Assembly (NCBI GenBank): GCA_028279245.1
Contig: JANQOE010000062.1
Location: 1-64,000 of the forward strand
DNA from: Alphaproteobacteria bacterium
Lineage (GTDB): Bacteria; Pseudomonadota; Alphaproteobacteria; UBA6615
Direction: 5' to 3'
DNA length: 64,000 nucleotides
Shown here: in pieces, positions 1 through 64,000 of the stretch
Layout of the letters: the number at the start of each line of letters is the position of its first letter
Position numbering within the stretch: position 1 is the first letter of the stretch
Notes under the pieces: model-generated
The model's database searches: none
The model's input: the letters and a program-made list of their open reading frames with translations, nothing else
What the model was told of the DNA's origin: nothing
Program-made: the position numbers and the translations under genes

Positions 1-844
1 CCACCGGGTCGCTCCCATTCATAATGCCCTTGTTGTGAGTCGCCGCGCGGTAGGGGTCGACCGCGCCCAGCGCACCGGCCTCGACAATGCCGCGCGCCAC
101 CGCCGCGCCGTCGAACGCCTCGGTGTCGAGCGTGTCAGGCGCAATCTCCACCCGGGCGGCCTCCAGGCGCCGGTCCGCCAGGTTGGACAGGATGCGCAAC
201 CGCACCTCGCCACCGGCGATCTGCGCGGCCAGCGGCGCTACGGTTTCGGCCATCGTATTGACCGTGTTGGCCCCCATCGCATCGCGCACATCGACCAGCA
301 GGTGCAGCACGGTCATCGCGCCGATCGGCGTTTGCTCGAAGATATGCACTTCCACATCGACGCAGCCGCCGCCGAGGTCCGTCAGCACCTTGTCCCGCGA
401 GTTCGCCAACGCAATGATCTCGTCGCGCGCCGTCAGCAGCCGGTGCCGCGCCCCATGGGGGTCGGCCACCCCGAGGATCTGGATCTGCCCCCGCATCACC
501 GGGGCCGTGCTGGTCGCCCGAAACCCGCCATTGTCCCGCGCGATCTTCGCCATGTAGGACGCCGCGGCGACCACCGACGGTTCCTCGACCGCCATCGGCA
601 CCAGGTAATCGCGGCCGTTGACCGTGAAGTTGGCGGCAACACCCAGCGGCAGCTCGAACTTGCCGATGACGTTCTCGATCATGCCGTCGGCGGTCTGCAG
701 GGGCAGGGCATCGGCGCCGGACAGTGCGCTGATATCCCCCGGGCTCAATCCCCCCGCTTGCCCGACAACACTCAGCCGCTCCGCCGGCGATTTCTCGCGA
801 AGGCCAGGCAGTCGGGACGATGCAACGCCGGAACTCGCTTCCAT
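1..844 (-). CDS. mvaA: Hydroxymethylglutaryl-CoA reductase, class II (degradative), N-terminal 281 residues; runs off the left edge
   Basis: The family interconverts HMG-CoA and mevalonate; class II enzymes usually oxidise mevalonate with NAD+ so it can be used as carbon source. The visible protein shows the class II landmarks: ENVIG with the catalytic glutamate (about residue 60), [19 protein letters not shown] just after it, and [13 protein letters not shown] at the window edge, which holds the catalytic lysine. The NAD-binding part is partly visible and the catalytic histidine near the C terminus is outside the window. Family members are about 430 residues, so roughly two thirds are seen. 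Start chosen at the ATG complementary to 842-844, preceded by GCGAGGACCGT. The usual partner, HMG-CoA lyase, would have to lie to the left. The identification is firm; the catabolic direction is inferred from class. Confidence 0.93.
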
Positions 845-908
845 ACGGTCCTCGCTTGTCAGGTTGCCGGGGACATCCACCACCCTGGTCTAAAGCCACT
901 GGCCCACC

Positions 909-937
909 TTGACATCACGGCAAAAAAGCCGTACAAT
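909..937 (+). promoter_or_regulatory. Near-consensus sigma70 promoter with no plus-strand gene behind it
   Basis: TTGACA (909-914), a 17-bp spacer, then TACAAT (932-937). It points rightward, away from mvaA, towards the inverted repeat at 996-1031. The only nearby rightward reading frame is a 7-codon one at 946, so the product would be a short RNA or a transcript antisense to the RraA-family gene. The hexamers are read directly; activity is inferred. Confidence 0.5.
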
Positions 938-995
938 GCCAGGACATGATGAAAGTATGCGGTCATTAAGGCAAAAAGTGGTAAGGCGCGGTCAG

Positions 996-1031
996 GATTC
1001 ACCTGTATCGACGTGATAATACAGGTGAATC
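996..1031. promoter_or_regulatory. Perfect 13-bp inverted repeat, probable operator
   Basis: Arms GATTCACCTGTAT and ATACAGGTGAATC with a 10-bp spacer. The dyad centre lies about 170 bp upstream of the mvaA start. The arm centres are 23 bp apart, about two helical turns, which suits a pair of bound regulator dimers or one dimer with separated half-sites. There is no T-run on either side, so it is not an intrinsic terminator. Confidence 0.5.
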
Positions 1032-1235
1032 GTCGGGCCAGGGGCAGCGCCCAAGGCGCATCGCGGGGCCGCTGCCAAACAAACTTGGTCACGGACCGCC
1101 CGCGCGATACTCAATTGTAAACGACGAAATCGTAACCGACTGATTCAGAACGACAAAAATCGCAAATTACGAAACGAAGCCAATTGCTGCAAAGCAACAT
1201 CACCACTGTCGGCGCCAATTTGCGAAAGGTCGCGC

Positions 1236-1991
1236 TCACGTCTCCTTTGGCGCTTGATCCTTCAGCCACGCTTCATATTCCGGCCACGCGTCTTGGTGCA
1301 GTGGGTAATAACGCTGCAGCGACTCACCGGCCGATAGCTTCGCGCGGGAGAACGGCTCCCAGCCATGATCCTTATGCGCCTTGTCAATCACCGCTTCGGC
1401 GAGCGCGACCGGTACGCAAACCGCGCCGTCATCGTCCGCCACAATAATGTCGCCCGGGACCACGGTGACCCCGCCGCAAGCGACCGTTGTATTCACCGCG
1501 TAAGGCATAAGACGGGTCTGGGCATGATAGTTTGGCGTCGCGCCGCGCACCCACAGCGGAATGTCGAGCAACCGCACCTTGGAGATGTCGCGGACACAAC
1601 CGTCGATCACCACCCCGGCGCCGCGGCGGCCCTTGAAGTAGGTCATCATCATGTCGCCGAAAATGCCGGAGGTCATGTCGCCCCGCGCGTCGACCACCAC
1701 GACGTCGCCTTCCTCGACCTGGTAGAGCACATGCCGGTGCAGCTGGGTTTCGACGTCCGCATACTCCCGGTCGTCATACAGGTCTTCGCGCTTCGGCATC
1801 ATCTGCAGGGTCAGCGCCGGGCCGGCCATGGCCTTGCCGCTGTGCTGACTGACCGGGCCGGTGATCGCGCAGTTGCGCAAGCCCATATGCGACAGTGTCG
1901 CGCTGACCGTTGCCGCGCCGGCCTGTCTGACCTGTTCGACCAGGTCCGCCGGCGGCCGCGTTATCTTTGGAATATCCATATTTGCTTGCAT
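1236..1991 (-). CDS. RraA-family protein, probable 4-hydroxy-4-methyl-2-oxoglutarate/oxaloacetate-type aldolase
   Basis: RraA-fold proteins in catabolic loci are usually class II pyruvate aldolases or decarboxylases acting on branched 2-oxo acids; a minority modulate RNase E. The family signature D-G-x2-R-D is present (D130, G131, R134, D135, in GVVIDGCVRD), the arginine and aspartate being the residues used for substrate and metal binding in the aldolases. At 251 residues it is somewhat longer than RraA itself, as is usual for the catabolic group. Start at 1991 is preceded by GGGGGAGGCAAGG. It is divergent from the enolase-superfamily gene at 2181, and the pair fits a dehydrate-then-cleave route for a sugar acid. 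The aldolase role is inferred from context; the substrate is unknown. Confidence 0.85.
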   Translation of the reverse strand: MQANMDIPKITRPPADLVEQVRQAGAATVSATLSHMGLRNCAITGPVSQHSGKAMAGPALTLQMMPKREDLYDDREYADVETQLHRHVLYQVEEGDVVVVDARGDMTSGIFGDMMMTYFKGRRGAGVVIDGCVRDISKVRLLDIPLWVRGATPNYHAQTRLMPYAVNTTVACGGVTVVPGDIIVADDDGAVCVPVALAEAVIDKAHKDHGWEPFSRAKLSAGESLQRYYPLHQDAWPEYEAWLKDQAPKET

Positions 1992-2180
1992 CCTTGCCTC
2001 CCCCTGGGTTTTGGGACATGACTTTCTATTGAGTTCGGCTCATCGCGCCGCTTGGTGTCGTGAGCCTGAAACAGCTTCGATCAGCGGGCCGATCACGGCC
2101 TGCACAAACCCGGTCCAAACCCAGACCCTCAGCTAACCGCAACCAACCAGCTGTGGGCAAGCCAGAAAGCGGAGGAACAG

Positions 2181-3500
2181 ATGCCAAACAGCACAAACGG
2201 CGCAATCGAGAATGCGGTCAACACCAACTCGCGGCCCAGCGACCTGCGCATCACCGATATCCGCGTCGCGCCCCTGAGGTGCCAGGGCTACCATCCGATC
2301 GTCAGGATCGATACCAACCAGGGTATCTATGGACTAGGCGAAGTGCGCGATGGCGCCCACCAGGACACGGCGCTGCGACTGAAACATCTGCTCATCGGCC
2401 AAAACCCCTGTCACATCGAGTATCTGTTCCGTTCCATCAAGCGCTATGGCGGCGACAGCCGCGAAGCCGGCGGCGTCTGCGGTCTCGAAATCGCGCTCAT
2501 GGACTTGGCCGGGAAAGCCTATGGCGTTCCTTGCTACCAACTGCTCGGCGGCAAGTTCCGCGACCGCGTGCGCATCTACGGCGATACGCCGACCCCGGCG
2601 GACATGTCGCCCGAAGGCTTTGTCGAGGCGGTGAAGACCCGGCTGGCCCTCGGTCTCACCTTCATCAAATTCGACTTGTCGGCCCATCTGTTCGAACGCA
2701 CGCCGCGGTCGCTGGTCGGGTCGGCGACCAAGTATGAGTATCCGCAATACCGTCAATGGTACGTGCCGGGCAGCGGCGCCGGCGCCCGCATCAGCCAGCG
2801 GGGCCTCGAACTCGCCGCCGGCATCTGCGCCGCGGTGCGCGAGGCCGTCGGCGACGAGGTCTCCCTCTGCACCGACCATTTCGGCGAAGGGTTTGTAACG
2901 GCTGATGAGGCCATACGCATCGGCCAGGCGATCGAACCCTACAACCTGGCCTGGGTGGAAGACGTCTTGCCCTGGACCGATATCGCCGGCCACAAAAAAG
3001 TCGCGGACGCGCTGCTGACGCCGGTCGCAGCGGGCGAGGACCTCTACTTGTTCGAGGGCTTCCGGGAGGCGATCGAGACCAAGGCCTTCGACATCATCCA
3101 CCCCGACATGCTGACCTCGGGCGGTCTGACCGAGACCAAGAAGATCGCCGACCACGCCGAACGCTATGGCATTCCGACGGCGTTGCACGCTTGTTGCTCA
3201 CCCATCGGCATGATGGCGAATGTCCACCTCGGCGCCTCGATCGCCGCGCTCACCGCGGTCGAGCACCATGCGCTGGACATCCCCTACTGGACCGATCTGG
3301 TGACCGGCCTCGACGCCGATTACCTCAGCGAAGGCTACGTCACGGTGCCGGACGCGCCCGGCCTCGGCGTCGACCTCAACGAGGAGGTCATGCGCGAACA
3401 CCTTGCGGCAGGTGAGGACTACTTCGCCCCCACCGACGAGTGGGATCAGGAACGGGTCGGCTTCCTCGGGCACCACGTCCGCGCGACACACGTCCGCTAG
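2181..3500 (+). CDS. Enolase-superfamily sugar-acid dehydratase (mandelate racemase/muconate lactonizing subgroup)
   Basis: This superfamily abstracts the proton alpha to a carboxylate and typically dehydrates aldonic or aldaric acids to 2-keto-3-deoxy acids. Visible residues fit: metal ligands D232 (CTDHF), E260 (WVED) and E286 (AGED), a K-x-D motif at K163 on the second barrel strand, and a candidate general base H336 in ALHACCSPIG. Length (439) is ordinary, with an N-terminal extension of about 20 residues. GGAGG stands ahead of the ATG. The upstream neighbour is the divergent RraA-type aldolase; the downstream neighbour is the convergent fused ABC permease. Exact substrate cannot be read from the sequence; galactonate- or mannonate-like acids are possible. 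Confidence 0.88.
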   Translation: MPNSTNGAIENAVNTNSRPSDLRITDIRVAPLRCQGYHPIVRIDTNQGIYGLGEVRDGAHQDTALRLKHLLIGQNPCHIEYLFRSIKRYGGDSREAGGVCGLEIALMDLAGKAYGVPCYQLLGGKFRDRVRIYGDTPTPADMSPEGFVEAVKTRLALGLTFIKFDLSAHLFERTPRSLVGSATKYEYPQYRQWYVPGSGAGARISQRGLELAAGICAAVREAVGDEVSLCTDHFGEGFVTADEAIRIGQAIEPYNLAWVEDVLPWTDIAGHKKVADALLTPVAAGEDLYLFEGFREAIETKAFDIIHPDMLTSGGLTETKKIADHAERYGIPTALHACCSPIGMMANVHLGASIAALTAVEHHALDIPYWTDLVTGLDADYLSEGYVTVPDAPGLGVDLNEEVMREHLAAGEDYFAPTDEWDQERVGFLGHHVRATHVR

Positions 3501-3513
3501 ACCGAGGTTGATT

Positions 3514-3546
3514 GGCGGCGAAAGGGTATCAGCCCTTCACGCCGCC
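3514..3546. terminator. Hairpin between convergent genes, possible bidirectional terminator
   Basis: GGCGGCG-AAAGGG pairs with CCCTT-CA-CGCCGCC around a short loop; the right arm overlaps the last codons of the fused permease gene. There is no clear T-run on either side, so termination is only a suggestion from its position between two convergent ends. Confidence 0.3.
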
Positions 3547-5490
3547 GATCGTTAGCCCGTCGGCCAGATAGCGCTGGGCATAGATGTAAAGCACCGCGAC
3601 CGGAATGGCGGTCAGCAAGGACGCCGCCATCAGCTTGCCCCAAGGCAGGATGTCGCCCACCACCATCGACTGCAGGCCGATCGGCAACGTCCGCAGCGAT
3701 TCACTGGTGATGAACACGAAGGCGAACAGGAACTCGTTCCACGCCGTGGTGAACGCGACCAGCGTGACCGCCAGCAACGCCGGCGCCGCCAGCGGCAAGG
3801 TGATCTTCCACATCGCATAGAACCGGGAGGCACCGTCGATCATCGCCGCTTCCTCAAGTTCCACCGGAATCGACCGGAAGTAGCCGAGCATCACCCAGGT
3901 CGCGAACGGCAACAGGAAGGTGGGGTAGGTGACGATCAGCGCCGCGTAGGTATTGATGATGCCGATATCGGTCAACGTCTGATACAGCGGGATGAACAGC
4001 ATCGTTCCCGGCAGCAGGTAGGTGATCAGCAAGAACGTCGTCAGCAACCCGGCGCCCGCGAACTTGAGCCGTGACAACGCGTAGGCGGCCAACGCCGCGA
4101 GAAAGACCGAAATCACTGTACTGACGGTCGCGACGATAATCGAATTGAGCAGCCACAGCAGGAACGGCGTGTCGCCGATCAACGACGTGTACTGTTCCAG
4201 CGTGAAGGGGTCGGGCCAGAAGACCGACTCGCGCTCGCTGATCTGCGGCGTGGTCTTCAGCGAGGTTACCAGGACCCAGTAGAAGGGGAACAGCACGAAC
4301 AGTAGGAACGGCACCAACACCAACAGCCGGCCGACCATCCCCCATCGCCGGCGCTCTTCGCGCCTAATCAACACCTGTTTCTGTTGGCGCGGCAACAGGG
4401 CACGAATGGCATTACCCACCAACTCGAAGAACTTGACCAGCAGTTCCGCCGGTAGAAAGACCAAGTCCAGGAACGCGCTGAAAGCCCGTTTCGCCACCTT
4501 CGCGACGCGATCGCCGAGGCCGGGTCCCTTTCTCGTCGGGACAGTCCGGTCTTCCTGGCGCATGAATCTGGCCAGCATCCAGATAATAACCGCCATCAGT
4601 GGCGCCACGCTAAACGCGATGGCGACGCCCGGACCGTATTGCAGCGAGCGGATCGCCTTTTCGTAGGCGAGGATGGAATACAGCTTGGTGACGCCACTTG
4701 GGCCACCGCCCGTCATCAGGAAGATCAGGCCGAACTGATTGAAGGTCGAAATGAACGACAGCAACAGCGTGACGATGATGACGAATCGCATGCCCGGCAG
4801 GGTGACGTGCCGGAAGCGTTGGACCGCGGTTGCACCGTCGACCTCCGCCGCCTCCAACTGCTCGCGGTCGATGGCCTTCAGACCGGCCAACAGCAACAAC
4901 ACGTAGAAGGGAATACCCTTCCACACATTCACCGCGATCACGCTGCCCATCGCCAGATCGGGGTCGGACAGCCAGCCCTGCGGCTGGTCGATGATACCGG
5001 CGCCCTGCAGGATCGGATTGAGACCGCCGAAAATCGGATCGTAGATGCTCTTCCAGGCCAGCGCCGTCACGATCTCGGGCACGATCCAAGGCAGCAGCAT
5101 GATCCCGGACAGCACATTGCGGTAAGGGATACGGCTGTTGAGCACCAGCGCGATGGTCATGCCGGTCGCGAACTTGATGGTCAGCGACCAAATGGTGAAC
5201 TGCAGGGTGGCCTGTATCGACAGCAGGTAATCACTGCTGGTCAGCAGCCGCGTGTAATTCCGGAAGCCGACGAAAACCGTCTGGCCAGAGATGAAATTGA
5301 GCGCCGTCGTGCTCAGCAGAATGGCTTCGAAAAACGGCCAGAAGATCAGCCCCAACATGATCAGCACCATGGGGAACACGAACACGGATGCGATCTTCCA
5401 GTCGCGTCCCAGGAGCAATCGCAGCCGCCGCTGCGTCGGGATGGAGACAGCGCGGGCCGGTGAACCCGGGACCGTCGCCTGACTAACCAT
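3529..5490 (-). CDS. ABC sugar transporter permease, MalF-like and MalG-like subunits fused in one protein
   Basis: Inner-membrane part of a CUT1-type carbohydrate importer. Residues about 30-310 form a complete MalF-type permease with the EAA loop at about 213-232 (EAAEVDGATAVQRF, ending HVTLP). Residues about 385-653 form a complete MalG-type permease with a second EAA loop at about 546-566 (EEAAMIDGASRF, ending KITLP). They are joined without any stop or frame change by about 70 residues (310-380) containing an amphipathic helix and a basic stretch. These subunits are normally separate proteins of about 290 residues each. The cognate binding protein lies upstream at 5606. No MalK-type ATPase is present in the window, so the energising subunit must be encoded elsewhere. 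No good ribosome site precedes 5490. Confidence 0.92.
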   Translation of the reverse strand: MVSQATVPGSPARAVSIPTQRRLRLLLGRDWKIASVFVFPMVLIMLGLIFWPFFEAILLSTTALNFISGQTVFVGFRNYTRLLTSSDYLLSIQATLQFTIWSLTIKFATGMTIALVLNSRIPYRNVLSGIMLLPWIVPEIVTALAWKSIYDPIFGGLNPILQGAGIIDQPQGWLSDPDLAMGSVIAVNVWKGIPFYVLLLLAGLKAIDREQLEAAEVDGATAVQRFRHVTLPGMRFVIIVTLLLSFISTFNQFGLIFLMTGGGPSGVTKLYSILAYEKAIRSLQYGPGVAIAFSVAPLMAVIIWMLARFMRQEDRTVPTRKGPGLGDRVAKVAKRAFSAFLDLVFLPAELLVKFFELVGNAIRALLPRQQKQVLIRREERRRWGMVGRLLVLVPFLLFVLFPFYWVLVTSLKTTPQISERESVFWPDPFTLEQYTSLIGDTPFLLWLLNSIIVATVSTVISVFLAALAAYALSRLKFAGAGLLTTFLLITYLLPGTMLFIPLYQTLTDIGIINTYAALIVTYPTFLLPFATWVMLGYFRSIPVELEEAAMIDGASRFYAMWKITLPLAAPALLAVTLVAFTTAWNEFLFAFVFITSESLRTLPIGLQSMVVGDILPWGKLMAASLLTAIPVAVLYIYAQRYLADGLTIGGVKG

Positions 5491-5567
5491 GATCGGTGCC
5501 GCTAGAGATCATTGCGCTGGTGATCGCCCCAAAGGTCCGGCTGGCCGCCAGAAACAATACAAGAAAG

Positions 5568-5594
5568 AAGAGGACGGCTGAACGCCGCCCTCTT
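5568..5594 (-). terminator. Hairpin between binding-protein and permease genes
   Basis: An 11-bp stem with one G-U pair (AAGAGGGCGGC / GCCGTCCTCTT on the minus strand) and a 5-base loop, 12 bases after the binding-protein stop, followed by the pyrimidine-rich CTTTCTTGT. It is likely to terminate part of the transcripts or protect the upstream message, so that binding protein exceeds permease. Confidence 0.6.
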
Positions 5595-5605
5595 TGTCGA
5601 GTGCA

Positions 5606-7006
5606 TCAAGGTTGGGCGATGCCGCCTTCCTCGAAGATCTGCACCATCTTGTTGTGCGCATCCGTGACCGCCTCTGCCGGCGACATGCGTCCAGCGATAA
5701 GGTTGCCGGTCATCTGCTCGGCCACTCCCTGGGCGCGGATCGCGTCGATCGCCGCATTCGGATTTGCCGGCCAGGACTGACCAAGGAACGGATCCGCGAC
5801 GCTGACCTGCTCTTTGATGATCGCGAAGTTCGGATCGGCGGCGATCAGCTCGTCGGTCCACAGGTTCTCATAGGCAGGCATGAACAGACCGCCGGCCACT
5901 TCCGACATCCGGTTGAAGTTCGCCGGATCCAGCAAGTCCAGGGCAAGCTGCTTCGCCAAGTCGACATTCGGCGCGCCTTTGAAGACCGTCAGCCAGCCGG
6001 TGACGTTGCCGCCATCGCGGTGGTCGCCGTTGATGGCGCGCGGCGCCGGCAACAGCACGATGTCCTTGAAGAAGGACACTTCGTCCCGCTTGGACTGTGC
6101 ATAGACGCTGAACGCGTTGTGCGTGTAGCCGATGTTTCCGGCGAGGTACGCCTCGTTGTTGGAGATGTCGCCCCAGCTTTCGACGCCTGGCGGCAGCATT
6201 GCCGCGAACCGGCCGTTACGGTCATAGGTCTCGCGCAGCCATTCAGCCGCCGCCACGGTTTCCGGCGTGTCGAACTGGACAATCATGCCGGTTTCGTCGG
6301 TGTAGTGCCCGCCGAACGACTGGATGAGGGTCGTCACGAAGCCAAATCCGTCGCCGCTCTGATTGGGGGTCAGGCCCCATCCCCAGAACTCACTGTCGGG
6401 ATCGGAAATCGCCAGCGCGGCATCGCGCCGCTGGTCATAAGTGACGAGGCTCTTGGGATCGATGCCCTTCTCGGCCAGCTTATCGCCGCGGATAAAGTGG
6501 CCCGTCGTGCCGGCAAGGAACGGCACGGCCATCCAACGGTCATTGAACCTGCCTTGTTCCTCGGCATTGATGCCAGGCATGATGTTGCCGTAGCGCTTGA
6601 CCGCCTCGTCGACCACGTCGGTCATGTCTTCAAGCAGGCCCAGCAAGTTCATCTGCGCGATGCTGACGTTGCTGGTGTAGGCGATGTCGGGCGGATTGCC
6701 GGCGTTCACCGCGGCCGTCATCTTGCCGAGGAAATCACCGAATGATTCCGGGTTGGTGGTCGAGATATCGAGCTCGGCACCGGACCGCGACGCAAACTCG
6801 CCAACGGTATCTCGGAAGATGATCTGTGCCTGTTCGAAATACTCCGTACGGTGAATGACGGTCAGCTTACCGGCTGCACCTTCTGGCAGGTCAGCATCTT
6901 GGGCGAAGGCCGGGAAGCCGCTGCCGGCGGCAAGGACGCCAGCACCCGTCGCGGCAGACCGGCGCAGCATCTGTCGGCGGGTTAAATTGCCTCTCATGAT
7001 CTTCAT
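5606..7006 (-). CDS. ABC transporter sugar-binding protein (family 1), Tat-exported
   Basis: Periplasmic solute receptor for the fused permease downstream. The N terminus carries a twin-arginine signal (TRRQMLRRSAATG, hydrophobic stretch, then FPAFA-Q as the likely cleavage site). The rest has the length (466) and layout of extracellular solute-binding family 1, the maltose/sn-glycerol-3-phosphate type. Start at 7006 has GGGAGAAC just before it. It is divergent from the enolase-superfamily gene at 7258, with an inverted repeat (7021-7046) right behind its start. Use of the Tat rather than the Sec pathway is uncommon for this family. Substrate unknown; a sugar acid or its oligomer would fit the neighbours. 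Confidence 0.87.
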   Translation of the reverse strand: MKIMRGNLTRRQMLRRSAATGAGVLAAGSGFPAFAQDADLPEGAAGKLTVIHRTEYFEQAQIIFRDTVGEFASRSGAELDISTTNPESFGDFLGKMTAAVNAGNPPDIAYTSNVSIAQMNLLGLLEDMTDVVDEAVKRYGNIMPGINAEEQGRFNDRWMAVPFLAGTTGHFIRGDKLAEKGIDPKSLVTYDQRRDAALAISDPDSEFWGWGLTPNQSGDGFGFVTTLIQSFGGHYTDETGMIVQFDTPETVAAAEWLRETYDRNGRFAAMLPPGVESWGDISNNEAYLAGNIGYTHNAFSVYAQSKRDEVSFFKDIVLLPAPRAINGDHRDGGNVTGWLTVFKGAPNVDLAKQLALDLLDPANFNRMSEVAGGLFMPAYENLWTDELIAADPNFAIIKEQVSVADPFLGQSWPANPNAAIDAIRAQGVAEQMTGNLIAGRMSPAEAVTDAHNKMVQIFEEGGIAQP

Positions 7007-7020
7007 GTTCTCCCTTTCTT

Positions 7021-7046
7021 GCCGGTCATGGTGATTGGTGACCGGC
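7021..7046. promoter_or_regulatory. Inverted repeat in the divergent promoter region
   Basis: GCCGGTCA and TGACCGGC, perfect 8-bp arms 10 bp apart, 15 bp upstream of the binding-protein start. It could be an operator for the divergent sugar-acid genes or a 5'-leader hairpin. No regulator gene lies adjacent. Confidence 0.4.
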
Positions 7047-7257
7047 TGATTTTGATCGCGGTCTCTCTACCTCCCGCGTAGACCTTAGTATGGCATTGAT
7101 AGCCCACCCCAGTTCAACCCCAAATCCAGTCGGCAACACCGCATTGCCACATGAGCTTGCTTTCGGCGGCCGGGCTCACGCCTTATGGTCCGGTGTCGGC
7201 GACCTACTATGAGGATTGCCGCACTGCAGCATGGCGTCGGAGAGGGAGCCCAACAGA

Positions 7258-8415
7258 GTGAAAATCACATCCGTAAAGACGGCCGCCACGAGCGGACACT
7301 GCATGCACCTTTGGGTGCGGGTTGAAACCGATGCCGGCGTCACCGGGATAGGCGAATGCGTGCATGGCGGCCACGCTTCTATTGCGCTCATCAAAGAACT
7401 TGAGCCGCGGCTGGTCGGGCTCGACCCCTTCGCCATCGACAAGATCTTCGAGGATATCCGCCGCAGCCTGGTGTTCGAGGGTGGCTTCGCGGGTGCACTC
7501 ATTACCGCGCTGACCGGTATCGAAATCGCCCTGTGGGACCTGAAGGGCAAGGCGCTCAACGTGCCCGTGTACGAACTGCTCGGTGGCAAGTTCCGTGACA
7601 AGGTCCGCGTCTATGCCGACTGCGAGGTGTCACCGGGCCTCAACCTCGATGAAGCCAAACGTGTTGTCGACGAGGTTCTGGAGCGCGGCTTCACCGCCTT
7701 GAAGATCGACCTCGATATCTTTGCCTACGGCCATACCGGCAGCGAGACGGAGCATTACGTCAAAGACAAATTCAACATGACGCCAAACCGCTGGGAACAT
7801 GAGCGGATGGTCAAGCTGGCGGAAACGGTTGTCGCAGCAGCCGGCCCAGAAATCGAAGTGGCGACCGACCTGCATACTCTTCTGGACAAGCATAGCGCGA
7901 TCCGGCTCGCCCGCGACCTCGAACCGCTGAAACTGATGTGGCTTGAAGAACCGGTCCCACCGGAGAACATCGACACCATGCGGGAGATCACCGCGGCCAC
8001 GTCGACCCCCATCTGCGCCGGCGAGAATCTCTACCTCAGGCACGGGTTTCGCGACCTCATCGAGAAACAGGCAGTCGACATCATCATGCCCGACATCCCG
8101 AAGTGCGGCGGGCTGTCAGAGTGCCGCAAGGTCGCCAACATGGCGGAGATTTATTCGATCCCGTTTGCACCGCACAATGTCTCCTCGCCGATCGGCACCA
8201 TGGCCTCAGCCCATGTCTGCGCCACCGTGCCGAACTTCCTGGTTCTCGAATTCCACTGGACCAAACGCGACTACTGGACAACGATCATCCAGGAAAAGAC
8301 GGACATCATCCGGGATGGTCATATCGAGATGACGGATCGTCCCGGGATCGGCCTGGAACTCGACGAAGAGGTGGCGCGACAGCACCAGTATCCGGGCACC
8401 ACCTGGTTCGAATAG
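7258..8415 (+). CDS. Second enolase-superfamily sugar-acid dehydratase
   Basis: Same reaction class as the gene at 2181 but only distantly similar to it. With the GTG start at 7258 the protein is 385 residues and opens MKITSVKT, the usual beginning for the family; GAGGGAG stands 9 bases ahead. In-frame ATGs at 7216 and 7231 would add unconserved residues. Metal ligands D204 (ATDLH), E230 (WLEE) and E256 (AGEN), a K-x-D motif at K149 and a base candidate H306 (APHNVSSPIG) resemble galactonate-dehydratase relatives. It is divergent from the binding protein at 7006 and followed 44 bp later by a phosphotransferase-fold gene. Specificity is not determinable here. Confidence 0.87.
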   Translation: MKITSVKTAATSGHCMHLWVRVETDAGVTGIGECVHGGHASIALIKELEPRLVGLDPFAIDKIFEDIRRSLVFEGGFAGALITALTGIEIALWDLKGKALNVPVYELLGGKFRDKVRVYADCEVSPGLNLDEAKRVVDEVLERGFTALKIDLDIFAYGHTGSETEHYVKDKFNMTPNRWEHERMVKLAETVVAAAGPEIEVATDLHTLLDKHSAIRLARDLEPLKLMWLEEPVPPENIDTMREITAATSTPICAGENLYLRHGFRDLIEKQAVDIIMPDIPKCGGLSECRKVANMAEIYSIPFAPHNVSSPIGTMASAHVCATVPNFLVLEFHWTKRDYWTTIIQEKTDIIRDGHIEMTDRPGIGLELDEEVARQHQYPGTTWFE

Positions 8416-8459
8416 CCGACTGAGGCGCCATGGCGTGAGCGTGTGTTCTGGCTTCGATC

Positions 8460-9293
8460 ATGAGTATCGATAAGTCAGAACTCGGGCCTTTGCTGGCACG
8501 GGGCCGTACAGCGGACATCTACGCCCTTAGTCGCGATGCCGTCATCAAGGTTCTGCGGACCGGTTTTAGAGACGAACTGATCCAGATCGAGGCCGACAGG
8601 ACCCGAGCCGTCGCCGGCCTGGGCTTGCCCGCACCACGTGTCCTCGACGTGACCTCTGTTGCTGGTCGCCCGGCACTGGTCGTCGAACGTGTCGACGGCG
8701 AGAGCATGCTCAGCCGATTGACCCATCACCCCCAGCAACTGGTCACGCTGGCGCGGCTGCAGGCGGACCTGCATGCCAATCTCACCAGTGTCCGTGCCGC
8801 CAGTTTCGGTGCCGAAAGCCTACCCCCACTGACAGCCCGATTGACCGACCGCATCGGTTCGGCCGACGCACTGTCGGCGGACCTAAAACAGGGACTGCTG
8901 AATGGGCTTCTGAGCTTGAGCGGCGAGGACTGCCTATGCCACGGCGATTTTCACCCCGACAACATCATTCTCGGTGAGAAGGGGCCAGTCATCATCGATT
9001 GGCTGGATGCCACCAGCGGACCGGCCGCCGCGGACGCAGCCCGCAGCCATCTGCTGCTCTCGCTCGCCGCCCCACCCCAAGGACAGAGTCTGCTGCGACG
9101 AGCCGCATTGAACTCGGCCCGCACACTCTTTCGGCGTGCATACCTCAGGCGCTACCGCCAGCAAACCGGACTTCCCGCCGATGCACTCGCAGCCTGGATG
9201 CCGATAGTCGCCGCAGCACGCCTCGCCGAGGGCGTCAACGGCGAGGCCGACCGGCTCGTCGCCTTGGCTGAAAACGCTCGAAACCTCTATTGA
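8460..9293 (+). CDS. Aminoglycoside-phosphotransferase-fold kinase, likely small-molecule kinase
   Basis: APH/choline-kinase fold: a lysine in VIKVL (K30), the catalytic loop CHGDFHPDN with D163 as base, and the metal-binding D180 in IIDWLD. Length 277 is normal. Despite the family name, members in sugar-acid loci commonly phosphorylate sugars, amino sugars or choline-like compounds, and nothing here argues for drug resistance. It follows the dehydratase gene on the same strand and could phosphorylate the 2-keto-3-deoxy product, but this is inference. The ribosome site is weak. Its last bases overlap the convergent heparinase-like gene by 7. Confidence 0.8.
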   Translation: MSIDKSELGPLLARGRTADIYALSRDAVIKVLRTGFRDELIQIEADRTRAVAGLGLPAPRVLDVTSVAGRPALVVERVDGESMLSRLTHHPQQLVTLARLQADLHANLTSVRAASFGAESLPPLTARLTDRIGSADALSADLKQGLLNGLLSLSGEDCLCHGDFHPDNIILGEKGPVIIDWLDATSGPAAADAARSHLLLSLAAPPQGQSLLRRAALNSARTLFRRAYLRRYRQQTGLPADALAAWMPIVAAARLAEGVNGEADRLVALAENARNLY

Positions 9294-11080
9294 ATCCGCA
9301 GAGCCAGACGCTGACCCGCGACCGGGACAAGCACGCGCCACAGTTGTGTCGGCCATGACCACAGCAGACGCTCGTCGGCGATCGGGATGGCTTCGCTGCG
9401 CGGCGCGCCGCCGCCGTCAATCGCTATCGCACCCAGGCCACCGACCTTGATCGCATCCCCCTCGATGACTGGCTCCTCCGCGAACATCAAGGACAGTGTC
9501 GCCGGGCGATCGCTGTCAAAGGTGTCGACGACCTCAATATCCCGGCCCTTAGTGAAGTGGACGCATCGCCGGTAGCTGCGGAGGCCGGCCTCGGCGGGGT
9601 AGGCGCCGGCCAACTCCATCTCCATCCGCGCAGCCGCTGGGCTCAACTCCGCCTTCACATTGGCCGCCGCGAAGTCTCGGCCATCCCGCTGCATCACGTC
9701 ATCGAAGGTGAGCAAGTTGTGGTAGGCCGACTGCATCGTCCAGATCTCGTAGCGGCTGCCGGAGAAGGTCTTTGCGGTGTAGGTCTCGACCCCGACGTCG
9801 ATGAGGAACGGGCGCCCATCCTTGTAGAGCGTCACGCTGCCGACGTCGTTGTGGTTGTGGCTTTCCCCGTTATGCCCGGCCTTGACCGCGAGCGCATAGC
9901 GGTCGTCGCGCGCAATCATCAGACCGATACTTTCGTAGAGGATGTCGCGCTTTTCCGGTTCGCTGGCGGCGCGCTCGCGCATCGCCTGCGCGTTGAACGC
10001 GGCCTGTAGCCGGTAGAACAGATTGTATTCGTCTGGCAGGTCCTTTTCGTCCGACTTCGCCCAGTCGATCACGGCAAAGTCAGTCAGTGCGTCCGATCCG
10101 ACAGCGAGGCCGAAGAGATACTCGCGTGCGGTACATCGCCCGACCACCGCCGAACTGTCGGAGAAATTGAAGTACTGATTATCGTCGACGTGCATGTTGA
10201 CGATGTATTCGGCCATGTTGCGCAGCTTTGGTTCGCGCCACAGCCCAGCAAACACATCGGGGGCCACCGCGGCCAGGACAACCAAGGCATTGAACAGCGT
10301 GAGACTGCCCTTCCGATAGTACATCACGCCTTCTTCGCAGCCGCCGTCATCCCCGAACACGCTGAGATACTCGTCGAGGCTCTTCGCCGCTTTCTCGATC
10401 ACGGCGCGCCTGGTCTGTTGATCGGTCGGGCGCGTCAGCACGGTCAGCAGCACGTTCTGCGTGCACCAACCGGTCCAGTTGTTCAACGGGTCACCTTCGC
10501 CGCCCATCCACCAGAAATGCGCATCGTGATACGGCTGAACAATCCGCGCCTGCAGTTCGCGGTCGATCCGGCGGACGATTTCCGGGCTTATGCGGTCAAG
10601 GCTCTCCGCCAGCAGGGTCGCAGCGACGGCAAGTTGCGCGCCGGTCTCGCTCGCGAACAAGTCGATGACCGGCGCAGTCGTATCGGGCAGGGGGAATCGG
10701 CGACCGCCTCTGGCATAGCAGTTGTGTGCGGCGATCTGCCAGCCGCTTTCCTCGCAGATGAGCCAGATGCCATCGACGATTTGATCGAGGAAGCGGCCTT
10801 CATTCTCCACACATTCGCCGAGGATCAACGCGTTCAGCTGGTTGCGGCGCCCTTGATACGCCGCCTCGAAACGTGACCGGTTGCCGTTGCGTGTGAACGC
10901 CATGTGGAGCGTTGCCGGAAGCGCCGGCCACGGAGTACGAGCAACCTCCTCGGCGCGTGCTATCAGTTGATCCCGAGTCTCAACGGGCAGCGAGGTCCAC
11001 GCCTGCCGGTCCGTCGCCGGTGGTATCTCAGCAAAATCCGGAATCTCCGGCGGCAGATGAGGCAACCGTTCCGAGAACAT
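9287..11080 (-). CDS. Heparinase II/III-like polysaccharide lyase
   Basis: Lyase-type domain architecture: an alpha-helical toroid-like N-terminal part (to about residue 370) and a C-terminal beta-sheet heparinase II/III domain with the signature stretch GESHNHNDVGSVTLY around residue 405-425, where the histidine and asparagine lie at the active site. These enzymes cleave uronic-acid polysaccharides or oligosaccharides by beta-elimination. No signal peptide is visible, so it probably acts on imported oligosaccharides in the cytoplasm. AGAGGATCGA precedes the ATG. It is the last gene of the minus-strand operon that begins at 20631. The polymer (alginate, glycosaminoglycan, exopolysaccharide) is unknown. 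Confidence 0.85.
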   Translation of the reverse strand: MFSERLPHLPPEIPDFAEIPPATDRQAWTSLPVETRDQLIARAEEVARTPWPALPATLHMAFTRNGNRSRFEAAYQGRRNQLNALILGECVENEGRFLDQIVDGIWLICEESGWQIAAHNCYARGGRRFPLPDTTAPVIDLFASETGAQLAVAATLLAESLDRISPEIVRRIDRELQARIVQPYHDAHFWWMGGEGDPLNNWTGWCTQNVLLTVLTRPTDQQTRRAVIEKAAKSLDEYLSVFGDDGGCEEGVMYYRKGSLTLFNALVVLAAVAPDVFAGLWREPKLRNMAEYIVNMHVDDNQYFNFSDSSAVVGRCTAREYLFGLAVGSDALTDFAVIDWAKSDEKDLPDEYNLFYRLQAAFNAQAMRERAASEPEKRDILYESIGLMIARDDRYALAVKAGHNGESHNHNDVGSVTLYKDGRPFLIDVGVETYTAKTFSGSRYEIWTMQSAYHNLLTFDDVMQRDGRDFAAANVKAELSPAAARMEMELAGAYPAEAGLRSYRRCVHFTKGRDIEVVDTFDSDRPATLSLMFAEEPVIEGDAIKVGGLGAIAIDGGGAPRSEAIPIADERLLWSWPTQLWRVLVPVAGQRLALRIQ

Positions 11081-11103
11081 TCGATCCTCTATATGTCGCG
11101 GTC

Positions 11104-12954
11104 TTAGCGGCGATCCAGGTCCAAGTCCGGTGCGCCCCAGCCGATAACCAGCTCGGCACTGTCCCGCATTTCATCCAACGCGGCGTCGTCGGGCCGGGCC
11201 GGTGGGTTGTCCCAGACCGCTGCATCCGCCGAAGCGACGACAGCGCAGCCAAGGGTCGTCGTGCCGGCATCGATCTGCCCCCGCAACTGCGGGACCCAGG
11301 TGCGTGGGAACATCAGGCTGGTGTTCGGCAACGCGGCCTTAGCAACACCGGCGCGTGTATCGTCGGAAAGGTCGCGGATCCCGCTGATCTCATCCGTACG
11401 CTGCACCAGCGCAAAGCCGCTGTCAGCCTCGGTCCGGACCACGCCATCCTCATCGCGATCGATTGCGAAACCCCCTTCGGCGGTCTCCAAAGCGCGGTCC
11501 GTCTGTATGCGGTGTACGCGAACATGATACGGCGGTGTCGCGATCAGCCAGGTTTCGACCGACACCCCCGCCATCGGCGACCAGCGGCAGTAGAGGTAAT
11601 CGTCGCCGATACGGGCGTCATCATTGCTTTCGCGGATGCGGTAGTGACGGCCGTCGTCGCTGAAGGCCAACATGCTGTCGAAGGACCCGTTGGCGAAACA
11701 GGCGTCACTGCTTTCCACGCTAAAGCCGTGCCGGGTCGAGTAGGCAAACTTCGCGTACTTCGCCGCGCCGTGGCGCAACCGCAGGCTTTCTTGGCCGGCC
11801 GACAACGCGATCGTCGCGCTCTGGTCGCCCGCGATGACCATGCCCGGCAACCGTTGGGCGACCGGCTTGCTCGGCGCAACCGGCGGAATCTCCTCGGCCT
11901 GCCAGAACGGGTGGTCCTCTGCGCACGCCAGTACGGCGAACGGCTTGAGGGCCCAGTAAGGAGAGCCGGGCGAGTTGTATTCCTCGGCCATATGGTATTG
12001 GGGATAGGCATAACCGACGGACAACACCCCGTCGCGGTCGGCAATCGGCTGCCGCTGCCACCAGCGCAGGTTGTTGAGCAACAAGCCCTTCGTTTCGCCC
12101 CAAGGCAAAGCATCGACATCCGCATAGGCCAGGGCGCCCCAAAACCCGGCGTGGGCAAAGCGGTAGGTCAGACTGCGGCCGAACGGCAGCGCCGAGCCGT
12201 CGGCGGCAAACCAGGCCTTGTAGTCCCGCGCAAACTCTGCGGCGCGTTCGCGGTATCTGGTCGCGCGTTCGCTGTCGTCCGGACGCAGCGTCGCGTAGAT
12301 CAGGCCATAGAAATGAATGGCAAACGGAATGTAGTGCTCGAGCCGCCGCACCTTGCCGTCGCGATACCAGCCATCCTGCAGGTAGTAGCCTTCGATCGCG
12401 TCGAGATGCGGCGTCAGCCGATCCCAGTCAAACGACCAGCCGACGCGGTCGAGGCCGAGCGCGACTAGCACGGGGAAGAAATGCCAATTGTTCGGCGCCG
12501 TCTCGAGGCTAAGGATGTGCTCGAGCCACCGGCCCAGATTTTCCCGCGCCGCACCGTCGAGAGCGCTGAACAACTCTTCCGGCAGCAGCGCGAGCCCGAA
12601 GCCCAGTGCCGCGGACTCGACGATCCGTTGATTGGTGTCGGCCGGCGTGCCCCAGAAGTCCTCGTGGTCGGGGTTCGCCCCATTCGCCAGCCCGCGCTGT
12701 AATAGCTGCATGTGGGGGAAGTCGCCGCCCCCGGCGACCAACGGTGCAATGCCCCAAAGCGGCCGCGCAAAACCCTCCAGGTCAGCCGCCGCGGGTTGGA
12801 AATGGGCACCGGTCGCGCCGAGTCGGACGCGGCCCGAGCCGGGGCTGAAATAGGGGAGGAGCGGGTTGAATACGTCGCGGACCGCATTTTGCAGGTCGGC
12901 CCGAGATTGGAGCGGATTGCCGTGCAAGGGGTTGGCCGCGAGATAGCTATCCAT
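11104..12954 (-). CDS. DUF2264 domain protein, probable cytoplasmic glycan-processing enzyme
   Basis: The N-terminal two thirds match the DUF2264 pattern (alpha/alpha-toroid, with FGRSLTYRFA and repeated tryptophan-rich helices) and the remainder is beta-rich. The family often accompanies polysaccharide lyases and unsaturated-glycan hydrolases, but no catalytic activity is agreed on. No signal peptide. Start: I prefer the ATG at 12954 (GGAAAAG ahead, opening MDSYLAANPLHG); a TTG at 12987 overlapping the upstream stop is also in frame. It sits between the transporter ATPase and the heparinase-like lyase, 23 bp before the latter, so it should act on the same imported compound. Confidence 0.78.
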   Translation of the reverse strand: MDSYLAANPLHGNPLQSRADLQNAVRDVFNPLLPYFSPGSGRVRLGATGAHFQPAAADLEGFARPLWGIAPLVAGGGDFPHMQLLQRGLANGANPDHEDFWGTPADTNQRIVESAALGFGLALLPEELFSALDGAARENLGRWLEHILSLETAPNNWHFFPVLVALGLDRVGWSFDWDRLTPHLDAIEGYYLQDGWYRDGKVRRLEHYIPFAIHFYGLIYATLRPDDSERATRYRERAAEFARDYKAWFAADGSALPFGRSLTYRFAHAGFWGALAYADVDALPWGETKGLLLNNLRWWQRQPIADRDGVLSVGYAYPQYHMAEEYNSPGSPYWALKPFAVLACAEDHPFWQAEEIPPVAPSKPVAQRLPGMVIAGDQSATIALSAGQESLRLRHGAAKYAKFAYSTRHGFSVESSDACFANGSFDSMLAFSDDGRHYRIRESNDDARIGDDYLYCRWSPMAGVSVETWLIATPPYHVRVHRIQTDRALETAEGGFAIDRDEDGVVRTEADSGFALVQRTDEISGIRDLSDDTRAGVAKAALPNTSLMFPRTWVPQLRGQIDAGTTTLGCAVVASADAAVWDNPPARPDDAALDEMRDSAELVIGWGAPDLDLDRR

Positions 12955-12983
12955 GTCTGTCTTTTCCGTATCTAGGGCGGGGG

Positions 12984-14723
12984 TCAACCGCGCAGGCGCG
13001 ACTGCTTCGGATCGGCGCGCGGCACGGCGGCGAGGAGTTCTTGGGTGTAGGCGTGTTGCGGGTTGTCGCAGATGGATTGGGACGGTCCGATTTCGACGAT
13101 TTCGCCGCGGCGCATGACCGCCATGCGTTCGCAGAAATAGCGGATAACCCCGATGTCGTGACTGATGAAGATGAAGCTGAGCCCAAGGCGAGACCGCAGT
13201 TTGAGCAACAGGTCGAGCACCTGGGCCCGCAGACTGCCATCGAGCGCGGAGGTCGCTTCGTCCGCCAGAACCAGACGCGGATTAAGCGCGATGGCGCGGG
13301 CGATGCCGATCCGCTGCCGTTGCCCGCCGCTGAATGCGTGCGGATAACGGTCCATGACGTCGGCTGGCAGTTCGACGCTTTCCAACAGGTCGGCGACCCG
13401 GCTCCGAAGTTCGGACTTGGGGCAGGCGCGGTTGACGATCATCGGTTCCGCAACGATCTGCTCGACCGTCATGCGCGGGTTCAGCGACGCGAACGGATCC
13501 TGAAAGATCATGCGGATTTCGGTGTACAGCGAGCGGTCGCCGAACCCGCCGCGCCCGCACAAGTCAGTTGTGCTGCCGTCGCCGCGCGTGAACATGGCGC
13601 TGCCGGAATCGACTTTGTAGAGGCCAACCAGACAGCGGGCGAGGGTGGTCTTGCCGGAACCGCTCTCGCCAACTACGCCGAGCGCCTCACCGGCGCGAAG
13701 ATCGAAGGAAACGTCGCGCAAGGCATGGACCACGGCGCGATGCCGCCGCAGCATCCCGTGCGTCGTGCCGAACGCCAGGTTTAGGTTCCGCACCTGCAGG
13801 ATCGGCTCTTCGCTTAACGTGCCGGCGACCTTCGCCGCCGGGCCGGATTCCATCAACCGCGCCGCACCGATCAGGTCTTGTGTGTGCGGGTGCTGTGGCC
13901 GGCTGAAGATCTGATCAACGTCGCCGTATTCGAGTACCTTGCCGTCGCGCATAACCGCGACATGGTCCGCCATCTCCGCGACGACGCCCATGTCGTGCGT
14001 GATGAACAGCACCGCCATGCCATAATCGCGCTGCAGCGACTTGATGAGCTTGAGGATCTCCGCCTGGGTCGTGACATCGAGGGCGGTCGTCGGTTCGTCG
14101 GCGATCAGCACTTTCGGCTTGTTGGCGAGCGCCATGGCAATCATGGCACGTTGCCGCATGCCCCCACTGTATTGGAAAGCGTAGCGGTCGACCGCGATCT
14201 CCGGATCGGGAATCTGCACCTGTTTGAGCAGCGAGATCGCCTGTTCCCGCGCTTCCTTCTTTTCGATCGGCTGATGCAGCCGGATCGCCTCGATAATCTG
14301 CGAACCGATCGTGTGAACCGGGCTGAGCGAACTCATCGGTTCCTGGAAGATCATCGATATATGTCCCCCGCGGACAGCACGGATCGCCGGCCCATAGGGG
14401 TCGAGGTCACTCAGATGTATTGGTGCGTCGTCGCCAGGCTTGAACGAGATCCGCCCGCCGACGATGCGGCCGGGCTTGACGATGTTGAGGATCGACCGGG
14501 CAGTCACGCTCTTGCCGCTGCCGCTTTCGCCGACCACGCACAACGTGTCGCCGGCGCGCAGGGAGAGCGAGACCTTATCGACCGCCTTCAGGTTGCCACG
14601 GCGCATCGTGAAGTGGGTCTCTAGGTCGACGATCGCCAGGATCTCGTCAGCGACCTCCGGGGCAGGGACCGCGGCCGACTGGTCGGCCGGCTCCAGGGCA
14701 ATAGCCGTTTCGCGCGGCGTCAT
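12984..14723 (-). CDS. ABC transporter ATPase, two nucleotide-binding domains fused (DppD-DppF type)
   Basis: Energises the permeases at 14720 and 15854. Two complete ATPase units: the first has Walker A GESGSGKS near residue 65-72, signature YSGGMRQR and Walker B VLIADEPT; the second has GESGSGKTT near 350-360, FSGGQRQR and [10 protein letters not shown]. Fused forms of about 550-600 residues are well known in oligopeptide-class importers of proteobacteria (GsiA/YejF type), so the fusion itself is not unusual. ATGA overlap with the preceding permease (14720-14723) shows translational coupling. In this operon the cargo is more likely an oligosaccharide than a peptide. Confidence 0.93.
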
Positions 14724-15844
14724 TGGGCGTACGGGTCGGCGGCATCACGCATGCCGTCGCCGAGGAAGTTCATCGTCAGCACTGCGACGATGACTGCCGC
14801 GCCGGGCCACAGCAGCCACGGGGCCGTCGCAACGGCGCGAATGTTCTGGGCCTCTTGCAACAACACCCCCCAACTGATGATCGGTGCCTGAAGACCGAGA
14901 CCGAGGAAGCTCAACGCAGTTTCCGCGAGGATCATCCCCGGTACCGCGAGGCTCGCTGCAGCGATGATGTGACTGGTGAACGCCGGCACCATATGCCGCA
15001 TGACAATCCGCAGGTCGCTCGCGCCGTCGATCCGCGCGGCCGTGACATAGTCCTCGGTCTTCAGCGCGAGGAAGCGGCCGCGGACCACCCGCGCCAGCTC
15101 GGTCCAGCCGATGAGTGACAGAATGATGGTGACGGCGAAGTAGATGGCCAGCGCATCCCAATCCCGAGGCAGAGCCGCGGCCAGACCCATCCACAGGGGA
15201 ATGGTGGGGAGCGAGCGCAAGAACTCGATAACGCGCTGCACGATCAGGTCGAACAGTCCGCCATAATATCCCGACAAGCCACCGACCACGAGGCCGATGA
15301 CCAGACTCATGATCACGCCGATCAGGCCGACCGATAGGGAGATACGGGTCCCGTGGATCAGCCGGCTCAACACATCGCGGCCGAGCCGGTCCGCGCCCAG
15401 CAGAAACAGCGGCGTGCGCGAGTCTTCAACCGTGATCAGCTTATGTTGCATCGGAATGAAGCCCATCAGCCGATAGGGCTCCGACTTCCCGAACAGGCGC
15501 AGCGGGATCTTTTCCTCTGGATCAGTGACAAACGTTCGCCGCAGGGCGACGGGATCCACTTCGACGGCATAGCCGTTGACATGGGGTCGGAAGATCAGCC
15601 GGCCCTCGTCGTTCCGATCCAAGAGATTGATGCTCTGCGGTGGCGCGAACGTGAAACGGGCGTTGAAGGCGTGCGGGTCCTGCGGCGCGATGAACTCAGC
15701 CAACGCCGCACTAAGATAGAGCAGTATGAGAACAATGCCGCTGAAGACGGCGAGACGATGTCGCCGAAACCGGCCCCAGATGAGCTGCCATTGGGTCTCT
15801 GTCCCGGCGGCGACGATGCGGTCGTCAACGGTGGTTGCCGTCAT
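14720..15844 (-). CDS. ABC transporter permease, DppC/OppC type
   Basis: Second membrane subunit of the importer. Hydrophobic segment near residue 35-55, then a long periplasmic insertion (about 60-170, longer than in standard DppC), then the permease core with GADRLGRDVLSRL and a conserved cytoplasmic loop DYVTAARIDGASD. Length 374 against about 300 for DppC; the extra length is in the insertion, a feature of the YejE-like branch. GGGGGAAGAT stands before the ATG. Coupled to the ATPase by ATGA and 9 bp after the DppB-type gene. Confidence 0.92.
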   Translation of the reverse strand: MTATTVDDRIVAAGTETQWQLIWGRFRRHRLAVFSGIVLILLYLSAALAEFIAPQDPHAFNARFTFAPPQSINLLDRNDEGRLIFRPHVNGYAVEVDPVALRRTFVTDPEEKIPLRLFGKSEPYRLMGFIPMQHKLITVEDSRTPLFLLGADRLGRDVLSRLIHGTRISLSVGLIGVIMSLVIGLVVGGLSGYYGGLFDLIVQRVIEFLRSLPTIPLWMGLAAALPRDWDALAIYFAVTIILSLIGWTELARVVRGRFLALKTEDYVTAARIDGASDLRIVMRHMVPAFTSHIIAAASLAVPGMILAETALSFLGLGLQAPIISWGVLLQEAQNIRAVATAPWLLWPGAAVIVAVLTMNFLGDGMRDAADPYAQ

Positions 15845-15853
15845 ATCTTCCCC

Positions 15854-16843
15854 CTAGGCCATGCGAATGCGCGGATCGATCCACGCCAGGAGAAGATCTG
15901 ACAGCAATGTGCCCAGCAGGGTCAGCACGCCCATCAACAGAATAAGCGCTCCCGCGAGGTGCATGTCCTGCGACAACAGTGAGCGGAGCAGGATGGGCGA
16001 CAGTGTTGGCAGGTTGAGCACGATCCCGGTCACGATGGAGCTCGAGATGATGGTCGGCAGCAGCCAACCGATCGTGCTCACCAACGGATTCATCGCTACC
16101 CGGACCGGGTAACGCATGATCAGGCGCCACTCGGCCATACCCTTGGCCCGCGCCGTGTCGACATAGGGACGCGATAGCTCGTCGAGCAGGTTCGCCCGTA
16201 GGATACGTATCACCTGGGCCGAACCGGCCGTGGCGATCACTAGGACCGGCGCCCAAACGTGGCTGAAGAAGTCGACGAGACGGCCGAACGACCAGCGTGC
16301 GTTCATGTACTCGTCGGAGAACAAGCCGGTTATGGTCGCGCCGAACGCGACAAAGCTGATGTACATCAGCAGCAACGCGAGCAGAAAGTTCGGGATCGCC
16401 AGGCCAATGAAGCCGAAGATCGTCGCCGCCACGTCGCCGATGGAATACTGCCTGACCGCGGAATAGATGCCGACCGGCAGCGCAATCGCCCACAGCACCA
16501 CAATGGCCAGGAACTCGACAGCGAGGGAGATGCCAAGGCGGTCGCCGATAACCTCGCGGACGGTCTTGGTCAGCTCGAAGCTGAAGCCGAAGTCGCCGAC
16601 GACAACACCGGAGACCCACAGCCAGTATTGCACGATGAATGGCCGGTCGAGGCCGTACTGGGCGCGCAGGCGCTCGACGGCGTCGACGTTGACGGCGTCG
16701 CCCGTGGCGGCCATCTCGGCCATCTTCGCGGTGAGGAAATCGCCCGGCGGGAGCTGAATGATCCCAAAGCAGACAATGGAGAGCGCCAGGATCGTGGCGA
16801 TCATGAACAGCAAGCGCCGCACCGCGTAGCGTAGCAAGGCCAT
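15854..16843 (-). CDS. ABC transporter permease, DppB/OppB type
   Basis: First membrane subunit. The start at 16843 (MALLRYAVRRLLFMI) has AGGAGG 5-6 bases ahead; an upstream in-frame extension of 73 codons reads back through the intergenic hairpin and lacks hydrophobic or conserved sequence, so it is excluded. With 329 residues it has the N-terminal anchor, the periplasmic domain with QYGLDRPFIVQYWLW, and the permease loop RPYVDTARAKGM typical of the family. It follows the binding-protein gene with a 67-bp gap that holds a perfect hairpin. Confidence 0.92.
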   Translation of the reverse strand: MALLRYAVRRLLFMIATILALSIVCFGIIQLPPGDFLTAKMAEMAATGDAVNVDAVERLRAQYGLDRPFIVQYWLWVSGVVVGDFGFSFELTKTVREVIGDRLGISLAVEFLAIVVLWAIALPVGIYSAVRQYSIGDVAATIFGFIGLAIPNFLLALLLMYISFVAFGATITGLFSDEYMNARWSFGRLVDFFSHVWAPVLVIATAGSAQVIRILRANLLDELSRPYVDTARAKGMAEWRLIMRYPVRVAMNPLVSTIGWLLPTIISSSIVTGIVLNLPTLSPILLRSLLSQDMHLAGALILLMGVLTLLGTLLSDLLLAWIDPRIRMA

Positions 16844-16869
16844 CCGTTTGCCTCCTGTCCGGCGAAGGA

Positions 16870-16898
16870 ATACCGGCCGGGCGGGGCCCGGCCGGTAT
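16870..16898 (-). terminator. Perfect 13-bp hairpin between binding-protein and permease genes
   Basis: ATACCGGCCGGGC and GCCCGGCCGGTAT with a 3-base loop, almost entirely G-C. It begins 12 bases after the binding-protein stop. Only TTCCTT follows on the minus strand, so it more likely stabilises the upstream message end or attenuates than fully terminates. Confidence 0.6.
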
Positions 16899-16910
16899 CT
16901 TAGCGCTAGA

Positions 16911-18809
16911 CTAGTCTTTGATGTACAGCTGCGCCGTACCCATCGGCCCCGGGGTCGGGTAGACCCACGCCTGCGGCTGTAGGTTCGGAACGTTGCCGAT
17001 GTTGTTGCGGGCGATGCCATAGCCATTCGGCGGCAGGCTGATGCCGATAACCCGGAACTCATCGGCGGCGATGTCGAGGATCTCCGCCATCAGCGCATCC
17101 TGGTTCTCAGGATCGGCCGAGCTCTGCAATTGGGCATACAACTCGTGCTGACGCTTGACCCCTGCCGGCGGCTCTTGGGCGTCGTCGGAGGACGGGTCAT
17201 AGAAGGACTTGGCCCACCGCAGGGCATACAGGGACTCGATGTTCATCGGCAGGTAATACCGGGGATCGAGCAGCGCATCGCCTAGGCCGCCATCGCCGAC
17301 CCACAGATGCACGTCGTGCTTGTTGGCCTGGATGGTCTCGTAGACGAAGCTACGCTCGTTGGTACGCACATCGACGTCGATCCCAACCTCCGACCAGTAG
17401 GTCGCGACCAGTTCGGCAAGGTCTGGGAAGTACGGTTTCAGATCGCTGGTGACGTCCAACCGAAAAGCGATGCGGTTGCCTTCCTTATCGAGCCGGAAGC
17501 CGTCTCCGTCCTTTTCCGTCAGTCCAATGCCGTCGAGCAGCGCGTTGGCCTTCTCAACGTCGTACTCGGTGTACTGCTTGGCCAAACGCTCATGGTACCA
17601 CCGGGACTCCGGCCGCGGCCCGGCTTGCCACGGTTCGCCTTGCCCGACGAAGAGCACATCGATCAGCTCTTGCCGGTTGATGGCATGGGACAACGCAACC
17701 CGGAAGTCCTTTTGGTTGAACAGCTCGTTAAGGATCGGGTTCTCCGAATTCTGATTGAGCTGAACCGTGCCGGTGTTCATCAACGACTCAACCGTTTCGT
17801 ACAAATAGAACCCGCCTGCTTCCTGACCATCGAAGAACAGCGGCTTGTTTGACAAGCTGGCGATGTGCCGGTTCATGAAGTCGATTTCACCGTTCAGCGC
17901 TTTCAGAACGATATCTTCGGTCGACGCGGTTTGCGTCATCGACAAACCGTCGAGATAAGGCAACTGGTTCCCCTCGGGGTCGACCTTGAAGTAGTAGGGA
18001 TTACGCTCGAAGGTGACCTGCGGTGACAGCCCGTCGTAAGGCGCCGTCGGCTGCCAAGCGAACAACGTCGGCCGGTTGGCGTCATGCCAGTTGTCGAGGT
18101 CGCAGGCCTCGTAGAGTGCTTCCGACCAGCCCGTTAGCCCGGCTGCTTTGGCCTGGGCATCGGCATCGGGATTATGGTCGATGTGGAACTGAGAACAGTA
18201 TTCGCGCTGATAGACCAGCGGCTGCATCCCGTCGACCGACGCCATGCGCTGTAGAAAGAGACCGTTGGGTTCCGGCAGCGTGAGCCTGACCGTCAGGTCA
18301 TCCACCGCCTCCGCCGAAGCAACGTTCTTAATATGGGCAGGCACACTCTCGAAGTACTCGTCGCTGGTCATGTAGTCGTAGGCAAAGACAATATCGTGCG
18401 CGGTGAACGGCGTGCCATCCGACCACTTATGTCCTTCGCGCAGCTTGAACGTGAAGACGGTGCCTTCCTCGTTGGCCTCGAAGGATTCGGCAACGTTGGG
18501 CACGACGGCATCCCAGCCGATACTGAACGCGACCAGCGGGTCGTACGCCACCGTCCGGCGGATCCACCCTACGTCGCCGGCGCCCTTCAGCGCCGACCGC
18601 CAAGTGCCCCCGTATTTGCCGATCTCGTTGATCGGCTCGAGGACGACTGGATTGACGGGCAACCGTTCCGCAACCGGCGGCAGCTTGCCATCGGCGACCA
18701 TCGCCGCCAGACCCGGCGCTTCATTATAGTCGGCGGCACTTGCCGCACCGGCCACAAGTGCGCCGAGCGCGACACCTGCGACCATGGTTAAACGCAGTGT
18801 TTGCTTCAT
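16911..18809 (-). CDS. ABC transporter substrate-binding protein, family 5 (oligopeptide/oligosaccharide class)
   Basis: Periplasmic receptor. Sec signal peptide (MKQTLRLTMVAGVALGALV, cleavage likely after AASA). The mature part shows family 5 marks: WSDGTPFTAHDIVFAYDYM early and a DFRVALSHAINRQEL hinge stretch in the middle. At 632 residues it belongs to the longer branch found with sugar-oligomer importers (for example the agropine/alpha-galactoside type). GGAGG overlaps the stop codon of the upstream isomerase gene, 8 bp away. It belongs to the operon starting at 20631 that also encodes a lyase, so an acidic oligosaccharide is the best guess for the ligand. Confidence 0.9.
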   Translation of the reverse strand: MKQTLRLTMVAGVALGALVAGAASAADYNEAPGLAAMVADGKLPPVAERLPVNPVVLEPINEIGKYGGTWRSALKGAGDVGWIRRTVAYDPLVAFSIGWDAVVPNVAESFEANEEGTVFTFKLREGHKWSDGTPFTAHDIVFAYDYMTSDEYFESVPAHIKNVASAEAVDDLTVRLTLPEPNGLFLQRMASVDGMQPLVYQREYCSQFHIDHNPDADAQAKAAGLTGWSEALYEACDLDNWHDANRPTLFAWQPTAPYDGLSPQVTFERNPYYFKVDPEGNQLPYLDGLSMTQTASTEDIVLKALNGEIDFMNRHIASLSNKPLFFDGQEAGGFYLYETVESLMNTGTVQLNQNSENPILNELFNQKDFRVALSHAINRQELIDVLFVGQGEPWQAGPRPESRWYHERLAKQYTEYDVEKANALLDGIGLTEKDGDGFRLDKEGNRIAFRLDVTSDLKPYFPDLAELVATYWSEVGIDVDVRTNERSFVYETIQANKHDVHLWVGDGGLGDALLDPRYYLPMNIESLYALRWAKSFYDPSSDDAQEPPAGVKRQHELYAQLQSSADPENQDALMAEILDIAADEFRVIGISLPPNGYGIARNNIGNVPNLQPQAWVYPTPGPMGTAQLYIKD

Positions 18810-18817
18810 CGTTCCTC

Positions 18818-19618
18818 CTAGGTTGACTCATTTTGGTGTTGTCCGGTGCCGGTCGCCAGAATGCCGGTGAGAACCGCTGCATCGGCGGCGAATTGTTCAG
18901 GGTCGTCGTCGCGGACGAATTCCAAGAACGCGTATCGGGCGCCCGTCCATTGACCGCCTGACGGTCCCTCGATGGCCCGGTTCCAGAACGTTTCTCCTTC
19001 CGCCAGCGGGCGTCGGACATTTCCGCTGAGCCAGTGGAAGACGTGCAGGTGCGACAGGGCGTCCGACAAATCCCGGAGTTCCGCAACTGCGATGTCGGCC
19101 GGGGTCTCGGGCACGGGCTGCCAATATGTGAAGCAATTCGGATGATCGACTTCGGCCAGGAGATCGATCGTCGACGCCAGCGTGTCGGTCAGCGTGTTGC
19201 GGTGATACTCCAGCGACACCCTGATGCTGTGGGGTTCGGCAGCGGCGGCGCATTCACGCACCGCATCGGCGACACGCTTGCGCTGGCCCCCATCCGCCGC
19301 TGCCGACCCTTTGTCACCGGCCCAGATGCGGATGTTGGTCGCGCCGAGCGCCGCGGCGCTGTCGAGCACCGGTGAGATATGCTGTTGGGGGTCTGTCGCG
19401 CCGGCACGGATGTAGGTGCCGTATGACGGTATCGCCAGGCCCTCGTCTCGGCAGCGGCGAGCCGTGTCGCGCGCCGTTTTCTCGTCACCGGCCGGGACGT
19501 GAACGTCGCCACCCCATTCGATGCCGCTCAACCCCGCCGCAAGCGCGAGGTCGATCACCGCGCCTGCCGGCAGCTTCCGGAACGTGACGGAGCAAAGGCC
19601 CGGCAGGAATGCGGTCAT
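18818..19618 (-). CDS. Sugar isomerase/epimerase, xylose-isomerase-like TIM barrel
   Basis: AP-endonuclease-2/IolE-like barrel of 266 residues. Candidate metal-binding positions include E in IEWGGDVH (strand 2), E in VSLEYHRN (middle) and H in LHVFHW, consistent with a divalent-metal isomerase. The start at 19618 forms an ATGA overlap with the stop of the dehydrogenase gene; a longer in-frame start at 19633 would overlap more and has no ribosome site. It stands between a D-2-hydroxyacid dehydrogenase and the binding protein, so it probably handles a monosaccharide released from the imported oligomer. Confidence 0.82.
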   Translation of the reverse strand: MTAFLPGLCSVTFRKLPAGAVIDLALAAGLSGIEWGGDVHVPAGDEKTARDTARRCRDEGLAIPSYGTYIRAGATDPQQHISPVLDSAAALGATNIRIWAGDKGSAAADGGQRKRVADAVRECAAAAEPHSIRVSLEYHRNTLTDTLASTIDLLAEVDHPNCFTYWQPVPETPADIAVAELRDLSDALSHLHVFHWLSGNVRRPLAEGETFWNRAIEGPSGGQWTGARYAFLEFVRDDDPEQFAADAAVLTGILATGTGQHQNEST

Positions 19619-20631
19619 GCCGCGACGTCCCAAAGCTCGCGCCGGACCTCGTCATGCAGCGTGCCGGTGCTGGCAAACGCCTCAATCTCATCGAGTGTAT
19701 GGTCCGTGAGGCGGTGTATCTCCCGGCCGACGGACCCGGCGACATGTGGGGTAACGACGACGTTGGGAAGGTCGAAGAGCGGGCTGTCGCTTGGCAATGG
19801 CTCCGGTTCGGTGACGTCGAGAACCGCGCGAAGTCGCCCGGAGGAGGCTTCCGCAATCAGCGCGTCGTGATCGAGCACCGCGCCGCGGGCGGTGTTGATG
19901 AGAAGTCGGCCGTCGCCGATCAACGCCAACTCCCGCGCCCCGATCAGGTGGCGGGTCGACGGCAGCGCGGGAAGATTGAGAGAAACAATATCGCTGGATC
20001 GCAGCAACTGATCGAGGTCGCAGCGCTTAACCCCAAGCGCCTGGGCCTCCGCATCCGTTAGGACCGGATCGTACACCAGCACATCGAGATCAAACGGCTT
20101 TAGCAACTCTAGGAGGCAGCGCCCGACGCGGGAGGCGCCGACAATACCTATGGTCCTCCCAATGTTGCCGACCTTGTCGATGTTTGGATACGCGTCACGT
20201 CGAAAGTCCCGGCGATGTTGCTTGTACAGATCCGCGAGCTGGGGAACCGCTTTGTTCTCCAGCAGGATGTAAGCAAGAGTGAACTCGGCGACCGGACGGG
20301 CGTTTGTATTGGCCGCCGAAGTCACCCGTATCCCGGCCTCCAACAAGTCCGGGTCGACGATATCCTTCACCGACCCGGCGGAATGGGCGATGAGTTGCAG
20401 GTTCGGGAGACGGGCAAGGTCCGCGACCGCCAGATTTCGGGTGCGCCATCCAGTGATGATGACTTGAGTGCTGGCGAGGTGGGGCGCCGCCGCTGAGTCC
20501 GTGAGGGAGGCACACGGAAGCGGCGCCGCCACTTCGCAGAGGCTATGCAGGCGATCAAGATGCACCGGCGTGAACAGCTGCGCATAGGTGCGCGGCGGCA
20601 CCAACACGAGTGTTTTCAAGCGCTTCGGCAT
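19615..20631 (-). CDS. D-isomer-specific 2-hydroxyacid dehydrogenase
   Basis: NAD(P)-dependent oxidation of a 2-hydroxyacid or reduction of a 2-keto acid. The nucleotide-binding fold is marked by GRTIGIVGASRVGR (about 158-171, GxGxxG with the middle glycine replaced by alanine). The catalytic triad residues are R249 (NTARGAV), E275 (LDVTEPEP) and H296 (VTPHVAGS). Start at 20631 has GGGAGA three bases ahead and gives 338 residues; an in-frame start 17 codons upstream has none and runs through the TTTGCA sites. It is the first gene of the long operon, directly downstream of a LacI-type binding-site cluster. Confidence 0.9.
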   Translation of the reverse strand: MPKRLKTLVLVPPRTYAQLFTPVHLDRLHSLCEVAAPLPCASLTDSAAAPHLASTQVIITGWRTRNLAVADLARLPNLQLIAHSAGSVKDIVDPDLLEAGIRVTSAANTNARPVAEFTLAYILLENKAVPQLADLYKQHRRDFRRDAYPNIDKVGNIGRTIGIVGASRVGRCLLELLKPFDLDVLVYDPVLTDAEAQALGVKRCDLDQLLRSSDIVSLNLPALPSTRHLIGARELALIGDGRLLINTARGAVLDHDALIAEASSGRLRAVLDVTEPEPLPSDSPLFDLPNVVVTPHVAGSVGREIHRLTDHTLDEIEAFASTGTLHDEVRRELWDVAA

Positions 20632-20668
20632 GTTCTCTCCCTGCATGGAATGCAAGGTAGAGCAAAAA

Positions 20669-20683
20669 ATGCAAACATGCAAA
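20669..20683. promoter_or_regulatory. Probable LacI-family operator ahead of the lyase/transporter operon
   Basis: ATGCAAACATGCAAA, two TTTGCAT-type half sites in tandem on the minus strand, 38-52 bp upstream of the dehydrogenase start. It shares TTTGCA with the palindromes in front of the adjacent LacI gene (21769-21794). Confidence 0.5.
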
Positions 20684-20715
20684 AGTAAACTGGAACTTGC
20701 AGGGTTTGCTGCCGG

Positions 20716-21723
20716 TTAGCGCGCCGCGGTGGTCTCCCGGGTGACGAGGCGGACACCGGCCTGCACCTGCAACGGCGCCCGGTGCCGGCGGCGCGCCTGG
20801 CCTTCCAGTAGGGTCAGGGCTTGGCGCCCCATTTCTTCCCAAGCCACGTGGATGGTGGTGATCCGCGGGCTCACAATGTCGGCGAACGGCAAGTCGTCGA
20901 AACCGACGACGGAGAAGTCCTGGGGGACCCGGATGCCCTCGGATTGCAGCGTTTCGATCGCCCCTAGCGCGACCGTGTCATTGCCACAAAACGCTGCTGT
21001 GGCCTCGAATCCGCCGTGTTGAAGGCGTTCCCGCAGCTTGGCGATCGCCCAATCGCTGTTGAGGTCGGGCAGCTCGATAACCTCGGCGGCAGGGATCCCG
21101 TTTTCCCGCAGGCCTGCCTGGAAGCCTTCGATTCTGCGCCGCAGTGTCCACCGCCGGACGCTGGATAGGATGATGGCCCGTGTGTGTCCGAGTTCAGCCA
21201 GATGGTTCGCCACGGCCCGCCCACCGAAGAAATTAGCCGGGGCGATGGCATCGACCCTCATTTGCGGATCGAGGCCATTAACCAAGATGGCTGGATTACC
21301 GGTCTCGGCGATCCTCTCGAAGACCGAGTCTTCCGGATCCAGCCCGACAAACATCAACCCGGTGCTCGGGAGGCTCGGTACATCAAGGGCACCGGAAACA
21401 GTCTCGTCTCTCGCGCGAACAACCATTGGTATCCCTAGCCGCTGTGCCTCGGCTTTGATCCCTTCGATGATCGCCTGGTACATGGTGGACACCGAACCGG
21501 TCGCCTGCCGAACGTGCAAATACGCAACGATATCATGGAGTTTTGCCGGCCGGGTCGATGTGCGCTGACGGTAGCCGAGTTGTTCGGCGACTGATCTGAC
21601 GTCGCGCCTGACATCTTCGCTGATGCCTGGAACATCGGAGAGCACCCGCGAGACGGTGCTTATCGACACACCGGCCGCGCGGGCGACGTCGGCCTGGCTC
21701 GTGCGCTGTTTTAGCTTTTCCAC
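20716..21723 (-). CDS. LacI-family transcriptional regulator
   Basis: DNA-binding repressor with an N-terminal LacI helix-turn-helix (SQADVARAAGVSISTVSRVLSD) and hinge YRQRT, followed by a periplasmic-binding-protein-like effector domain (GLMFVGLDPED, AFCGNDTVALGAIE). The GTG start at 21723 has GAGG five bases ahead (335 residues); a TTG 11 codons upstream is also in frame. It lies just upstream of the dehydrogenase-to-heparinase operon on the same strand, with TTTGCA palindromes in front of both units, so it probably represses itself and that operon. The inducer is likely a sugar derivative. Confidence 0.9.
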   Translation of the reverse strand: MEKLKQRTSQADVARAAGVSISTVSRVLSDVPGISEDVRRDVRSVAEQLGYRQRTSTRPAKLHDIVAYLHVRQATGSVSTMYQAIIEGIKAEAQRLGIPMVVRARDETVSGALDVPSLPSTGLMFVGLDPEDSVFERIAETGNPAILVNGLDPQMRVDAIAPANFFGGRAVANHLAELGHTRAIILSSVRRWTLRRRIEGFQAGLRENGIPAAEVIELPDLNSDWAIAKLRERLQHGGFEATAAFCGNDTVALGAIETLQSEGIRVPQDFSVVGFDDLPFADIVSPRITTIHVAWEEMGRQALTLLEGQARRRHRAPLQVQAGVRLVTRETTAAR

Positions 21724-21768
21724 ACCCGCCTCTTGGTCCGGGGTTTCTGATTGCAACGGCCTATTTTA

Positions 21769-21794
21769 TGCAAAGAAAGTTTGCAAATTGCAAA
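21769..21794. promoter_or_regulatory. Overlapping TTTGCA palindromes, probable autoregulatory operator
   Basis: TGCAAA-GAAAG-TTTGCA (21769-21785) shares its right arm with TTTGCAA-A-TTGCAAA (21780-21794). They are 46-71 bp upstream of the LacI-type gene start at 21723. Confidence 0.55.
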
Positions 21795-21877
21795 TGTCGG
21801 AAAACGGCTGCAGTTGGAGCCCCGAAGGACCCGCACGTCACGCAACCCTGCCTCCCATATCCGACACTCGCATTTCA

Positions 21878-21889
21878 GTTCTATAGAAC
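21878..21889. promoter_or_regulatory. 12-bp palindrome in the DUF1127 promoter region
   Basis: GTTCTATAGAAC, perfect, followed at once by GATATAACC, which could be a -10 element. It is 36-47 bp upstream of the DUF1127 start. No known regulator is assigned. Confidence 0.3.
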
Positions 21890-21924
21890 GATATAACCAG
21901 AATAGTAGAAGAAAAGGGCGAGCC

Positions 21925-22323
21925 ATGGGCGTTTGTTCACGAGCAACCTGTTGCGTTGCACCTGTCGCGGATAGAGTTCAGACAACCCGACCCCAGCTGC
22001 GGTTGGTGGGGACTCCTGTTGTCCGCGACCTTCCAACCCGCTCCTTGCCGTCACCCCAGCCGACTCTGGAAGCGCTGCAGGCACCGTCTCGCTGGCAACG
22101 TTTTCGGAGTTGGCAACAGGAACGCCGAGACTGCCGCATTCTGGCAGCGTTCGATGAGCAAATGCTGCGCGACATCGGCATGCAGAAGACCGAGGTAGCA
22201 GAGGCGCGGCCCCCGTCTGTCATCGGCTTCCTTTGGACCTTACTGCGGCCAGAGCCGCGGGAGGCTTGGACTCAATCTGGACGTTCGCGTTCCGACAATA
22301 TGGGCCGGCGGCGCGTGAGATAG
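21925..22323 (+). CDS. DUF1127 (YjiS-like) small protein
   Basis: 132 residues with a basic C-terminal DUF1127 stretch: WQQERRDCRILAAFDEQMLR followed by DIGMQKTEV, the hallmark of this alphaproteobacterial family. Small members have been tied to phosphate/carbon metabolism and RNA-based regulation; longer ones such as this have no settled role. The N-terminal about 70 residues are low-complexity and unconserved to the eye. Start at the ATG at 21925 with AAAGGGCGAG ahead; the longer frame from 21751 crosses the LacI operator. Its end overlaps the convergent LacI-type gene by 52 bp. Confidence 0.7.
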   Translation: MGVCSRATCCVAPVADRVQTTRPQLRLVGTPVVRDLPTRSLPSPQPTLEALQAPSRWQRFRSWQQERRDCRILAAFDEQMLRDIGMQKTEVAEARPPSVIGFLWTLLRPEPREAWTQSGRSRSDNMGRRRVR

Positions 22324-23363
22324 GAAACAACCTCCGGCTCGCGGGACAACATCGGCGGCACGACGATCCGGATCGGCGACGTGGTTGGCGGCGGCTGCTC
22401 GTCCACCACCCCATGGTAGCTCATCAGCATCCGGCAGGCGTTGCGCAGGTCTTCGCGAAAGTCATGGTCGATGACGGTATCGATTTTCCAACTGGCAAGC
22501 AGCTGCCGGTTCTCTGCGTACATATCGTGCGCCAAAAACACGCTGGCGCGTCGGCCGTTTTCTTCCAAGATCTGCAGAACTTCCCGGTTTCTGCCGCCGA
22601 TCGAATAGACCGCGTCCAACTTTTGCATTTCGGCAATGACGTCGCGAAACTGTTGCTGGATCGTTTGGCCCGAGGCCGGGTCTTCGACCAGTTCGGTCAA
22701 ACGTGGCCGGCGAAACGCGCGGCGCATCGCCGACCGGAAACCCAACTCGCGATCCTCCTCGCCCCGGAAGCGGTTGTTACGGATGGTGATGAGGACATGC
22801 GGATCCTCCATCGTCAGCCACCGCCGCATCAGAAACGCGGCAGTCTCGCCCGCCTGCCGATTGTCGAGGCCGACATACCCAAGACGCCCGGACTCCGGAA
22901 TGTCAGTGGCGAAGGTAACGATGGGGATCCCGGTCTTTGTCAACTGGTCGATCTGCGCACGAACCTGTCTGGCATCCGGCGCCATTAGAATCACACCATG
23001 ACTCCCGCGCCGTCGAATTCGGTCGAGGGACCGTTCAATCTCGGCGATCGGAAAGTGCGGCCGAATGTCGGTGCGCATCCGAAAGACCACCGGCCGCAGC
23101 AGCGGCAACTCAGCGGCGGCCGCCGTCTTGAAGGAGTTGGCAAAATCCTCGGGCGCCTCGACGAGACTATCGATCATGAACTTGCGGCCCTGAAACGCAG
23201 TGTGCCGCTGCTGCCGCTCAAGCTCCTCGATGGCGTGCCGAACACGTTGCACCGTCTGCTGGCGCACACCGCCGCGATCGTTCAGCACCCGGTCGACAGT
23301 CGCTGTGCCGACGCCGGCCTGCAGTGCGATCTCCTTTACGAGGAAGCGCCTTGAGTTGCTCAT
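22272..23363 (-). CDS. LacI-family transcriptional regulator, divergent from a dioxygenase gene
   Basis: N-terminal helix-turn-helix (FLVKEIALQAGVGTATVDRV then LNDRGGV), followed by a periplasmic-binding-like domain of the ribose/sugar type (HGVILMAPDARQVRAQIDQL). Length 363. The recognition helix reads GTATVDRV rather than the usual SxxTVSRV, so its operator should differ from the TTGCAA sites used elsewhere here. It is divergent from the PhyH-type gene at 23456 with only 92 bp between, the classic position for a local repressor. No strong palindrome is evident in the gap. Confidence 0.88.
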   Translation of the reverse strand: MSNSRRFLVKEIALQAGVGTATVDRVLNDRGGVRQQTVQRVRHAIEELERQQRHTAFQGRKFMIDSLVEAPEDFANSFKTAAAAELPLLRPVVFRMRTDIRPHFPIAEIERSLDRIRRRGSHGVILMAPDARQVRAQIDQLTKTGIPIVTFATDIPESGRLGYVGLDNRQAGETAAFLMRRWLTMEDPHVLITIRNNRFRGEEDRELGFRSAMRRAFRRPRLTELVEDPASGQTIQQQFRDVIAEMQKLDAVYSIGGRNREVLQILEENGRRASVFLAHDMYAENRQLLASWKIDTVIDHDFREDLRNACRMLMSYHGVVDEQPPPTTSPIRIVVPPMLSREPEVVSYLTRRRPILSERERPD

Positions 23364-23455
23364 TTCTGATGCGATTTTGATGTATCTGAAATGTGGGACT
23401 GATCGATCCAGGAGTGTACCTTGCTAACGTTCGAGCGGTCTAGCGGGAGGAACTC

Positions 23456-24643
23456 ATGGATCAGGTCGTACGGGCGGGCAGTGGCGTCTGGCTGGATGAA
23501 AAGGCCTGCTCACTGGACGATTTCAAGGCCGCCGTTGAGGTCGACACACCGCCTGAAACCGTGCCCCTGGCGGAAGACATCATGGCCCGCATCCCAATTT
23601 ACGATGGGTCGAAGGTGCGGGCAGCGATCGGCGACGGCGATCGGCTCAAGGCCTATATGGCGGAATGGAACGACGTCTTCGCCGACGGTCCGGGCATCGT
23701 CGTCGTGCGAGGGGCCTACAAGGACCTGGATCTCATTGATAGTGTCACCGAGGTGCTCAACGCGCTCATCGAGCGGGAGCGCCAGACCTCTGCCGGCACG
23801 GGCGATCATTTCGCCGCCCCTGGGGCGAACAGCCGGCTTTGGAACGCCCATGAGAAACTGTGCATGGAGGCGCCGGACCTGTTCGCCCGGTACAACGCCA
23901 ACCATGTCATTCCACTCGCCAGCCGCGCCTGGCTCGGACCGCTCTATCAGATCACCACGCAGGTCAACGTCGTGCGGCCCGGTGGACAAGCCCAAACCTG
24001 CCATTGCGACTATCACATGGGATTCCAGTCCCAGGACCGTATCAAGGATTATCCGGCGCGCGTTCGCCGGCTGTCCGCGATGTTGACATTGCAGGGTGGC
24101 GTGGCCCATTGCGACATGCCGGTCGAAACGGGCCCGACAAAACTGCTGCCATATTCGCAGACCTATCTGGGCGGATATCTTGCATCTTTGCTCGACGAGT
24201 TCCGCGACTACTTCGAGGAACATCACGCGCAACTGCCGCTGAACAAAGGCGACGCCTTCTTCTTCAATCCCGCCGTGTTCCACGCGGCCGGAGAGAACAG
24301 GACGTCCGACATCGATCGGATCGCGAACCTAATGCAAATTGGCTCCGGCTACGGCCGTTCGATCGAGATCGTCGACCGGGCCCGCATGAGCGAGCATATG
24401 TACCCGGTCCTCAAGGATCTGCGGAACAGCAAGGTTCTCGATGCGGGCGAGGTCGACAACGTTGTTGCGGCTTGCGCCGAGGGCTATCCATTCCCGTCCA
24501 ATCTGGATATCGACGCGCCCATGGACGCCATGGCGCCGGAAAGCCAGCAGGAACTGATGCTTCGCGCGCTTAATGGCGGTTGGACCGCCGACCGCTTCCA
24601 GGACGAACTACAACAGCAGACCGGTCGTAAGCGGTCCCACTAG
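23456..24643 (+). CDS. PhyH-family 2-oxoglutarate/Fe(II) dioxygenase
   Basis: Phytanoyl-CoA-dioxygenase-like fold. The facial triad is readable: H183-C-D185 in TCHCDYHMG and H276 in VFHAAGENR, with R282 suited to 2-oxoglutarate binding. Such enzymes hydroxylate or demethylate small molecules at the expense of O2 and 2-oxoglutarate. Length 395. GGGAGGAACTC precedes the ATG. It is controlled presumably by the divergent LacI-type gene; downstream it meets the convergent isomerase gene, 9 bp away. A second PhyH-type gene lies at 31245, but the two share little beyond the motifs. Substrate unknown. Confidence 0.85.
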   Translation: MDQVVRAGSGVWLDEKACSLDDFKAAVEVDTPPETVPLAEDIMARIPIYDGSKVRAAIGDGDRLKAYMAEWNDVFADGPGIVVVRGAYKDLDLIDSVTEVLNALIERERQTSAGTGDHFAAPGANSRLWNAHEKLCMEAPDLFARYNANHVIPLASRAWLGPLYQITTQVNVVRPGGQAQTCHCDYHMGFQSQDRIKDYPARVRRLSAMLTLQGGVAHCDMPVETGPTKLLPYSQTYLGGYLASLLDEFRDYFEEHHAQLPLNKGDAFFFNPAVFHAAGENRTSDIDRIANLMQIGSGYGRSIEIVDRARMSEHMYPVLKDLRNSKVLDAGEVDNVVAACAEGYPFPSNLDIDAPMDAMAPESQQELMLRALNGGWTADRFQDELQQQTGRKRSH

Positions 24644-24652
24644 GACCGTGGC

Positions 24653-25531
24653 CTAGCTGGCCACCGCAATGCCGATCGCATCGAGTTCACGCTTCGCCGC
24701 GTCGAAACCCCGCCGCGCCTGATCCTCGATCGGCAGTACCCGATGCGCCTGGGAGATGATCTCGACGCCCATCGGCCCACAGTAGCCCGCGTCGCGGACC
24801 GCGCCGACAAAGCCCGGGATGTCGAAGCATCCGTCGCCCGGCGGCTCCCGGTGGTTGATCGTGTCGTTGAACAGGGATCCCTGAACCTCGGGTTGGGCAT
24901 CGTCCAGTTCGATCCAAGAGATGCTGCCGGCGGGCATGCTGCGGATCTCGTCGAAGTCGATGCCACCCCGGACCATGTGCCAGATGTCGAGAATGATACC
25001 GCTATTCGACGCACCCGCGCCCTGCCAGAGATCCGCACCCTGATTGATGGACCGGAGGTTGGTGAACGGCATGATCTCAAGCGCGACCCGCGTACCAACG
25101 TCGGCCGCCTGCCGACAAAGCACCTCAAAGTCGCGGACCATGCCCTCCATCGGCCAGTCGGTCGGTGCGTCGAACTCCCCGCCGGCCTTGATGTGCCAGG
25201 CGCCCAGTTGCTCGGCGGCGCGCAGCAGGTCGGACCGGACCGCGTCCGAGTTCTTTCGTTTCTCGCCGTCGGTGAACCAGTCCATGACCATCTCGACCTC
25301 GACATAGACCATGTCGTTATCGTCGAGGATCTGTCGCATGGTGTGGAAACCGAGCTTGCTAGACACCGACATGATGTCTGCGTGGCCGAAGCCAATCCCG
25401 CGATACCCGGCTTTGCTGGCCGTTTCGACGCGCGTCCGAAAGTCAACCGGACTCACCTCGCTGGGTGCGCCGGGGTAGCAGTTGCCGACCATTGACCAAT
25501 AGGGGGCAGTGAGTGCGACCGGATCGGACAT
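24653..25531 (-). CDS. Sugar isomerase/epimerase, xylose-isomerase-like TIM barrel
   Basis: 292 residues with the AP-endonuclease-2 barrel pattern. Candidate metal ligands: E in ALEIMPF, D in ILDIWHMVR with the following H, and E in MGVEIIS; WIELDD lies between. GGAGGGAAA is directly ahead of the ATG and the gap to the upstream ABC ATPase is 8 bp, so it is the last gene of the oligopeptide-class transporter operon 31107-24653. It probably isomerises the imported compound or its first breakdown product. Substrate unknown. Confidence 0.83.
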   Translation of the reverse strand: MSDPVALTAPYWSMVGNCYPGAPSEVSPVDFRTRVETASKAGYRGIGFGHADIMSVSSKLGFHTMRQILDDNDMVYVEVEMVMDWFTDGEKRKNSDAVRSDLLRAAEQLGAWHIKAGGEFDAPTDWPMEGMVRDFEVLCRQAADVGTRVALEIMPFTNLRSINQGADLWQGAGASNSGIILDIWHMVRGGIDFDEIRSMPAGSISWIELDDAQPEVQGSLFNDTINHREPPGDGCFDIPGFVGAVRDAGYCGPMGVEIISQAHRVLPIEDQARRGFDAAKRELDAIGIAVAS

Positions 25532-25539
25532 TTTCCCTC

Positions 25540-26592
25540 CTAGGCTGAGTTGGCTTGTATAGGGGCGTCCATTCCGCGGTCGGAGTCAGCGAAATGGCAC
25601 GCCACGGCGCGCTGCGTCGGGTCGCCGCTCAGTTCCGGAGCCTCGTTCGCGCATACCGCCTCGGCCATATGGCAGCGGGTGCGAAACCGGCAGCCGGAGG
25701 GCGGATTGATCGGGCTTGGCACTTCACCCTGCAGAATGACCCGGTCCCGACGTTCGGCCGGATCGATCGCAGGTGCCGCCGACAGCAATGCCTGGGTATA
25801 GGGGTGCGCCGGATGATCGTAGATCTGCTGCCAGGTGCCGATCTCGACAATCTTCCCCAGATACATCACCGCAACCCTGTCGGAGATATGGCGCACCACC
25901 GACAGGTCGTGGGCGATGAAGATGTACGACAGGCCGAACTCTTCCTGGATCTCCTCGAGTAGATTGATGACCTGCGCCTGGATCGAAACATCGAGCGCCG
26001 ACACCGGCTCGTCGCACACGACGATCTCCGGATTGAGCGCCAACGCCCGCGCAATACCGATGCGTTGCCGTTGACCGCCGGAGAATTGGTGCGGGTAGCG
26101 GTGCCCATCGTCGGGACCCAAACCAACCCGGGTCAGCAGCTCGGCGATCCTGTCGCTCCACTCGCGCCGCGGCAGTGCATCGGGGAAGATGGCCCACGGT
26201 TCGCGAATGATCTGCGCCACCGTCATCCGCGGATTGAGCGAGGCAAAGGGATCCTGAAAGACAATCTGCATCCGCCGGCGATGCCGGCGCATTTCGCGGC
26301 GCGAGAGTTGGAAGATGTCGGTGTCGCCAAATAGGGCCTGGCCGCCGGTCGGTTCGACCAGCCGCAGCAACACCCGCGCCAGTGTCGACTTGCCACAACC
26401 TGACTCGCCAACAATCCCCAAGGTTTCACCCCGGTGCAGGGTGAAGCTCACATCGTCCACCGCGCGCACTACGCCGCCCGCCTTCAGTAGCGCGTCACCG
26501 CGGGCCGGGTAGTGCTTGCTCACATCGCGCACTTGCAGCAGCGGCTCGCCAAGGCTGGCTCTTGGAGCCGCGGATGCCACGACGTCAGGCAC
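25540..26592 (-). CDS. ABC transporter ATPase, DppF/OppF type
   Basis: Walker [16 protein letters not shown], signature [15 protein letters not shown], Walker [13 protein letters not shown], and the oligopeptide-specific C-terminal part with [17 protein letters not shown] (a cysteine-containing segment typical of the family). The GTG start at 26592 has GGAGG seven bases ahead and overlaps the upstream ATPase gene by 8 bp; further upstream in-frame sequence is a shadow of that gene. About 350 residues, normal length. Pairs with the DppD-type ATPase at 26585. Confidence 0.93.
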
Positions 26593-27610
26593 CCAGCACC
26601 TCCGCCGCAAAGTGGCAGGCACTCTCGCGGCCCAGCGCCACACTCTGCAGCGATGGACGGTCCCGCGAGCATTCCGGCTGGCGCTTCGCACACCGCGGAT
26701 GGAAGGGGCACCCGCTGGGCATGGCCGTCAGCACCGGCGGCGCCCCTTCAATAGTGCGCAGCTTCTCATGTTTCATCTCGGCGCGCGGCACCGAGTTCAT
26801 CAGGCCAATCGTGTAGGGATGCGCGGGCCGCGCCACGACCTCGGCAGTAGGGCCGCTCTCCATGACCCGGCCGCCATACATGACCATCACGCGGTCGGCG
26901 GTTTCGGCAACCACTCCGATGTCGTGGGTGATGAGGATCAGCGCCATCCCGGTTTGCTCGCGCAGTTCGGTCAGCAACTGCATGATCTGCGCTTGCACCG
27001 TGACGTCCAGCGCGGTCGTGGGTTCGTCAGCAATCAACACATCGGGGGCCAGAGCAATCGCCATGGCGATCATAATGCGTTGGCTCATGCCACCGGAGAA
27101 TTCGTAGGGATAGCTGCGGACCCGCTGCCGCGCCGAAGGGATCTTGACTTGATCCATCAACGCCACCGCCTTGTTGAGTGCGTCGCGCTTTGACGTGCCC
27201 GGGCGATGCACCCGGTACATCTCGCTGATCTGATAGCCGACCGTCAGACCGGGGTTGAGCGCCGTGACCGCGTCCTGAAACACCATGGAAACCCGGTCCC
27301 CGCGAATGCGGCGCGTCTCCGCTGGCGGCGCGTTGAGCAGATCCGTATCCCGGAAATAGACATGCCCGCCGATCTCCGCCGGTGGCGAGTCAAGCAATCC
27401 CATGATCGCCCCGACGCTGACGCTCTTACCCGAACCGGATTCCCCCAAGATGCCGACCGTCTCACCCGGACGGATCTCATAGCTGACGCCGTTCACCGCG
27501 CTAACCCGGCCATGCGGTGTCTGAAACGCAACCTGCAGGTCCGTCACCCGCAGCACGGGCGCTGCAACCTCGGCCACAGCGGCGGTCCGCGCTATATCAG
27601 CCATCGCCAT
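26585..27610 (-). CDS. ABC transporter ATPase, DppD/OppD type
   Basis: Walker [12 protein letters not shown], signature [15 protein letters not shown], Walker [14 protein letters not shown], and the C-terminal oligopeptide-type tail with [15 protein letters not shown]. 341 residues from 27610, or 339 from the next ATG at 27604; the ribosome site is weak for both because it lies inside the DppC-type gene, which it overlaps by about 19 bp. Together with 25540 it forms the heterodimeric motor for the permeases at 27592 and 28521. Confidence 0.93.
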
Positions 27611-28524
27611 CGCTGCACCGGATCGGTAATGGTCCGCAGCCAGTTCGCCAGCAGATTAAGGCTCAGGGTTGTCAGAAAGATCGCCAGACCCGGGAACGTG
27701 ATCATCCACCAGGCTTCGCGCAAATACTCGCGCCCGCGCGCGATCATCAGCCCCCATGAAGGCTCCGGCGGCTGCAATCCGAACCCGAGGAAACTGAGCC
27801 CCGCCTCGGCGAGGATCAGCAGCGCAATCTCAAGGGTCGCCAACACCAACAGCGGCGACATCATGTTCGGCAGGATATGGCGGAAGATGATCCGCATATC
27901 CGACGCCCCGATCGACCGGGCCGCCTCGACGAACGACGACTGGCGATAGGACAGTGTGATGCCACGCGCCAGCCGGGCATAGACGACCCAGCGCACGAAC
28001 GCGAGGATCAGCACCATGTTGATCAGCCCGCCGCCGATCAGGAACAGCACGAACAGCGCGATCAGCAGCGACGGCACCGCCATAAACGCATCGACGGCAC
28101 GCATGATCACGGTTTCGACCCGGCCGCCATAGAAGCCGGCGAGCAGGCCTAGCGTGGTTCCAGCGATGCCGGAAACCGCAACCGCGACAAACCCGACCGC
28201 CAACGACGCCCGCGCCCCGAACAGCAAGCGTGTCAGCATGTCCCGGCCCAGCGCATCGGTGCCGAGCAGATGGAACTGCTCGACCCCGCCGAGACCCGAC
28301 ACGGTCGAAAGCGGCGGCGCACGTCCGGCGAAGATGTTAGGTGTCAGCGGATCGTAGGGCGTGATCCACCCGGCAAACGTTGCCGCAAACACCAACGTTA
28401 CCAGGAAAACCACCGCCAGCAGGACCACCGGATCGCGTGCAAGGGCAACCAGCAGATCGCGGCTCGTGACGCGCGCCTGCCGTTCCTCCACGACCTCAGT
28501 GGCGGTGTCCGTCTCAGCGGTCAT
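27592..28524 (-). CDS. ABC transporter permease, DppC/OppC type
   Basis: The start at 28524 makes an ATGA overlap with the DppB-type stop; the much longer in-frame extension to 28965 is a shadow of that gene. 310 residues: an N-terminal anchor (VVLLAVVFLVTLVFAATF), then LLGTDALGRDMLTRLLFGAR, the DppC signature, and the coupling loop SSFVEAARSIGASD. Standard length for the family, unlike the longer DppC of the neighbouring operon at 14720. Confidence 0.93.
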   Translation of the reverse strand: MTAETDTATEVVEERQARVTSRDLLVALARDPVVLLAVVFLVTLVFAATFAGWITPYDPLTPNIFAGRAPPLSTVSGLGGVEQFHLLGTDALGRDMLTRLLFGARASLAVGFVAVAVSGIAGTTLGLLAGFYGGRVETVIMRAVDAFMAVPSLLIALFVLFLIGGGLINMVLILAFVRWVVYARLARGITLSYRQSSFVEAARSIGASDMRIIFRHILPNMMSPLLVLATLEIALLILAEAGLSFLGFGLQPPEPSWGLMIARGREYLREAWWMITFPGLAIFLTTLSLNLLANWLRTITDPVQRWRWLI

Positions 28525-29495
28525 GCGCCGAACCGCACCCGGGGATTCAGCACCGTGTAGATTAGGTCGACAATCAGGTTGATCGCCAACACCATCAGCA
28601 CCAACAGGAAGATCGTCGCCTCGATCAACGGCACGTCCCGAATGGCCAGCGCCTCGACGGTCAACGCCCCGATGCCCGGCCACCCGAACACCGTTTCGAT
28701 AATGATGACACCGGTCACGACGTTGATCGTCTCGTCGCCGATCGTCGTGACGATGGGAATGGCGGCGTTCTTCAAGGCATGCACTGAGGCGATCTTGCGC
28801 AACGGAATACCGCGCCCCCGCGCTGCCGTAATGTAAGGTTTGGCCAGCTCGTCGAGCATGGATGACCGGGCAATCTGCGTAATCCGGCCGATCGGCCGCA
28901 GTGACAGGGCTAGGGCCGGCAACACCACATGCGCTGCCGTGCCGTAGCCTGAGGTCGGCAGCCAATCGAGCTGCACCGCGAACAGCAGAATCAGAATCAG
29001 CGCGAACCAGTATTCGACGATCGAGACACCGGCGAGCGACAGTACATTGACCATCCGGTCGCCGAACGTTCGGGGCCGCACCGCGGCATAGATCCCGAGC
29101 GGCAAGGCGACGATAACAGAAAACAGGATGGTCGCACCGCCCAGCAGTAGGGTCGGCGGGAGCCGGTCCATGGCAATCGGCAAGGTCTTGCGCGAGTCCG
29201 GAATCTCACCGTGGTTGAGCGGTTTGCTGATCCCGTACCGGAAAGTATCACCCATATCGCCGGACGCCATCCCGACGATGAAACGCTGGTATTGGACCCA
29301 CATCGGATCCTCCAGCCCCATTCGCTCGCGCAGTTCCCGCACATCGTCTTCGGTGGCGGTCGTGCCGAGCACCATGCGCGCCGGGTCGCCGATCTGCCGG
29401 TCGGCGAAAAAAACCACCGACATGACCAGCACCAGCATGATGATCGATGTCAGCAGCCGGCGCGCGAAGTAGCCACCTGTTATCGCGCTGATCAC
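28521..29495 (-). CDS. ABC transporter permease, DppB/OppB type
   Basis: Start chosen at the GTG at 29495 with GGAG six bases ahead (324 residues); a TTG at 29510 is in frame but lies in the base of the intergenic hairpin and has no ribosome site. Features: N-terminal helix RRLLTSIIMLVLVMSVVFF, the periplasmic stretch with MGLEDPMWVQYQRFI, and the coupling loop KPYITAARGRGI. Gap of 67 bp to the binding-protein gene, occupied by a perfect hairpin. Confidence 0.92.
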   Translation of the reverse strand: MISAITGGYFARRLLTSIIMLVLVMSVVFFADRQIGDPARMVLGTTATEDDVRELRERMGLEDPMWVQYQRFIVGMASGDMGDTFRYGISKPLNHGEIPDSRKTLPIAMDRLPPTLLLGGATILFSVIVALPLGIYAAVRPRTFGDRMVNVLSLAGVSIVEYWFALILILLFAVQLDWLPTSGYGTAAHVVLPALALSLRPIGRITQIARSSMLDELAKPYITAARGRGIPLRKIASVHALKNAAIPIVTTIGDETINVVTGVIIIETVFGWPGIGALTVEALAIRDVPLIEATIFLLVLMVLAINLIVDLIYTVLNPRVRFGA

Positions 29496-29514
29496 AGCGT
29501 CTCCGGCCAAATTC

Positions 29515-29551
29515 GTTGGCGGGGGTAATGCTTGTCTACACCCCCGCCAAC
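29515..29551 (-). terminator. Perfect 12-bp hairpin between binding-protein and permease genes
   Basis: GTTGGCGGGGGT and ACCCCCGCCAAC with a 13-base loop, starting 11 bases after the binding-protein stop. On the minus strand GAATTTGGCC follows, so the T-run is poor. Same position as the hairpins at 5568 and 16870 in two other ABC operons. Confidence 0.6.
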
Positions 29552-29562
29552 AGGGAGAACCC

Positions 29563-31107
29563 TTAGTTTAGCCGCATGTTCACCGCGATGATGCGGTGAT
29601 CCAGGCCAAAGTCCCATTCAAGCCCCTCAGGCACGCCATAGGCGCGCTGCAGCAGCCCGACCGGGGCAACGACGTAGCGGTCATGACCCTCCTTGACCAA
29701 TTCGCGCAACGCCTGGTGGCGCTCGTCACCGGTCAGCGAACCCGCCGCGGCAGCCCGCTGGTCAAAGCTTGGATCGCAGAACACCGAAACGATCCCGCCG
29801 CAGGAATAGTGAGCACCGAAGGTCGCGCCGTAGTCCATCAGCGGGTTCGCCTGCACGTGCAGCCAGGCATAGGCCCGTTCCGGATTTGGCTTGGTTGTGG
29901 CCCGCGGATTGAACACACCGGGTTCTTCGACGGCAACGGTGGTCGGTACGCCGACGGACGTCAGCATGGCGCCCATCGCCTCGACCATCTCGCCATTGCG
30001 CGGTGTCGAGCCCTGCCGGGTCGAGATATGGACGCTTGGAATTTCCGCGCCGCCACCCTTCAGTTGATCGACGATTGCTCGGGCGCCGGCCGGATCGTAT
30101 GCGTACTGCGCGATCTCATCGTGGAAACCGGTTGCCACGCTCGGCAACATCTGCCCCGCCAGCGGCTCGCCGAGCCCCATCAGGTTCTGCCGGATGCCTT
30201 CCCAGTCGATCCCAGTGAAGATCGCCTTACGGAAGTCGGTGTCGGCAAGCAACGGATGCGCGCCGTGATAGTCGAGCCTGAACTGCAGGAACGTGTCGGA
30301 GCCCTTGACCAAGCATTTGATGTCCGCCTCGCCATCGAAACGCTCGCATTCCTCTTTTGTCAGGAACATTGCGATGTGGGCTTCCTTACTTTCGACCATG
30401 GCCGCCCGCACGATCGGCTCAGGCCGCCAGACGACACGCAGGCTGTCGAAGAAGATCTCGCCATAAGTGTCTTCTGCCGCGTTGCCCCACCAATCCGCGT
30501 TGGCCTTGGCCGTCCAGAACTGGCCTTGCTCCCATTCGTCGAAAACGTAGGGGCCGGTGCCGATCGGATGCACGTCATGCGCCGCCGGGTCTTCGAGGAT
30601 CTGCTTGGCGGAGGTCAGACCTGCCAGATAAATCCGCCGTGGCAACAGCGGGTCCGGCGTCTCGGTAATCACTGCCACGGTCGACTTGTCGACGGCTTCC
30701 GCGGTGATCTGCGGGCCCATCATCTCCCGCACACTGAAATTGTTCTCGGGGTCGTAGAGCCAGTTGATGCTGACTGCTGCGGCCTCGCCGTCCAACGCGG
30801 TGCCGTCGTGGAACGCCACGCCGTCGCGCAGCGTGAAGTGCCAGACGGTCGGCTCGACCTGTTCCCAACTGGTCGCCAGCATTGGTAGGACCTCGTTGGT
30901 CGCCGGGTCGAGGCGCGTCAGGTTTTCGATAACGTTGCGAAGCCCGACGCCGTTGATTTCCTTGTAGGTGACCTGGGCCTGCATGGACTGCGGCTCCTGG
31001 TTGGCGACAACCACCAACTCGCCGCCACCGCCGATCGCCCAAGCCGGGCCGATGGCGGTTGCACCAAACACCGCGCCCAAGAGGAGCGCGCGTCTCAACT
31101 GGGTCAT
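29563..31107 (-). CDS. ABC transporter substrate-binding protein, family 5
   Basis: Periplasmic receptor of the oligopeptide-class importer that continues to 25540. The start at 31107 gives 514 residues with a Sec signal peptide (MTQLRRALLLGAVFGATAI, cleavage after AWA) and has AAGGGA ahead; an in-frame start 22 codons upstream (31173) lies inside the LacI-type operator and is rejected. The mature part has the usual family 5 sequence (PTVWHFTLRDGVAFHDGTAL, then DFRKAIFTGIDWEGIRQ). A LacI operator 61 bp upstream ties it to the inositol regulon, so the ligand may be an inositol conjugate rather than a peptide. Confidence 0.9.
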   Translation of the reverse strand: MTQLRRALLLGAVFGATAIGPAWAIGGGGELVVVANQEPQSMQAQVTYKEINGVGLRNVIENLTRLDPATNEVLPMLATSWEQVEPTVWHFTLRDGVAFHDGTALDGEAAAVSINWLYDPENNFSVREMMGPQITAEAVDKSTVAVITETPDPLLPRRIYLAGLTSAKQILEDPAAHDVHPIGTGPYVFDEWEQGQFWTAKANADWWGNAAEDTYGEIFFDSLRVVWRPEPIVRAAMVESKEAHIAMFLTKEECERFDGEADIKCLVKGSDTFLQFRLDYHGAHPLLADTDFRKAIFTGIDWEGIRQNLMGLGEPLAGQMLPSVATGFHDEIAQYAYDPAGARAIVDQLKGGGAEIPSVHISTRQGSTPRNGEMVEAMGAMLTSVGVPTTVAVEEPGVFNPRATTKPNPERAYAWLHVQANPLMDYGATFGAHYSCGGIVSVFCDPSFDQRAAAAGSLTGDERHQALRELVKEGHDRYVVAPVGLLQRAYGVPEGLEWDFGLDHRIIAVNMRLN

Positions 31108-31167
31108 ATGTCCCTTCCCTTGAATGTTACGGAGTTGAAATCGTTCCAACTCGCTGGCATTCTTGTT

Positions 31168-31183
31168 TTGCAATCGGTTGCAA
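31168..31183. promoter_or_regulatory. LacI-family operator, copy 1
   Basis: TTGCAATCGGTTGCAA: TTGCAA half sites around a CG centre, 61 bp upstream of the binding-protein start. One of four matching sites (see 32501, 36834, 42612). Confidence 0.75.
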
Positions 31184-31244
31184 TTCTGCGGCGATTGGAG
31201 CTGAACGTCAAGGTCGAAGCGGACTGTTGAGAGGAAAACCGTCC

Positions 31245-32441
31245 TTAGAGCCGGCGCAGATAGGCGTCCACCTCACGCTGGCTCATCCGACTAAACTGCT
31301 CTTCCTTGAACTTCTCCCGCATCTTGGCCCGTGGATGCATATAGCCCGCACCGATCACGGCCTCGCCTCTGTCGCAAACGACAAGGCGGGAGGTGCGTTG
31401 CCCGTGTGGTGAGAGTTCCTCCCACCTTTCGTACGGCATGCATCGCATGATGCCCTCGCTGCGGAACCAGGGCGCGTAGTACTCGATGTTCGGCATAGCC
31501 CGGACCTCCCTGGAGAGGTTAGGCGTTCCACCGTGCCAGGCTCGGATATCGCGCAATACGGCGCATCCGGCGGGCGCCGGGCATACCGTGCTCAGTTTCA
31601 TCCAGTCGGGCTCATCGGCCAGGTTGGGGATCGGCGCGCGCCAACGCTGGCTGCCCGGGATCTGGCGGATCGGGCCGTTCACCGGTGTCAGGTCAACCAT
31701 CGGGAAATTGACGGTCAGCACCGGGACCGGCAGGTCCCGCATATTGATGTGCCCGAAGGGGTCGGGGAGTTCAGACCACATATTGTCCGAATGCAGGCCC
31801 TGATACTCGATCGCTCCCGGCATCGCGATGTCGCCGCCGCCACCGCCGACGACGTAGTTGGCTGAGCCGAAGATCTCGGTCAGGATCGGCGTCAGCGTCT
31901 CCAGATCGATGAGTTCGCACCACGCTTTCTCATGCAGCATGTGCCGCGAGGCCGAACCACCGCCGAACGAGTAGCGGTGGGGCAGGCCGCCAGCGCCGCC
32001 GCCGGCCGAGCAGTCCGGGTCGTCAGCCATGAGGCTCTCGATTGCCCGCGCCGACGCCGCCTGTATTCTGGCCAGTTGTGCGGGGCTGAGCGCATCGCGA
32101 ACCACCACGAATCCGTCTCGGTTGAACCGGTCGGCGGCGCGTTTGACGTCGCTAGGCGATTGAATCTCCAGGCCTTTTATGCCGTTTTCCCGGAGCAGCC
32201 GCTCGCGTAGGGCGACCACGTTCGGGTCGTCATAGGCACGGGTCCACGTCGCGCAGGTCGGGTCACCGCCCACCAGATTTCGGTGCTCAGGCGTCGTTTC
32301 GATCTCGATCTCACCCATCGGCGTGTCGAGACCTTGCGGGTTATCGTTGTAGAGTGTCTCTTTCGGCCGGTTCGCGAAGCCGTTTGGCGGGACGGACGCG
32401 TTCCAACCAACGGTTTTGGTGTTTTCGGTTTGTGCCACCAT
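31245..32441 (-). CDS. PhyH-family 2-oxoglutarate/Fe(II) dioxygenase
   Basis: Facial triad H217-S-D219 (in QGLHSDNMW) and H303 (in RAWHGGTPN), with R311 placed to bind 2-oxoglutarate. 398 residues, including a long N-terminal segment before the core. GGGAGGAGGCAG stands before the ATG. A LacI operator (32501-32516) sits 60 bp upstream, shared with the divergent LacI-type gene at 32593; another lies between this gene and the downstream transporter operon. The position implies oxidation or O-demethylation of the transported compound before it enters the inositol pathway. Substrate is inferred, not shown. Confidence 0.86.
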   Translation of the reverse strand: MVAQTENTKTVGWNASVPPNGFANRPKETLYNDNPQGLDTPMGEIEIETTPEHRNLVGGDPTCATWTRAYDDPNVVALRERLLRENGIKGLEIQSPSDVKRAADRFNRDGFVVVRDALSPAQLARIQAASARAIESLMADDPDCSAGGGAGGLPHRYSFGGGSASRHMLHEKAWCELIDLETLTPILTEIFGSANYVVGGGGGDIAMPGAIEYQGLHSDNMWSELPDPFGHINMRDLPVPVLTVNFPMVDLTPVNGPIRQIPGSQRWRAPIPNLADEPDWMKLSTVCPAPAGCAVLRDIRAWHGGTPNLSREVRAMPNIEYYAPWFRSEGIMRCMPYERWEELSPHGQRTSRLVVCDRGEAVIGAGYMHPRAKMREKFKEEQFSRMSQREVDAYLRRL

Positions 32442-32500
32442 CTGCCTCCTCCCGATCCAGCAGAGCCCGACACTATGAGTCTGTCACGGCGGATAGGGTT

Positions 32501-32516
32501 TTGCAACCGATTGCAG
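32501..32516. promoter_or_regulatory. LacI-family operator, copy 2 (divergent dioxygenase/regulator promoter)
   Basis: TTGCAACCGATTGCAG, one base from the perfect symmetric form. It lies 60 bp from the dioxygenase start and 77 bp from the start of the LacI-type gene at 32593, suggesting autoregulation. Confidence 0.75.
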
Positions 32517-32592
32517 GATATTGAAGACGAAGAACTGACGAAGTACTCTTTCGAGCGAAGATGATGAAATCTCTAACTATTTCCTGGCGACG

Positions 32593-33618
32593 ATGAAACT
32601 GAAGCGGCCCGGTCGGGTAACTGTCCAAGATGTCGCCGAGGCGGCTGGTGTTTCCAGGTCGGCGGTCTCGCGAACCTTCACTGATGGCGCCAGCGTGTCG
32701 GGTCGCACCCGGGCGAAGGTCGAGGCCGCGGCCGAGCGGCTCGGCTACTTTCCGAACGCGCTGGCACGGAGCCTGACAACTCGCCGCACCCGGCTGATCG
32801 GCCTTGTCTCCAACAACTTCGAAAACCCGGCCTTCATGGAGGTTTTCGATCTCTTCACCCGGCGGCTGCAGGACCGTGGCTTGCGCCCCTTGCTGCTGAA
32901 CCTGACGGAGAACAGCGATCCGGCAGCGTCGGCGCGCATGTTGCTGCAATACAGTGTCGACGGCGTGATTCTCGCATCATCGACGCTGTCGCCTGAGTTC
33001 GTTGGCTCTTTCGTGGATGCGGGCCTGCCGGTTGTTCATGCATTTGGCCGCTACACAAAGGGTGGCGACACCAGCGTCATCACCGTCGACAACGCCCATG
33101 GTGGGGAGTTGGCGGCGCGGCGCTTCGTTGACGGCGGCTACCGGGCCATTGGCATTCTGGGCGGACCGCGCGACGCGACCTCGACAGAAGATCGGCTCAA
33201 AGGCTTTAGCAAGGCGATGAAGAAAGCCGGCTTGACCATTCGGGCCAGGCGCTTTGCCGAGGAGTACACGCACGACGCCGGCAGCAGCGCGCTCAGGGCC
33301 CTGCTCGCCGAGACGCAGTTGGACGGGATCTTCTGCGGCGACGACATTCTGGCGATGGGCGCCCGCGACGCCTGTCGCGAGCTAGGGCTCGAAGTACCGG
33401 AGGACATCGGGCTAATCGGATTCAACGACCTGACGATGGCCGCCTGGCGTTCGTATGACCTGACAACGATACGCCAACCCATTCGCGAGATCACGCTCAC
33501 CGCGGTCGACCAAGTCGTGTCGCTCGTCAACGAACCGGACCGCGCTCCCGAGAGCCGGCTGTTTCCGTGCAGCCTGGTCGAGCGCGGGTCGCTGCGGCCC
33601 CTGCAGTCAGCGCTCTAA
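32593..33618 (+). CDS. LacI-family regulator, probable repressor of the inositol-linked regulon
   Basis: N-terminal helix-turn-helix (TVQDVAEAAGVSRSAVSRTF), hinge NALARSLTTRRT, and a sugar-binding-type effector domain (IGILGGPRDATSTEDRLKGF, then IGLIGFNDLTMAAW). 341 residues. Four palindromes with the TTGCAA-YCGR-TTGCAA-like plan, typical of LacI/GalR-family operators, lie upstream of its own gene and the neighbouring transport and catabolic units, and no other LacI gene sits closer to them. Known inositol regulators are mostly IolR of the DeoR, RpiR or GntR families, so a LacI type here is less common. The assignment to these sites is inference. Confidence 0.9.
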   Translation: MKLKRPGRVTVQDVAEAAGVSRSAVSRTFTDGASVSGRTRAKVEAAAERLGYFPNALARSLTTRRTRLIGLVSNNFENPAFMEVFDLFTRRLQDRGLRPLLLNLTENSDPAASARMLLQYSVDGVILASSTLSPEFVGSFVDAGLPVVHAFGRYTKGGDTSVITVDNAHGGELAARRFVDGGYRAIGILGGPRDATSTEDRLKGFSKAMKKAGLTIRARRFAEEYTHDAGSSALRALLAETQLDGIFCGDDILAMGARDACRELGLEVPEDIGLIGFNDLTMAAWRSYDLTTIRQPIREITLTAVDQVVSLVNEPDRAPESRLFPCSLVERGSLRPLQSAL

Positions 33619-34757
33619 GACAGATCGACCCACGCGCCGCGCGCCTGGGCCGATTGGGCGGCCGCGTGGATGATTCGAATGGAATGCAGCCCGTCTTCCG
33701 CCGTGGGATAGCTTTCGGCGAGGGGGTCGGCTGCCTTGCCGGCCTGACGGGCCCGGATGACGTCGGCCAGATCCTTGTAGATGTTGGCGAAGGCCAAGGG
33801 CATGCCCTCCGGATGGCCGATCGTCACGTGCGACGCGCGTTGCGCCTCGGGCGACAGACCCGCCGCGCCCCGTTCGATCACTTGGGTCTGGCTGTTGAGT
33901 GGCGTCCAATAGAGCTGGTTCGGCTGCTCTTGCGCCCAGCGCAGCCCGCCTTGCTCACCGAAGACCTGCAGCGTAAGGCCATGCATGCGGCCGATCGCAA
34001 CGCCGCTGGTCCAGAGGCGCCCGACTACACCGTCCGTCATCCGGAAATTGACCATTGCGTCGTCTTCGAGCACGCGGCCCGTGACGCATGACGCAAAGTC
34101 GGCGCTGAGCGAGGCGATGTTCTGGCCGTTGACGTAGCAGGCCAGATGCTGGGCGTGGATGCCACAGTCGGCGAAGACTGCCGAAACACCCGCTTGCGCC
34201 GGATCGAAGCGCCACCGTACCCGCGGATTATCCTGGTCCCTGGCGTCAGCCTGAAAGCCGTGCGCGAACTCGGCCACCACCAGACGCAACGCGCCAAGAT
34301 CGCCACGCGCGACCATCGCGCGCATCTGCCGGACCAATGCGTAACCGGAATAGCCGTAGTTCACCGCGCAGATCTGACCCGTTCGCCGGGCAAGACCGGC
34401 GAGTTCCTCGGCCTCGGCGACGGTAACGGTCATTGGCTTCTCGCAAAGCACATGAAAGCCGGCGTTGAGGAAGGCCCGACAAATCTCGAAGTGGGTGGCG
34501 TTGGGCGTCGCTATGGTCACCAGGTCCACACGATCCGGCCGCGCGGTCTCCTTCTCCAGCATTTCCCGCCAATCGCCATAGGCGCGGTCAGCACTGATGC
34601 CGAGACGTTCGGCATATGCCTTCCCGCGGGCCGGATCGGCGTCCAGTGCCCCGGCAGCGAAAGTGAACGTGTTGTCGAGACCGGCAGCAATTCTGTGGGC
34701 CGAACCGATTTGGCTGCCTTCGCCGCCGCCGACCAAGCCCCAGCTGAGTTTTTGCAC
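33615..34757 (-). CDS. Gfo/Idh/MocA-family NAD(P)-dependent oxidoreductase
   Basis: Rossmann N terminus (WGLVGGGEGSQIGSAH) and the family signature CEKPMT near residue 105-110, followed by the C-terminal beta-sheet domain with FADCGIHAQHL, where aspartate and histidine take part in catalysis. 380 residues. GTG start at 34757 with GGGGG upstream. Last gene of the minus-strand unit that starts at 36807; its end overlaps the convergent LacI-type gene by 4 bp. Family members in inositol loci oxidise myo- or scyllo-inositol or methylated inositols to inososes. Which of the two here is the main inositol dehydrogenase cannot be told. Confidence 0.87.
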   Translation of the reverse strand: MQKLSWGLVGGGEGSQIGSAHRIAAGLDNTFTFAAGALDADPARGKAYAERLGISADRAYGDWREMLEKETARPDRVDLVTIATPNATHFEICRAFLNAGFHVLCEKPMTVTVAEAEELAGLARRTGQICAVNYGYSGYALVRQMRAMVARGDLGALRLVVAEFAHGFQADARDQDNPRVRWRFDPAQAGVSAVFADCGIHAQHLACYVNGQNIASLSADFASCVTGRVLEDDAMVNFRMTDGVVGRLWTSGVAIGRMHGLTLQVFGEQGGLRWAQEQPNQLYWTPLNSQTQVIERGAAGLSPEAQRASHVTIGHPEGMPLAFANIYKDLADVIRARQAGKAADPLAESYPTAEDGLHSIRIIHAAAQSAQARGAWVDLS

Positions 34758-34775
34758 GGACGTCTGGCCCCCTAG

Positions 34776-35672
34776 TCAGCCATTGAAGCCGATGGAACGA
34801 AGGTACTCGCGATTGGCGCGGGAGTCGTCGAGCGGCGATGTCGAACCCTGTGGGTCACAGTCCTGTTCAACAGTGCACCAGCCTTTGTACCCGGCATTCT
34901 CAAGTACGTCGCGGACGGCCCGAAAGTCGACGGCACCGCGCCCCAAGTTGCAGAAGATACCGTCGGCACAGGCATCGTAGAAGTCAGTTCGGTTGGCGAT
35001 GACCCGCCGCTGCACCAGCGGATCGATATCCTTGAAGTGCATGTAAACGATCCGGTCCATGTGACGCTTCATGAAGGCAACTGGGTCGAAGCCGGCGTAC
35101 ACGCTGTGGCCGGTGTCGAGGCAGATCTTCAGGATGCCTGCGTCGATTTCGCCAAGCATCCGTTCGAGCTCGGGCTCGAAGTCGCAGAACCCGCCGGCAT
35201 GCGCATGGATGCTGACGGTCAGTCCGTAGTCCTCCGTGCCCATTTTCGCGACGGTGCGGACCCGGTCCAACATTTTTGCCCAGCTATCACCGTTCATTTG
35301 CTCCGCCTCATCGGGGCGCCCAGCCGTCGGTGCGCGTCGTGGAGAGATGGAGTCGATCAGCACCAAATGCTCCGCCCCGTGGCTTTGCAACGACCGGCAG
35401 GTACGGCGGCTCGCATCGAGAACCCTGTCCCACTTTGCCTCGTCGTGAAACGGCTGAAAGACGACGCCACCAACCAGCGACAGCCCGTTCTTGGCCAGCC
35501 CATCCGCCAACACGGCCGGGTCTTCCGGCATGAAACCGATCGGGCCGAGTTCGATGCCCGCATATCCCGTTGCCGCGGCCTCGTTCAATACCTTCGCCCA
35601 GGGCGGGTTGCGGGGGTCGTCGGGAAACTCGACGCCCCACGAACAAGGGGCGTTACTGATACGAATCGACAC
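34776..35672 (-). CDS. iolE: IolE-like 2-keto-myo-inositol (inosose) dehydratase
   Basis: TIM-barrel dehydratase that removes water from an inosose to give the trihydroxycyclohexanedione used by IolD. The opening ISNAPCSWGVEF and the motifs YAGIELGPIGFMP, SIHAHAGG, CLDTGHSVYAG, YMHFKDID and CTVEQD match the IolE/MocC layout, with E, D, H and E as the metal set. 298 residues, normal. The GTG start at 35672 has GGAGG six bases ahead. It is placed between two Gfo/Idh/MocA genes and divergent from iolDCBJ, which supports the pathway role. MocC of rhizopine catabolism is the alternative within the same family. Confidence 0.82.
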   Translation of the reverse strand: MSIRISNAPCSWGVEFPDDPRNPPWAKVLNEAAATGYAGIELGPIGFMPEDPAVLADGLAKNGLSLVGGVVFQPFHDEAKWDRVLDASRRTCRSLQSHGAEHLVLIDSISPRRAPTAGRPDEAEQMNGDSWAKMLDRVRTVAKMGTEDYGLTVSIHAHAGGFCDFEPELERMLGEIDAGILKICLDTGHSVYAGFDPVAFMKRHMDRIVYMHFKDIDPLVQRRVIANRTDFYDACADGIFCNLGRGAVDFRAVRDVLENAGYKGWCTVEQDCDPQGSTSPLDDSRANREYLRSIGFNG

Positions 35673-35697
35673 TCTTTTCCTCCGAGCGGCATCAGCC

Positions 35698-36807
35698 CTA
35701 TTTGACGGAAACCCAACCTTGTTCTGCGTGCGAACGGCGGATTGCCCGAATGATGCGGTTCACCTCCAGTCCGTCTTCAAAGGTCGGCCATATCGGCTCA
35801 CCGGTTTCAATCGCGGAAAGGAAATCCTTGGCTTCGATAATGATCTGGTCCTGATACCCCGTGCCGTGACCCGGTCCTTGGCAGAAGGGCAGGTAGTCCG
35901 GGTGTTCGGGGCCGGTGAGGATCTTGGTGAAACCCACACGGCCGCGCGGCGCGTCGAGGCGGTAGAAGTGCAGGGCGTTCTGGTCTTCGCCGTTGAAGAC
36001 GAGCGCACCTTCTGTACCCGTTATCTCGTAGGAATAGCCCATCTTGCGGCCCATCGCGACGCGGCTGAACGTAACGGACCCCATTGCCCCGTTGGCGAAA
36101 CGGCAGAGGAAATGGGCTTGATCCTCGTTGCGCACCGGTTCCGGACCGTCCGGGCCCATTCGCTCCGGGTGAACCACTTGGACGTCGCTGACCAGGGTCG
36201 CGATCGGCCCGCCCAGGGCGAGGACCCCGTTGATCATATGCGGCGCAAGGTCGCCGATCGTACCCGTGGCCGGGTCCCGTGTTCGCCAGTGAGCCGGTGC
36301 CGCCGGATCGGCCAAAAAATCCTCGGTATGCTCGGCCCGGACATGCACGACCCGACCGATTTCGCCGGCCCCAATCATTTGCTTGGCGAGTTGGGTCGCC
36401 GGCGTGCGGACGTAGTTGAAGCCGACCATGTTGGCCACGCCGGCCGCCTTCGCGGCGGCGACCATCGCTTCGCTGTCTTCGACGGTTTCGCCAAGCGGCT
36501 TTTCACAGAAGACCGGTTTCCCCAGGGCGAGTGCCGCAGTCACGATGTCGCGGTGCGTGCTCTGTGGCGACGCAACAACGACGGCTTCGACCTTGGGATT
36601 GTTGACCAGCGTCCGCCAGTCGTCGGTAGAGCTGTTGAAACCGAATTCTTTGGCCCGGGCAGCCGCCCCTTCGGCCGTGGTGGTGCAGATCATCTCGCAA
36701 ACCGGCCTTAGGCGCGTGTTGAACACGGGGCCGACGGCCTTCATGGCCACCGAATGGGCCTTGCCCATGTAACCCGCACCGATGATGCCGACACCGATAC
36801 TCTTCAT
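35698..36807 (-). CDS. Gfo/Idh/MocA-family oxidoreductase, candidate inositol dehydrogenase
   Basis: Rossmann start GVGIIGAGYMGKAHS, signature CEKPLGETVED near residue 103-113, and a catalytic segment TIGDLAPHMI (aspartate and histidine). 369 residues, a little longer than the usual inositol dehydrogenase (about 330-350). First gene of the unit 36807-33615, only 27 bp from the perfect LacI operator at 36834 that it shares with the divergent iolD gene. It should feed inosose to the IolE-like protein encoded just downstream. Scyllo-inositol or a methylated inositol are possible substrates as well. Confidence 0.87.
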   Translation of the reverse strand: MKSIGVGIIGAGYMGKAHSVAMKAVGPVFNTRLRPVCEMICTTTAEGAAARAKEFGFNSSTDDWRTLVNNPKVEAVVVASPQSTHRDIVTAALALGKPVFCEKPLGETVEDSEAMVAAAKAAGVANMVGFNYVRTPATQLAKQMIGAGEIGRVVHVRAEHTEDFLADPAAPAHWRTRDPATGTIGDLAPHMINGVLALGGPIATLVSDVQVVHPERMGPDGPEPVRNEDQAHFLCRFANGAMGSVTFSRVAMGRKMGYSYEITGTEGALVFNGEDQNALHFYRLDAPRGRVGFTKILTGPEHPDYLPFCQGPGHGTGYQDQIIIEAKDFLSAIETGEPIWPTFEDGLEVNRIIRAIRRSHAEQGWVSVK

Positions 36808-36833
36808 CTTCAGCTTCCAGATCTTGGAGTTCT

Positions 36834-36851
36834 ATTGCAACCGGTTGCAAT
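36834..36851. promoter_or_regulatory. LacI-family operator, copy 3, perfect 18-bp palindrome
   Basis: ATTGCAACCGGTTGCAAT, fully symmetric, between the divergent oxidoreductase (start 36807) and iolD (start 36900). It can block both promoters at once. Confidence 0.8.
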
Positions 36852-36899
36852 GCGACCTTACGGCGCGATAGTATCCGCCGTCAACTCCGCAGGATCGCC

Positions 36900-38765
36900 A
36901 TGCAAGATCGAACGATACGGCTGACGGCGGCACAAGCGTTGGTGCGGCACCTCGTTGCCCAGCGCATCGAGGTCGATGGCGCCAACCAATCCCTGTTTGC
37001 AGGCGTGTTCGCGATCTTCGGCCATGGAAACGTCAGCTGCTTGGGCGAGGCCCTTTACGAGCAGCGGGAACGGTTGCCCGTGTGGCGCGGACAGAACGAG
37101 CAATCCATGGCGCTCGCCGGCATCGCCTACACCAAGGCCAAGCTAAGACGCCGTATCATGGTGGCGACCTCCTCGATCGGCCCCGGCGCCACCAACATGG
37201 TAACCGCCGCGGGCGTGGCCCATTCGAACCGGCTACCGATCCTGCTGTTGTCGGGAGACACCTATCATCACCGGCTGCCGAACCCCGTCCTGCAGCAGGT
37301 CGAGCACTTCGCCGACCCCAACATCACGGTGAATGATGCCTTCAAGGCAGTGGCACGCTACTGGGATCGGATAACCCACCCGGCCCAGCTCATCCAATCG
37401 CTGCCGACGGCCATCGACACGATGCTCGACCCCGCCGACTGCGGCCCGACGTTTCTCGGGCTGCCGCAAGATGTTCAAGGCACTGCCTACGACTACCCGG
37501 TGCGCTTCTTCGCACCCCGGCATCATCGTATTCGCCGGATTGCGCCGGACCCCGCCGAGGTCACCGACGCAGTAGCACTGCTGCGCACGGCGCAGCGCCC
37601 CCTGATCATCGCGGGTGGCGGCGTCCAGTACAGCCTGGCAACGGCCGAATTGGCCGAGTTTGCCAGCAAGCATCGGATCCCGGTGGTCGAGACCATCGCC
37701 GGTCGTGCCAACATGCTCCACGACCATCCTCTGAACTGCGGGCCAATTGGCGTAACCGGCTCAAACTCGGCCAACGAACTCGCCGCCCGGGCCGATGTCA
37801 TTCTCGCCATCGGCACCCGCCTGCAGGACTTCACCACCGGCTCGTGGACGGCCTTTGACGGCGAGGCCCGGATCATCGCCGTGAACGTCGGCCGGTTCGA
37901 CGCCAGCAAGCACATGTCTCTGCCGGTCGTCGGCGACGCCAAGGTCTCGGTGCAGTTGATTGGCGAGGCGCTGGAGGACTGGACCGGGCCCGGCGACTGG
38001 CGCGACACCGCCGCTGCCGCGGTGGACAGGTGGAACACCTACGTCGATGCCAACACCAAGCCGAGCAACGCGGCGATGAGCTATGCCCAGGTGGTCGGCG
38101 CGGTGAACCGGCACTGCGGCCCGCGCGACCGAGTGGTCACCGCGGCCGGCGGTGTACCGGCCGAAGTCGCCGCCAACTGGCGAACAAAGGGTATCGGCAC
38201 CGTCGATGTCGAGTTCGGCTTCTCCTGCATGGGCTATGAAATCGCCGGGGGTTGGGGCGCCCGTATCGCACAGGAAGAAACTGAGCCGGATGCGGCCACC
38301 TTTGTGCTGGTCGGCGACGGTTCTTATTTGATCCAGAACTCGGACATCTACTCGGCGGTCCTATCGGCCAAGAAGATCATTGTCATCGTCTGCGACAACG
38401 GCGGCTTCGCGGTGATCGACAAGCTCCAGAACAACACCGGCAACATGTCGTTCAACAACCTGATTGCAGACTGCAATCTGGGTGTTGAACCATTCGCGAT
38501 CGACTTTGAGGCGCATGCGCGCGCCATGGGCGCTCAGGCGGAGACTGTTGAGTCTATTGCCGACCTGCGGGCTGCCCTCGGTCGAGCCAAGACCGCGACC
38601 GGGCCCTACGTGATTTCGCTGAAGGTCGATCCGCATGAAGGCTGGACGACCGAAGGTCACACCTGGTGGGAGGTCGGGATGCCAGAGGTCTCCGACCGTG
38701 CCGAGGTCGTTGCCGCCGCCGAGAGTTGGGACGAAGGGCGGGCCCGCCAACGGCGCGGTGTTTGA
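36900..38765 (+). CDS. iolD: 3D-(3,5/4)-trihydroxycyclohexane-1,2-dione hydrolase
   Basis: Thiamine-diphosphate enzyme that opens the ring of the cyclohexanedione to give 5-deoxyglucuronate. Three-domain ThDP layout: an N-terminal PYR domain with FAIFGHGNVSCLGEAL and RGQNEQSMALAG (catalytic glutamate region), a central domain, and the C-terminal PP domain with the ThDP-binding motif beginning GDGSYLIQNSD and ending NN near residue 470-505. 621 residues, exactly the IolD size. AGGATCGCC precedes the ATG. It begins the iolD-C-B-J operon, 49 bp behind a perfect LacI operator. Confidence 0.96.
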   Translation: MQDRTIRLTAAQALVRHLVAQRIEVDGANQSLFAGVFAIFGHGNVSCLGEALYEQRERLPVWRGQNEQSMALAGIAYTKAKLRRRIMVATSSIGPGATNMVTAAGVAHSNRLPILLLSGDTYHHRLPNPVLQQVEHFADPNITVNDAFKAVARYWDRITHPAQLIQSLPTAIDTMLDPADCGPTFLGLPQDVQGTAYDYPVRFFAPRHHRIRRIAPDPAEVTDAVALLRTAQRPLIIAGGGVQYSLATAELAEFASKHRIPVVETIAGRANMLHDHPLNCGPIGVTGSNSANELAARADVILAIGTRLQDFTTGSWTAFDGEARIIAVNVGRFDASKHMSLPVVGDAKVSVQLIGEALEDWTGPGDWRDTAAAAVDRWNTYVDANTKPSNAAMSYAQVVGAVNRHCGPRDRVVTAAGGVPAEVAANWRTKGIGTVDVEFGFSCMGYEIAGGWGARIAQEETEPDAATFVLVGDGSYLIQNSDIYSAVLSAKKIIVIVCDNGGFAVIDKLQNNTGNMSFNNLIADCNLGVEPFAIDFEAHARAMGAQAETVESIADLRAALGRAKTATGPYVISLKVDPHEGWTTEGHTWWEVGMPEVSDRAEVVAAAESWDEGRARQRRGV

Positions 38766-38767
38766 TC

Positions 38768-39733
38768 ATGTTGCGGCTTGATCGGTCGAAGCCCCTCGAT
38801 GCGATCGTTATCGGCCGCGCAGGCATGGATCTGTATCCGGTTCCGGATGGCACCAAGACCGAAGCCGCGGCGGCCTTTCAGTCCGACGTCGGCGGTTCGG
38901 CGGCCAACATCGCCGTTTCGCTGGCCCGGCAAGGCGGGCGCGTCGGCCTGCTGAGCTGCCTGTCCGACGACCCGGTCGGCAAATACGTACACCGGACACT
39001 CGAACGCTACGGCGTGGATCTGTCGCGCTGCCGCACCATTACCGGGCAGTACCGAACGTCGTTGGCATTGGCCGAAACGCGGCAAACGGATTGCGAGGTT
39101 GTGATTTATCGTAACGGCGCCGCGGACCTGGGCCTATCACCCGCCGACGTCCAGACGGCGGATCTGGAAAGCGCCGCATGTGTGATTGTAACGGGGACGG
39201 CCCTGGCCCAGGAGCCTTCCCGGTCGGCCGTGTTCGAGGCATTGAGAATCTGCGGCAAGGCGGGCGTCGTCAGGATTCTCGATCTCGACTACCGTCCATA
39301 CTCTTGGCCATCCGCCGCCGACGCGCGAACGACCTATGGTCACGCCGCGGCGAAGTCAGATGTAGTCATCGGCAACGACGACGAGTTTGCGGTTCTGGGC
39401 GACCCGGCTGCCGAACCGCTGGCGACGGCCACGACGCTGGCTGAGAACGGAGCCGGTCTGGTCGTCTTCAAAAAGGGTGAGGCCGGATCAACGGCTTTTG
39501 CCGAGGATAAGGTGGTTGAAACACCGATATACCCGGTCCCCATCAAGAAGCCATTCGGCGCCGGCGATGCCTTCATGGGAGGGCTCGTCTTTGCGCTTCT
39601 GGAGGGCCGGACCGTCGGGGTTGCGCTGGCCCGCGGCTCTGCCGCTGCGGCCCTCGTCGTCAGCCGTCCCGGATGCGCTTCGGCGATGCCGACCCCTAGC
39701 GAAATAGACGCCATAGTTACAGGCGAGATTTAG
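38768..39733 (+). CDS. iolC: 5-dehydro-2-deoxygluconokinase
   Basis: PfkB-family sugar kinase phosphorylating 2-deoxy-5-keto-gluconate. Seen: VGGSAANIAVSLARQGGRVG early (sugar-binding loop), the catalytic KPFGAGDAFMGGLVF (GAGD, aspartate as base), and 321 residues. The start at 38768 lies 2 bp after the iolD stop; a 34-codon upstream extension reads through the iolD end and is rejected. Some alphaproteobacterial IolC proteins are fused to a DUF2090/aldolase domain; this one is the stand-alone form, and the aldolase is supplied by iolJ downstream. Confidence 0.93.
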   Translation: MLRLDRSKPLDAIVIGRAGMDLYPVPDGTKTEAAAAFQSDVGGSAANIAVSLARQGGRVGLLSCLSDDPVGKYVHRTLERYGVDLSRCRTITGQYRTSLALAETRQTDCEVVIYRNGAADLGLSPADVQTADLESAACVIVTGTALAQEPSRSAVFEALRICGKAGVVRILDLDYRPYSWPSAADARTTYGHAAAKSDVVIGNDDEFAVLGDPAAEPLATATTLAENGAGLVVFKKGEAGSTAFAEDKVVETPIYPVPIKKPFGAGDAFMGGLVFALLEGRTVGVALARGSAAAALVVSRPGCASAMPTPSEIDAIVTGEI

Positions 39734-39744
39734 GAGATCGACGA

Positions 39745-40587
39745 ATGCACATTGCCCCCTACGAGAACGACAACAAGCCCCTGTTCGATGCTGGCAACGC
39801 CGATGTGCCGCTGACCTATTTCAACATCGTCAAACTGAAGCGAGGAGATGCCTTCGAGTATCAGGTGCCGAGATATGAGACCTGTATCGTGCCGGCCACC
39901 GGTTCCGTCGACGTCGAAGCGGAAGGATTGAGTTTCGAGAGTATCGGCGAGCGTGGCGAGGACGTCTGGGACGGCGAGCCCGAAGGGGCGTACATTCCGT
40001 CGGGCTGCAAGGCCCGAATGGTCTGCGCCTCGGAGGACGCCGAGGTCTTTGTTGCCGGTGCTTTGTTCGACGAGACGCTTGAGCCCTTCGCTATCCGAAA
40101 GAATGAAATCGATCTGGTCCAGTACGGTTCGGACGACACCAAGACCCATCGGAAAATCAAGCACATCCTCGGACAGAAACAGGTCGGCCGGGTCGGCCGG
40201 CTGCTCGTTTCGGAGCTGTTCACTGTCGGTGCCGGCGGCTGGTCCGGCTTCCCGTCGCACAAGCACGACTCCGATCGGCAGTCGGATGAGACTCGCCACG
40301 ACGAGATCTACAATTTCCGGTTCAAGCCGGACCATGGCTTCGGTCTGCAACTGCTGCAACCGGAGAGTGAGGCTGTCGGCAATGCCTTTCATGTGGTCGA
40401 CGGTTCGACCTTCGCGATCGACCGGGGTTATCACCCGTGCGTCGCGGCTCCCGGCTACGAGATGTACTACTTCACTATTCTCGGTGGGCTCAGCCAGCGT
40501 CCGTTGGTGCAGCATTTCCAGCCCACGCATGCCTATCAGGTCGAAACGATCCCGGGCATCAAGGACATGATCGCGAAATTCAAGTGA
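39745..40587 (+). CDS. iolB: 5-deoxy-glucuronate isomerase
   Basis: Cupin isomerase converting 5-deoxyglucuronate to 2-deoxy-5-keto-gluconate. The zinc-binding region appears as GGWSGFPSHKHDSD followed by HDEIYNFRF, and the C-terminal part has AIDRGYHPCVAAPGYEMYYF, all family landmarks. 280 residues, normal. GGAG stands ahead of the ATG, 11 bp after iolC. Order in the operon (D, C, B, J) does not follow the reaction order, which is common in iol clusters. Confidence 0.95.
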   Translation: MHIAPYENDNKPLFDAGNADVPLTYFNIVKLKRGDAFEYQVPRYETCIVPATGSVDVEAEGLSFESIGERGEDVWDGEPEGAYIPSGCKARMVCASEDAEVFVAGALFDETLEPFAIRKNEIDLVQYGSDDTKTHRKIKHILGQKQVGRVGRLLVSELFTVGAGGWSGFPSHKHDSDRQSDETRHDEIYNFRFKPDHGFGLQLLQPESEAVGNAFHVVDGSTFAIDRGYHPCVAAPGYEMYYFTILGGLSQRPLVQHFQPTHAYQVETIPGIKDMIAKFK

Positions 40588-40596
40588 GGTCGGTCG

Positions 40597-41445
40597 GTGC
40601 TCGTCAACCTGGAGACCATTGTCGGCCCCGCCGTTGACGGGAAATACGGTGTTGCCGGCTTCAACGTGTTCGGCTGGGAGGATGCCGTCGCGGTAACGCG
40701 CGGCGCCGAGGAAATCGGCGCGCCGGTTATACTGTCGGCCAGCCTCGACTACACCAACTTCGTACCGGTCGAGGTGATCGCCAAGGGATTTCGGATATTA
40801 GCGGAGCAAGCATCCGTGCCGGTCTGCGCGCATCTTGATCACTGCTATGAGTTGGACAACGTCAAGCGTGCCATCGATGCCGGCATGACGTCTGTCATGT
40901 ACGACGGGTCGCAACTGCCGGTCCGCGACAATATCGCCGGCACTCGCAGGATCGTCGAGTATGGCCGCTCAGCGAATGTCTCGGTCGAAGCGGAGATCGG
41001 CTCTGTTCCTTACGCCGAAGGGCGCGACCATATTCGTGCCGAGAAGACCGACGTCGAAGAAGCCGTTCGGTTGGCGGAGGAAAGCGGGCTGACCGCCATG
41101 GCAGTCTCGGTGGGTAATGTACATCGTCTACGGGAGCCGTCGGCCAAGATCGACTTTGACCTACTGGCCGAGATCGAGAACCGGACGACCGTGCCATTGG
41201 TCATACACGGCACGTCGGGGATCGACCCAAGCGATCTGGTCGCCCTCTCTCGGACCCGGGTGGCCAAGTTCAATGTCGGTACAAGTCTGCGCCGGTCGTT
41301 TGGCAACGGGATGCGTCAGGCCCTGGCCGCGGACCCGAGCCGTTTCGACCGGCTGCAGATCATGAATGAAGTCATCCCAGTGATGGCCGAGGAGACCGCC
41401 CGGGTTATTCGCTTGCTCGGGTGGACCGGCACGCGCCGCAACTAG
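40597..41445 (+). CDS. iolJ: Class II aldolase, 6-phospho-5-dehydro-2-deoxy-D-gluconate aldolase type
   Basis: Class II fructose-bisphosphate-aldolase fold: FNVFGWEDAVAV at the N terminus, the zinc-site CAHLDHCYE, SVMYDGSQLP, the glutamate segment VEAEIGSV, and IHGTSGI with NVGTSLRR binding the phosphate. It should cleave the IolC product to dihydroxyacetone phosphate and malonate semialdehyde. 282 residues. GTG start with GAGG ahead, 9 bp after iolB. KbaY/GatY-type tagatose-bisphosphate aldolases look alike, but the operon position favours IolJ. No iolA (malonate-semialdehyde dehydrogenase) is in the window. Confidence 0.88.
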   Translation: MLVNLETIVGPAVDGKYGVAGFNVFGWEDAVAVTRGAEEIGAPVILSASLDYTNFVPVEVIAKGFRILAEQASVPVCAHLDHCYELDNVKRAIDAGMTSVMYDGSQLPVRDNIAGTRRIVEYGRSANVSVEAEIGSVPYAEGRDHIRAEKTDVEEAVRLAEESGLTAMAVSVGNVHRLREPSAKIDFDLLAEIENRTTVPLVIHGTSGIDPSDLVALSRTRVAKFNVGTSLRRSFGNGMRQALAADPSRFDRLQIMNEVIPVMAEETARVIRLLGWTGTRRN

Positions 41446-41491
41446 ATCCACCGCCGACAGGCATAGGCGCCGATGGCCCGCCCCGACGCAC

Positions 41492-41521
41492 AAAAAAAGG
41501 CCCGCCAAAGTGGCGGGCCTT
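41492..41521 (-). terminator. Intrinsic terminator of the sugar-binding-protein gene
   Basis: An 11-bp stem (AAGGCCCGCCA / TGGCGGGCCTT, loop AAG) at 41497-41521 followed on the minus strand by a run of T ending in G (41498-41491). It lies 18 bp after the stop of the minus-strand gene at 41540. On the plus strand there is no T-run, so its effect on iolJ transcripts is uncertain. Confidence 0.85.
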
Positions 41522-41539
41522 AGCTTGTCAGTGAGGAAG

Positions 41540-42571
41540 TTAGTTACAGATCTCGGGCGCGTTGTCGGTCACGCCAGCGCAGATGCGATCCACCGTCGCC
41601 CAACCGACATCGACAGTCTGGTTGAGATTAGTGCGGTCAATGCGCTGCACGGGGAGCAGGATCGACTCCAGCTCGACGCCTTCAGGACCCTTATCGAACA
41701 TCGCCTTCTCGGAAATATCTTCGCCCTTCGCCAACCGCAGCGCCACATCCGCCGCCGTTTCGCCAAGTTGGTAGGCGTTCTTCCAGATCGTGAAAGTCTG
41801 CTGGCCGCGTGCGATCCGGTTGAGTGCGCCCGGCGCGCCGTCCTGGCCGGAAATCGGAATGACCAAGCCTTGCTCCTCGAGGGCTCTGGAGACGCCGCTG
41901 GCCATGCCGTCATTCATGACCATGACCGCATCGACGTTGTTGTCATTGGCGGTCAGCATCTGTTCCATAACGTCCTTCGCCGTTTCCGGACGCCAGCCGT
42001 CAATGAACTGTTCGCCGACGAAGTTGATGCTGCCGGCATCGAGGCTCGGCTGGATCGTATCCATGAACGCCCCGAACATCTGGTGCGTATTGGGGTCGCC
42101 ATCGTCGCCCTTGATGATCGCATAGTTGCCCTCCGGCGCGACCTCCAGCATGCCCTCGGCCAGCGCCTGACCGACCGAACGGGCGTCGAATGAGACGTAG
42201 AAAGCGCCCGGAACCTCGATGACCTGGTCATAGGCGATGACCGGCACACCTTCGTCCAGCGCTTTCTGCACGACCGGCTTCACGGCATCGGACACGCCGG
42301 ACATGATGATCAGCACATCAGCGCCGCGTGTAATCAGGTTTTCAATATCTGAAACCGATTTCTCCGCCGAGAAATTGGCGTCTGCCGAGATGTATTCGGC
42401 GCCGGCGGCTTTCAAGACGTCCCGCATCCCGGCCTCGTCGATCCGCCAGCGTTCGTCAGCGAATTTGTACCAGCTAACGCCGACTGTAATCCCATCCTGG
42501 GCCAGTGCAGCCGTGCTTAGAGCGACAGTAGCGGCAGCAGCCATAATGGCCGAACGAAATAAGGTTCCCAT
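41540..42571 (-). CDS. Sugar ABC transporter substrate-binding protein, ribose/xylose class
   Basis: Type I periplasmic binding protein (XylF/RbsB/IbpA-like). Sec signal peptide MGTLFRSAIMAAAATVALST, cleaved before QDGITV. Core motifs: NLITRGADVLIIM, VIAYDQVIEVPGAFYVSFDARS, MNDGMASGVSRALEE, ISGQDGAPGALNRI. 343 residues. GGGAGGAGGTCT precedes the ATG. Divergent from its permease and ATPase genes, an arrangement that lets the binding protein be made in excess. A LacI operator 41 bp upstream joins it to the iol regulon, so myo-inositol is the likely ligand; xylose is the alternative by sequence class. Confidence 0.88.
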   Translation of the reverse strand: MGTLFRSAIMAAAATVALSTAALAQDGITVGVSWYKFADERWRIDEAGMRDVLKAAGAEYISADANFSAEKSVSDIENLITRGADVLIIMSGVSDAVKPVVQKALDEGVPVIAYDQVIEVPGAFYVSFDARSVGQALAEGMLEVAPEGNYAIIKGDDGDPNTHQMFGAFMDTIQPSLDAGSINFVGEQFIDGWRPETAKDVMEQMLTANDNNVDAVMVMNDGMASGVSRALEEQGLVIPISGQDGAPGALNRIARGQQTFTIWKNAYQLGETAADVALRLAKGEDISEKAMFDKGPEGVELESILLPVQRIDRTNLNQTVDVGWATVDRICAGVTDNAPEICN

Positions 42572-42611
42572 AGACCTCCTCCCAGATTATTCGCGGCACT
42601 ATATCGCGATA

Positions 42612-42627
42612 TTGAAATCGGTTGCAA
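42612..42627. promoter_or_regulatory. LacI-family operator, copy 4
   Basis: TTGAAATCGGTTGCAA, one mismatch in the left half-site. Located 41 bp upstream of the binding-protein start and 128 bp upstream of the permease start. Confidence 0.65.
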
Positions 42628-42754
42628 TCCCTGACATAGTTCGGAATAGCCGCTCTCGGCGGGGTGCAGAAGCGTGATGAAGCGCGAGGTATCCGCCGGA
42701 CCTTTGGCATGCGTTGACATGGCCGCGGCTGTTGGGCTGGGGAGGACGATTGAG

Positions 42755-43969
42755 ATGGCGGTGCAAGAAAGCATCGGATTTTCCGGCGGCGTAAGGCGGC
42801 TCGGAACCGTCCTGGAACTCGATACCCGGCTGTTGTCGATGGTCGGCGCGCTCATCGCGATCTGGATCTTCTTCGACCTGGCCTCCGGTGGCCTGTTTCT
42901 CTCGCCGCGCAACCTATGGAACCTCGCCGTACAGACCAGCGTCGTGGCGCTCATCGCCACCGGCATGGTCCTCGTGATCGTCTCACGCGGGATTGATCTA
43001 TCGATCGGCTCGCTGCTGGCGTTTCTCGGGATTCTCGGCGGCTTCATTCAGACCGAGGTGCTGCCGCTTGAAGGACCGCACAGTTGGTGGATCTCGATCC
43101 TCGTCATGCTCGCCGCCGGCGCCCTGTTCGGCGGGCTTCAGGGTGTAATTATTGCGTTCCTGAGCATTCCCTCTTTCGTCGTAACGCTCGGCGGCCTGAT
43201 GTTCTGGCGCGCTGCAGGATGGCTGTTCACCCAGGGCCGAACCATCACCCCACTGGACTCGACCTACAGCATCCTCGGCGGCGGTTCGATCGGTGAGTTC
43301 TGGAGTTGGGTTGTTTGCGCCGCCGGCGCATTGATTGTGGTCGCCTTCATTTTCTGGAAGCGCAACAGCCGCCGGCAGCTCGGTTTTCCAGTCAAACCCA
43401 TTGGGGTCGAGCTGGTGATGATATTGGTCTGGATCGGCCTGATCGCGTTGTTCGCCCAGACCATGAACGCCTACAACTTCCCTCGGTCCGAACTCGGCCG
43501 CGGTATTCCCGTGCCGGTCCTGCTGCTGATCATTATCGCCTCAGTGATGGCCTACATCGCCAACATGACCAAGTTCGGGCGCTACATCTATGGCTACGGT
43601 GGCAACCCCGAGGCAGCGGAACTCTCGGGCGTCAACACCAAGCGGGTCGTCGCTGGCGCGTTCGCCCTCATCGGCATGCTAACGGCCGTCGGCGCCATGA
43701 TCTCCACGGCGCGCCTCAACGCGGCCCCGCTGTCCATCGGCCAGTTGCTCGAACTGCAAGTCATCGCCGCCGCGGTGATCGGCGGTACCTCGCTCGCCGG
43801 CGGCGTCGGCACGATCCTCGGCGCCCTGATTGGCGCGCTGCTGATGCAGAGCCTGCAGAACGGGATGGTGCTGATCGGCGTACCGAGTTCGCCGCAGCAA
43901 ATGGTCATGGCAGGCGTGCTGATCTTCGCCGTCTGGCTCGATATGATCTACCAGAAGAAACGGAGATAA
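42755..43969 (+). CDS. Sugar ABC transporter permease, XylH/RbsC class
   Basis: Polytopic membrane protein of about 10-12 segments with the family sequence VLVIVSRGIDLSIGSLLAFLG, IPSFVVTLGGLMFWRAAGWL, IYGYGGNPEAAELSGVNTKR and IAAAVIGGTSLAGGVGTILGA. 404 residues from the ATG at 42755 (GGAGG about 10 bases ahead); a longer frame from 42674 has a basic, unconserved extension. Between segments there is a long hydrophilic insertion around residues 195-225, characteristic of the XylH branch. Followed by its ATPase gene after 6 bp. Confidence 0.92.
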   Translation: MAVQESIGFSGGVRRLGTVLELDTRLLSMVGALIAIWIFFDLASGGLFLSPRNLWNLAVQTSVVALIATGMVLVIVSRGIDLSIGSLLAFLGILGGFIQTEVLPLEGPHSWWISILVMLAAGALFGGLQGVIIAFLSIPSFVVTLGGLMFWRAAGWLFTQGRTITPLDSTYSILGGGSIGEFWSWVVCAAGALIVVAFIFWKRNSRRQLGFPVKPIGVELVMILVWIGLIALFAQTMNAYNFPRSELGRGIPVPVLLLIIIASVMAYIANMTKFGRYIYGYGGNPEAAELSGVNTKRVVAGAFALIGMLTAVGAMISTARLNAAPLSIGQLLELQVIAAAVIGGTSLAGGVGTILGALIGALLMQSLQNGMVLIGVPSSPQQMVMAGVLIFAVWLDMIYQKKRR

Positions 43970-43975
43970 CCGCTG

Positions 43976-44758
43976 ATGCCCGAACCCACGCCGGCGGTCG
44001 AGATGCGCAGCATCTTCAAACACTTTGGCGGCGTCCACGCTGTCGAAGACATGGATCTCACGCTCTATCCTGGAGAAGTGCTTGGCCTGCTGGGGCACAA
44101 TGGGGCCGGCAAATCGACGCTCATCAAGATCCTGTCCGGCGCTTACCCGAGGGATGGCGGCGAGATCCTGATCGAAGGCAAGTCCGCCGACATCCAAACG
44201 CCCCGCGACGCCAAGGCTTGGGGTATCGAGACCATCTATCAAAACCTGGCTTTGGCCGACAATCTGGCCACGCCCGCCAACATCTTCTTCGGCCGCGAGA
44301 TCACCACCAGGTTCGGCGCCCTGGACGAAGCCGCCATGGAGCATGCGTCCATCCGGGTGATGAAGCGCCTGAACCCGAACTTCGACAATTTCCACGATGC
44401 GGTCAGCAATCTGTCCGGCGGCCAGCGCCAGGCCGTCGCCATCGCCCGGACGCTGCAGTTCAACGCGAAGATCATCATCATGGACGAGCCCACCGCCGCG
44501 CTCGGTCCTCATGAGACCCAGATGGTCGCCGACCTGATCCGCAATCTGAAGGCGGAAGGCATTGCGATCGTCATGATCAGCCACGACCTGCACGATGTCT
44601 TCGATCTCTCCGACCGCATCACGGTCATGAAGAACGGCCGCCATGTCTGGACCGGCGACGTTGACCAGGTCGACAAAGACGATGTGTTGCAGATGATAAT
44701 TCTGGGCCGACGTCCTGATGGAAGCTATGCGCCGGGCATCCTTTCCGAGAATACCTAG
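43976..44758 (+). CDS. Sugar ABC transporter ATPase with a single nucleotide-binding domain
   Basis: Walker [13 protein letters not shown], signature [13 protein letters not shown], Walker [13 protein letters not shown] and switch histidine in MISHDLHD. At 260 residues it holds one ATPase domain, whereas XylG, RbsA and AraG have two in tandem (about 500 residues). The half-size form works as a homodimer, as in FrcA of fructose uptake in rhizobia. Its last 32 bases overlap the next gene. With 42755 and 41540 it makes a complete importer. Confidence 0.92.
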
Positions 44759-46280
44759 CGCCGCGGCGGTCATCGCCCTGGCCGGGAGCCTCTGCGCCTA
44801 CGCGGAGGAGTCCCCCGTCCAGTTCGTCGACCGGGCGCCGGACCAGGCGTTTGAACACACTTACACCGGCGGCTGGGAGCATTTTGTCGGCGGTGGCGTG
44901 GCCGCTTTCGACTGCAATGGCGACGATTTCCTGGACCTCTACGTCGCCGGCGGTACCACCGCGGCCAAGCTGCTCGTCAATGCCGGCGACGGGGTGGGGC
45001 CGCCGCTCGCCTTCAACCACAAGCCCGGCGAGGTCACCGACCGGCTGGGCGTGATCGGGGCCTATCCCCTCGACATCGATAGCGACGACATCCTCGACCT
45101 CGTCGTGCTGCGGGTTGGTGAGAACCTGCTGCTGCGCGGCCTCGGCGAATGCACGTTCGCCCAGGCCAACGAGGCTTGGGGCTTCACCAGCGCCGACCGA
45201 TGGACCACCGCCTTCAGCGCGACTTGGGAACCCGGCGCCGAGTGGCCGACCCTGGCGTTCGGCAATTACGTCGACCGGACGGATCCTGACATCGGCTGTG
45301 ACGTCAATGTCGTCTACCGTCCTGCCTCTGCCGGTTACGAGGCGCCCCTGGAGTTGATGCCGAGCCGCTGTCCCCTGTCCATGCTGTTCATCGACTGGGA
45401 TGGCTCGGGACGCGCCGATCTGCGGGTCAGCAACGACCGCCACTACTACGGTCAGGAAGGCCAGGAGCAGCTATGGCGCTTCGACGGTCCGCCGCGGCTC
45501 TACTCGGCGGCGGATGGATGGCAGCCACTGAAAATCTGGGGCATGGGGATCGCCGGGCGCGATCTTTTCGGCGATAGCCGGCCGGAGTTCTTCCTGACCA
45601 GCATGGGCGATCAGAAGCTGCGCTCCCTGGCCGAAGACGCGGCTGGCCCGACGTTTGTCGACTCAGCCTTCGGCCTCGGCGTCACCGCGCATGTCCCGCA
45701 CACCGGACCGAACGATCGGCCGTCGACCGGCTGGCACCCGGCCTTCGGGGATGTCGACAACGATGGGCGGGACGACCTGTTCATCTCCAAGGGCAATGTC
45801 AACGCGATGCCGGGCGCGGCCGCGGACGACCCCAACAATCTCTTGATACAGCAAAAGGACGGGCGGTTCCGAGAGTACAGCGAGCGGGCCGGCGTCGCCT
45901 CGACCGCCCGGAGCCGCGGGGCAGCGCTGGCCGATTTGAACCTTGATGGCAAGCTGGACCTGGTCGTCGTCAATCGGCACGCCGGCCTTGAGATCCACGA
46001 GAATGTGACGTCAGTGCCCGGCAATTGGTTGGCGGTTGACGTCCGGCAACCCGCGCCGAACCGGCGCGCGATTGGCGGGCGCATCGAGGTGACCGACGGC
46101 GAGCACAGCTGGTACCGGCAGTTGACGGTCGGCGGCGGTCACGCCAGCGGCACCGCCAGTCCCGAGCATTTTGGCCTTGGGACCGCTCAAGAAGTGCGGC
46201 TGCGGGTCCGCTGGCCGGACGGCACCGAGTCCCCCTGGCAGACGGCCGCGGCCAATCAGCGGGTCCTCATCTCAAGGTAA
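44727..46280 (+). CDS. Exported FG-GAP repeat protein with C-terminal ASPIC/UnbV domain (CRTAC1-like)
   Basis: Predicted beta-propeller, extracytoplasmic. Signal-type N terminus ([19 protein letters not shown]). FG-GAP calcium loops read [40 protein letters not shown] and [13 protein letters not shown]. The last about 85 residues ([20 protein letters not shown] onward, with [11 protein letters not shown]) are an ASPIC/UnbV domain. Start: the ATG at 44727 has GGAAGCT ahead; the ATG at 44718 is also in frame. It overlaps the sugar ABC ATPase gene, implying translational coupling, although no link between this family and sugar uptake is known to me. Function unknown; carbohydrate binding or cell-surface adhesion are guesses. 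Confidence 0.83.
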
Positions 46281-46380
46281 AGCTGCCCGCTCCAACCCAC
46301 AGTGCGCGTGGGCTGTTCCCAGGGGCGCGGATGCTTATATTCGCCGAGCTTTTGGGACCGAATCACGAGAGTTGAGCCAG

Positions 46381-47190
46381 ATGGTCGGTGGCAGCCGGTT
46401 TGCGACCCCATTCAACGCCACTTTCCGCCGGGTACGCGCGCTGTGCGCCGGTCTCGCCTTGGCGGCGTCACTGGCAACCCAGGCCAGCGCCGGCGAGATC
46501 ACCGTCTTCGCCGCCGCCAGCCTGAAAAACGCGATGGACGAGATTTCGGCGGAGTATCAGCAGGAGACCGGTCGCACGGTGACGGTATCGCTGGCGTCGT
46601 CATCGGCGCTGGCCCGGCAAATCCAGCTCGGCGCCCCGGCAGACATTTTCATATCGGCAAGTGTCGCCTGGATGGACACTCTCGAACAGGATGACCTGAT
46701 CGATCCGGCAAGCCGATTTGATCTGTTGGGCAACACGATCGTCTTGATCGGACATGGACCCGACGCGCCGCCGATCGAGATCGGCCCGGATATGGACCTC
46801 GCCGGGATACTTGGCACAGGACATCTTGCCATGGCCTTGGTCGATGCCGCGCCGGCCGGCATTTATGGCAAGGCCGCTCTGGAGACACTCGGACAATGGG
46901 CAACCGTGCAGCCCCGGGTTGCCCAGGGCGACACTGTCCGGGCGGCCTTGGCGCTGGTTTCGAGGGGGGAGGCACCTCTAGGCGTGGTCTACGCAACCGA
47001 CGCGGCTGTCGATGACAACGTTACGGTCGTTGGCACGTTCCCAGCGGAGGCGCACCCGCCAATCATCTATCCGGCCGCCGCCGTCTCGGCGAGCGGCAAT
47101 GCGCTCAATGCGGCGTTCCTCGAATACCTGCGGGGCCCAGCGGCGACGGAGGCGTTCGACCGCCAAGGCTTCGCGACATCGGTCGACTAA
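46381..47190 (+). CDS. modA: Molybdate ABC transporter substrate-binding protein
   Basis: Signal peptide within the first about 37 residues (RVRALCAGLALAASLATQASA-G, stated here as RVRALCAGLALA then cleavage after ASA). Mature protein opens EITVFAAASLKNAMDEI, the ModA hallmark; ASSSALARQIQLGAPADIFISA supplies the serines that bind the oxyanion, and GVVYATDAAV is the conserved late motif. 269 residues. Start at 46381 with GAGAG upstream; the in-frame extension from 46171 is a shadow of the preceding gene. It starts modABC. Tungstate could also be bound. Confidence 0.93.
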   Translation: MVGGSRFATPFNATFRRVRALCAGLALAASLATQASAGEITVFAAASLKNAMDEISAEYQQETGRTVTVSLASSSALARQIQLGAPADIFISASVAWMDTLEQDDLIDPASRFDLLGNTIVLIGHGPDAPPIEIGPDMDLAGILGTGHLAMALVDAAPAGIYGKAALETLGQWATVQPRVAQGDTVRAALALVSRGEAPLGVVYATDAAVDDNVTVVGTFPAEAHPPIIYPAAAVSASGNALNAAFLEYLRGPAATEAFDRQGFATSVD

Positions 47191-47196
47191 CGAGCA

Positions 47197-47889
47197 ATGG
47201 AGTGGCTGAGCCCCGCGGAGTGGACGGCCGTCGCCCTGTCGCTGCGCACGTCGTTCTGGGCGACACTGGTTAGCCTGCCCCTCGGCATCTTCGTCGCCTA
47301 CGCCCTGGCCCGCTGGCAGTTCCCCGGCAAGCAATTGCTAAACGGGCTCGTCCTTCTGCCACTGATCCTGCCGCCGGTCGTGACCGGCTACCTGCTACTG
47401 CTCGCGTTCGGCACGCGCGGCCCCATCGGCAGCCTGCTGCAGGACATGGGCATCGTCTTCGCCTTCCGTTGGACTGGCGCCGCGCTCGCAGCCGGCGTCA
47501 TGGCCTTTCCACTCATGGTCCGCGCGATCCGGCTGTCGATCGAGGCCGTCGATCCAAAGTTGGAGCAGGCTGGCGCCACACTCGGGGCTCCGCGCGCCTG
47601 GGTGTTCCTGACCGTAACCCTGCCGCTGGTCCTGCCTGGGGTCATCGCCGGCGCCATCCTCGCCTTCGCGAAGGCGATGGGCGAGTTCGGCGCAACCATC
47701 ACCTTCGTCAGCAACATCCCCGGGCAGACGCAAACCATGCCGTCGGCGATCTATGCGTTCCTGCAAATCCCCGGCGGCGACGCCTCCGCGCTGCGGCTCG
47801 TGGTGATCTCGGTTTTCATCGCCATGGCGGCGCTGCTGCTGTCTGAACTGGTGGCGAAACGGGTCGCCAGGTGGGTCGCCGGGTCATGA
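47197..47889 (+). CDS. modB: Molybdate ABC transporter permease
   Basis: Five to six membrane segments in 230 residues. Family motifs: LSLRTSFWATLVSLPLGIFV, LPLILPPVVTGYLLL, and the coupling loop AGATLGAPRAWVFLTVTLPL (EAA-like), then KAMGEFGATITFVSNIPG, which is diagnostic for ModB. Begins 6 bp after modA and overlaps modC by 4 bp (ATGA). Confidence 0.95.
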   Translation: MEWLSPAEWTAVALSLRTSFWATLVSLPLGIFVAYALARWQFPGKQLLNGLVLLPLILPPVVTGYLLLLAFGTRGPIGSLLQDMGIVFAFRWTGAALAAGVMAFPLMVRAIRLSIEAVDPKLEQAGATLGAPRAWVFLTVTLPLVLPGVIAGAILAFAKAMGEFGATITFVSNIPGQTQTMPSAIYAFLQIPGGDASALRLVVISVFIAMAALLLSELVAKRVARWVAGS

Positions 47890-48986
47890 GCCTGTCTGTC
47901 GCCCTCAGCCATCGTTTCGGCAACTTCGAACTCGATGTGACGTTCGAGGCGCCACCAGGCCTGACGGTCCTGTTTGGCCGCTCTGGTTCCGGCAAAACCA
48001 GCATTATCAACTCCGTTGCCGGGCTGTTGCGGCCGCGATCTGGACGCATTGCAGCCGGCGATTGGCTGCTGATGGACAGCGCCAATGGACTCTCGTTACC
48101 GCCCCATCGGCGGCGGCTCGGTTACATCTTTCAGGAAGGCCGGCTCTTTCCCCATCTAACGGTTCGGCAGAACCTCCTCTATGGCCGCTGGTTCGCACCG
48201 AAGGGCGAGACCCGCGAGGATCTCGGCAGGGTCGTCGACATGCTGGGAATCGGTGCGCTGCTTGGGCGCCGGCCGGGGACGCTGTCGGGCGGTGAAAAGC
48301 AGCGGGTCGCAATTGGACGCGCGCTGCTGGCAAGTCCGCGTATCATCCTCGCTGACGAACCGCTTGCCTCCCTCGACGAGGCACGCAAGGACGAGATCCT
48401 GCCGTACTTCGAGCGGCTGCGCGACGAACTCTCGATCCCCATCCTCTACGTCAGCCACTCCGCGGCCGAGGTGGCGCGTTTGGCCACCACGGTGGTCGCG
48501 CTCGGGGATGGCCGCGTCCTGGCCCAGGGCACGGCAGCCAGCGTACTCGGCGACCCGACGGTGGCGCCTCTTGGCGTGCGCGCGGTCGGCGCAATTATCC
48601 CGGCCACCGTCGTGGCCCACCATGACGACGGGCTTTCCGAGCTGGCGGCCGGCAATGAACGCCTGTTCCTGCCGACCGTCCCCTATCCGCCAGGACGCCG
48701 ACTCAGGGTTCGCATCAGCGCCCACGAGGTCATGTTGGCCAGCAAGAAGCCGGAAGGGCTGTCGGCCCTGAATGTCTTGTCCGGTGTTGTGGAGCAGATA
48801 CGGGTGGGTGAGGGGCCCGGCCTCATCGTCTCCGTCCGCACCGACGCCGGTACGTTGCTCGCCCGCCTCACCAAGCGCTCTGCCGCTAACCTAGAATTGG
48901 CCGAAGGTTCGCCCTGCTTCGCCATCGTGAAGACCGTGGCGATCGCCCCAGAAGATGTGAGTGGCGGTGCCGCCGTCTCGGGCTAA
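47886..48986 (+). CDS. modC: Molybdate ABC transporter ATP-binding protein
   Basis: Walker A GRSGSGKTS (31-39), signature LSGGEKQRVAIGRALL, Walker B ILADEPLASLD, switch histidine in YVSHSAAEV. The C-terminal about 75 residues (SALNVLSGVVEQIR onward) form a MOP/TOBE domain that binds molybdate and lets ModC sense the internal pool. 366 residues from the ATG at 47886, which overlaps the modB stop as ATGA. Its stop overlaps the convergent sensor-kinase gene by 4 bp. No modE gene or clear ModE box was found nearby. Confidence 0.95.
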   Translation: MSLSVALSHRFGNFELDVTFEAPPGLTVLFGRSGSGKTSIINSVAGLLRPRSGRIAAGDWLLMDSANGLSLPPHRRRLGYIFQEGRLFPHLTVRQNLLYGRWFAPKGETREDLGRVVDMLGIGALLGRRPGTLSGGEKQRVAIGRALLASPRIILADEPLASLDEARKDEILPYFERLRDELSIPILYVSHSAAEVARLATTVVALGDGRVLAQGTAASVLGDPTVAPLGVRAVGAIIPATVVAHHDDGLSELAAGNERLFLPTVPYPPGRRLRVRISAHEVMLASKKPEGLSALNVLSGVVEQIRVGEGPGLIVSVRTDAGTLLARLTKRSAANLELAEGSPCFAIVKTVAIAPEDVSGGAAVSG

Positions 48987-50917
48987 GCAGCCTGAGAGCT
49001 GACCGCGGCGGATGGGTTTGGCCCCTCAACCGGCAAACGAACGGTGAAGGTGCTGCCCCGGTCCTTCTGACTCTCGACTTCCAGCGAGCCGCCGTGCTCC
49101 TCAATCATCGTCTGCACGAGGTTGAGCCCAATGCCGGTACCCGCGATACCAGTTGAGGTCTTCGCCCGGAAAAACCGTTCACCGATCCGGTCCAGATCCT
49201 CTTGATCGATGCCCAGGCCATAGTCCCGAACTGAGATGGCGACTTCATCCGCTGACGCTTGCGCGGTCACCTCGATGTCGGGCGAGTCCGGCGAGTATTT
49301 GACGGCGTTGGAGAGAAGGTTGGTGAACACTTGGTCCAATGCGTCACCGTCCGCCCGGATCGTCGCGGGAAGGTCAGTCAAGTTGCACGCGATACGGTGT
49401 TTCTCAGCGATCTCTTGTTGCCGGGCACAGACCTCGCTGACCACTTGCTGAATGTCACACGAGCCCAGGTGCACCGTAATCTTGCCCTCTTCCAGCCGCG
49501 CCGCCGACAGGGTGCTCTCCATGAGTTGGGTGACGCGATTCACGGCGGAACGAATCTTGTTCAGCCGCGTCAGCATGTCGTCGCCGGTGAGCCGGTCGGA
49601 TTGTGCCAAGTTTCCCAGCCGGCGGGCCGTGGAGTCGATAATCGCCAGCGGCGTGCGGATTTCGTGACTGGCCATTGAAACAAACTGGCGCTGGATATCG
49701 TTGAGCTGACGCTGCTGGTCCAGCGCGGTCGAGACCTCTTCCATCGCTTGCTGCTGCGCCTGTTCCAGTTCTTCGCGGGCGGTGATGTCGCGGACTGTTG
49801 CCGCAAACAGGATCTCGCGGCCGAGCTCCATCCGAACCATCCCAACCTCGACCGGAAAAAAGGTCGCGCCGACTCTATGGGCGTAGAGTCTTCGGTTTTC
49901 GCCGACGACCAAACCAGGTTGGGACGAACGTGACTCCCAGTTGGTCGTGATCTTGTCCGAGACCAGGGTCGAGATACTCTGGCCTTGCAGGTCTTTGCGA
50001 CTAGCGCCGAACATGCGTTGCGCGGCCGGGTTCGCCATCGAGATAGTGCCGCGCGCATCTGTCACGAGAATGGCGTCAAGACTGTTGTCGAGGATGGCGG
50101 ACAGCAATGCGGACTTCAGCGTATTGCGCCGCGCGAGTGCTCCCACGAACACCACGGTTATGAAGGCGAAGAGTATGTTGATGGTGGCCCACGACAGGCT
50201 ATCCGCTTCGATGGTGGCGCGCCCGAACACCGCATGCGGGGAGCCTTCGTAGAACGTCACCGCGAACATAGCCGTGTAATGCATGCCGGAGATGGCGACG
50301 CCCATGATTCCAGCGGCAATGAGGTTTGACCAAATCGCGCCAAAGCCGGCGTGGTACCTCTCGATGGCCGTCTTTGCGGAAAGGGCCACAATTGCCAGGA
50401 CAACGGCGACCACGACGGAGAGTGCAAACAGTACCGGATCGTATCCCATGGCGGCGGGCGACCGGATCGCCGCCATTCCGACATAGTGCATTATGCCGAT
50501 GCCGGCCCCGGTCACGACCCCGCCGATTGCCACCGTCACGGCCGTCAACTGTTGGCGGCTGAGTAGCCACAGCACAACCAGACTCGCGCCGACGGACGGG
50601 ACGGCGGAAGCGGTTGTTAGGGCGACGCTGTAGCCGACAGTGAAAGGCAACTGATGCGCGATCATCCCGACAAAATGCATCGACCAAACAGCGCCCCCCA
50701 TCGTAACGGCGCCAAGAATCAACCAGAACACCTTCTCGGCGAGCGATCTTGCCGCAATGATCTGCTGTGAGACCGTCAAACCTGCGAACGACCCGGAGAA
50801 AGCAAAGAGGTAAGACAGCGCGACAAGCGGTAACGAGTAGTGCGCAGGAAACGGATTCAGTTGACTCAAGTCGCCAACCAGGAAATTTAGCCCAAACAGG
50901 GTCAACCCATATTCCAT
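48983..50917 (-). CDS. MHYT-PAS sensor histidine kinase
   Basis: Membrane sensor: residues about 1-265 hold seven helices with three MHYT-type motifs, MHFVGM (80), MHYVGM (143) and MHYTAM (212), a domain proposed to bind copper and sense O2, CO or NO. A PAS domain follows (about 270-390), then a coiled linker, HisKA with H418 in SMASHEIRTPL, and HATPase_c (about 500-635; N box NLLSNAVKYSP, G1 DYGLGID, G2 GTGIGL). 644 residues from 50917, where GAGG stands six bases ahead; an ATG two codons upstream is too close to that site. No response regulator lies next to it, so its partner is elsewhere. Confidence 0.92.
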   Translation of the reverse strand: MEYGLTLFGLNFLVGDLSQLNPFPAHYSLPLVALSYLFAFSGSFAGLTVSQQIIAARSLAEKVFWLILGAVTMGGAVWSMHFVGMIAHQLPFTVGYSVALTTASAVPSVGASLVVLWLLSRQQLTAVTVAIGGVVTGAGIGIMHYVGMAAIRSPAAMGYDPVLFALSVVVAVVLAIVALSAKTAIERYHAGFGAIWSNLIAAGIMGVAISGMHYTAMFAVTFYEGSPHAVFGRATIEADSLSWATINILFAFITVVFVGALARRNTLKSALLSAILDNSLDAILVTDARGTISMANPAAQRMFGASRKDLQGQSISTLVSDKITTNWESRSSQPGLVVGENRRLYAHRVGATFFPVEVGMVRMELGREILFAATVRDITAREELEQAQQQAMEEVSTALDQQRQLNDIQRQFVSMASHEIRTPLAIIDSTARRLGNLAQSDRLTGDDMLTRLNKIRSAVNRVTQLMESTLSAARLEEGKITVHLGSCDIQQVVSEVCARQQEIAEKHRIACNLTDLPATIRADGDALDQVFTNLLSNAVKYSPDSPDIEVTAQASADEVAISVRDYGLGIDQEDLDRIGERFFRAKTSTGIAGTGIGLNLVQTMIEEHGGSLEVESQKDRGSTFTVRLPVEGPNPSAAVSSQAA

Positions 50918-51099
50918 CGACATCCTCGTTCGGCCGATACAGACGCGGCCGCGGAGGCGGAAAGGGTAGGGAGCACCAATTAAGAATCGATGCAAAACGC
51001 TGTTGTGGGATGACAGTTGTGCGGTAGCAGGCCATAGGAACCGGCAACTAAGTACGGAACAAACCGGCGCGAAACACGGTGCTCAGTTTTGCAGCACCG

Positions 51100-51546
51100 T
51101 CATGCAGGCTTCGGTACGATGATGACCTCTTCGGACCGATACCGGCCATGGCATTCATCCGGTGACCGGTTGACAATGGCGGCCTCGAACCGAGCATCCA
51201 GCGCCAGCCATTTTTCACGATGCGCCGCCGGGACTCCTACCTCGATCAGTGACTCCTCCAACAGCTTGTGTCGGATCGCGAACACCTCCGCCGGCAAGAA
51301 CATGTGCACATGGGCGTCTTTCGGTGACCGGCCGCCATAGTCTTTTGGACCGCCCATCAGGGCCACCCAGAAGTCGGTCTGCTGCGACTCCACGATCTCG
51401 CGCTTGGAGCGGACGAAGAATCCCTTCAGCCAAGGATGAGAGAACAGCTTCCCGTACAGGACCTGATGGACTCTCTGCACACAGGCCCGCCCACCGATCT
51501 CGTCGAGAAAGGTTTCGCCGAACGTGTCCTTGCCTTTAGCCGCCAT
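51100..51546 (-). CDS. Truncated-haemoglobin-like globin
   Basis: 148 residues with a 2/2 globin pattern: a B-helix region ACVQRVHQVLYGKLFSHPWL, KGFF at the CD corner, QTDFWVALMGGPKDYGG in helix E, and HVHMFLPAEVFAIRH, where H79 or H81 would be the haem-binding proximal histidine; AHREKWLALD fits helix G. It should bind O2, NO or CO in the cytoplasm. It stands upstream of the MHYT sensor gene on the same strand with a 182-bp gap. The ribosome site is weak. Grouping within truncated globins is uncertain. Confidence 0.75.
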   Translation of the reverse strand: MAAKGKDTFGETFLDEIGGRACVQRVHQVLYGKLFSHPWLKGFFVRSKREIVESQQTDFWVALMGGPKDYGGRSPKDAHVHMFLPAEVFAIRHKLLEESLIEVGVPAAHREKWLALDARFEAAIVNRSPDECHGRYRSEEVIIVPKPA

Positions 51547-51908
51547 CTGGGTCCGCGCCTACTAGTATGGGTTGTCAAAAGATGGCGGGAACCCATTGAA
51601 TAAACGTCAATACTTGCCAGGCACCAGATCGGATCCAGGCCCATCTGGCGGGTTTCGTGGCCGCTAAGCGGACCGGCATGACCTATACAAATCCGTAGGT
51701 TGTGGGCCACGTCCTCCCGGGCGACAGTTAAATGCACAGGGGCCCATGGGCCTTTTGTGCGAGCAGCAACCTGGCCGGGGGCAGTTTCCTCCCACCTCCG
51801 GCCCACTTTTTTTCAGGCTGCCCGGGCCCCACCACCGCCAATCAGATCGTCATGCCCGTCGCGGCGGGCGAGGGTGCTATGGTGTCCCGAATATTGGGAG
51901 GGCGCACA
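51547..51908. other. 362-bp intergenic region between divergent genes
   Basis: No gene is called. It holds a terminator-like hairpin on the plus strand (51773-51813) and the 12-bp palindrome GGCCCATGGGCC followed by TTTT (51741-51756). TTGTCA (51572-51577) with AT-rich sequence about 17 bp downstream could be a plus-strand promoter. A leader RNA or small RNA ahead of the gene at 51909 is possible. Confidence 0.4.
51773..51813 (+). terminator. Terminator-like hairpin in the leader of the TIM-barrel gene
   Basis: GGCCGGGGG pairs with CCTCCGGCC (one wobble pair), followed after CAC by seven T. It lies on the plus strand 96 bp upstream of the start at 51909, and no plus-strand gene ends before it, so it looks like an attenuator or the end of a small RNA. 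Confidence 0.5.
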
Positions 51909-52934
51909 ATGACCAAGGAACTGCTGATTGGCGTGAATGAGTCCGGGGTGATGCACACGGACCAAGATCCGCCGTTCGATCTCGAAACAAGGTTCCGCAT
52001 GGCCAAGGAATCGGGGGTCTATGACTACTTCGACAAGACGCCGGCACCGGACGAAGCCGCCGAATACGGCCGGCTAGCCGAGAAGTACGATCTGCCCATT
52101 CTCGCCGGCGGTTGGTACTACACGCTGGGCCGCGACGAAAAACTGCTCGCCGACAATCTTCGCCTCGGTGCTTCGCTTGGGGGCCGGGTCCACAACACCC
52201 AAATCATGATGGACCATGCGGATGGCCATCTGATCACCGATGAGGAGGTCGCGGAGGCCTACCTTCGCGCCTATGACGTCGGGGCGAGCGTTGGCTGCAT
52301 CCCGACATTCGAGATTCACGTCAATATGTGGTCCGAGGACTTTCGCCGTGTGACCCCGGTGGCGGAGATGGTTGAAGCACGCGGCGTGCCCTACCGCATG
52401 ACTCTCGACCATTCCCATGTGATCTTCAAAATCGACAACCCGCGCGAGCAGGAGGTGTTCGGCATCAACGAATCCGTCTCCGACGGAACACTCGTGCTCG
52501 ACCCGTTCAAACCCGGCAATGTCTGCGACGATTGGATCTCACGCGGCTACGTCGGCCATTGTCACGCCCGCGCTGCGGTGCCCAACAACCCCCGCAACAT
52601 CTGGGATCACCATCCAAGCCTGGATGAACTCCCCTCAAGCCTGCACCCGAAGGACACCACCGGTCGAGGCATCCAATATCCGTTCATCAAGCCGGCACCG
52701 GACCAGTGGCACAGTGATTGGGACGGGGAAAAACTCGAGCCCTGGAAAGAGGTGCTGCGTCACCTGATGGCCTATCACGCCAGCCACGACGACAGCCCGC
52801 TGACCACCATCTCAACCGAGTTTATTCCGTTTCCGGACTATGGCGGCGGGGCCAAATACTCGATCTTTGAGAACTCGGTGGCCTGCGCTGAGTGGCTGCG
52901 CGAGACCTGGGCCGCTGCCGGACAAGCAGCGTAG
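51909..52934 (+). CDS. Xylose-isomerase-like TIM-barrel protein
   Basis: 341 residues with an AP-endonuclease-2-type barrel. Possible metal ligands: E in PTFEIHVN, D in TLDHSHVIF with its histidines, H in VGHCHARAA, and E in STEFIPF. This set and the spacing resemble sugar isomerases/epimerases, but the region between residues 200 and 270 is unlike the IolE-type proteins in this window. GGGAGGGCGCACA precedes the ATG; a longer frame from 51732 crosses the terminator-like hairpin. No catabolic genes adjoin it, so the substrate is open. Confidence 0.7.
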   Translation: MTKELLIGVNESGVMHTDQDPPFDLETRFRMAKESGVYDYFDKTPAPDEAAEYGRLAEKYDLPILAGGWYYTLGRDEKLLADNLRLGASLGGRVHNTQIMMDHADGHLITDEEVAEAYLRAYDVGASVGCIPTFEIHVNMWSEDFRRVTPVAEMVEARGVPYRMTLDHSHVIFKIDNPREQEVFGINESVSDGTLVLDPFKPGNVCDDWISRGYVGHCHARAAVPNNPRNIWDHHPSLDELPSSLHPKDTTGRGIQYPFIKPAPDQWHSDWDGEKLEPWKEVLRHLMAYHASHDDSPLTTISTEFIPFPDYGGGAKYSIFENSVACAEWLRETWAAAGQAA

Positions 52935-52957
52935 AAAGCGCATCCCGTAAGAACCCT

Positions 52958-53064
52958 GCCGTCATTGCGAGGCGGGCCTTCGGCCCGCCGTGGCGATCCA
53001 GGGCCGGTATTACGGTCAGAGCTGGATTGCCACGGCGCGCTTTCGCACGCCTCGCAATGACGGC
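52958..53064. repeat. 107-bp palindromic repeat element with 17-bp terminal inverted repeats
   Basis: Ends GCCGTCATTGCGAGGCG (52958-52974) and its exact complement (53048-53064). Inside are a G+C hairpin GGCGGGCC-TTC-GGCCCGCC (52971-52989) and a further pair GTGGCGATCCAG / CTGGATTGCCAC, so nearly the whole element can fold back on itself. The GTCATTGCGAGGCG-type end is a sequence I associate with dispersed intergenic repeats of bacteria. It has no coding capacity and sits between two plus-strand genes. Confidence 0.8.
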
Positions 53065-53194
53065 AAAGGACATGGCGCCGCAGCCAGACACATCCTCGGC
53101 TAAACGCGCCATTCGACAACCAATGGAATCGCGGTAAGAAGGCACCGCCTTAAACTGGGCGCGCGCAGGGTTTTCATAGCGAAGGATTGATGGG

Positions 53195-54124
53195 GTGAGC
53201 CATTTTTTGGTGACCGGTGGCTGCGGCTTTGTCGGATCCCACTTGACCGATCGGCTATTGGCCGATGGACATCAGGTGCGAATTCTGGACGACCTGTCCA
53301 CCGGCAAAGAGGCCAACAAGCCCGCCGCAGCGGAACTGCTGGTCGGTGACGTCGCCGATGCCGCTGCGACGACCGCCGCGATGGACAGCGTCGACGGCTG
53401 CTTCCATCTGGCCGCAGTCGCATCTGTGACTCGATCCAATGAGGAATGGGCGGCCACGCACCGCGCCAACCTGACCGGCACCATCAACGTCTTCGATGCC
53501 GCGCGGCCCACCGCGACGCCTGTGGTCTACGTGTCATCGGCTGCGGTGTACGGCGACAACCCGAACGTACCCCTCGCTGAATCGGCGACCACGGCACCAC
53601 TCTCCGCGTACGGCGCCGACAAGTTGGGCTGCGAGCTGCATGCCCGTGTGGCATTTGGCGTGCATCAGGTCCCGAACATCGGCGTCCGCCCCTTCAACAT
53701 ATACGGCCCGCGCCAAGACCCGTCGTCACCCTATTCCGGCGTCATCTCACTGTTCGCGCGGCGCCTGTTGGCCGGTGAGGCGATCACCGTCTTTGGCGAT
53801 GGCGAGCAAGTGCGGGACTTCATTTACGTCGGCGACGTCGTGAACTTACTCGTCGCGGCGATGCAAAAGCCGCCGCGCGGCGGGGACGTCTTCAACCTTT
53901 GCACCGGCCGTGCGACCTCGGTCAACGAACTTGCCCGGGTCATGGCTGTACAATGCAACACGGAACTTCAGATCGACTACCAACCGCCGAGGCTTGGCGA
54001 CATTCTCCGCTCCATCGGCGACCCGCGCTTGACCACCGAGCAACTCAGCGTTTCGGCGCAGACTGACCTGGCTGAAGGCATACGGCACACGCTTGACTGG
54101 ATGCGCAGCGCCGATGCCGCCTAG
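53195..54124 (+). CDS. NAD-dependent nucleotide-sugar epimerase/dehydratase
   Basis: Extended short-chain dehydrogenase: NAD-binding FLVTGGCGFVGSHLTDRL at the N terminus, DLSTGK for the adenosine ribose, the active-site YGADK (Y-x3-K, about residue 147-151) preceded by SSAAVYGD, and RPFNIYGPRQDPSS, typical of UDP-glucose 4-epimerase-like proteins. 309 residues. GTG start at 53195 with AAGGA nine bases ahead. It stands alone between the palindromic repeat and a convergent antiporter gene. The likely role is making a nucleotide sugar for envelope polysaccharide; the exact sugar is unknown. Confidence 0.87.
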   Translation: MSHFLVTGGCGFVGSHLTDRLLADGHQVRILDDLSTGKEANKPAAAELLVGDVADAAATTAAMDSVDGCFHLAAVASVTRSNEEWAATHRANLTGTINVFDAARPTATPVVYVSSAAVYGDNPNVPLAESATTAPLSAYGADKLGCELHARVAFGVHQVPNIGVRPFNIYGPRQDPSSPYSGVISLFARRLLAGEAITVFGDGEQVRDFIYVGDVVNLLVAAMQKPPRGGDVFNLCTGRATSVNELARVMAVQCNTELQIDYQPPRLGDILRSIGDPRLTTEQLSVSAQTDLAEGIRHTLDWMRSADAA

Positions 54125-54133
54125 CCGAGACAA

Positions 54134-55819
54134 CTAGCTGTCCGGTGCCGGGTCCGGTAGCTGATTCCGCAGTTGGGTTGCCACGTCGGCAGGCATGCCC
54201 AAGGTTTTGAGTGTCAGAACGGCAAGTTGCCGGCCGCACTCCAGGGTTTCGGGCACAATAGCCGCGGCGCCCGCGGCGATCAGTTCTTCCGAATGTTCGT
54301 CGTTATGCGCGCGGACATAGACCGGCAGCTTCGGCCAACTGTGCCGCACCGTCTCCAGGGCTTTCCGAGCTGATTTCGGGTCGTTCATCGTCACCACGAT
54401 GGCCGCCGCCCGGTCCGCGCCGGCACGGTCCAGCAGCGGTTTGTGCGAAGCGTCGCCGAGAAAGACGGCGGTCCCGGCGGCACGGCCGTCTCTGACGCGC
54501 CCGATGTCCTCGTCGAGTGCCACATAGGGGACATTCTGGCCATCGAGCAGCTTGGCCACCACCTCGCCGACCCTGCCGTAGCCGGCAATCACCACATGGT
54601 CGGAAAGGTCCTCGGCGGGGTTGGTGGCGAGCGCTGCATGGCCCCGCGTGTCTCGCACCATCGGGCCGAGCAGGCGGCCAAGCTGGAGCGCGAACGGCGT
54701 CAGGATCATCGATAGGCCTGCAACCGCCAGCATGAAGTTGGCGATATCCGGTGCCACCAGGCCGGCCGTCAATGCCGCACCTACGATGACAAACGCAAAC
54801 TCACCGGACGGTCCGAGCAGCAGCGCCTTCTTCAACGACAACTCGTTTCCCAGTCCGAACAGCCGGCCGGCAGCAAAGGCCAACGCGATCTTGATGCCGA
54901 CCAGTCCCAGCACCGAAGGCACGATCCAAGCCAGACTATCGGTGAGCAGCCGCACGTCGAGGTTCATGCCGACGGCGATGAAGAACAGATTGAGCAGCAA
55001 CCCGCGAAACGGCTGAATATCGGTTTCGACCTGGTGCTCGAACTCTGTCTCGGCCAGCAGAATACCTGCGAGGAAGGCACCCAGCGACAGGGACAAGCCG
55101 GCGGACTCGGTGACCCACGCAGTCGCCAACAGTGCCAGTACCACGGCCGCCATAAAGACCTCGCGGCTGTGCGTCCGGGCCAGTAGCCGAAGCAGCGGGC
55201 GCAGCACCCAGCGCCCGACGACAAAGATGACCGCCATGCCAATCGCCGCCCGCAGGAGCCCGATACCCAGCGCGACGGGCAGTGGCGACGTCTGATCGCT
55301 CAACACGACCACCGCGAACAGCACCGGAATGACCATCACATCTTGCAGCAACAAGACACCAAAGCTCGCCCGTCCCAGTCGCGAGCTGATCTCCCGGTTC
55401 TCAATCAAAAGCTGCATGACGATCGCCGTGGATGACAGGGCGAGGGCCATCCCGATAATGATCGATGCAGTCGCCGTGTTGCCCCACACCCAGGCGATCA
55501 AGCCGATCGCCAGCGCCGTCGGAAACACCTGCAGCGAGCCCAGCCCGAACACCGTTTGCCGCATGGCCCACAGCCGGCGTGGCGCCAGCTCGAGGCCGAT
55601 CGTGAACAGCATGAACATGATGCCCAACTCGGCCAGCGCGCTGACGCCCTCGGGGTCGTCGACCAGCCCAATGCCCGAGGGGCCGATCACCACACCCAAT
55701 CCCAGGAACCCCAGGATCGGGCTGACCCGCAGCCGCTGGAAGACCGGGACGACGATGACCGTCGCCACCAGGAAGGCCAGGATTTCCTGGAAGAAAGGAA
55801 TACCGGGTCCGTGATCCAC
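54134..55819 (-). CDS. Kef-type monovalent cation:proton antiporter (CPA2) with C-terminal TrkA-N domain
   Basis: Residues about 1-380 form the 12-13-helix Na+/H+-exchanger-type membrane domain (GVVIGPSGIGLVDD, ALALSSTAIVMQLL, LSLGAFLAGILLAETEF). Residues about 400-520 form a RCK/TrkA-N nucleotide-binding domain (HVVIAGYGRVGEVVAKLL, GxGxxG, then GDASHKPLLDRAGADRA). 561 residues, like KefB/KefC and YbaL. Potassium efflux coupled to proton entry is the usual task, gated by nucleotides or glutathione adducts. GTG start with GGGGTGAGG ahead. An FNR-type box lies 68 bp upstream, shared with the stress-protein operon. Confidence 0.92.
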   Translation of the reverse strand: MDHGPGIPFFQEILAFLVATVIVVPVFQRLRVSPILGFLGLGVVIGPSGIGLVDDPEGVSALAELGIMFMLFTIGLELAPRRLWAMRQTVFGLGSLQVFPTALAIGLIAWVWGNTATASIIIGMALALSSTAIVMQLLIENREISSRLGRASFGVLLLQDVMVIPVLFAVVVLSDQTSPLPVALGIGLLRAAIGMAVIFVVGRWVLRPLLRLLARTHSREVFMAAVVLALLATAWVTESAGLSLSLGAFLAGILLAETEFEHQVETDIQPFRGLLLNLFFIAVGMNLDVRLLTDSLAWIVPSVLGLVGIKIALAFAAGRLFGLGNELSLKKALLLGPSGEFAFVIVGAALTAGLVAPDIANFMLAVAGLSMILTPFALQLGRLLGPMVRDTRGHAALATNPAEDLSDHVVIAGYGRVGEVVAKLLDGQNVPYVALDEDIGRVRDGRAAGTAVFLGDASHKPLLDRAGADRAAAIVVTMNDPKSARKALETVRHSWPKLPVYVRAHNDEHSEELIAAGAAAIVPETLECGRQLAVLTLKTLGMPADVATQLRNQLPDPAPDS

Positions 55820-55886
55820 ACCTCACCCCAAATCGACAGCGGTTGGCTAGCTACCTAGTACCGTCCCATAGGCCCGCACGCGAGTA

Positions 55887-55900
55887 TTGACGTGCATCAA
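55887..55900. promoter_or_regulatory. FNR-type box in the antiporter/stress-protein divergent region
   Basis: TTGACGTGCATCAA, matching TTGAT-N4-ATCAA in 9 of 10 positions. 49 bp upstream of the UspA start at 55949 and 68 bp upstream of the antiporter start at 55819. Confidence 0.75.
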
Positions 55901-55948
55901 GGTGATTCAAGCCTCCCGGCGCGAAGCTGTTGGGCATAGGAGGCGGTG

Positions 55949-56383
55949 ATGATCACCAGCATTCTGGTTCCATATGACGGCTCGCAGAGTTCAGTTCGAG
56001 CACTCGAACTGGCGGGCGATATCGCTGCGAAGTACAAGGCCTCGTTGACGGCACTACATGTCGTCACCGGGGGCAAAGTGCCCTCGAGTCTTGAACACTT
56101 CGCGGAAATCGAACACCTCGACGATGAGGATGTGCCGATGGCGCTTGGCGAACGGCTGCTTGAGGATGCAGACCGTATCGCCCGCAGGTCCGGTGCAGCC
56201 ACCGTAACCACCTTGCGGTCCCAAGGTGACCCGGCATCCGAAATCCTCGGGAAGGCAGCCGACGGCATTGATTTGATTGTCATCGGTTCGCGCGGGCTGG
56301 GCGAGCTGCGAGGGCTATTGCTCGGCAGTGTCTCCCACAAAGTGACCCAGCTCGCGAAGTGCGCGTGCATCACTGTCCGGTAG
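55949..56383 (+). CDS. Universal stress protein, single UspA domain
   Basis: 144 residues, one UspA fold: ILVPYDGSQSSVRALELAG at the N terminus and the ATP-binding signature G-x2-G-x9-G-S near the end (GSRGLGELRGLLLGSVS). Start at the ATG at 55949 with AGGAGG five bases ahead; the in-frame GTG one codon earlier is too close. First gene of a run of three Usp genes and one unknown gene, spaced 7-30 bp, behind an FNR-type box. Such proteins bind ATP and help survival in low oxygen or growth arrest. Confidence 0.9.
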   Translation: MITSILVPYDGSQSSVRALELAGDIAAKYKASLTALHVVTGGKVPSSLEHFAEIEHLDDEDVPMALGERLLEDADRIARRSGAATVTTLRSQGDPASEILGKAADGIDLIVIGSRGLGELRGLLLGSVSHKVTQLAKCACITVR

Positions 56384-56390
56384 GTCGGTC

Positions 56391-57236
56391 ATGTCGTATC
56401 GAGATATCATCGTAGTCCTGGACGACACTGCGGCTTGCGCCGAACGCGTGAACGTGGCTCTCCGGCTTGCCGCCCAACACGAAGCGCATCTTGTCGGGCT
56501 CTTTGCCATGGAGTTCGGCTACATCCCGACTTATGCCGAGGCCCAGATCCCACAAGAGGTCTTTGAGCAACGGCAGGCGATGGCGGAGGCCGCGCGTGAG
56601 CGCGTGCGGCAGACCTTCGAAGGCCAAGGGCGCAACAGCGGCGTGACCGTCGAGTGGAGGGCCATCGAGGACGAGGTCGTCGCGACCGTCAATCTCCACA
56701 GCCGCTATGCCGATCTGGTTGTTATTGGCCAACATGATCCAAGCAGCACCGGGGCCTACGGCACCCAGGCGGACCTTGCGGAGCATGTGGTTCTGGGGTC
56801 GGGTCGTCCGGTCCTTGCTGTGCCCTGCACCGGCACGTTCCCGGTCGTCGGCGAGCGCGTGATGGTGGCCTGGGACGCTAGCCGTGAGGCGGCGCGCGCC
56901 GTATCAGACGCGATGCCGATGCTGATCGGTGCGAAGCAAGTCTCGACCCTCTCGGTCAATCCGACCGCCGGCGAGACAGCCGGGACCCATGGCGACGTGC
57001 CAGGCGCGGACATCGCGCGTCACTTGGCACGGCATGGGATCAAGGTTGAGGCCCAGCAACTGCAAACGAGGGACGTCACACCGGCGAACATGATCCTAAG
57101 CCGAATCGCCGACGAGTCCGTGGATCTGTTGGTCATGGGCGCCTATGGACACGCCCGCATGCGGGAGTTGGTGCTAGGCGGCGTGACGCGGGAGGTCATG
57201 CGGCAAATGACCGTTCCGGTCCTGATGTCGCACTGA
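56391..57236 (+). CDS. Tandem universal stress protein
   Basis: 281 residues holding two UspA units. The N-terminal unit (1-140, DIIVVLDDTAACAERVNVAL) has a degenerate nucleotide motif; the C-terminal unit (150-281, RVMVAWDASREAARAVSDAM) keeps the ATP signature GAYGHARMRELVLGGVT. This asymmetry, with one active and one degenerate half, is usual in tandem Usp proteins. Second gene of the FNR-controlled stress operon, 7 bp after the first. Confidence 0.9.
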   Translation: MSYRDIIVVLDDTAACAERVNVALRLAAQHEAHLVGLFAMEFGYIPTYAEAQIPQEVFEQRQAMAEAARERVRQTFEGQGRNSGVTVEWRAIEDEVVATVNLHSRYADLVVIGQHDPSSTGAYGTQADLAEHVVLGSGRPVLAVPCTGTFPVVGERVMVAWDASREAARAVSDAMPMLIGAKQVSTLSVNPTAGETAGTHGDVPGADIARHLARHGIKVEAQQLQTRDVTPANMILSRIADESVDLLVMGAYGHARMRELVLGGVTREVMRQMTVPVLMSH

Positions 57237-57266
57237 GCACTCCCGCCGAGGTATGGGAAAACGATC

Positions 57267-58115
57267 ATGAGCGGCTACGTGTTGGTCCATCTGGCAGGAG
57301 TTGACGCCGATACCGACTTGATGCGCGCCGCGCTCGCGGTCGGTCGTCGACTGAATAGCCATGTTCGTGGCTTGCACATCCGGTTCGACGCCGCGGCCGT
57401 CGCCGGCATCACCGCGCCCGGCATGTCCGCGACGATGTACGAACAGATGATCGACCAGGCGAACCGTGAGTCGGAGGATCGGGCGCAGGCTGCCAGGGAA
57501 GCGTTCGAAGGTGTGACTGCCGGCGTAGCCCGTGCCCAGGCACCGGTGGATGGTCTCTCCGTCGGGTGGACGGAGGCATCCAGCGCCGGCGGCACGGCAT
57601 TGGCTGCCCACGCCCAGGGCGCGAACTCTGTCGTGCTCGCCCGTCCGCGTGACCGCCAAGACGTGCATGCCGCCCTAGCTATCGAAGCAGTACTGTTCGG
57701 GGCCGCGCGGCCCGTCATCGTGGTCCCGCCGGACGCACCGACAGAGTGGGGGCAGTGCGCCATGCTCGCCTGGAACGGCAGCGCCCAGAGCGCCCGCGCC
57801 ATGTTCGATGCGCTACCGCTTCTGCGGCTTGCCGACCGGGTGATTGTGGTGGCCGCGCCGGCCGCCGGTTCGGAGGTGTCCGCCAACGACGCAGTCGGCC
57901 ATCTGGCCTGGCAAGGCGTGCCGTCGACAGCCGTTACGCTGGACGGCACAGGGCCGGAGCTGTCGGCCAGGCTGTTTGCGGCCGTCGCGGACCACCATTG
58001 CGATCTTGTTGTCATGGGGGGTTATGGGCACAGCCGTATGCGGGAGTTCATCCTCGGCGGCGTGACGCGGCATGCGCTGTATGAGTCCAAAGTCCCCTTG
58101 TTGTTGAGCCACTGA
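57267..58115 (+). CDS. Tandem universal stress protein
   Basis: 282 residues, two UspA units, clearly related to the preceding gene, so the pair probably arose by duplication. The C-terminal unit has WNGSAQSARAMFDALPLL and the signature GGYGHSRMREFILGGVT; the N-terminal unit begins YVLVHLAGVDADTDLMRAAL and lacks the ATP motif. GGGAAAACGATC stands before the ATG. Third gene of the stress operon. Confidence 0.9.
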   Translation: MSGYVLVHLAGVDADTDLMRAALAVGRRLNSHVRGLHIRFDAAAVAGITAPGMSATMYEQMIDQANRESEDRAQAAREAFEGVTAGVARAQAPVDGLSVGWTEASSAGGTALAAHAQGANSVVLARPRDRQDVHAALAIEAVLFGAARPVIVVPPDAPTEWGQCAMLAWNGSAQSARAMFDALPLLRLADRVIVVAAPAAGSEVSANDAVGHLAWQGVPSTAVTLDGTGPELSARLFAAVADHHCDLVVMGGYGHSRMREFILGGVTRHALYESKVPLLLSH

Positions 58116-58135
58116 ACGCTGAAGGAAGCGCGACG

Positions 58136-58498
58136 ATGCTAAAGACGATTCGATTGGAACTCGCCCGTACACCGGAGAACCCGGATGGTGATCCCGAACA
58201 CGGCTACGAATTCCGTGCCCCGCTCGGTGCGGACGCCCATATCGACGTCGATGAGTGGCATAAGCAGCGTCAGCACTGCACCGTCCGCCGCTTCGAGCCT
58301 GGCGAAGACGACGAGCATGGACATTTGCTCCACACCCAGGGCCGGCGCTGGATCTTTCACTACGATGGAGACGAAGATCCCGGCGAAGACGAAGCCGGCT
58401 ATCGCTTCGACAGCCATGTGTTCAAGGCCGGCGAGTATGTTTCAATCACCGAACATGACGGCGAGACACGACCGTTTCGGGTGGTCAGTGTCCGATAG
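58136..58498 (+). CDS. Conserved-looking small acidic protein of unknown function
   Basis: 120 residues, rich in D, E and H, no membrane segment or signal. It opens MLKTIRLELARTPENPDGD and has a beta-rich pattern (HTQGRRWIFHYDGDEDPGED, then HDGETRPFRVVSV). AAGGAAGCGACG precedes the ATG and it follows the third Usp gene by 20 bp, so it is part of the FNR-linked operon. I do not recognise a family. The good ribosome site, operon position and codon use support a real gene. Confidence 0.75.
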   Translation: MLKTIRLELARTPENPDGDPEHGYEFRAPLGADAHIDVDEWHKQRQHCTVRRFEPGEDDEHGHLLHTQGRRWIFHYDGDEDPGEDEAGYRFDSHVFKAGEYVSITEHDGETRPFRVVSVR

Positions 58499-58507
58499 AT
58501 GGCAGGC

Positions 58508-58521
58508 TTGATGCAGATCAT
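58508..58521. promoter_or_regulatory. FNR-type box between convergent genes
   Basis: TTGATGCAGATCAT, 9 of 10 positions of TTGAT-N4-ATCAA. It lies just after the stress operon and before the end of the convergent Fnr-type gene, so its target is not evident. Confidence 0.55.
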
Positions 58522-58555
58522 GTGTGCTGCAACGTGCGTCTGACAACTTGGCAGG

Positions 58556-58756
58556 ATGTTCTGCAATCGAATCTACGATTTCATTTCGGGGACGGGGGTC
58601 GTACTACCGGTAAACGTCGGTCAGGAGCCCCCGATATGGGACATCGTCCGGCCCAATCAGGCCGCCCAAGACCTGCTAGCGAGGCATAGGCAGGCGCTGG
58701 CCGCGCAGTTCAGTGATAGTCGCCCGCCAGATCGTGCAAGTCCCCAAGACCAGTAA
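58556..58756 (+). CDS. Doubtful 66-codon reading frame
   Basis: Begins MFCNRIYDFISGTGVVLPVN and continues with a proline- and glutamine-rich end. The only support is its place 41 bp after the centre of an FNR-type box. Against it: no proper ribosome site (GGCAGG abuts the ATG), no recognisable domain, and its last 47 bp overlap the Fnr-type gene on the other strand. Confidence 0.2.
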   Translation: MFCNRIYDFISGTGVVLPVNVGQEPPIWDIVRPNQAAQDLLARHRQALAAQFSDSRPPDRASPQDQ

Positions 58757-59399
58757 GCTCGACCTCATGCGGCGTCTTGAGGGTGATCAGCCGCTCTTCC
58801 GTCAGTTTGGTGAAGGTACGGCTGACCGTCTCGGTCGTTAACCCGACGCAATCGGCGATATCGCTGCGTGTCATCGGCAGGTGAAGCAGGTTATCGACCA
58901 TTGTGGCGCTCTGGCGCTTGGCCAGGTTCAACAAGAAGCTGGCCACCTTCTCTTTTGCCGACTTGCGACCCAGCAGCAGGATCTGATCCTGCGCCGCGGC
59001 AAGCTCGTTCGAGGCCATGCCGAGCAGCCGTTTCTCGAGCGCCGGGAAGTCATCCAGCAAGGCCTGAAACCGGCCACGGGGGAACAGGCAGACGCGGACG
59101 TCCGTTATGGCCTCCGCGGTGAAGGCGTAGCTATCCACATAGGCCAACCCGAGGAAATCACCCGCAAATAGGAAACCGGTGACTTGCCGCCGGCCATCCG
59201 GCAACAGCTTGGAAAGCCGGACACAACCACCGGTGACGTTGTACAGGTTCGCTGCGGTATCACCTTCGAAGAATATGGTCTCTCCGGCCTCGAAGGTCTG
59301 CGCCATGACGATGGAACTGAACCGCTCCAGTTCCTCCGGGGCCAGCGCACCACAGACAGCAGTCTCTCGAATGTTGCAGGCGACACAAGGGCTTGCCAT
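58710..59399 (-). CDS. fnr: Fnr-type oxygen-responsive transcription regulator
   Basis: CRP/FNR fold: cyclic-nucleotide-like barrel (about 25-140), dimer helix, and a C-terminal helix-turn-helix. Four cysteines are placed as in oxygen-sensing Fnr/FnrL: C5, C8 and C16 (C-x2-C-x7-C, the FnrN/FnrL spacing) and C104 inside the barrel, so a [4Fe-4S] cluster is expected. The recognition helix has E190, S193 and R194 (TETVSR), the residues that read TTGAT-N4-ATCAA. The ATG at 59399 is preferred (229 residues, GGGAGGG 11 bases ahead); a GTG at 59420 overlaps that site. It is surrounded by genes with matching boxes, making it their likely activator. Confidence 0.92.
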   Translation of the reverse strand: MASPCVACNIRETAVCGALAPEELERFSSIVMAQTFEAGETIFFEGDTAANLYNVTGGCVRLSKLLPDGRRQVTGFLFAGDFLGLAYVDSYAFTAEAITDVRVCLFPRGRFQALLDDFPALEKRLLGMASNELAAAQDQILLLGRKSAKEKVASFLLNLAKRQSATMVDNLLHLPMTRSDIADCVGLTTETVSRTFTKLTEERLITLKTPHEVELTGLGDLHDLAGDYH

Positions 59400-59491
59400 T
59401 CGCCTGTGCGACCCTCCCACGAGTTGTTTCGCAGTGCATCATGCACCGCCAGCCGCCCGCCAGGCAAGCGGCGGGCCCGATTACGCGAAAG

Positions 59492-59980
59492 CTACTCCAG
59501 GCCCCCAGGTCCGCCAAGATCCTTCATGGCGTTTACCCCGGCTGCGGCATACCCGGCGACCGCCACCGGGTCGGGAAGGATCCTCAGCGGCCCCAGCGGC
59601 GCGCGCAGGTGTGAGGGGGAGAGTTCGAGGCGAATTGCCTCGCAGGAAAGCTCAGCCGCCAGCTTATCCATGGCATCCAGCAGCGACTGGGCTGTTGCGC
59701 CGTGGTTGAAGGGGTCGAACGCGACGAAATGATGCACGATCAACAGCCGCTGCGCCGGACGGCCCACCGATGTCTTGTAGACAAACAACCCTAGGATGCG
59801 CTCGTCGGGGCCGCGGGCAACCATCGCGCCGGATTTGACCGTGGCGATCGCACCTTCGGCACAGGCATTGTGAACGAAGGTCAACCATTCCTTGAGGGTG
59901 CAAGACCCGTCCACGAGGTGCAGCAGCGCGTACGCCTGATGCGCGTCTTGGGGACGGAGTGGGAGGACTCGGGTACGCAT
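59492..59980 (-). CDS. Unknown protein, possibly GNAT-fold
   Basis: 162 residues from the ATG at 59980. The order of strands and helices (RVLPLRPQDAHQAYALLHLV, ERILGLFVYKT, RLLIVHHFVAFDPFNHGATA, LLDAMDKLAAELSCEAIRLE) resembles a GCN5-type acetyltransferase, but the acetyl-CoA loop is not clearly present. No good ribosome site; upstream in-frame starts lie inside the FNR boxes at 60017-60052. It is divergent from the peptide-cytochrome pair at 60115 and may share their control. Role unknown. Confidence 0.55.
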   Translation of the reverse strand: MRTRVLPLRPQDAHQAYALLHLVDGSCTLKEWLTFVHNACAEGAIATVKSGAMVARGPDERILGLFVYKTSVGRPAQRLLIVHHFVAFDPFNHGATAQSLLDAMDKLAAELSCEAIRLELSPSHLRAPLGPLRILPDPVAVAGYAAAGVNAMKDLGGPGGLE

Positions 59981-60016
59981 GACCCGGGAGGGTGGGTGGC
60001 TCCTCCTCTGTACGCG

Positions 60017-60052
60017 TTGACTTGGGTCAATTCGTCCGTTGATTTGCATCAA
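60017..60052. promoter_or_regulatory. Two tandem FNR-type boxes
   Basis: TTGACTTGGGTCAA (60017-60030) and the perfect consensus TTGATTTGCATCAA (60039-60052), centres 22 bp apart. TACTAG at 60076-60081 is placed as a -10 hexamer for an activator site centred at -41.5, giving a start point near 60087 and transcription of the genes at 60115 and 60222. Confidence 0.85.
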
Positions 60053-60114
60053 CGCCATAATCGTAGCCGCATCTCTACTAGCTACGGAATGGCGGTCAAT
60101 GCTCCGGAGTCAGG

Positions 60115-60225
60115 ATGTTTCACAAGCGTTTCCTCGAATGGCAGGCGGCGCACCCCACTGTCACCTGGGTCTTCTGGATTATTGTGTGGCTCGTCGTTCT
60201 GAGCATCCTCCTTTGGCCCCGATGA
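60115..60225 (+). CDS. 36-residue single-span membrane peptide, coupled to a cytochrome c gene
   Basis: Reads MFHKRFLEWQAAHPT, then one hydrophobic helix (VTWVFWIIVWLVVLSILLW) ending PR. GGAG stands 5-6 bases before the ATG. Its stop overlaps the cytochrome c start as ATGA (60222-60225), and it is the first reading frame after a perfect FNR box with a fitting -10 element. These three signs make it a probable gene in spite of its size. By analogy with CydX- or CcoQ-like small subunits it may attach to a membrane oxidase or hold the cytochrome at the membrane, but I do not recognise its family. Confidence 0.7.
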   Translation: MFHKRFLEWQAAHPTVTWVFWIIVWLVVLSILLWPR

Positions 60226-60569
60226 ACCACCTAGCCCACGTCGTCTGTTTCGGCTGTCTGGGCCTGCTATGTCTGGCCGCTTCGGCCAGCGCCGGGGGGA
60301 CAGATATCGACGGTGCGGAACTCGCCGACCGCCTGTGCGCGCGATGCCACGACACCCGCGGACCAGGACCAAGCCCCGTCGCCGAGGCCCCGCCTTTCCA
60401 AACTGTTGCCACGCGCTGGCCGCCTGATTTCCTGGCGGAGGCGCTGGCCGAGGGCATCACGGTGCGGCACGCGGAAGACACAATCATGCCGCCGATCGAA
60501 CTACACCCCGATGAGATCAGCGCCCTGATCTCATATCTTGAGGACCTCACGGCACCGGTCGTTGATTGA
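60222..60569 (+). CDS. Exported monohaem cytochrome c
   Basis: 115 residues. Signal peptide MNHLAHVVCFGCLGLLCLAA with cleavage after ASA. Haem motif C39-A-R-C42-H43 (LCARCHDTRG) and a candidate axial methionine in IMPPIELHP; the end EISALISYLEDL is typical of class I cytochromes c. It acts in the periplasm as a small electron carrier. Translation is coupled to the 36-residue membrane peptide by ATGA, and both follow tandem FNR boxes, so it should be made at low oxygen. It could pass electrons to the cbb3-type oxidase implied by ccoI/ccoS. Confidence 0.9.
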   Translation: MNHLAHVVCFGCLGLLCLAASASAGGTDIDGAELADRLCARCHDTRGPGPSPVAEAPPFQTVATRWPPDFLAEALAEGITVRHAEDTIMPPIELHPDEISALISYLEDLTAPVVD

Positions 60570-60613
60570 CTTACCGCAAGGCTCCCAGGCCACAAGTACG
60601 CGACGATTCCAGC

Positions 60614-61039
60614 ATGATCAGCGTCATCATTGCGGCCATTGACGGGTCCGGTTTCGGCAAGAAGGCCCTGGCGGCCGCCATCGACCTGGCAGGGAAGTAT
60701 CAGGCCCAACTCGTCATCGTGACGGTCATGCCGGACGGCAAGATCCCGATGGAACTGTATGAGTACGTTCGCACCGAGAGTCTGTACGCCGGCGAGGTCA
60801 CGGAACTGCTCCTGAACCAGGCAAAGGGCATGGCTGAAAAGGCTGGCGTCTCGAACATTGAGCTCGTGGCCAGCGAAGGCGATCCGGCGGCGGCCATCCT
60901 ACGCGCCGCGGAGAAGCACAAGGCCGACCTGATCGTCATGGGAGGCCGCGGACTGGGGACGATCGGCGAGTTGCTGCTTGGCAGCGTTTCGCAGAAGGTG
61001 ATGCACCTCGCCACGGCGCCCTGCATGATTGTTCGGTAG
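60614..61039 (+). CDS. Universal stress protein, single UspA domain
   Basis: 141 residues: VIIAAIDGSGFGKKALAAAI, then VTVMPDGKIPMELYEYVRTE and the ATP signature GGRGLGTIGELLLGSVS. It resembles the Usp protein at 55949 more than the tandem ones. The ATG at 60614 begins the conserved sequence; the frame is open upstream to 60566 but those residues are not Usp-like, and the ribosome site is weak. It follows the cytochrome gene by 44 bp, so it belongs to the same FNR-driven transcript. Confidence 0.88.
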   Translation: MISVIIAAIDGSGFGKKALAAAIDLAGKYQAQLVIVTVMPDGKIPMELYEYVRTESLYAGEVTELLLNQAKGMAEKAGVSNIELVASEGDPAAAILRAAEKHKADLIVMGGRGLGTIGELLLGSVSQKVMHLATAPCMIVR

Positions 61040-61055
61040 AGTTGGAGGGCGATGT

Positions 61056-61637
61056 ATGGCGCGGCTTCTCGACAACCTGAAACAGGAACACCAAGACATG
61101 GAGAAGCTGCTCTGTGCCTTGGAACGCCAACTGGCTCTCTTCGACGAAGGCAAACCCATCGACTACGAGATTGTCGAAGCTATCGTCGACTACAGCTTCG
61201 CCTATCCGGATCTGTGCCACCATCCGGTCGAGGATGCGATCTATGAAATTGTCCGTCAGCGGAACCCCGACGCCCTCGACCCGCGCGTCGATCTGGAGGC
61301 CGAGCACAAGCGGCTGGCGGAGCTGACGAACAAGTTCTCCTCACTCGTCAAGGCCGTCCTCCAAGAGACTCCCACACCGCGGGATTGGTTCGACAAGACG
61401 GCCAGGGACTACATCGACTTCACGCGCCATCATATGGAGATGGAGGAGAAGTACTTCTTCCCGGCGGCCGCCAGCGCGCTGTCGGATGCGGACTGGCGAC
61501 TTCTCGAGGCCCGCGTCGACAGTCAGCAGGACCCGCTGTTCAGTCCCCGAGTTCAGGACCGCTTCAAGCGCCTCCGGGACGACATACTGGCTTGGGAACA
61601 AAGCGCCGAGGCAACCGGTCAGCGCAGCAACGCGTAG
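61056..61637 (+). CDS. Hemerythrin-domain protein
   Basis: 193 residues, four-helix bundle with a non-haem di-iron site. Ligand candidates: H12 (LKQEHQDME), H56 with E60 (CHHPVEDAIYE), H84 (EAEHKRL), and H125/H126 with E130 (FTRHHMEMEEKYFFP), in the order expected for bacterial hemerythrins. The C-terminal tail (after about 150) is helical. GGAGG lies seven bases ahead of the ATG at 61056; it begins 16 bp after the Usp gene. Such proteins bind O2 or NO or help repair iron centres, which fits the low-oxygen cluster. Confidence 0.88.
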   Translation: MARLLDNLKQEHQDMEKLLCALERQLALFDEGKPIDYEIVEAIVDYSFAYPDLCHHPVEDAIYEIVRQRNPDALDPRVDLEAEHKRLAELTNKFSSLVKAVLQETPTPRDWFDKTARDYIDFTRHHMEMEEKYFFPAAASALSDADWRLLEARVDSQQDPLFSPRVQDRFKRLRDDILAWEQSAEATGQRSNA

Positions 61638-61646
61638 CCTCTGGGC

Positions 61647-62411
61647 CTATTCGGCGGCGCTGTGCGGTAACGTCCTGATATAGGCAATCACGTCGGCAAC
61701 CAGCGCGTCATCGAACACCCGCATTGCCAGCATGTCGGCGCCAGGCTGACCGTTGCGGATCTTGTGCAGCGCCTGCCACGGATTGGCATCGGCAATAGCG
61801 CCCAGCGTGCGCAAGTCGTCCGCCTCACCGTAGATCGCCGCGTCGCCGGAGAAGTTGTGGCACGCCGCACAAACATTCTGATAGATCTCGCGGCCTTTAT
61901 CCGCGTCGCCGCTCGGCACGCCGGTATTCGGATCGATGTACCCGTCCATATCTATGAGCCCTGAGGTGACGAAGAAGGCCAGCTCACGCAGGGCACTATC
62001 CGGGATCATCTCAGGACCATAGCCATGAACCTCGTCACGAAGGACGGAGGCAACGCGCTCGGGGTCTGCACCTGAGAAATCGAACAAACTTGGCATGCCG
62101 CGCACACCAACGGTGGCGCCGCTCGATCCAGCATAGTCCCAGCCATGGCAGGTCACGCAACGCCACGTCGCTGCCGGGTTCGAGCTTTGCACCGAAGGGT
62201 AGGCCGGATGCGGTGTCTCAGGCGGGCCCTGCTCCAAGACCAGCCACCAGTTGTCGTAGAGCCTGCCCCCATAGGACAGGCGCCAAGCATCGGTGGGCGA
62301 GTCCGGAATCCCATATATGTAACTTTGCCGCGTATCCAGCTCGGATTGTGCCTGCGCAGAAAGGGCCGTCAACAGCCATAAGAGAGCGGCCACCAGGCCG
62401 GTGCGGTACAA
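61647..62411 (-). CDS. Exported dihaem cytochrome c
   Basis: 254 residues. Signal peptide MYRTGLVAALLWLLTALSAQ, mature end near SELDT. Two haem motifs, C85-V-T-C88-H89 (WRCVTCHGWDYAG) and C181-A-A-C184-H185 (NVCAACHNFSGD), in two class I-like domains; candidate methionine ligands are GMPSLF and DMLAMRV. The first half, with NWWLVLEQGPPE before the haem, is unlike common diheme peroxidases or NapB/Fix-type subunits. It is 8 bp downstream of the monohaem cytochrome gene at 62420, so the two probably form an electron-transfer pair in the periplasm. Partner enzyme not identified. Confidence 0.88.
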   Translation of the reverse strand: MYRTGLVAALLWLLTALSAQAQSELDTRQSYIYGIPDSPTDAWRLSYGGRLYDNWWLVLEQGPPETPHPAYPSVQSSNPAATWRCVTCHGWDYAGSSGATVGVRGMPSLFDFSGADPERVASVLRDEVHGYGPEMIPDSALRELAFFVTSGLIDMDGYIDPNTGVPSGDADKGREIYQNVCAACHNFSGDAAIYGEADDLRTLGAIADANPWQALHKIRNGQPGADMLAMRVFDDALVADVIAYIRTLPHSAAE

Positions 62412-62419
62412 GCCCGCCT

Positions 62420-62902
62420 CTACAACTGCTGAAACGGCATCAACCGCTCGACCTCGGGCGGAATGTCGTCTTCGGTGAATCGGCGCTGTTCCGTTTGATC
62501 ATGCACAAAACCGACAATGTCGGCCAACTCCTGACCTGTCAGATCGATTCGATATCCCAAGTCGCGCTCCTGGAGCTCGATCATGCGTGGTGCGCCGCGA
62601 AACATCTGCGCGGCGAACTCGAGTGGGTTGGCGAAAGGCGGCATGCGGGCGGCATCCAACGCCGGTCCGACCTGTCCGCCGACACCATTCACGGCGTGGC
62701 AAACAACACAGCCTTTGCTGGCGAACAACGTTCGTCCTCGGCTCGAGTTGATCGCCGGCCACATAACATCCGGACCCTCGGGAAAAGACAGGCTGTAGCC
62801 GTTGTCGAGTTCTTCCACCGTCGGCGCTTCTTGCGCTACACCACTTTGCATTAGCAACAGAAAAGCGCCGGCAGACAGCGCAATCGTTCGTACCCAATGC
62901 AT
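62420..62902 (-). CDS. Exported monohaem cytochrome c
   Basis: 160 residues from the ATG at 62902, which has AGAGG five bases ahead; the longer frame from 63130 is a shadow of ccoS. Signal peptide MHWVRTIALSAGAFLLLMQS, cleaved around GVAQ. Haem motif C65-V-V-C68-H69 (KGCVVCHAVNGVGG); axial methionine probably in ARMPPFANP. The segment LTGQELADIVGFVHD closes the fold. An FNR-like box lies 55 bp upstream, overlapping the end of ccoS. It starts the two-gene cytochrome operon. Confidence 0.9.
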   Translation of the reverse strand: MHWVRTIALSAGAFLLLMQSGVAQEAPTVEELDNGYSLSFPEGPDVMWPAINSSRGRTLFASKGCVVCHAVNGVGGQVGPALDAARMPPFANPLEFAAQMFRGAPRMIELQERDLGYRIDLTGQELADIVGFVHDQTEQRRFTEDDIPPEVERLMPFQQL

Positions 62903-62956
62903 GACCACCTCTCGACAGACAAGGTGACTAGCTACGCGCCGCCGCCATACCCAACC

Positions 62957-62970
62957 ATGACGCACGTCAA
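62957..62970. promoter_or_regulatory. Imperfect FNR-type box ahead of the cytochrome pair
   Basis: On the minus strand TTGACGTGCGTCAT: the TTGA...TCA core is kept, with changes in three of ten positions. TAGCTA at 62929-62934 is centred 32 bp downstream, exactly the spacing of a -10 hexamer for an activator at -41.5. Confidence 0.55.
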
Positions 62971-63140
62971 TCCGGGCGCCCCGATGGAGGCGGGCCGGAC
63001 TCATCATCGTCAAACAAAACCCGCCGTGCGGCCCCGTCAAGGTCTTCGTATTGGCCCGAACGCAACGTCCACAAAAAGGCACAGAGGCCGAGCAGCCCGA
63101 GAAACAACGCCACGGGAATAAGAATGACAATAATGTCCAC
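62967..63140 (-). CDS. ccoS: cbb3-type oxidase assembly protein CcoS (FixS)
   Basis: 57 residues. One N-terminal membrane helix (IIVILIPVALFLGLLGLCAF), then the family signature LWTLRSGQYEDLDGAARRVL followed by FDDDE, which is diagnostic for CcoS. It is needed to insert haem and copper into the cbb3 oxidase. GTG start at 63140, three bases after the ccoI stop, so the two are translated together, as is usual. The C-terminal ESGPPPSGRPD is a variable tail. The oxidase genes ccoNOQP and ccoG/ccoH would be expected to the right of the window. Confidence 0.9.
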   Translation of the reverse strand: MDIIVILIPVALFLGLLGLCAFLWTLRSGQYEDLDGAARRVLFDDDESGPPPSGRPD

Positions 63141-63143
63141 GGC

Positions 63144-64000
63144 TCAGCGGCTGAGGCGCATGGCGTTGCCGATCACCAGCAGAGAAGATGCCGACATCGA
63201 GATCGCAGCGACCAGCGGCGTGACAAAGCCAAGCACGGCAAACGGAACGGCGATGGCGTTGTACAGGAACGACAGGCCGATATTCTGTTTGACCAAACGG
63301 CCGGCCCGCCGGGCCACATCAATTGTCTCCTGCACCGGCCGCAGTTTCGTGCCTTGGAACACAATGTCCGCCGCGGTTTGCGTGACATCGGCAGCGGTAG
63401 CCGGAGACATGGAAACCTGCGCCGCGGCCAGGGCAGGGGCGTCATTCAGACCGTCACCGACCATCAAGGGGTGCCGGCCCGCCCCGCGCGCCTGCTCCAG
63501 GTATTGCACTTTCTGATCCGGCCGTTGTCCGCCCTGCCAGTCCGCAATACCGGCAGCGGTCGCAACCTGATCGACCGTGGCGACACGGTCGCCGGACAGC
63601 AGCGTGACCGGCAAGCCGGCCTGCCCCAACTGCCGGACCACATCGGTCGCATCCGACCGCAGCGCGTCGACAAAGCTGAAACGGACCGGCGCCTTCCCAG
63701 GTTGCCGCAGCCACAGTTCCAGCCCGGTCGCACCCCCGTCATCGGTCTCGATACCGCACCAGGCGCGGCTGCCAAGGCGCACCTCTCCAGCCTCCGTAGC
63801 AAGCTGCAGACCAAGCCCCGGCTCCTCCTGCACCGCTTCCGCCGGGGTGACGTCGGGCATCGAAGCCGCAAGCGCGCGCGACAGCGGATGCCGGCTTCTC
63901 GCCGCCATTGAGGCAGCCAACGCGTGCGTGTCGGGATCGACCACCGCGCCTGACAGGACGGGGCGTCCTTCAGTGAGCGTGCCGGTCTTGTCGAACACCA
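63144..64000 (-). CDS. ccoI: P-type ATPase CcoI/FixI-like copper transporter, C-terminal part; runs off the right edge
   Basis: The visible 285 residues begin within the phosphorylation motif (VFDKTGTLTEG, the aspartate being phosphorylated) and cover the nucleotide domain (SRHPLSRAL, the HP motif), the hinge GDGLNDAPAL and the last two membrane helices, with NIGLSFLYNAIAVPFAVLGF and ISMSASSLLVIGNAMRL, as in heavy-metal P1B pumps. The upstream 60% with the metal-binding domain and CPC motif lies outside. Adjacent ccoS shows it is the CcoI branch, which supplies copper to cbb3 oxidase, rather than a resistance pump. Confidence 0.9.
   Translation of the reverse strand, partial: VFDKTGTLTEGRPVLSGAVVDPDTHALAASMAARSRHPLSRALAASMPDVTPAEAVQEEPGLGLQLATEAGEVRLGSRAWCGIETDDGGATGLELWLRQPGKAPVRFSFVDALRSDATDVVRQLGQAGLPVTLLSGDRVATVDQVATAAGIADWQGGQRPDQKVQYLEQARGAGRHPLMVGDGLNDAPALAAAQVSMSPATAADVTQTAADIVFQGTKLRPVQETIDVARRAGRLVKQNIGLSFLYNAIAVPFAVLGFVTPLVAAISMSASSLLVIGNAMRLSR

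Follow-up and report, generated by a model that had tools for sequence, protein, structure and literature searches.

Organization of the locus

We analyzed a 64,000-nucleotide stretch of DNA (the window), which begins at base 1 of contig C129. Near its start lies a permease gene that the ORF list records as one minus-strand open reading frame, with an ATG start and 653 codons, flanked by genes for a solute-binding protein (SBP) and for enzymes of sugar metabolism (Table 1). The Pfam family PF00528 covers two separate stretches of the encoded protein (E = 3.1e-31 for the protein). In NCBIfam, the N-terminal half (TMD1) matches the MalF, UgpA and GlcT models and the C-terminal half (TMD2) the MalG, GlcU and UgpE models. 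All of these matches lie under the curated equivalog cut-offs and consequently assign each half at the family level only.

Table 1. Features of the fused permease locus and of long-linker homologues. Positions refer to the window unless a locus is named; enzyme homologues were counted among 51 sequences that include the window.
Feature	Position	Strand	Basis
RraA-like aldolase family protein	1236..1991	-	family matches; homologues in 11/51 sequences
Second MR_MLE enzyme, convergent with the permease gene	2181..3500	+	family matches; homologues in 30/51 sequences
Fused CUT1-type permease, 653 aa	3529..5490	-	single ORF, family matches, alignment of 49 fused homologues, fold
TMD2, MalG/SugB-like unit, residues 385-653	3532..4338	-	PRK10998, GlcU, UgpE; SugB, MalG, AlgM2
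EAA loop of TMD2, residues 546-566	3793..3855	-	read from protein sequence
Linker, residues 313-384	4339..4554	-	alignment, charge/hydropathy, model helix, codon-position test
TMD1, MalF/SugA-like unit, residues ~34-312	4555..5391	-	PRK10999, UgpA, GlcT; SugA, MalF, AlgM1; fold
EAA loop of TMD1, residues 213-233	4792..4854	-	read from protein sequence
Extracellular solute-binding protein, upstream of the permease, co-directional	5606..7006	-	SBP_bac_8, SBP_bac_1
MR_MLE enzyme, galactonate/mannonate dehydratase-like, divergent from the SBP gene	7216..8415	+	family matches; homologues in 32/51 sequences
Long-linker fused permeases, class of L005 (Anaerolineales record)	L100:5004-7253, L103:5535-7859, L104:5514-7838, L110:1427-3586		L110 by ORF length only

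Each half carries a short segment that, from general knowledge of these permeases, we take to be its EAA loop. Across an alignment of 49 fused sequences, residues E213, D218, G219, A220 and P232 are invariant in the first loop, as are A548, A549, D552, G553 and P566 in the second. The protein thus bears the marks of the CUT1 family: two BPD_transp_1 units whose best matches are MalF-like and MalG-like, an EAA loop in each half and a genetic link to an SBP_bac_1/SBP_bac_8 binding protein. The usual CUT1 form, with two separate permease genes, is not strictly defining and is absent here, both units lying in one ORF. The original prediction of two CUT1 permease units, each with its own EAA loop, in a single 653-residue chain is confirmed by the ORF, the Pfam and NCBIfam matches and the alignment. 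An AlphaFold model of the fused permease has moderate confidence (mean pLDDT 75.5, pTM 0.78) and is weak in the linker.

An SBP homologue lies upstream of the fused gene on the same strand at all 50 related loci, at varying distances and mostly as the next gene. At L043 it is only a contig-cut piece, 5.8 kb away, and at L044 the nearer of two SBP genes is 1.9 kb away. The importer's cargo is probably a carbohydrate, likeliest a sugar acid or its oligomer, as suggested by the neighbouring genes only, which vary between loci. A search for the substrate through solved SBPs was set aside because its matches were weak (best E = 3e-09). Beside the sugar catabolic genes lies an APH-type phosphotransferase-like kinase (8460-9293, plus strand), with a homologue at one of the 50 related loci. 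Farther on, at 9287-12987 (minus strand), a heparinase II/III-like gene adjoins a DUF2264 gene; neither has a homologue at the 50 related loci.

The fusion is conserved among relatives

Out of 97 relatives found by a scan of named genomes, we examined the best 80 loci. The original prediction had proposed a search for the same fusion in relatives, and it does recur: it is uninterrupted in 48 of these 80 loci, at 50-75% identity to the window protein, and none of the 48 is broken by an in-frame stop within the match. Close relatives with two genes, named beforehand as the observation that would count against a real fusion, did not appear; the 51 loci of named genomes that reach at least 50% identity comprise 48 fused loci, one frameshifted locus (L047) and two contig-cut ends (L038 and L051), the last two being pieces of a single gene within one bin. 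In the 29 more distant loci (L052-L080; 22-42% identity per half), the two units always occupy separate ORFs. Fused and split forms overlap in identity: fused proteins extend down to 42% (G613) and a split half reaches 44% (L087). Searched individually, 11 of 11 named genomes carried the fusion, and the genome of L041 carries two. Within the genus of L020 (a Devosia record), the fusion is found in 16 of 19 genomes, 15 times intact and once over two contigs; the remaining three have no match at E ≤ 1e-100.

These counts bear on whether an assembly or sequencing error joined two separate genes. The genome is a draft of 137 contigs and a frameshift does occur in one relative, L047, which lies in a MAG contig. 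Against this, the same single frame recurs in 48 loci of other records, named strains among them, where the linkers measure 58-75 residues, and 15 intact copies are found in one genus. The chance that an error created the fusion is negligible, and we rejected that explanation on the strength of intact fused loci across records and within one genus.

Origin and distribution of the fused permease

We next considered the two halves in separate trees. In the TMD1 tree, the fused rows form one clade (support 100/100) made up of 57 fused rows, one of which duplicates the window's own, plus a single contig-cut fragment; in the TMD2 tree they again form one clade (support 98), with 57 fused rows and two contig-cut fragments. 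As judged from these half-trees, the fusion arose once, in a single event, and the fused permeases are an old, conserved family present in several bacterial groups. In both trees the fused clade is followed by two split pairs, L087 and L088, whose genomes belong to the window's family and class. Secondary fission was not seen among the rows read: the apparently split L101, L102 and L051 within the fused clade are genes cut at contig ends. Equal open-frame values hinted at further fusions (C77 of the window's own genome, G038, G006 and G008), and on reading these proved to be separate genes.

The deepest fused rows in the half-trees are Chloroflexota records and genomes from the class to which L005, an Anaerolineales record, belongs. 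In that class, 19 of 298 genomes carry the fusion, 14 as one full-length match and five in two pieces. Of these five, L100, L103 and L104 read as one frame, L110 is one ORF of 719 codons and G689 lies on two contig ends. The fused form also occurs in Devosia-type Alphaproteobacteria and in Trueperaceae. In the TMD2 tree, the window protein clusters with rows from Devosia, Pelagibacterium and Wenxinia; in the TMD1 tree, its nearest rows are a Devosia row and other alphaproteobacterial and Chloroflexota rows. Among the matches listed for 39 other genomes, 23 of them from the window's family, none is full-length. A search of 385 genomes of the window's class, with few candidates scored per genome, gave a match at E ≤ 1e-150 in one genome only, the window's own. 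Lateral acquisition of the fused permease into the window's genome is the simplest reading and a likely one. Carriage on a plasmid was considered and set aside: 2724 plasmid records gave matches, none at 60% identity or higher.

The linker between the two halves

The original description of a basic, amphipathic linker of about 70 residues is accurate for the window protein, whose linker spans ~72 residues, has a net charge of +8 and contains an amphipathic/hydrophobic stretch. Across the 49 fused sequences the linker is 58-75 residues long and its net charge averages +3.7, ranging from -1 to +9, so that 'basic' describes most linkers, not all. In the same sequences its mean identity to the window protein is 25%, as compared to 70% and 73% for the TMDs, and its only invariant residue is P347; its 19 residues of highest hydrophobicity have a mean Kyte-Doolittle value of 1.74. 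Over 58 close pairs, the ratio of third-position changes to the mean of positions 1 and 2 is 1.87 in the linker, compared to 5.58 and 5.98 in the TMDs. By this codon-position pattern, the linker is translated and under relaxed coding constraint.

Internal initiation before TMD2 would additionally yield a separate MalG-like subunit, giving two products from one gene. An ATG does stand near the TMD2 start in 38 of the 49 sequences, but it follows a Shine-Dalgarno-like tetramer in only four of the 49, and coding is continuous through the linker, which together leave a second product improbable.

For the single-chain product, the AlphaFold model places one helix in the linker (residues 325-365, pLDDT about 54-66). 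In MalF and MalG, both termini are cytoplasmic. Consequently, the number of membrane crossings made by the linker should be even, and a surface or re-entrant helix would fit. The linkers of L100, L103 and L104 are longer, with 161-162 residues and approximately four hydrophobic stretches in a 19-residue Kyte-Doolittle scan (KD19); the first of these stretches is long and may hold two helices, and the last runs into the start of TMD2. We tentatively suggest, as one of the less probable readings, that the linker might be a membrane-embedded module with its own evolution and not a passive tether. It would usually be a proline-kinked hydrophobic helix next to the coupling helices, either within the inner leaflet or at its surface. 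In one branch of genomes from the class of L005 (L100, L103 and L104, and L110 by length), it would supply about four additional TM segments between the halves, with a possible role in tuning or gating the importer. In G613, two fused permeases lie in tandem (L105:5498-7519 and 7629-9617), with linkers of 100 and 88 residues.

Comparison with known transporters

The MalFGK2 fold is the textbook heteromeric importer. By profile, the solved relatives of the window protein are SugB/SugA, MalG/MalF, AlgM2/AlgM1, PotC/PotB and two molybdate-type permeases, and no MalF-MalG fusion is listed among them. The closest by both profile and fold is the LpqY-SugABC trehalose importer (7cad, 8ja7), which likewise has two non-identical halves; Foldseek ranks SugA first. 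SugA and SugB, with 29-32% identity in the fold alignments, are separate chains and have no linker. E. coli MalFGK2 resembles the window protein in its fold and in the order of a MalF-like followed by a MalG-like unit, but its MalF and MalG are two chains, and MalF there carries additional TM helices at its N-terminus as well as a large loop in the periplasm.

Permeases of the FbpB/PhnU2/ThiP branch also hold two type I units in one chain and belong to a different branch. The Foldseek alignment with FbpB from Thermus (9j4r_A), a one-chain protein, spans 582 columns and has a TM score of 0.52 by query length, an rmsd of 7.6 and 18% identity. Membership of the window protein in this branch was rejected, its scores being 85.7 bits for PhnU2 (TIGR03262; cut-off 593.25) and 30 for ThiP (NF006954; cut-off 821). 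One-chain double permeases are therefore already known, and here the kind occurs in the CUT1 branch. Other ABC parts that are often encoded apart also occur fused, and passages of PMC11466899 describe the RbsA double ATPase, the ArtRQP SBP-permease and the one-chain TMDs of type V exporters; these join other parts or belong to other transporter types. Among the open PMC papers listed by full-text searches, none reports a MalF-MalG (CUT1) fusion in its title or the opening of its abstract, which does not imply its absence from print.

The probable ATPase partner and a proposed mechanism for import

We now turn to the ATPase that would energize the fused permease. The original prediction held that no MalK-type gene lies nearby, and none is found in the window or on contig C129, which ends 3.5 kb from the permease. 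A profile search of the contig gave no TOBE_2 match, and its ABC ATPases are 27-34% identical to the MalK query. Locating MalK-type genes genome-wide, a check proposed at the outset, gave 25 TOBE_2 matches and ~28 MalK-like ATPase places (cut-offs of 37% identity and 190 bits). Two of these places carry an in-frame stop within the matched part, and at least one (C15:23743) resembles ferric/phosphonate-type ATPases more closely. Among the 31 permease matches listed for this genome, 22 are CUT1-like loci; a MalK-like gene lies within 5 kb at 10 of them and not at 12, the fused permease being among the 12, several of which are near contig ends that may hide some genes.

In relatives, a MalK-type gene lies within 1.3 kb of the SBP gene at five loci (L001, L006, L011, L013 and L045) and farther off at L010, L046 and L048. 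In the stretches examined, many of them short, 42 of 50 loci have no MalK-type gene with at least 45% identity to that of L001. No separate permease row from the five loci appears among the tree rows listed. These neighbouring genes support a MalK-type ATPase as the most likely partner. The own-genome MalKs closest to that of L001 share 56-57% identity with it, on C16 and C73, and each lies within 1.5 kb of other permeases, so that neither stands out as a dedicated partner.

The further claim that the permease must recruit a shared ATPase is sound in part. An ATPase encoded elsewhere is plausible, given the 12 CUT1-like loci of 22 with no MalK within 5 kb, and passages of PMC4519317 describe one ATPase, MsmK, as common to several sugar importers. 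'Must' is too strong, because the contig end is close by and a MalK-type gene accompanies the cassette in five relatives. The same two observations would suit a dedicated, unshared MalK, either unlinked or just past the contig end. However, the best own-genome matches to the L001 MalK reach only the identity given above and sit by other permeases. Furthermore, the MalKs of L006, L011, L013 and L045 are 48-69% identical to that of L001, with L011 and L013 at just 48%, and so form no tight orthologue group. We regard a dedicated partner as unlikely, though with a real share of the probability.

Our preferred reading, to which we assign a probability of roughly 0.85, is that this single chain provides the membrane core for a type I (MalFGK2-type) ABC importer, which takes up carbohydrate through the upstream SBP, works with a MalK-type dimer whose gene is probably elsewhere and shared, and has its linker on the cytoplasmic side. 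The ligand captured by the SBP would be a carbohydrate, probably a sugar acid or an oligosaccharide related to one. Together, the MalF-like and MalG-like halves would build the usual pseudo-symmetric pore, and the EAA coupling helix of each half would dock on one subunit of the ATPase dimer. The linker would be a membrane-surface helix bridging the MalF half's C-terminus and the MalG half's N-terminus; the benefit of the fusion may be that cognate halves are always paired. The ATPase would probably be one that this genome also uses for other importers.

A natural one-chain version of the MalFGK2 type, with a single origin, offers a defined 1:1 core for structural work and permits half-specific mutants without the mixing of subunits. 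It also offers a test of why permease halves stay apart in most sugar importers. For annotation, the lesson is that a 'permease' of 650 residues can represent a complete transporter core.

The window's own genome (G000) has two more one-chain double permeases, at C15:22238-23653 (L096:516-2741) and C68:32033-33448 (L097:965-2644), for both of which the best model is PhnU2, below its cut-off. At C67:32734-34974 of the same genome, a permease unit and two ABC ATPase units lie in open frames of equal length (1104 codons), perhaps a permease-ATPase-ATPase fusion.

Follow-up and report, generated by a model that had tools for sequence, protein, structure and literature searches.

A conserved alphaproteobacterial membrane peptide, 36 residues long in the window and encoded there between FNR-type boxes and a small cytochrome c gene

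The window analysed here, a stretch of 64,000 nucleotides of alphaproteobacterial DNA, contains a short reading frame that was missed by gene finders and lies between a pair of FNR-type boxes and a gene for a small cytochrome c. The locus raises the question of whether this frame is a gene and what its product might do. The reading favoured here, with a probability of about 0.5, is that its product serves an electron-transport complex used at low oxygen as a small accessory subunit. The features of the immediate region are the following:

60017..60030, no strand assigned: second, weaker FNR-type box TTGACTTGGGTCAA with 2 mismatches, from the sequence
60039..60052, no strand assigned: perfect FNR-type box TTGATTTGCATCAA, from the sequence; no further exact match in the genome (4.34 Mb)
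60076..60081, plus strand: candidate -10 element TACTAG, 23 nt after the perfect box; weak match to the consensus
60103..60108, plus strand: ribosome site CCGGAG before the peptide; duplex energy -6.1 kcal/mol, among the best 9% of window ATGs
60115..60225, plus strand: 36-aa single-helix membrane peptide MFHKRFLEWQAAHPTVTWVFWIIVWLVVLSILLWPR, on the evidence of relatives in 29 genomes, pS/pN, an AlphaFold model and a conserved helix face
60222..60569, plus strand: small class I cytochrome c, 115 aa; Pfam PF00034 (Cytochrom_C) 3.6e-8

The peptide frame extends from the ATG at 60115 to the TGA ending at 60225. The first search for relatives located the peptide in two other genomes, whose copies are 68% and 60% identical to it, and a scan of 84,980 species yielded 20 peptide-bearing contigs, all alphaproteobacterial and assigned by their record titles to Reyranella, Methyloceanibacter, Filomicrobium, Hyphomicrobium, Kiloniellales, Minwuiaceae, Bradyrhizobium and others. 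The several searches combined gave 30 intact copies, distributed over 29 genomes of Alphaproteobacteria. The alignment included 22 of these 30 copies, and the pS/pN values and FNR-box counts below refer to the same 22. Identities ranged from 53 to 72%, lengths in the family from 36 to 55 residues, and the consensus was H[KR]xILEWQAAHPxxTWxxWxxVWxxVLxxLLxxP, with H3, L7, W9, Q10, A11, A12, P14, T17, W18, W21, W25 and P35 invariant in the aligned sequences.

The frame was without a stop in all 22 aligned loci, and its mean pS of 0.69 against a mean pN of 0.16 indicates strong purifying selection. In both shifted frames the contrast was gone and the relation even reversed, and the other frames contained stops. 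Since the frame is open in all the aligned relatives and the contrast is lost when it is shifted, 60115-60225 is more than a chance frame: it is a real gene. It represents a new conserved family absent from the libraries searched. A lack of conservation of the frame, judged by synonymous versus non-synonymous change, was to count as a refutation according to the earlier note, and the peptide withstood this check. The note had described an uncalled frame with one membrane helix; both the frame and the single predicted transmembrane helix were recovered.

Searches of Pfam and NCBIfam gave zero matches above the curated cut-offs. When Pfam was searched up to an E-value of 1, only DltX, PsbL and DUF3382 appeared, in single or few family members and without significance. 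The family profile, run against all PDB chains up to an E-value of 10, found no oxidase peptide but only EcfT, transhydrogenase and PsbL, all with E > 0.3; the CcoM chain was presumably among the chains covered. No description of the family was found in the literature searches and no copy in the plasmid search. Matches within four long frames (L022-L024 and L033) were considered as fusions that could name a partner and were rejected as chance matches of short stretches.

The distribution of the peptide is patchy. It was present in 2 of the 24 genomes of the window's own family, in 14 of the 76 genomes of Reyranellales (the order of genome G089), these being mostly Reyranella-like, and in one of the 385 genomes of an even sample of the class, which shows that it is dispensable. 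One genome of the window's own family also carries a decayed second copy with an in-frame TGA near groEL (L018, G013:C391:3189-3284).

Upstream of the gene, the centres of the two FNR-type boxes are 22 nt apart, and the perfect box stands 62 nt before the start codon of the peptide, at an activating distance. The exact motif TTGATN4ATCAA occurs once in the 4.34 Mb genome, while by our estimate base composition leads one to expect about 0.6. A single exact box per genome is thus near chance when taken alone; its recurrence upstream of the relatives is not. In the 200 nt preceding the peptide, 7 of 22 loci carry a box with no more than one mismatch, as against 1.8% in controls (p = 9e-8), and 4 of 22 carry a perfect box, as against 0.5% (p = 5e-6), the controls being random stretches of the same loci. 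One more locus, that of genome G811, shows a perfect box at a distance of 89 nt before the peptide. In L052, L054 and L056 an FNR box heads an operon of two cytochrome c genes and the peptide. L069 and L070 have, behind a perfect box, an operon in which an amino-acid binding-protein gene is followed by those for the peptide and a cytochrome. In these last two loci the peptide and cytochrome c genes are flanked by two amino-acid binding-protein genes. Because about half of the peptide loci have no recognisable FNR box, FNR control of the family appears to be common and not universal.

Most of the promoter anatomy given in the earlier note holds: the tandem FNR-type boxes are present, one perfect and one with 2 mismatches, and the peptide has its own ribosome site. 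The note had also assigned to TACTAG the spacing expected for FNR activation, and its 23 nt do fit the ideal of about 22 nt for class II FNR promoters; as a -10 element TACTAG is mediocre, which leaves this a weak detail. The surroundings of the operon include the following genes:

58710..59420, minus strand: FnrL-like oxygen-sensing regulator of the FNR/CRP type with N-terminal sequence CVACNIRETAVC, by NCBIfam FnrL and Pfam
60614..61039, plus strand: universal-stress-protein-like (USP-like) gene, grouped with the USP-like gene at 55946 by all-against-all blastp
61056..61637, plus strand: hemerythrin-family gene; Pfam PF01814 1.3e-13 on 61053-61634
61647..62411, minus strand: c-type cytochrome gene with two CxxCH; Pfam PF13442 1e-13; convergent, after the cbb3 cluster
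62420..63130, minus strand: c-type cytochrome gene; Pfam PF00034 2.5e-5; frame open from 63130, true start probably further in
62967..64000, minus strand: ccoS-like gene (62967-63140) and 3' part of a ccoI-like P-type ATPase gene, the end of the ccoNOQPGHIS cluster

The regulator gene lies 0.7 kb from the peptide operon. Its product matches NCBIfam FnrL at 2.6e-57, which is under the curated cut-off, and has Pfam matches to cNMP_binding and a Crp HTH. Downstream, the operon is followed by the USP-like and hemerythrin genes and converges with the cbb3 cluster, which ends in the two cytochrome c genes. The ccoNOQPGHIS cluster is complete, running on the contig from 70486 to 62967, and begins about 2.4 kb downstream of the peptide operon; ccoN was confirmed by a curated model (contig 69083-70462) and most of the other cco names were given by inspection of the sequences. 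With this cluster and the FnrL-like gene nearby, the setting in low-oxygen respiration that the earlier note had proposed is borne out.

Some further elements of the region were recorded. A gene for a protein of about 162 aa without a Pfam match (59492-59980, minus strand) is divergent from the peptide operon, shares the intergenic region with the FNR boxes, and could be under the same boxes. Two FNR-type boxes with one mismatch are present at 58508-58521 (TTGATGCAGATCAT), between the run of USP genes and the FnrL-like gene, and at 55887-55900 (TTGACGTGCATCAA), just before the USP run. Following this run there is a gene for a 120-aa protein, also without a Pfam match (58136-58498, plus strand).

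The cytochrome encoded immediately after the peptide has a signal-like segment at its N-terminus, a CARCH motif and a conserved MP with the presumed Met ligand. Its start overlaps the stop of the peptide in the ATGA at 60222-60225, as the earlier note had stated. No separate ribosome site precedes the cytochrome start (-1.9 kcal/mol, weaker than most random ATGs), which is consistent with translation coupled to that of the peptide. The same ATGA overlap is found in L052, with the gene order reversed. SoxX, c550 and c551 are the nearest named families, all below their curated cut-offs, and fold search gave SoxAX and NorC as the best matches, class I cytochromes with weak E-values; there are no sox or nor genes adjacent to it.

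The earlier note had asked whether the peptide always precedes a small cytochrome c, and it does not. In 10 of the 30 loci the gene next to the peptide encodes a small cytochrome c, and in the other 20 it does not. The peptide comes first in the window, L053, L069 and L070, and the cytochrome in the remaining six (L038, L052, L054, L056, L065 and L068, the contig piece of the last covering only the C-terminal part of the cytochrome). Nine of the ten cases fall within one genus-level group of Reyranellales, and the adjacent cytochromes are of two related types. Within Reyranellales, six of the eight genomes with a strong match to the window-type cytochrome also carry the peptide, located beside it, against a background of 14 peptide carriers among all 76 (P = 3e-4, kinship ignored). 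Five peptide genomes of the order lack an adjacent cytochrome and also any close window-type one (2.4e-17 was the best match, in G803, and the other four gave none at 1e-15), and the window-type cytochrome was rejected as an obligatory partner. Since each is also found without the other, peptide and cytochrome c are frequent and not obligatory partners.

Window-type cytochromes without the peptide occur, for example, near USP genes on plasmids of Methylobacterium and Sinorhizobium, and no peptide was found beside the plasmid copies of rhizobia and Methylobacterium. On plasmids of Methylobacterium, Sinorhizobium, Mesorhizobium and Bradyrhizobium (L093-L096) they lie near USP, hemN, fixJ or phosphoketolase genes. 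They share the motif SPLxxAPPFRTLHxRYP..LAEALxEGI and match no named family above its cut-off, and with the cytochrome of the window they form an unnamed group that is apparently one of low-oxygen cytochromes.

The AlphaFold model of the peptide (pLDDT 95) has two helices, at residues 2-12 and 14-32, which are separated by a break at H13-P14. In 21 of 22 sequences the N-terminal side is more positive than the C-terminal one, and the N-terminus is thus predicted to lie inside. The conserved element H[KR].ILEWQAAHP would then be on the cytoplasmic side, and the predicted periplasmic tail is variable and mostly 1-10 residues long. Along residues 15-35 conservation follows a period of 100 degrees (permutation p = 0.0003), with a Trp-rich conserved side formed by W18, W21, W25, V28, L32 and P35. 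Such a face implies that the helix packs on another protein or on itself. The period favours packing as such and not a respiratory partner specifically, and self-association could also produce it.

Taken together, these results suggest the following course of events. At low oxygen an activator of the FNR/FnrL type would bind the box at 60039 and recruit RNA polymerase. The peptide would be translated first, and ribosomes finishing it would restart at the overlapping ATG to produce the small periplasmic cytochrome c. The product of 60115-60225 would be a small inner-membrane protein with its N-terminus in the cytoplasm; the N-terminal helix HKRILEWQAAHP would be interfacial, and a single transmembrane helix would lead to a short tail in the periplasm. 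With its Trp-rich face the peptide may pack on a larger respiratory protein, at one of the membrane helices of the latter. It would thus act as an accessory subunit, stabilising or docking in function, in an electron-transport complex that works at low oxygen and for which the small cytochrome c would be an electron carrier, in one direction or the other. Of these elements, the gene itself, its association with FNR boxes and its link to cytochromes have good support. We infer that the peptide is of the kind of small one-helix accessory proteins of low-oxygen respiration. A more tentative extension, possible at best, is that peptide and cytochrome together form a portable low-oxygen electron-delivery module that can plug into any terminal oxidase or cytochrome complex its host happens to have.

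Of the other explanations, the one that survives best, while still unlikely, is that the peptide is a low-oxygen stress peptide comparable to YohP, lowering membrane potential or fluidity, with the cytochrome as a mere neighbour in the regulon. The peptide is often solitary behind an FNR box, and its neighbours are partly of the stress type: USP and hemerythrin genes in the window, and FtsH, DUF892, a Na+/H+ exchanger, adenylate cyclase and others around the solitary copies, with no single gene common to these. The invariant W, Q, A, H and P residues and the conserved helix face, however, point to a protein partner and not to an effect on lipids, and the linkage to cytochromes is repeated.

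Slightly less probable is a dedicated accessory subunit of the cbb3 oxidase, similar to CcoQ or CcoM. The peptide of the window adjoins a complete ccoNOQPGHIS cluster, a one-helix cbb3 subunit of the same length, CcoM, is known to serve at low oxygen (PMC10433244), and most of the peptide genomes have ccoN, including 15 of 20 in one set. In Reyranellales ccoN was found in 10 of 14 peptide genomes and in 50 of 62 relatives without the peptide, which is no enrichment. Moreover, among the loci read the peptide lies beside a cco operon in the window only, and the window genome has its own CcoQ. In six peptide genomes, all drafts, ccoN was undetected (G013, G846, G823, which is 99% complete, G791, G824 and G782); cydA was undetected in six drafts including the window genome, and both genes in G013 and G846. 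Draft status weakens each single absence, but jointly the absences speak against a peptide that is dedicated to cbb3 or to bd. As there are peptide genomes without detected ccoN, or without both ccoN and cydA, the peptide is not simply a subunit of either oxidase, and cbb3 or bd alone does not account for all the peptide genomes. The distribution of ccoN and cydA thus gives no support to either oxidase as an obligatory partner. The peptide may be an oxidase accessory, as the earlier note suggested; it is not the CcoQ of its genome, by motif it is not CydX, it shows no detectable relation to any PDB chain, and it occurs where ccoN or cydA was undetected.

The earlier note had offered a membrane anchor as the other possible role. 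A peptide tethering the soluble periplasmic cytochrome c near an oxidase, like a split membrane-anchored cytochrome, would agree with the repeated occurrence of the two genes side by side, in either order and with cytochromes of two types, and with the overlap of start and stop in the window. The predicted cytoplasmic position of the invariant N-terminal element speaks against a simple periplasmic tether, as do the short, variable tail, a conserved helix face that a plain tether does not need, and the majority of loci without an adjacent cytochrome. The anchor, unsupported as proposed, is accordingly improbable; the accessory role remains the best guess. That the frame is no gene at all, but a chance frame or a leader 5' of the cytochrome on its mRNA, is very improbable, since in spite of its shortness and its lack of annotation or family in Pfam and NCBIfam it is conserved with pS far above pN, often where no cytochrome follows.

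Comparison with known small membrane proteins places the peptide as follows. CcoQ is likewise a small one-helix protein, with a superficially similar end LWPR (a chance-level likeness), but it is encoded between ccoO and ccoP, where the window genome has a separate CcoQ-like frame of 51 aa, and lacks the HKxILEWQAAHP element. Two weak matches of the family (L007 and L019, E 0.06-0.6) proved to be CcoQ genes with a similar helix end, and a relation to CcoQ was rejected. YohP, of 27 aa, sets off metabolic silencing (PMC12719787); peptides of this type are also tiny stress-induced membrane proteins, a comparison made by description, and differ from the present family in its strong residue constraint and cytochrome linkage. 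CydX is a 37-aa one-helix subunit of the bd oxidase, often unannotated and sometimes encoded away from the operon, and its motif YxxWxxGx15E/D (PMC4325964) is absent from the peptide, that of the window having no Tyr at all; also cydA went undetected in six peptide genomes, that of the window among them. CcoM of Pseudomonas stutzeri, reported to be required for the stability of its complex and not for activity (PMC8267372), shares with the peptide the size, the single helix and the low-oxygen setting, and the likeness appears confined to size and setting, the peptide occurring also in genomes without detected ccoN. Both CydX and CcoM are one-helix subunits that were long missed and later found important for oxidase stability. 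The present family is spread over diverse Alphaproteobacteria and nameless in the libraries searched, and with its regulatory signature and its cytochrome partner its role is directly testable.
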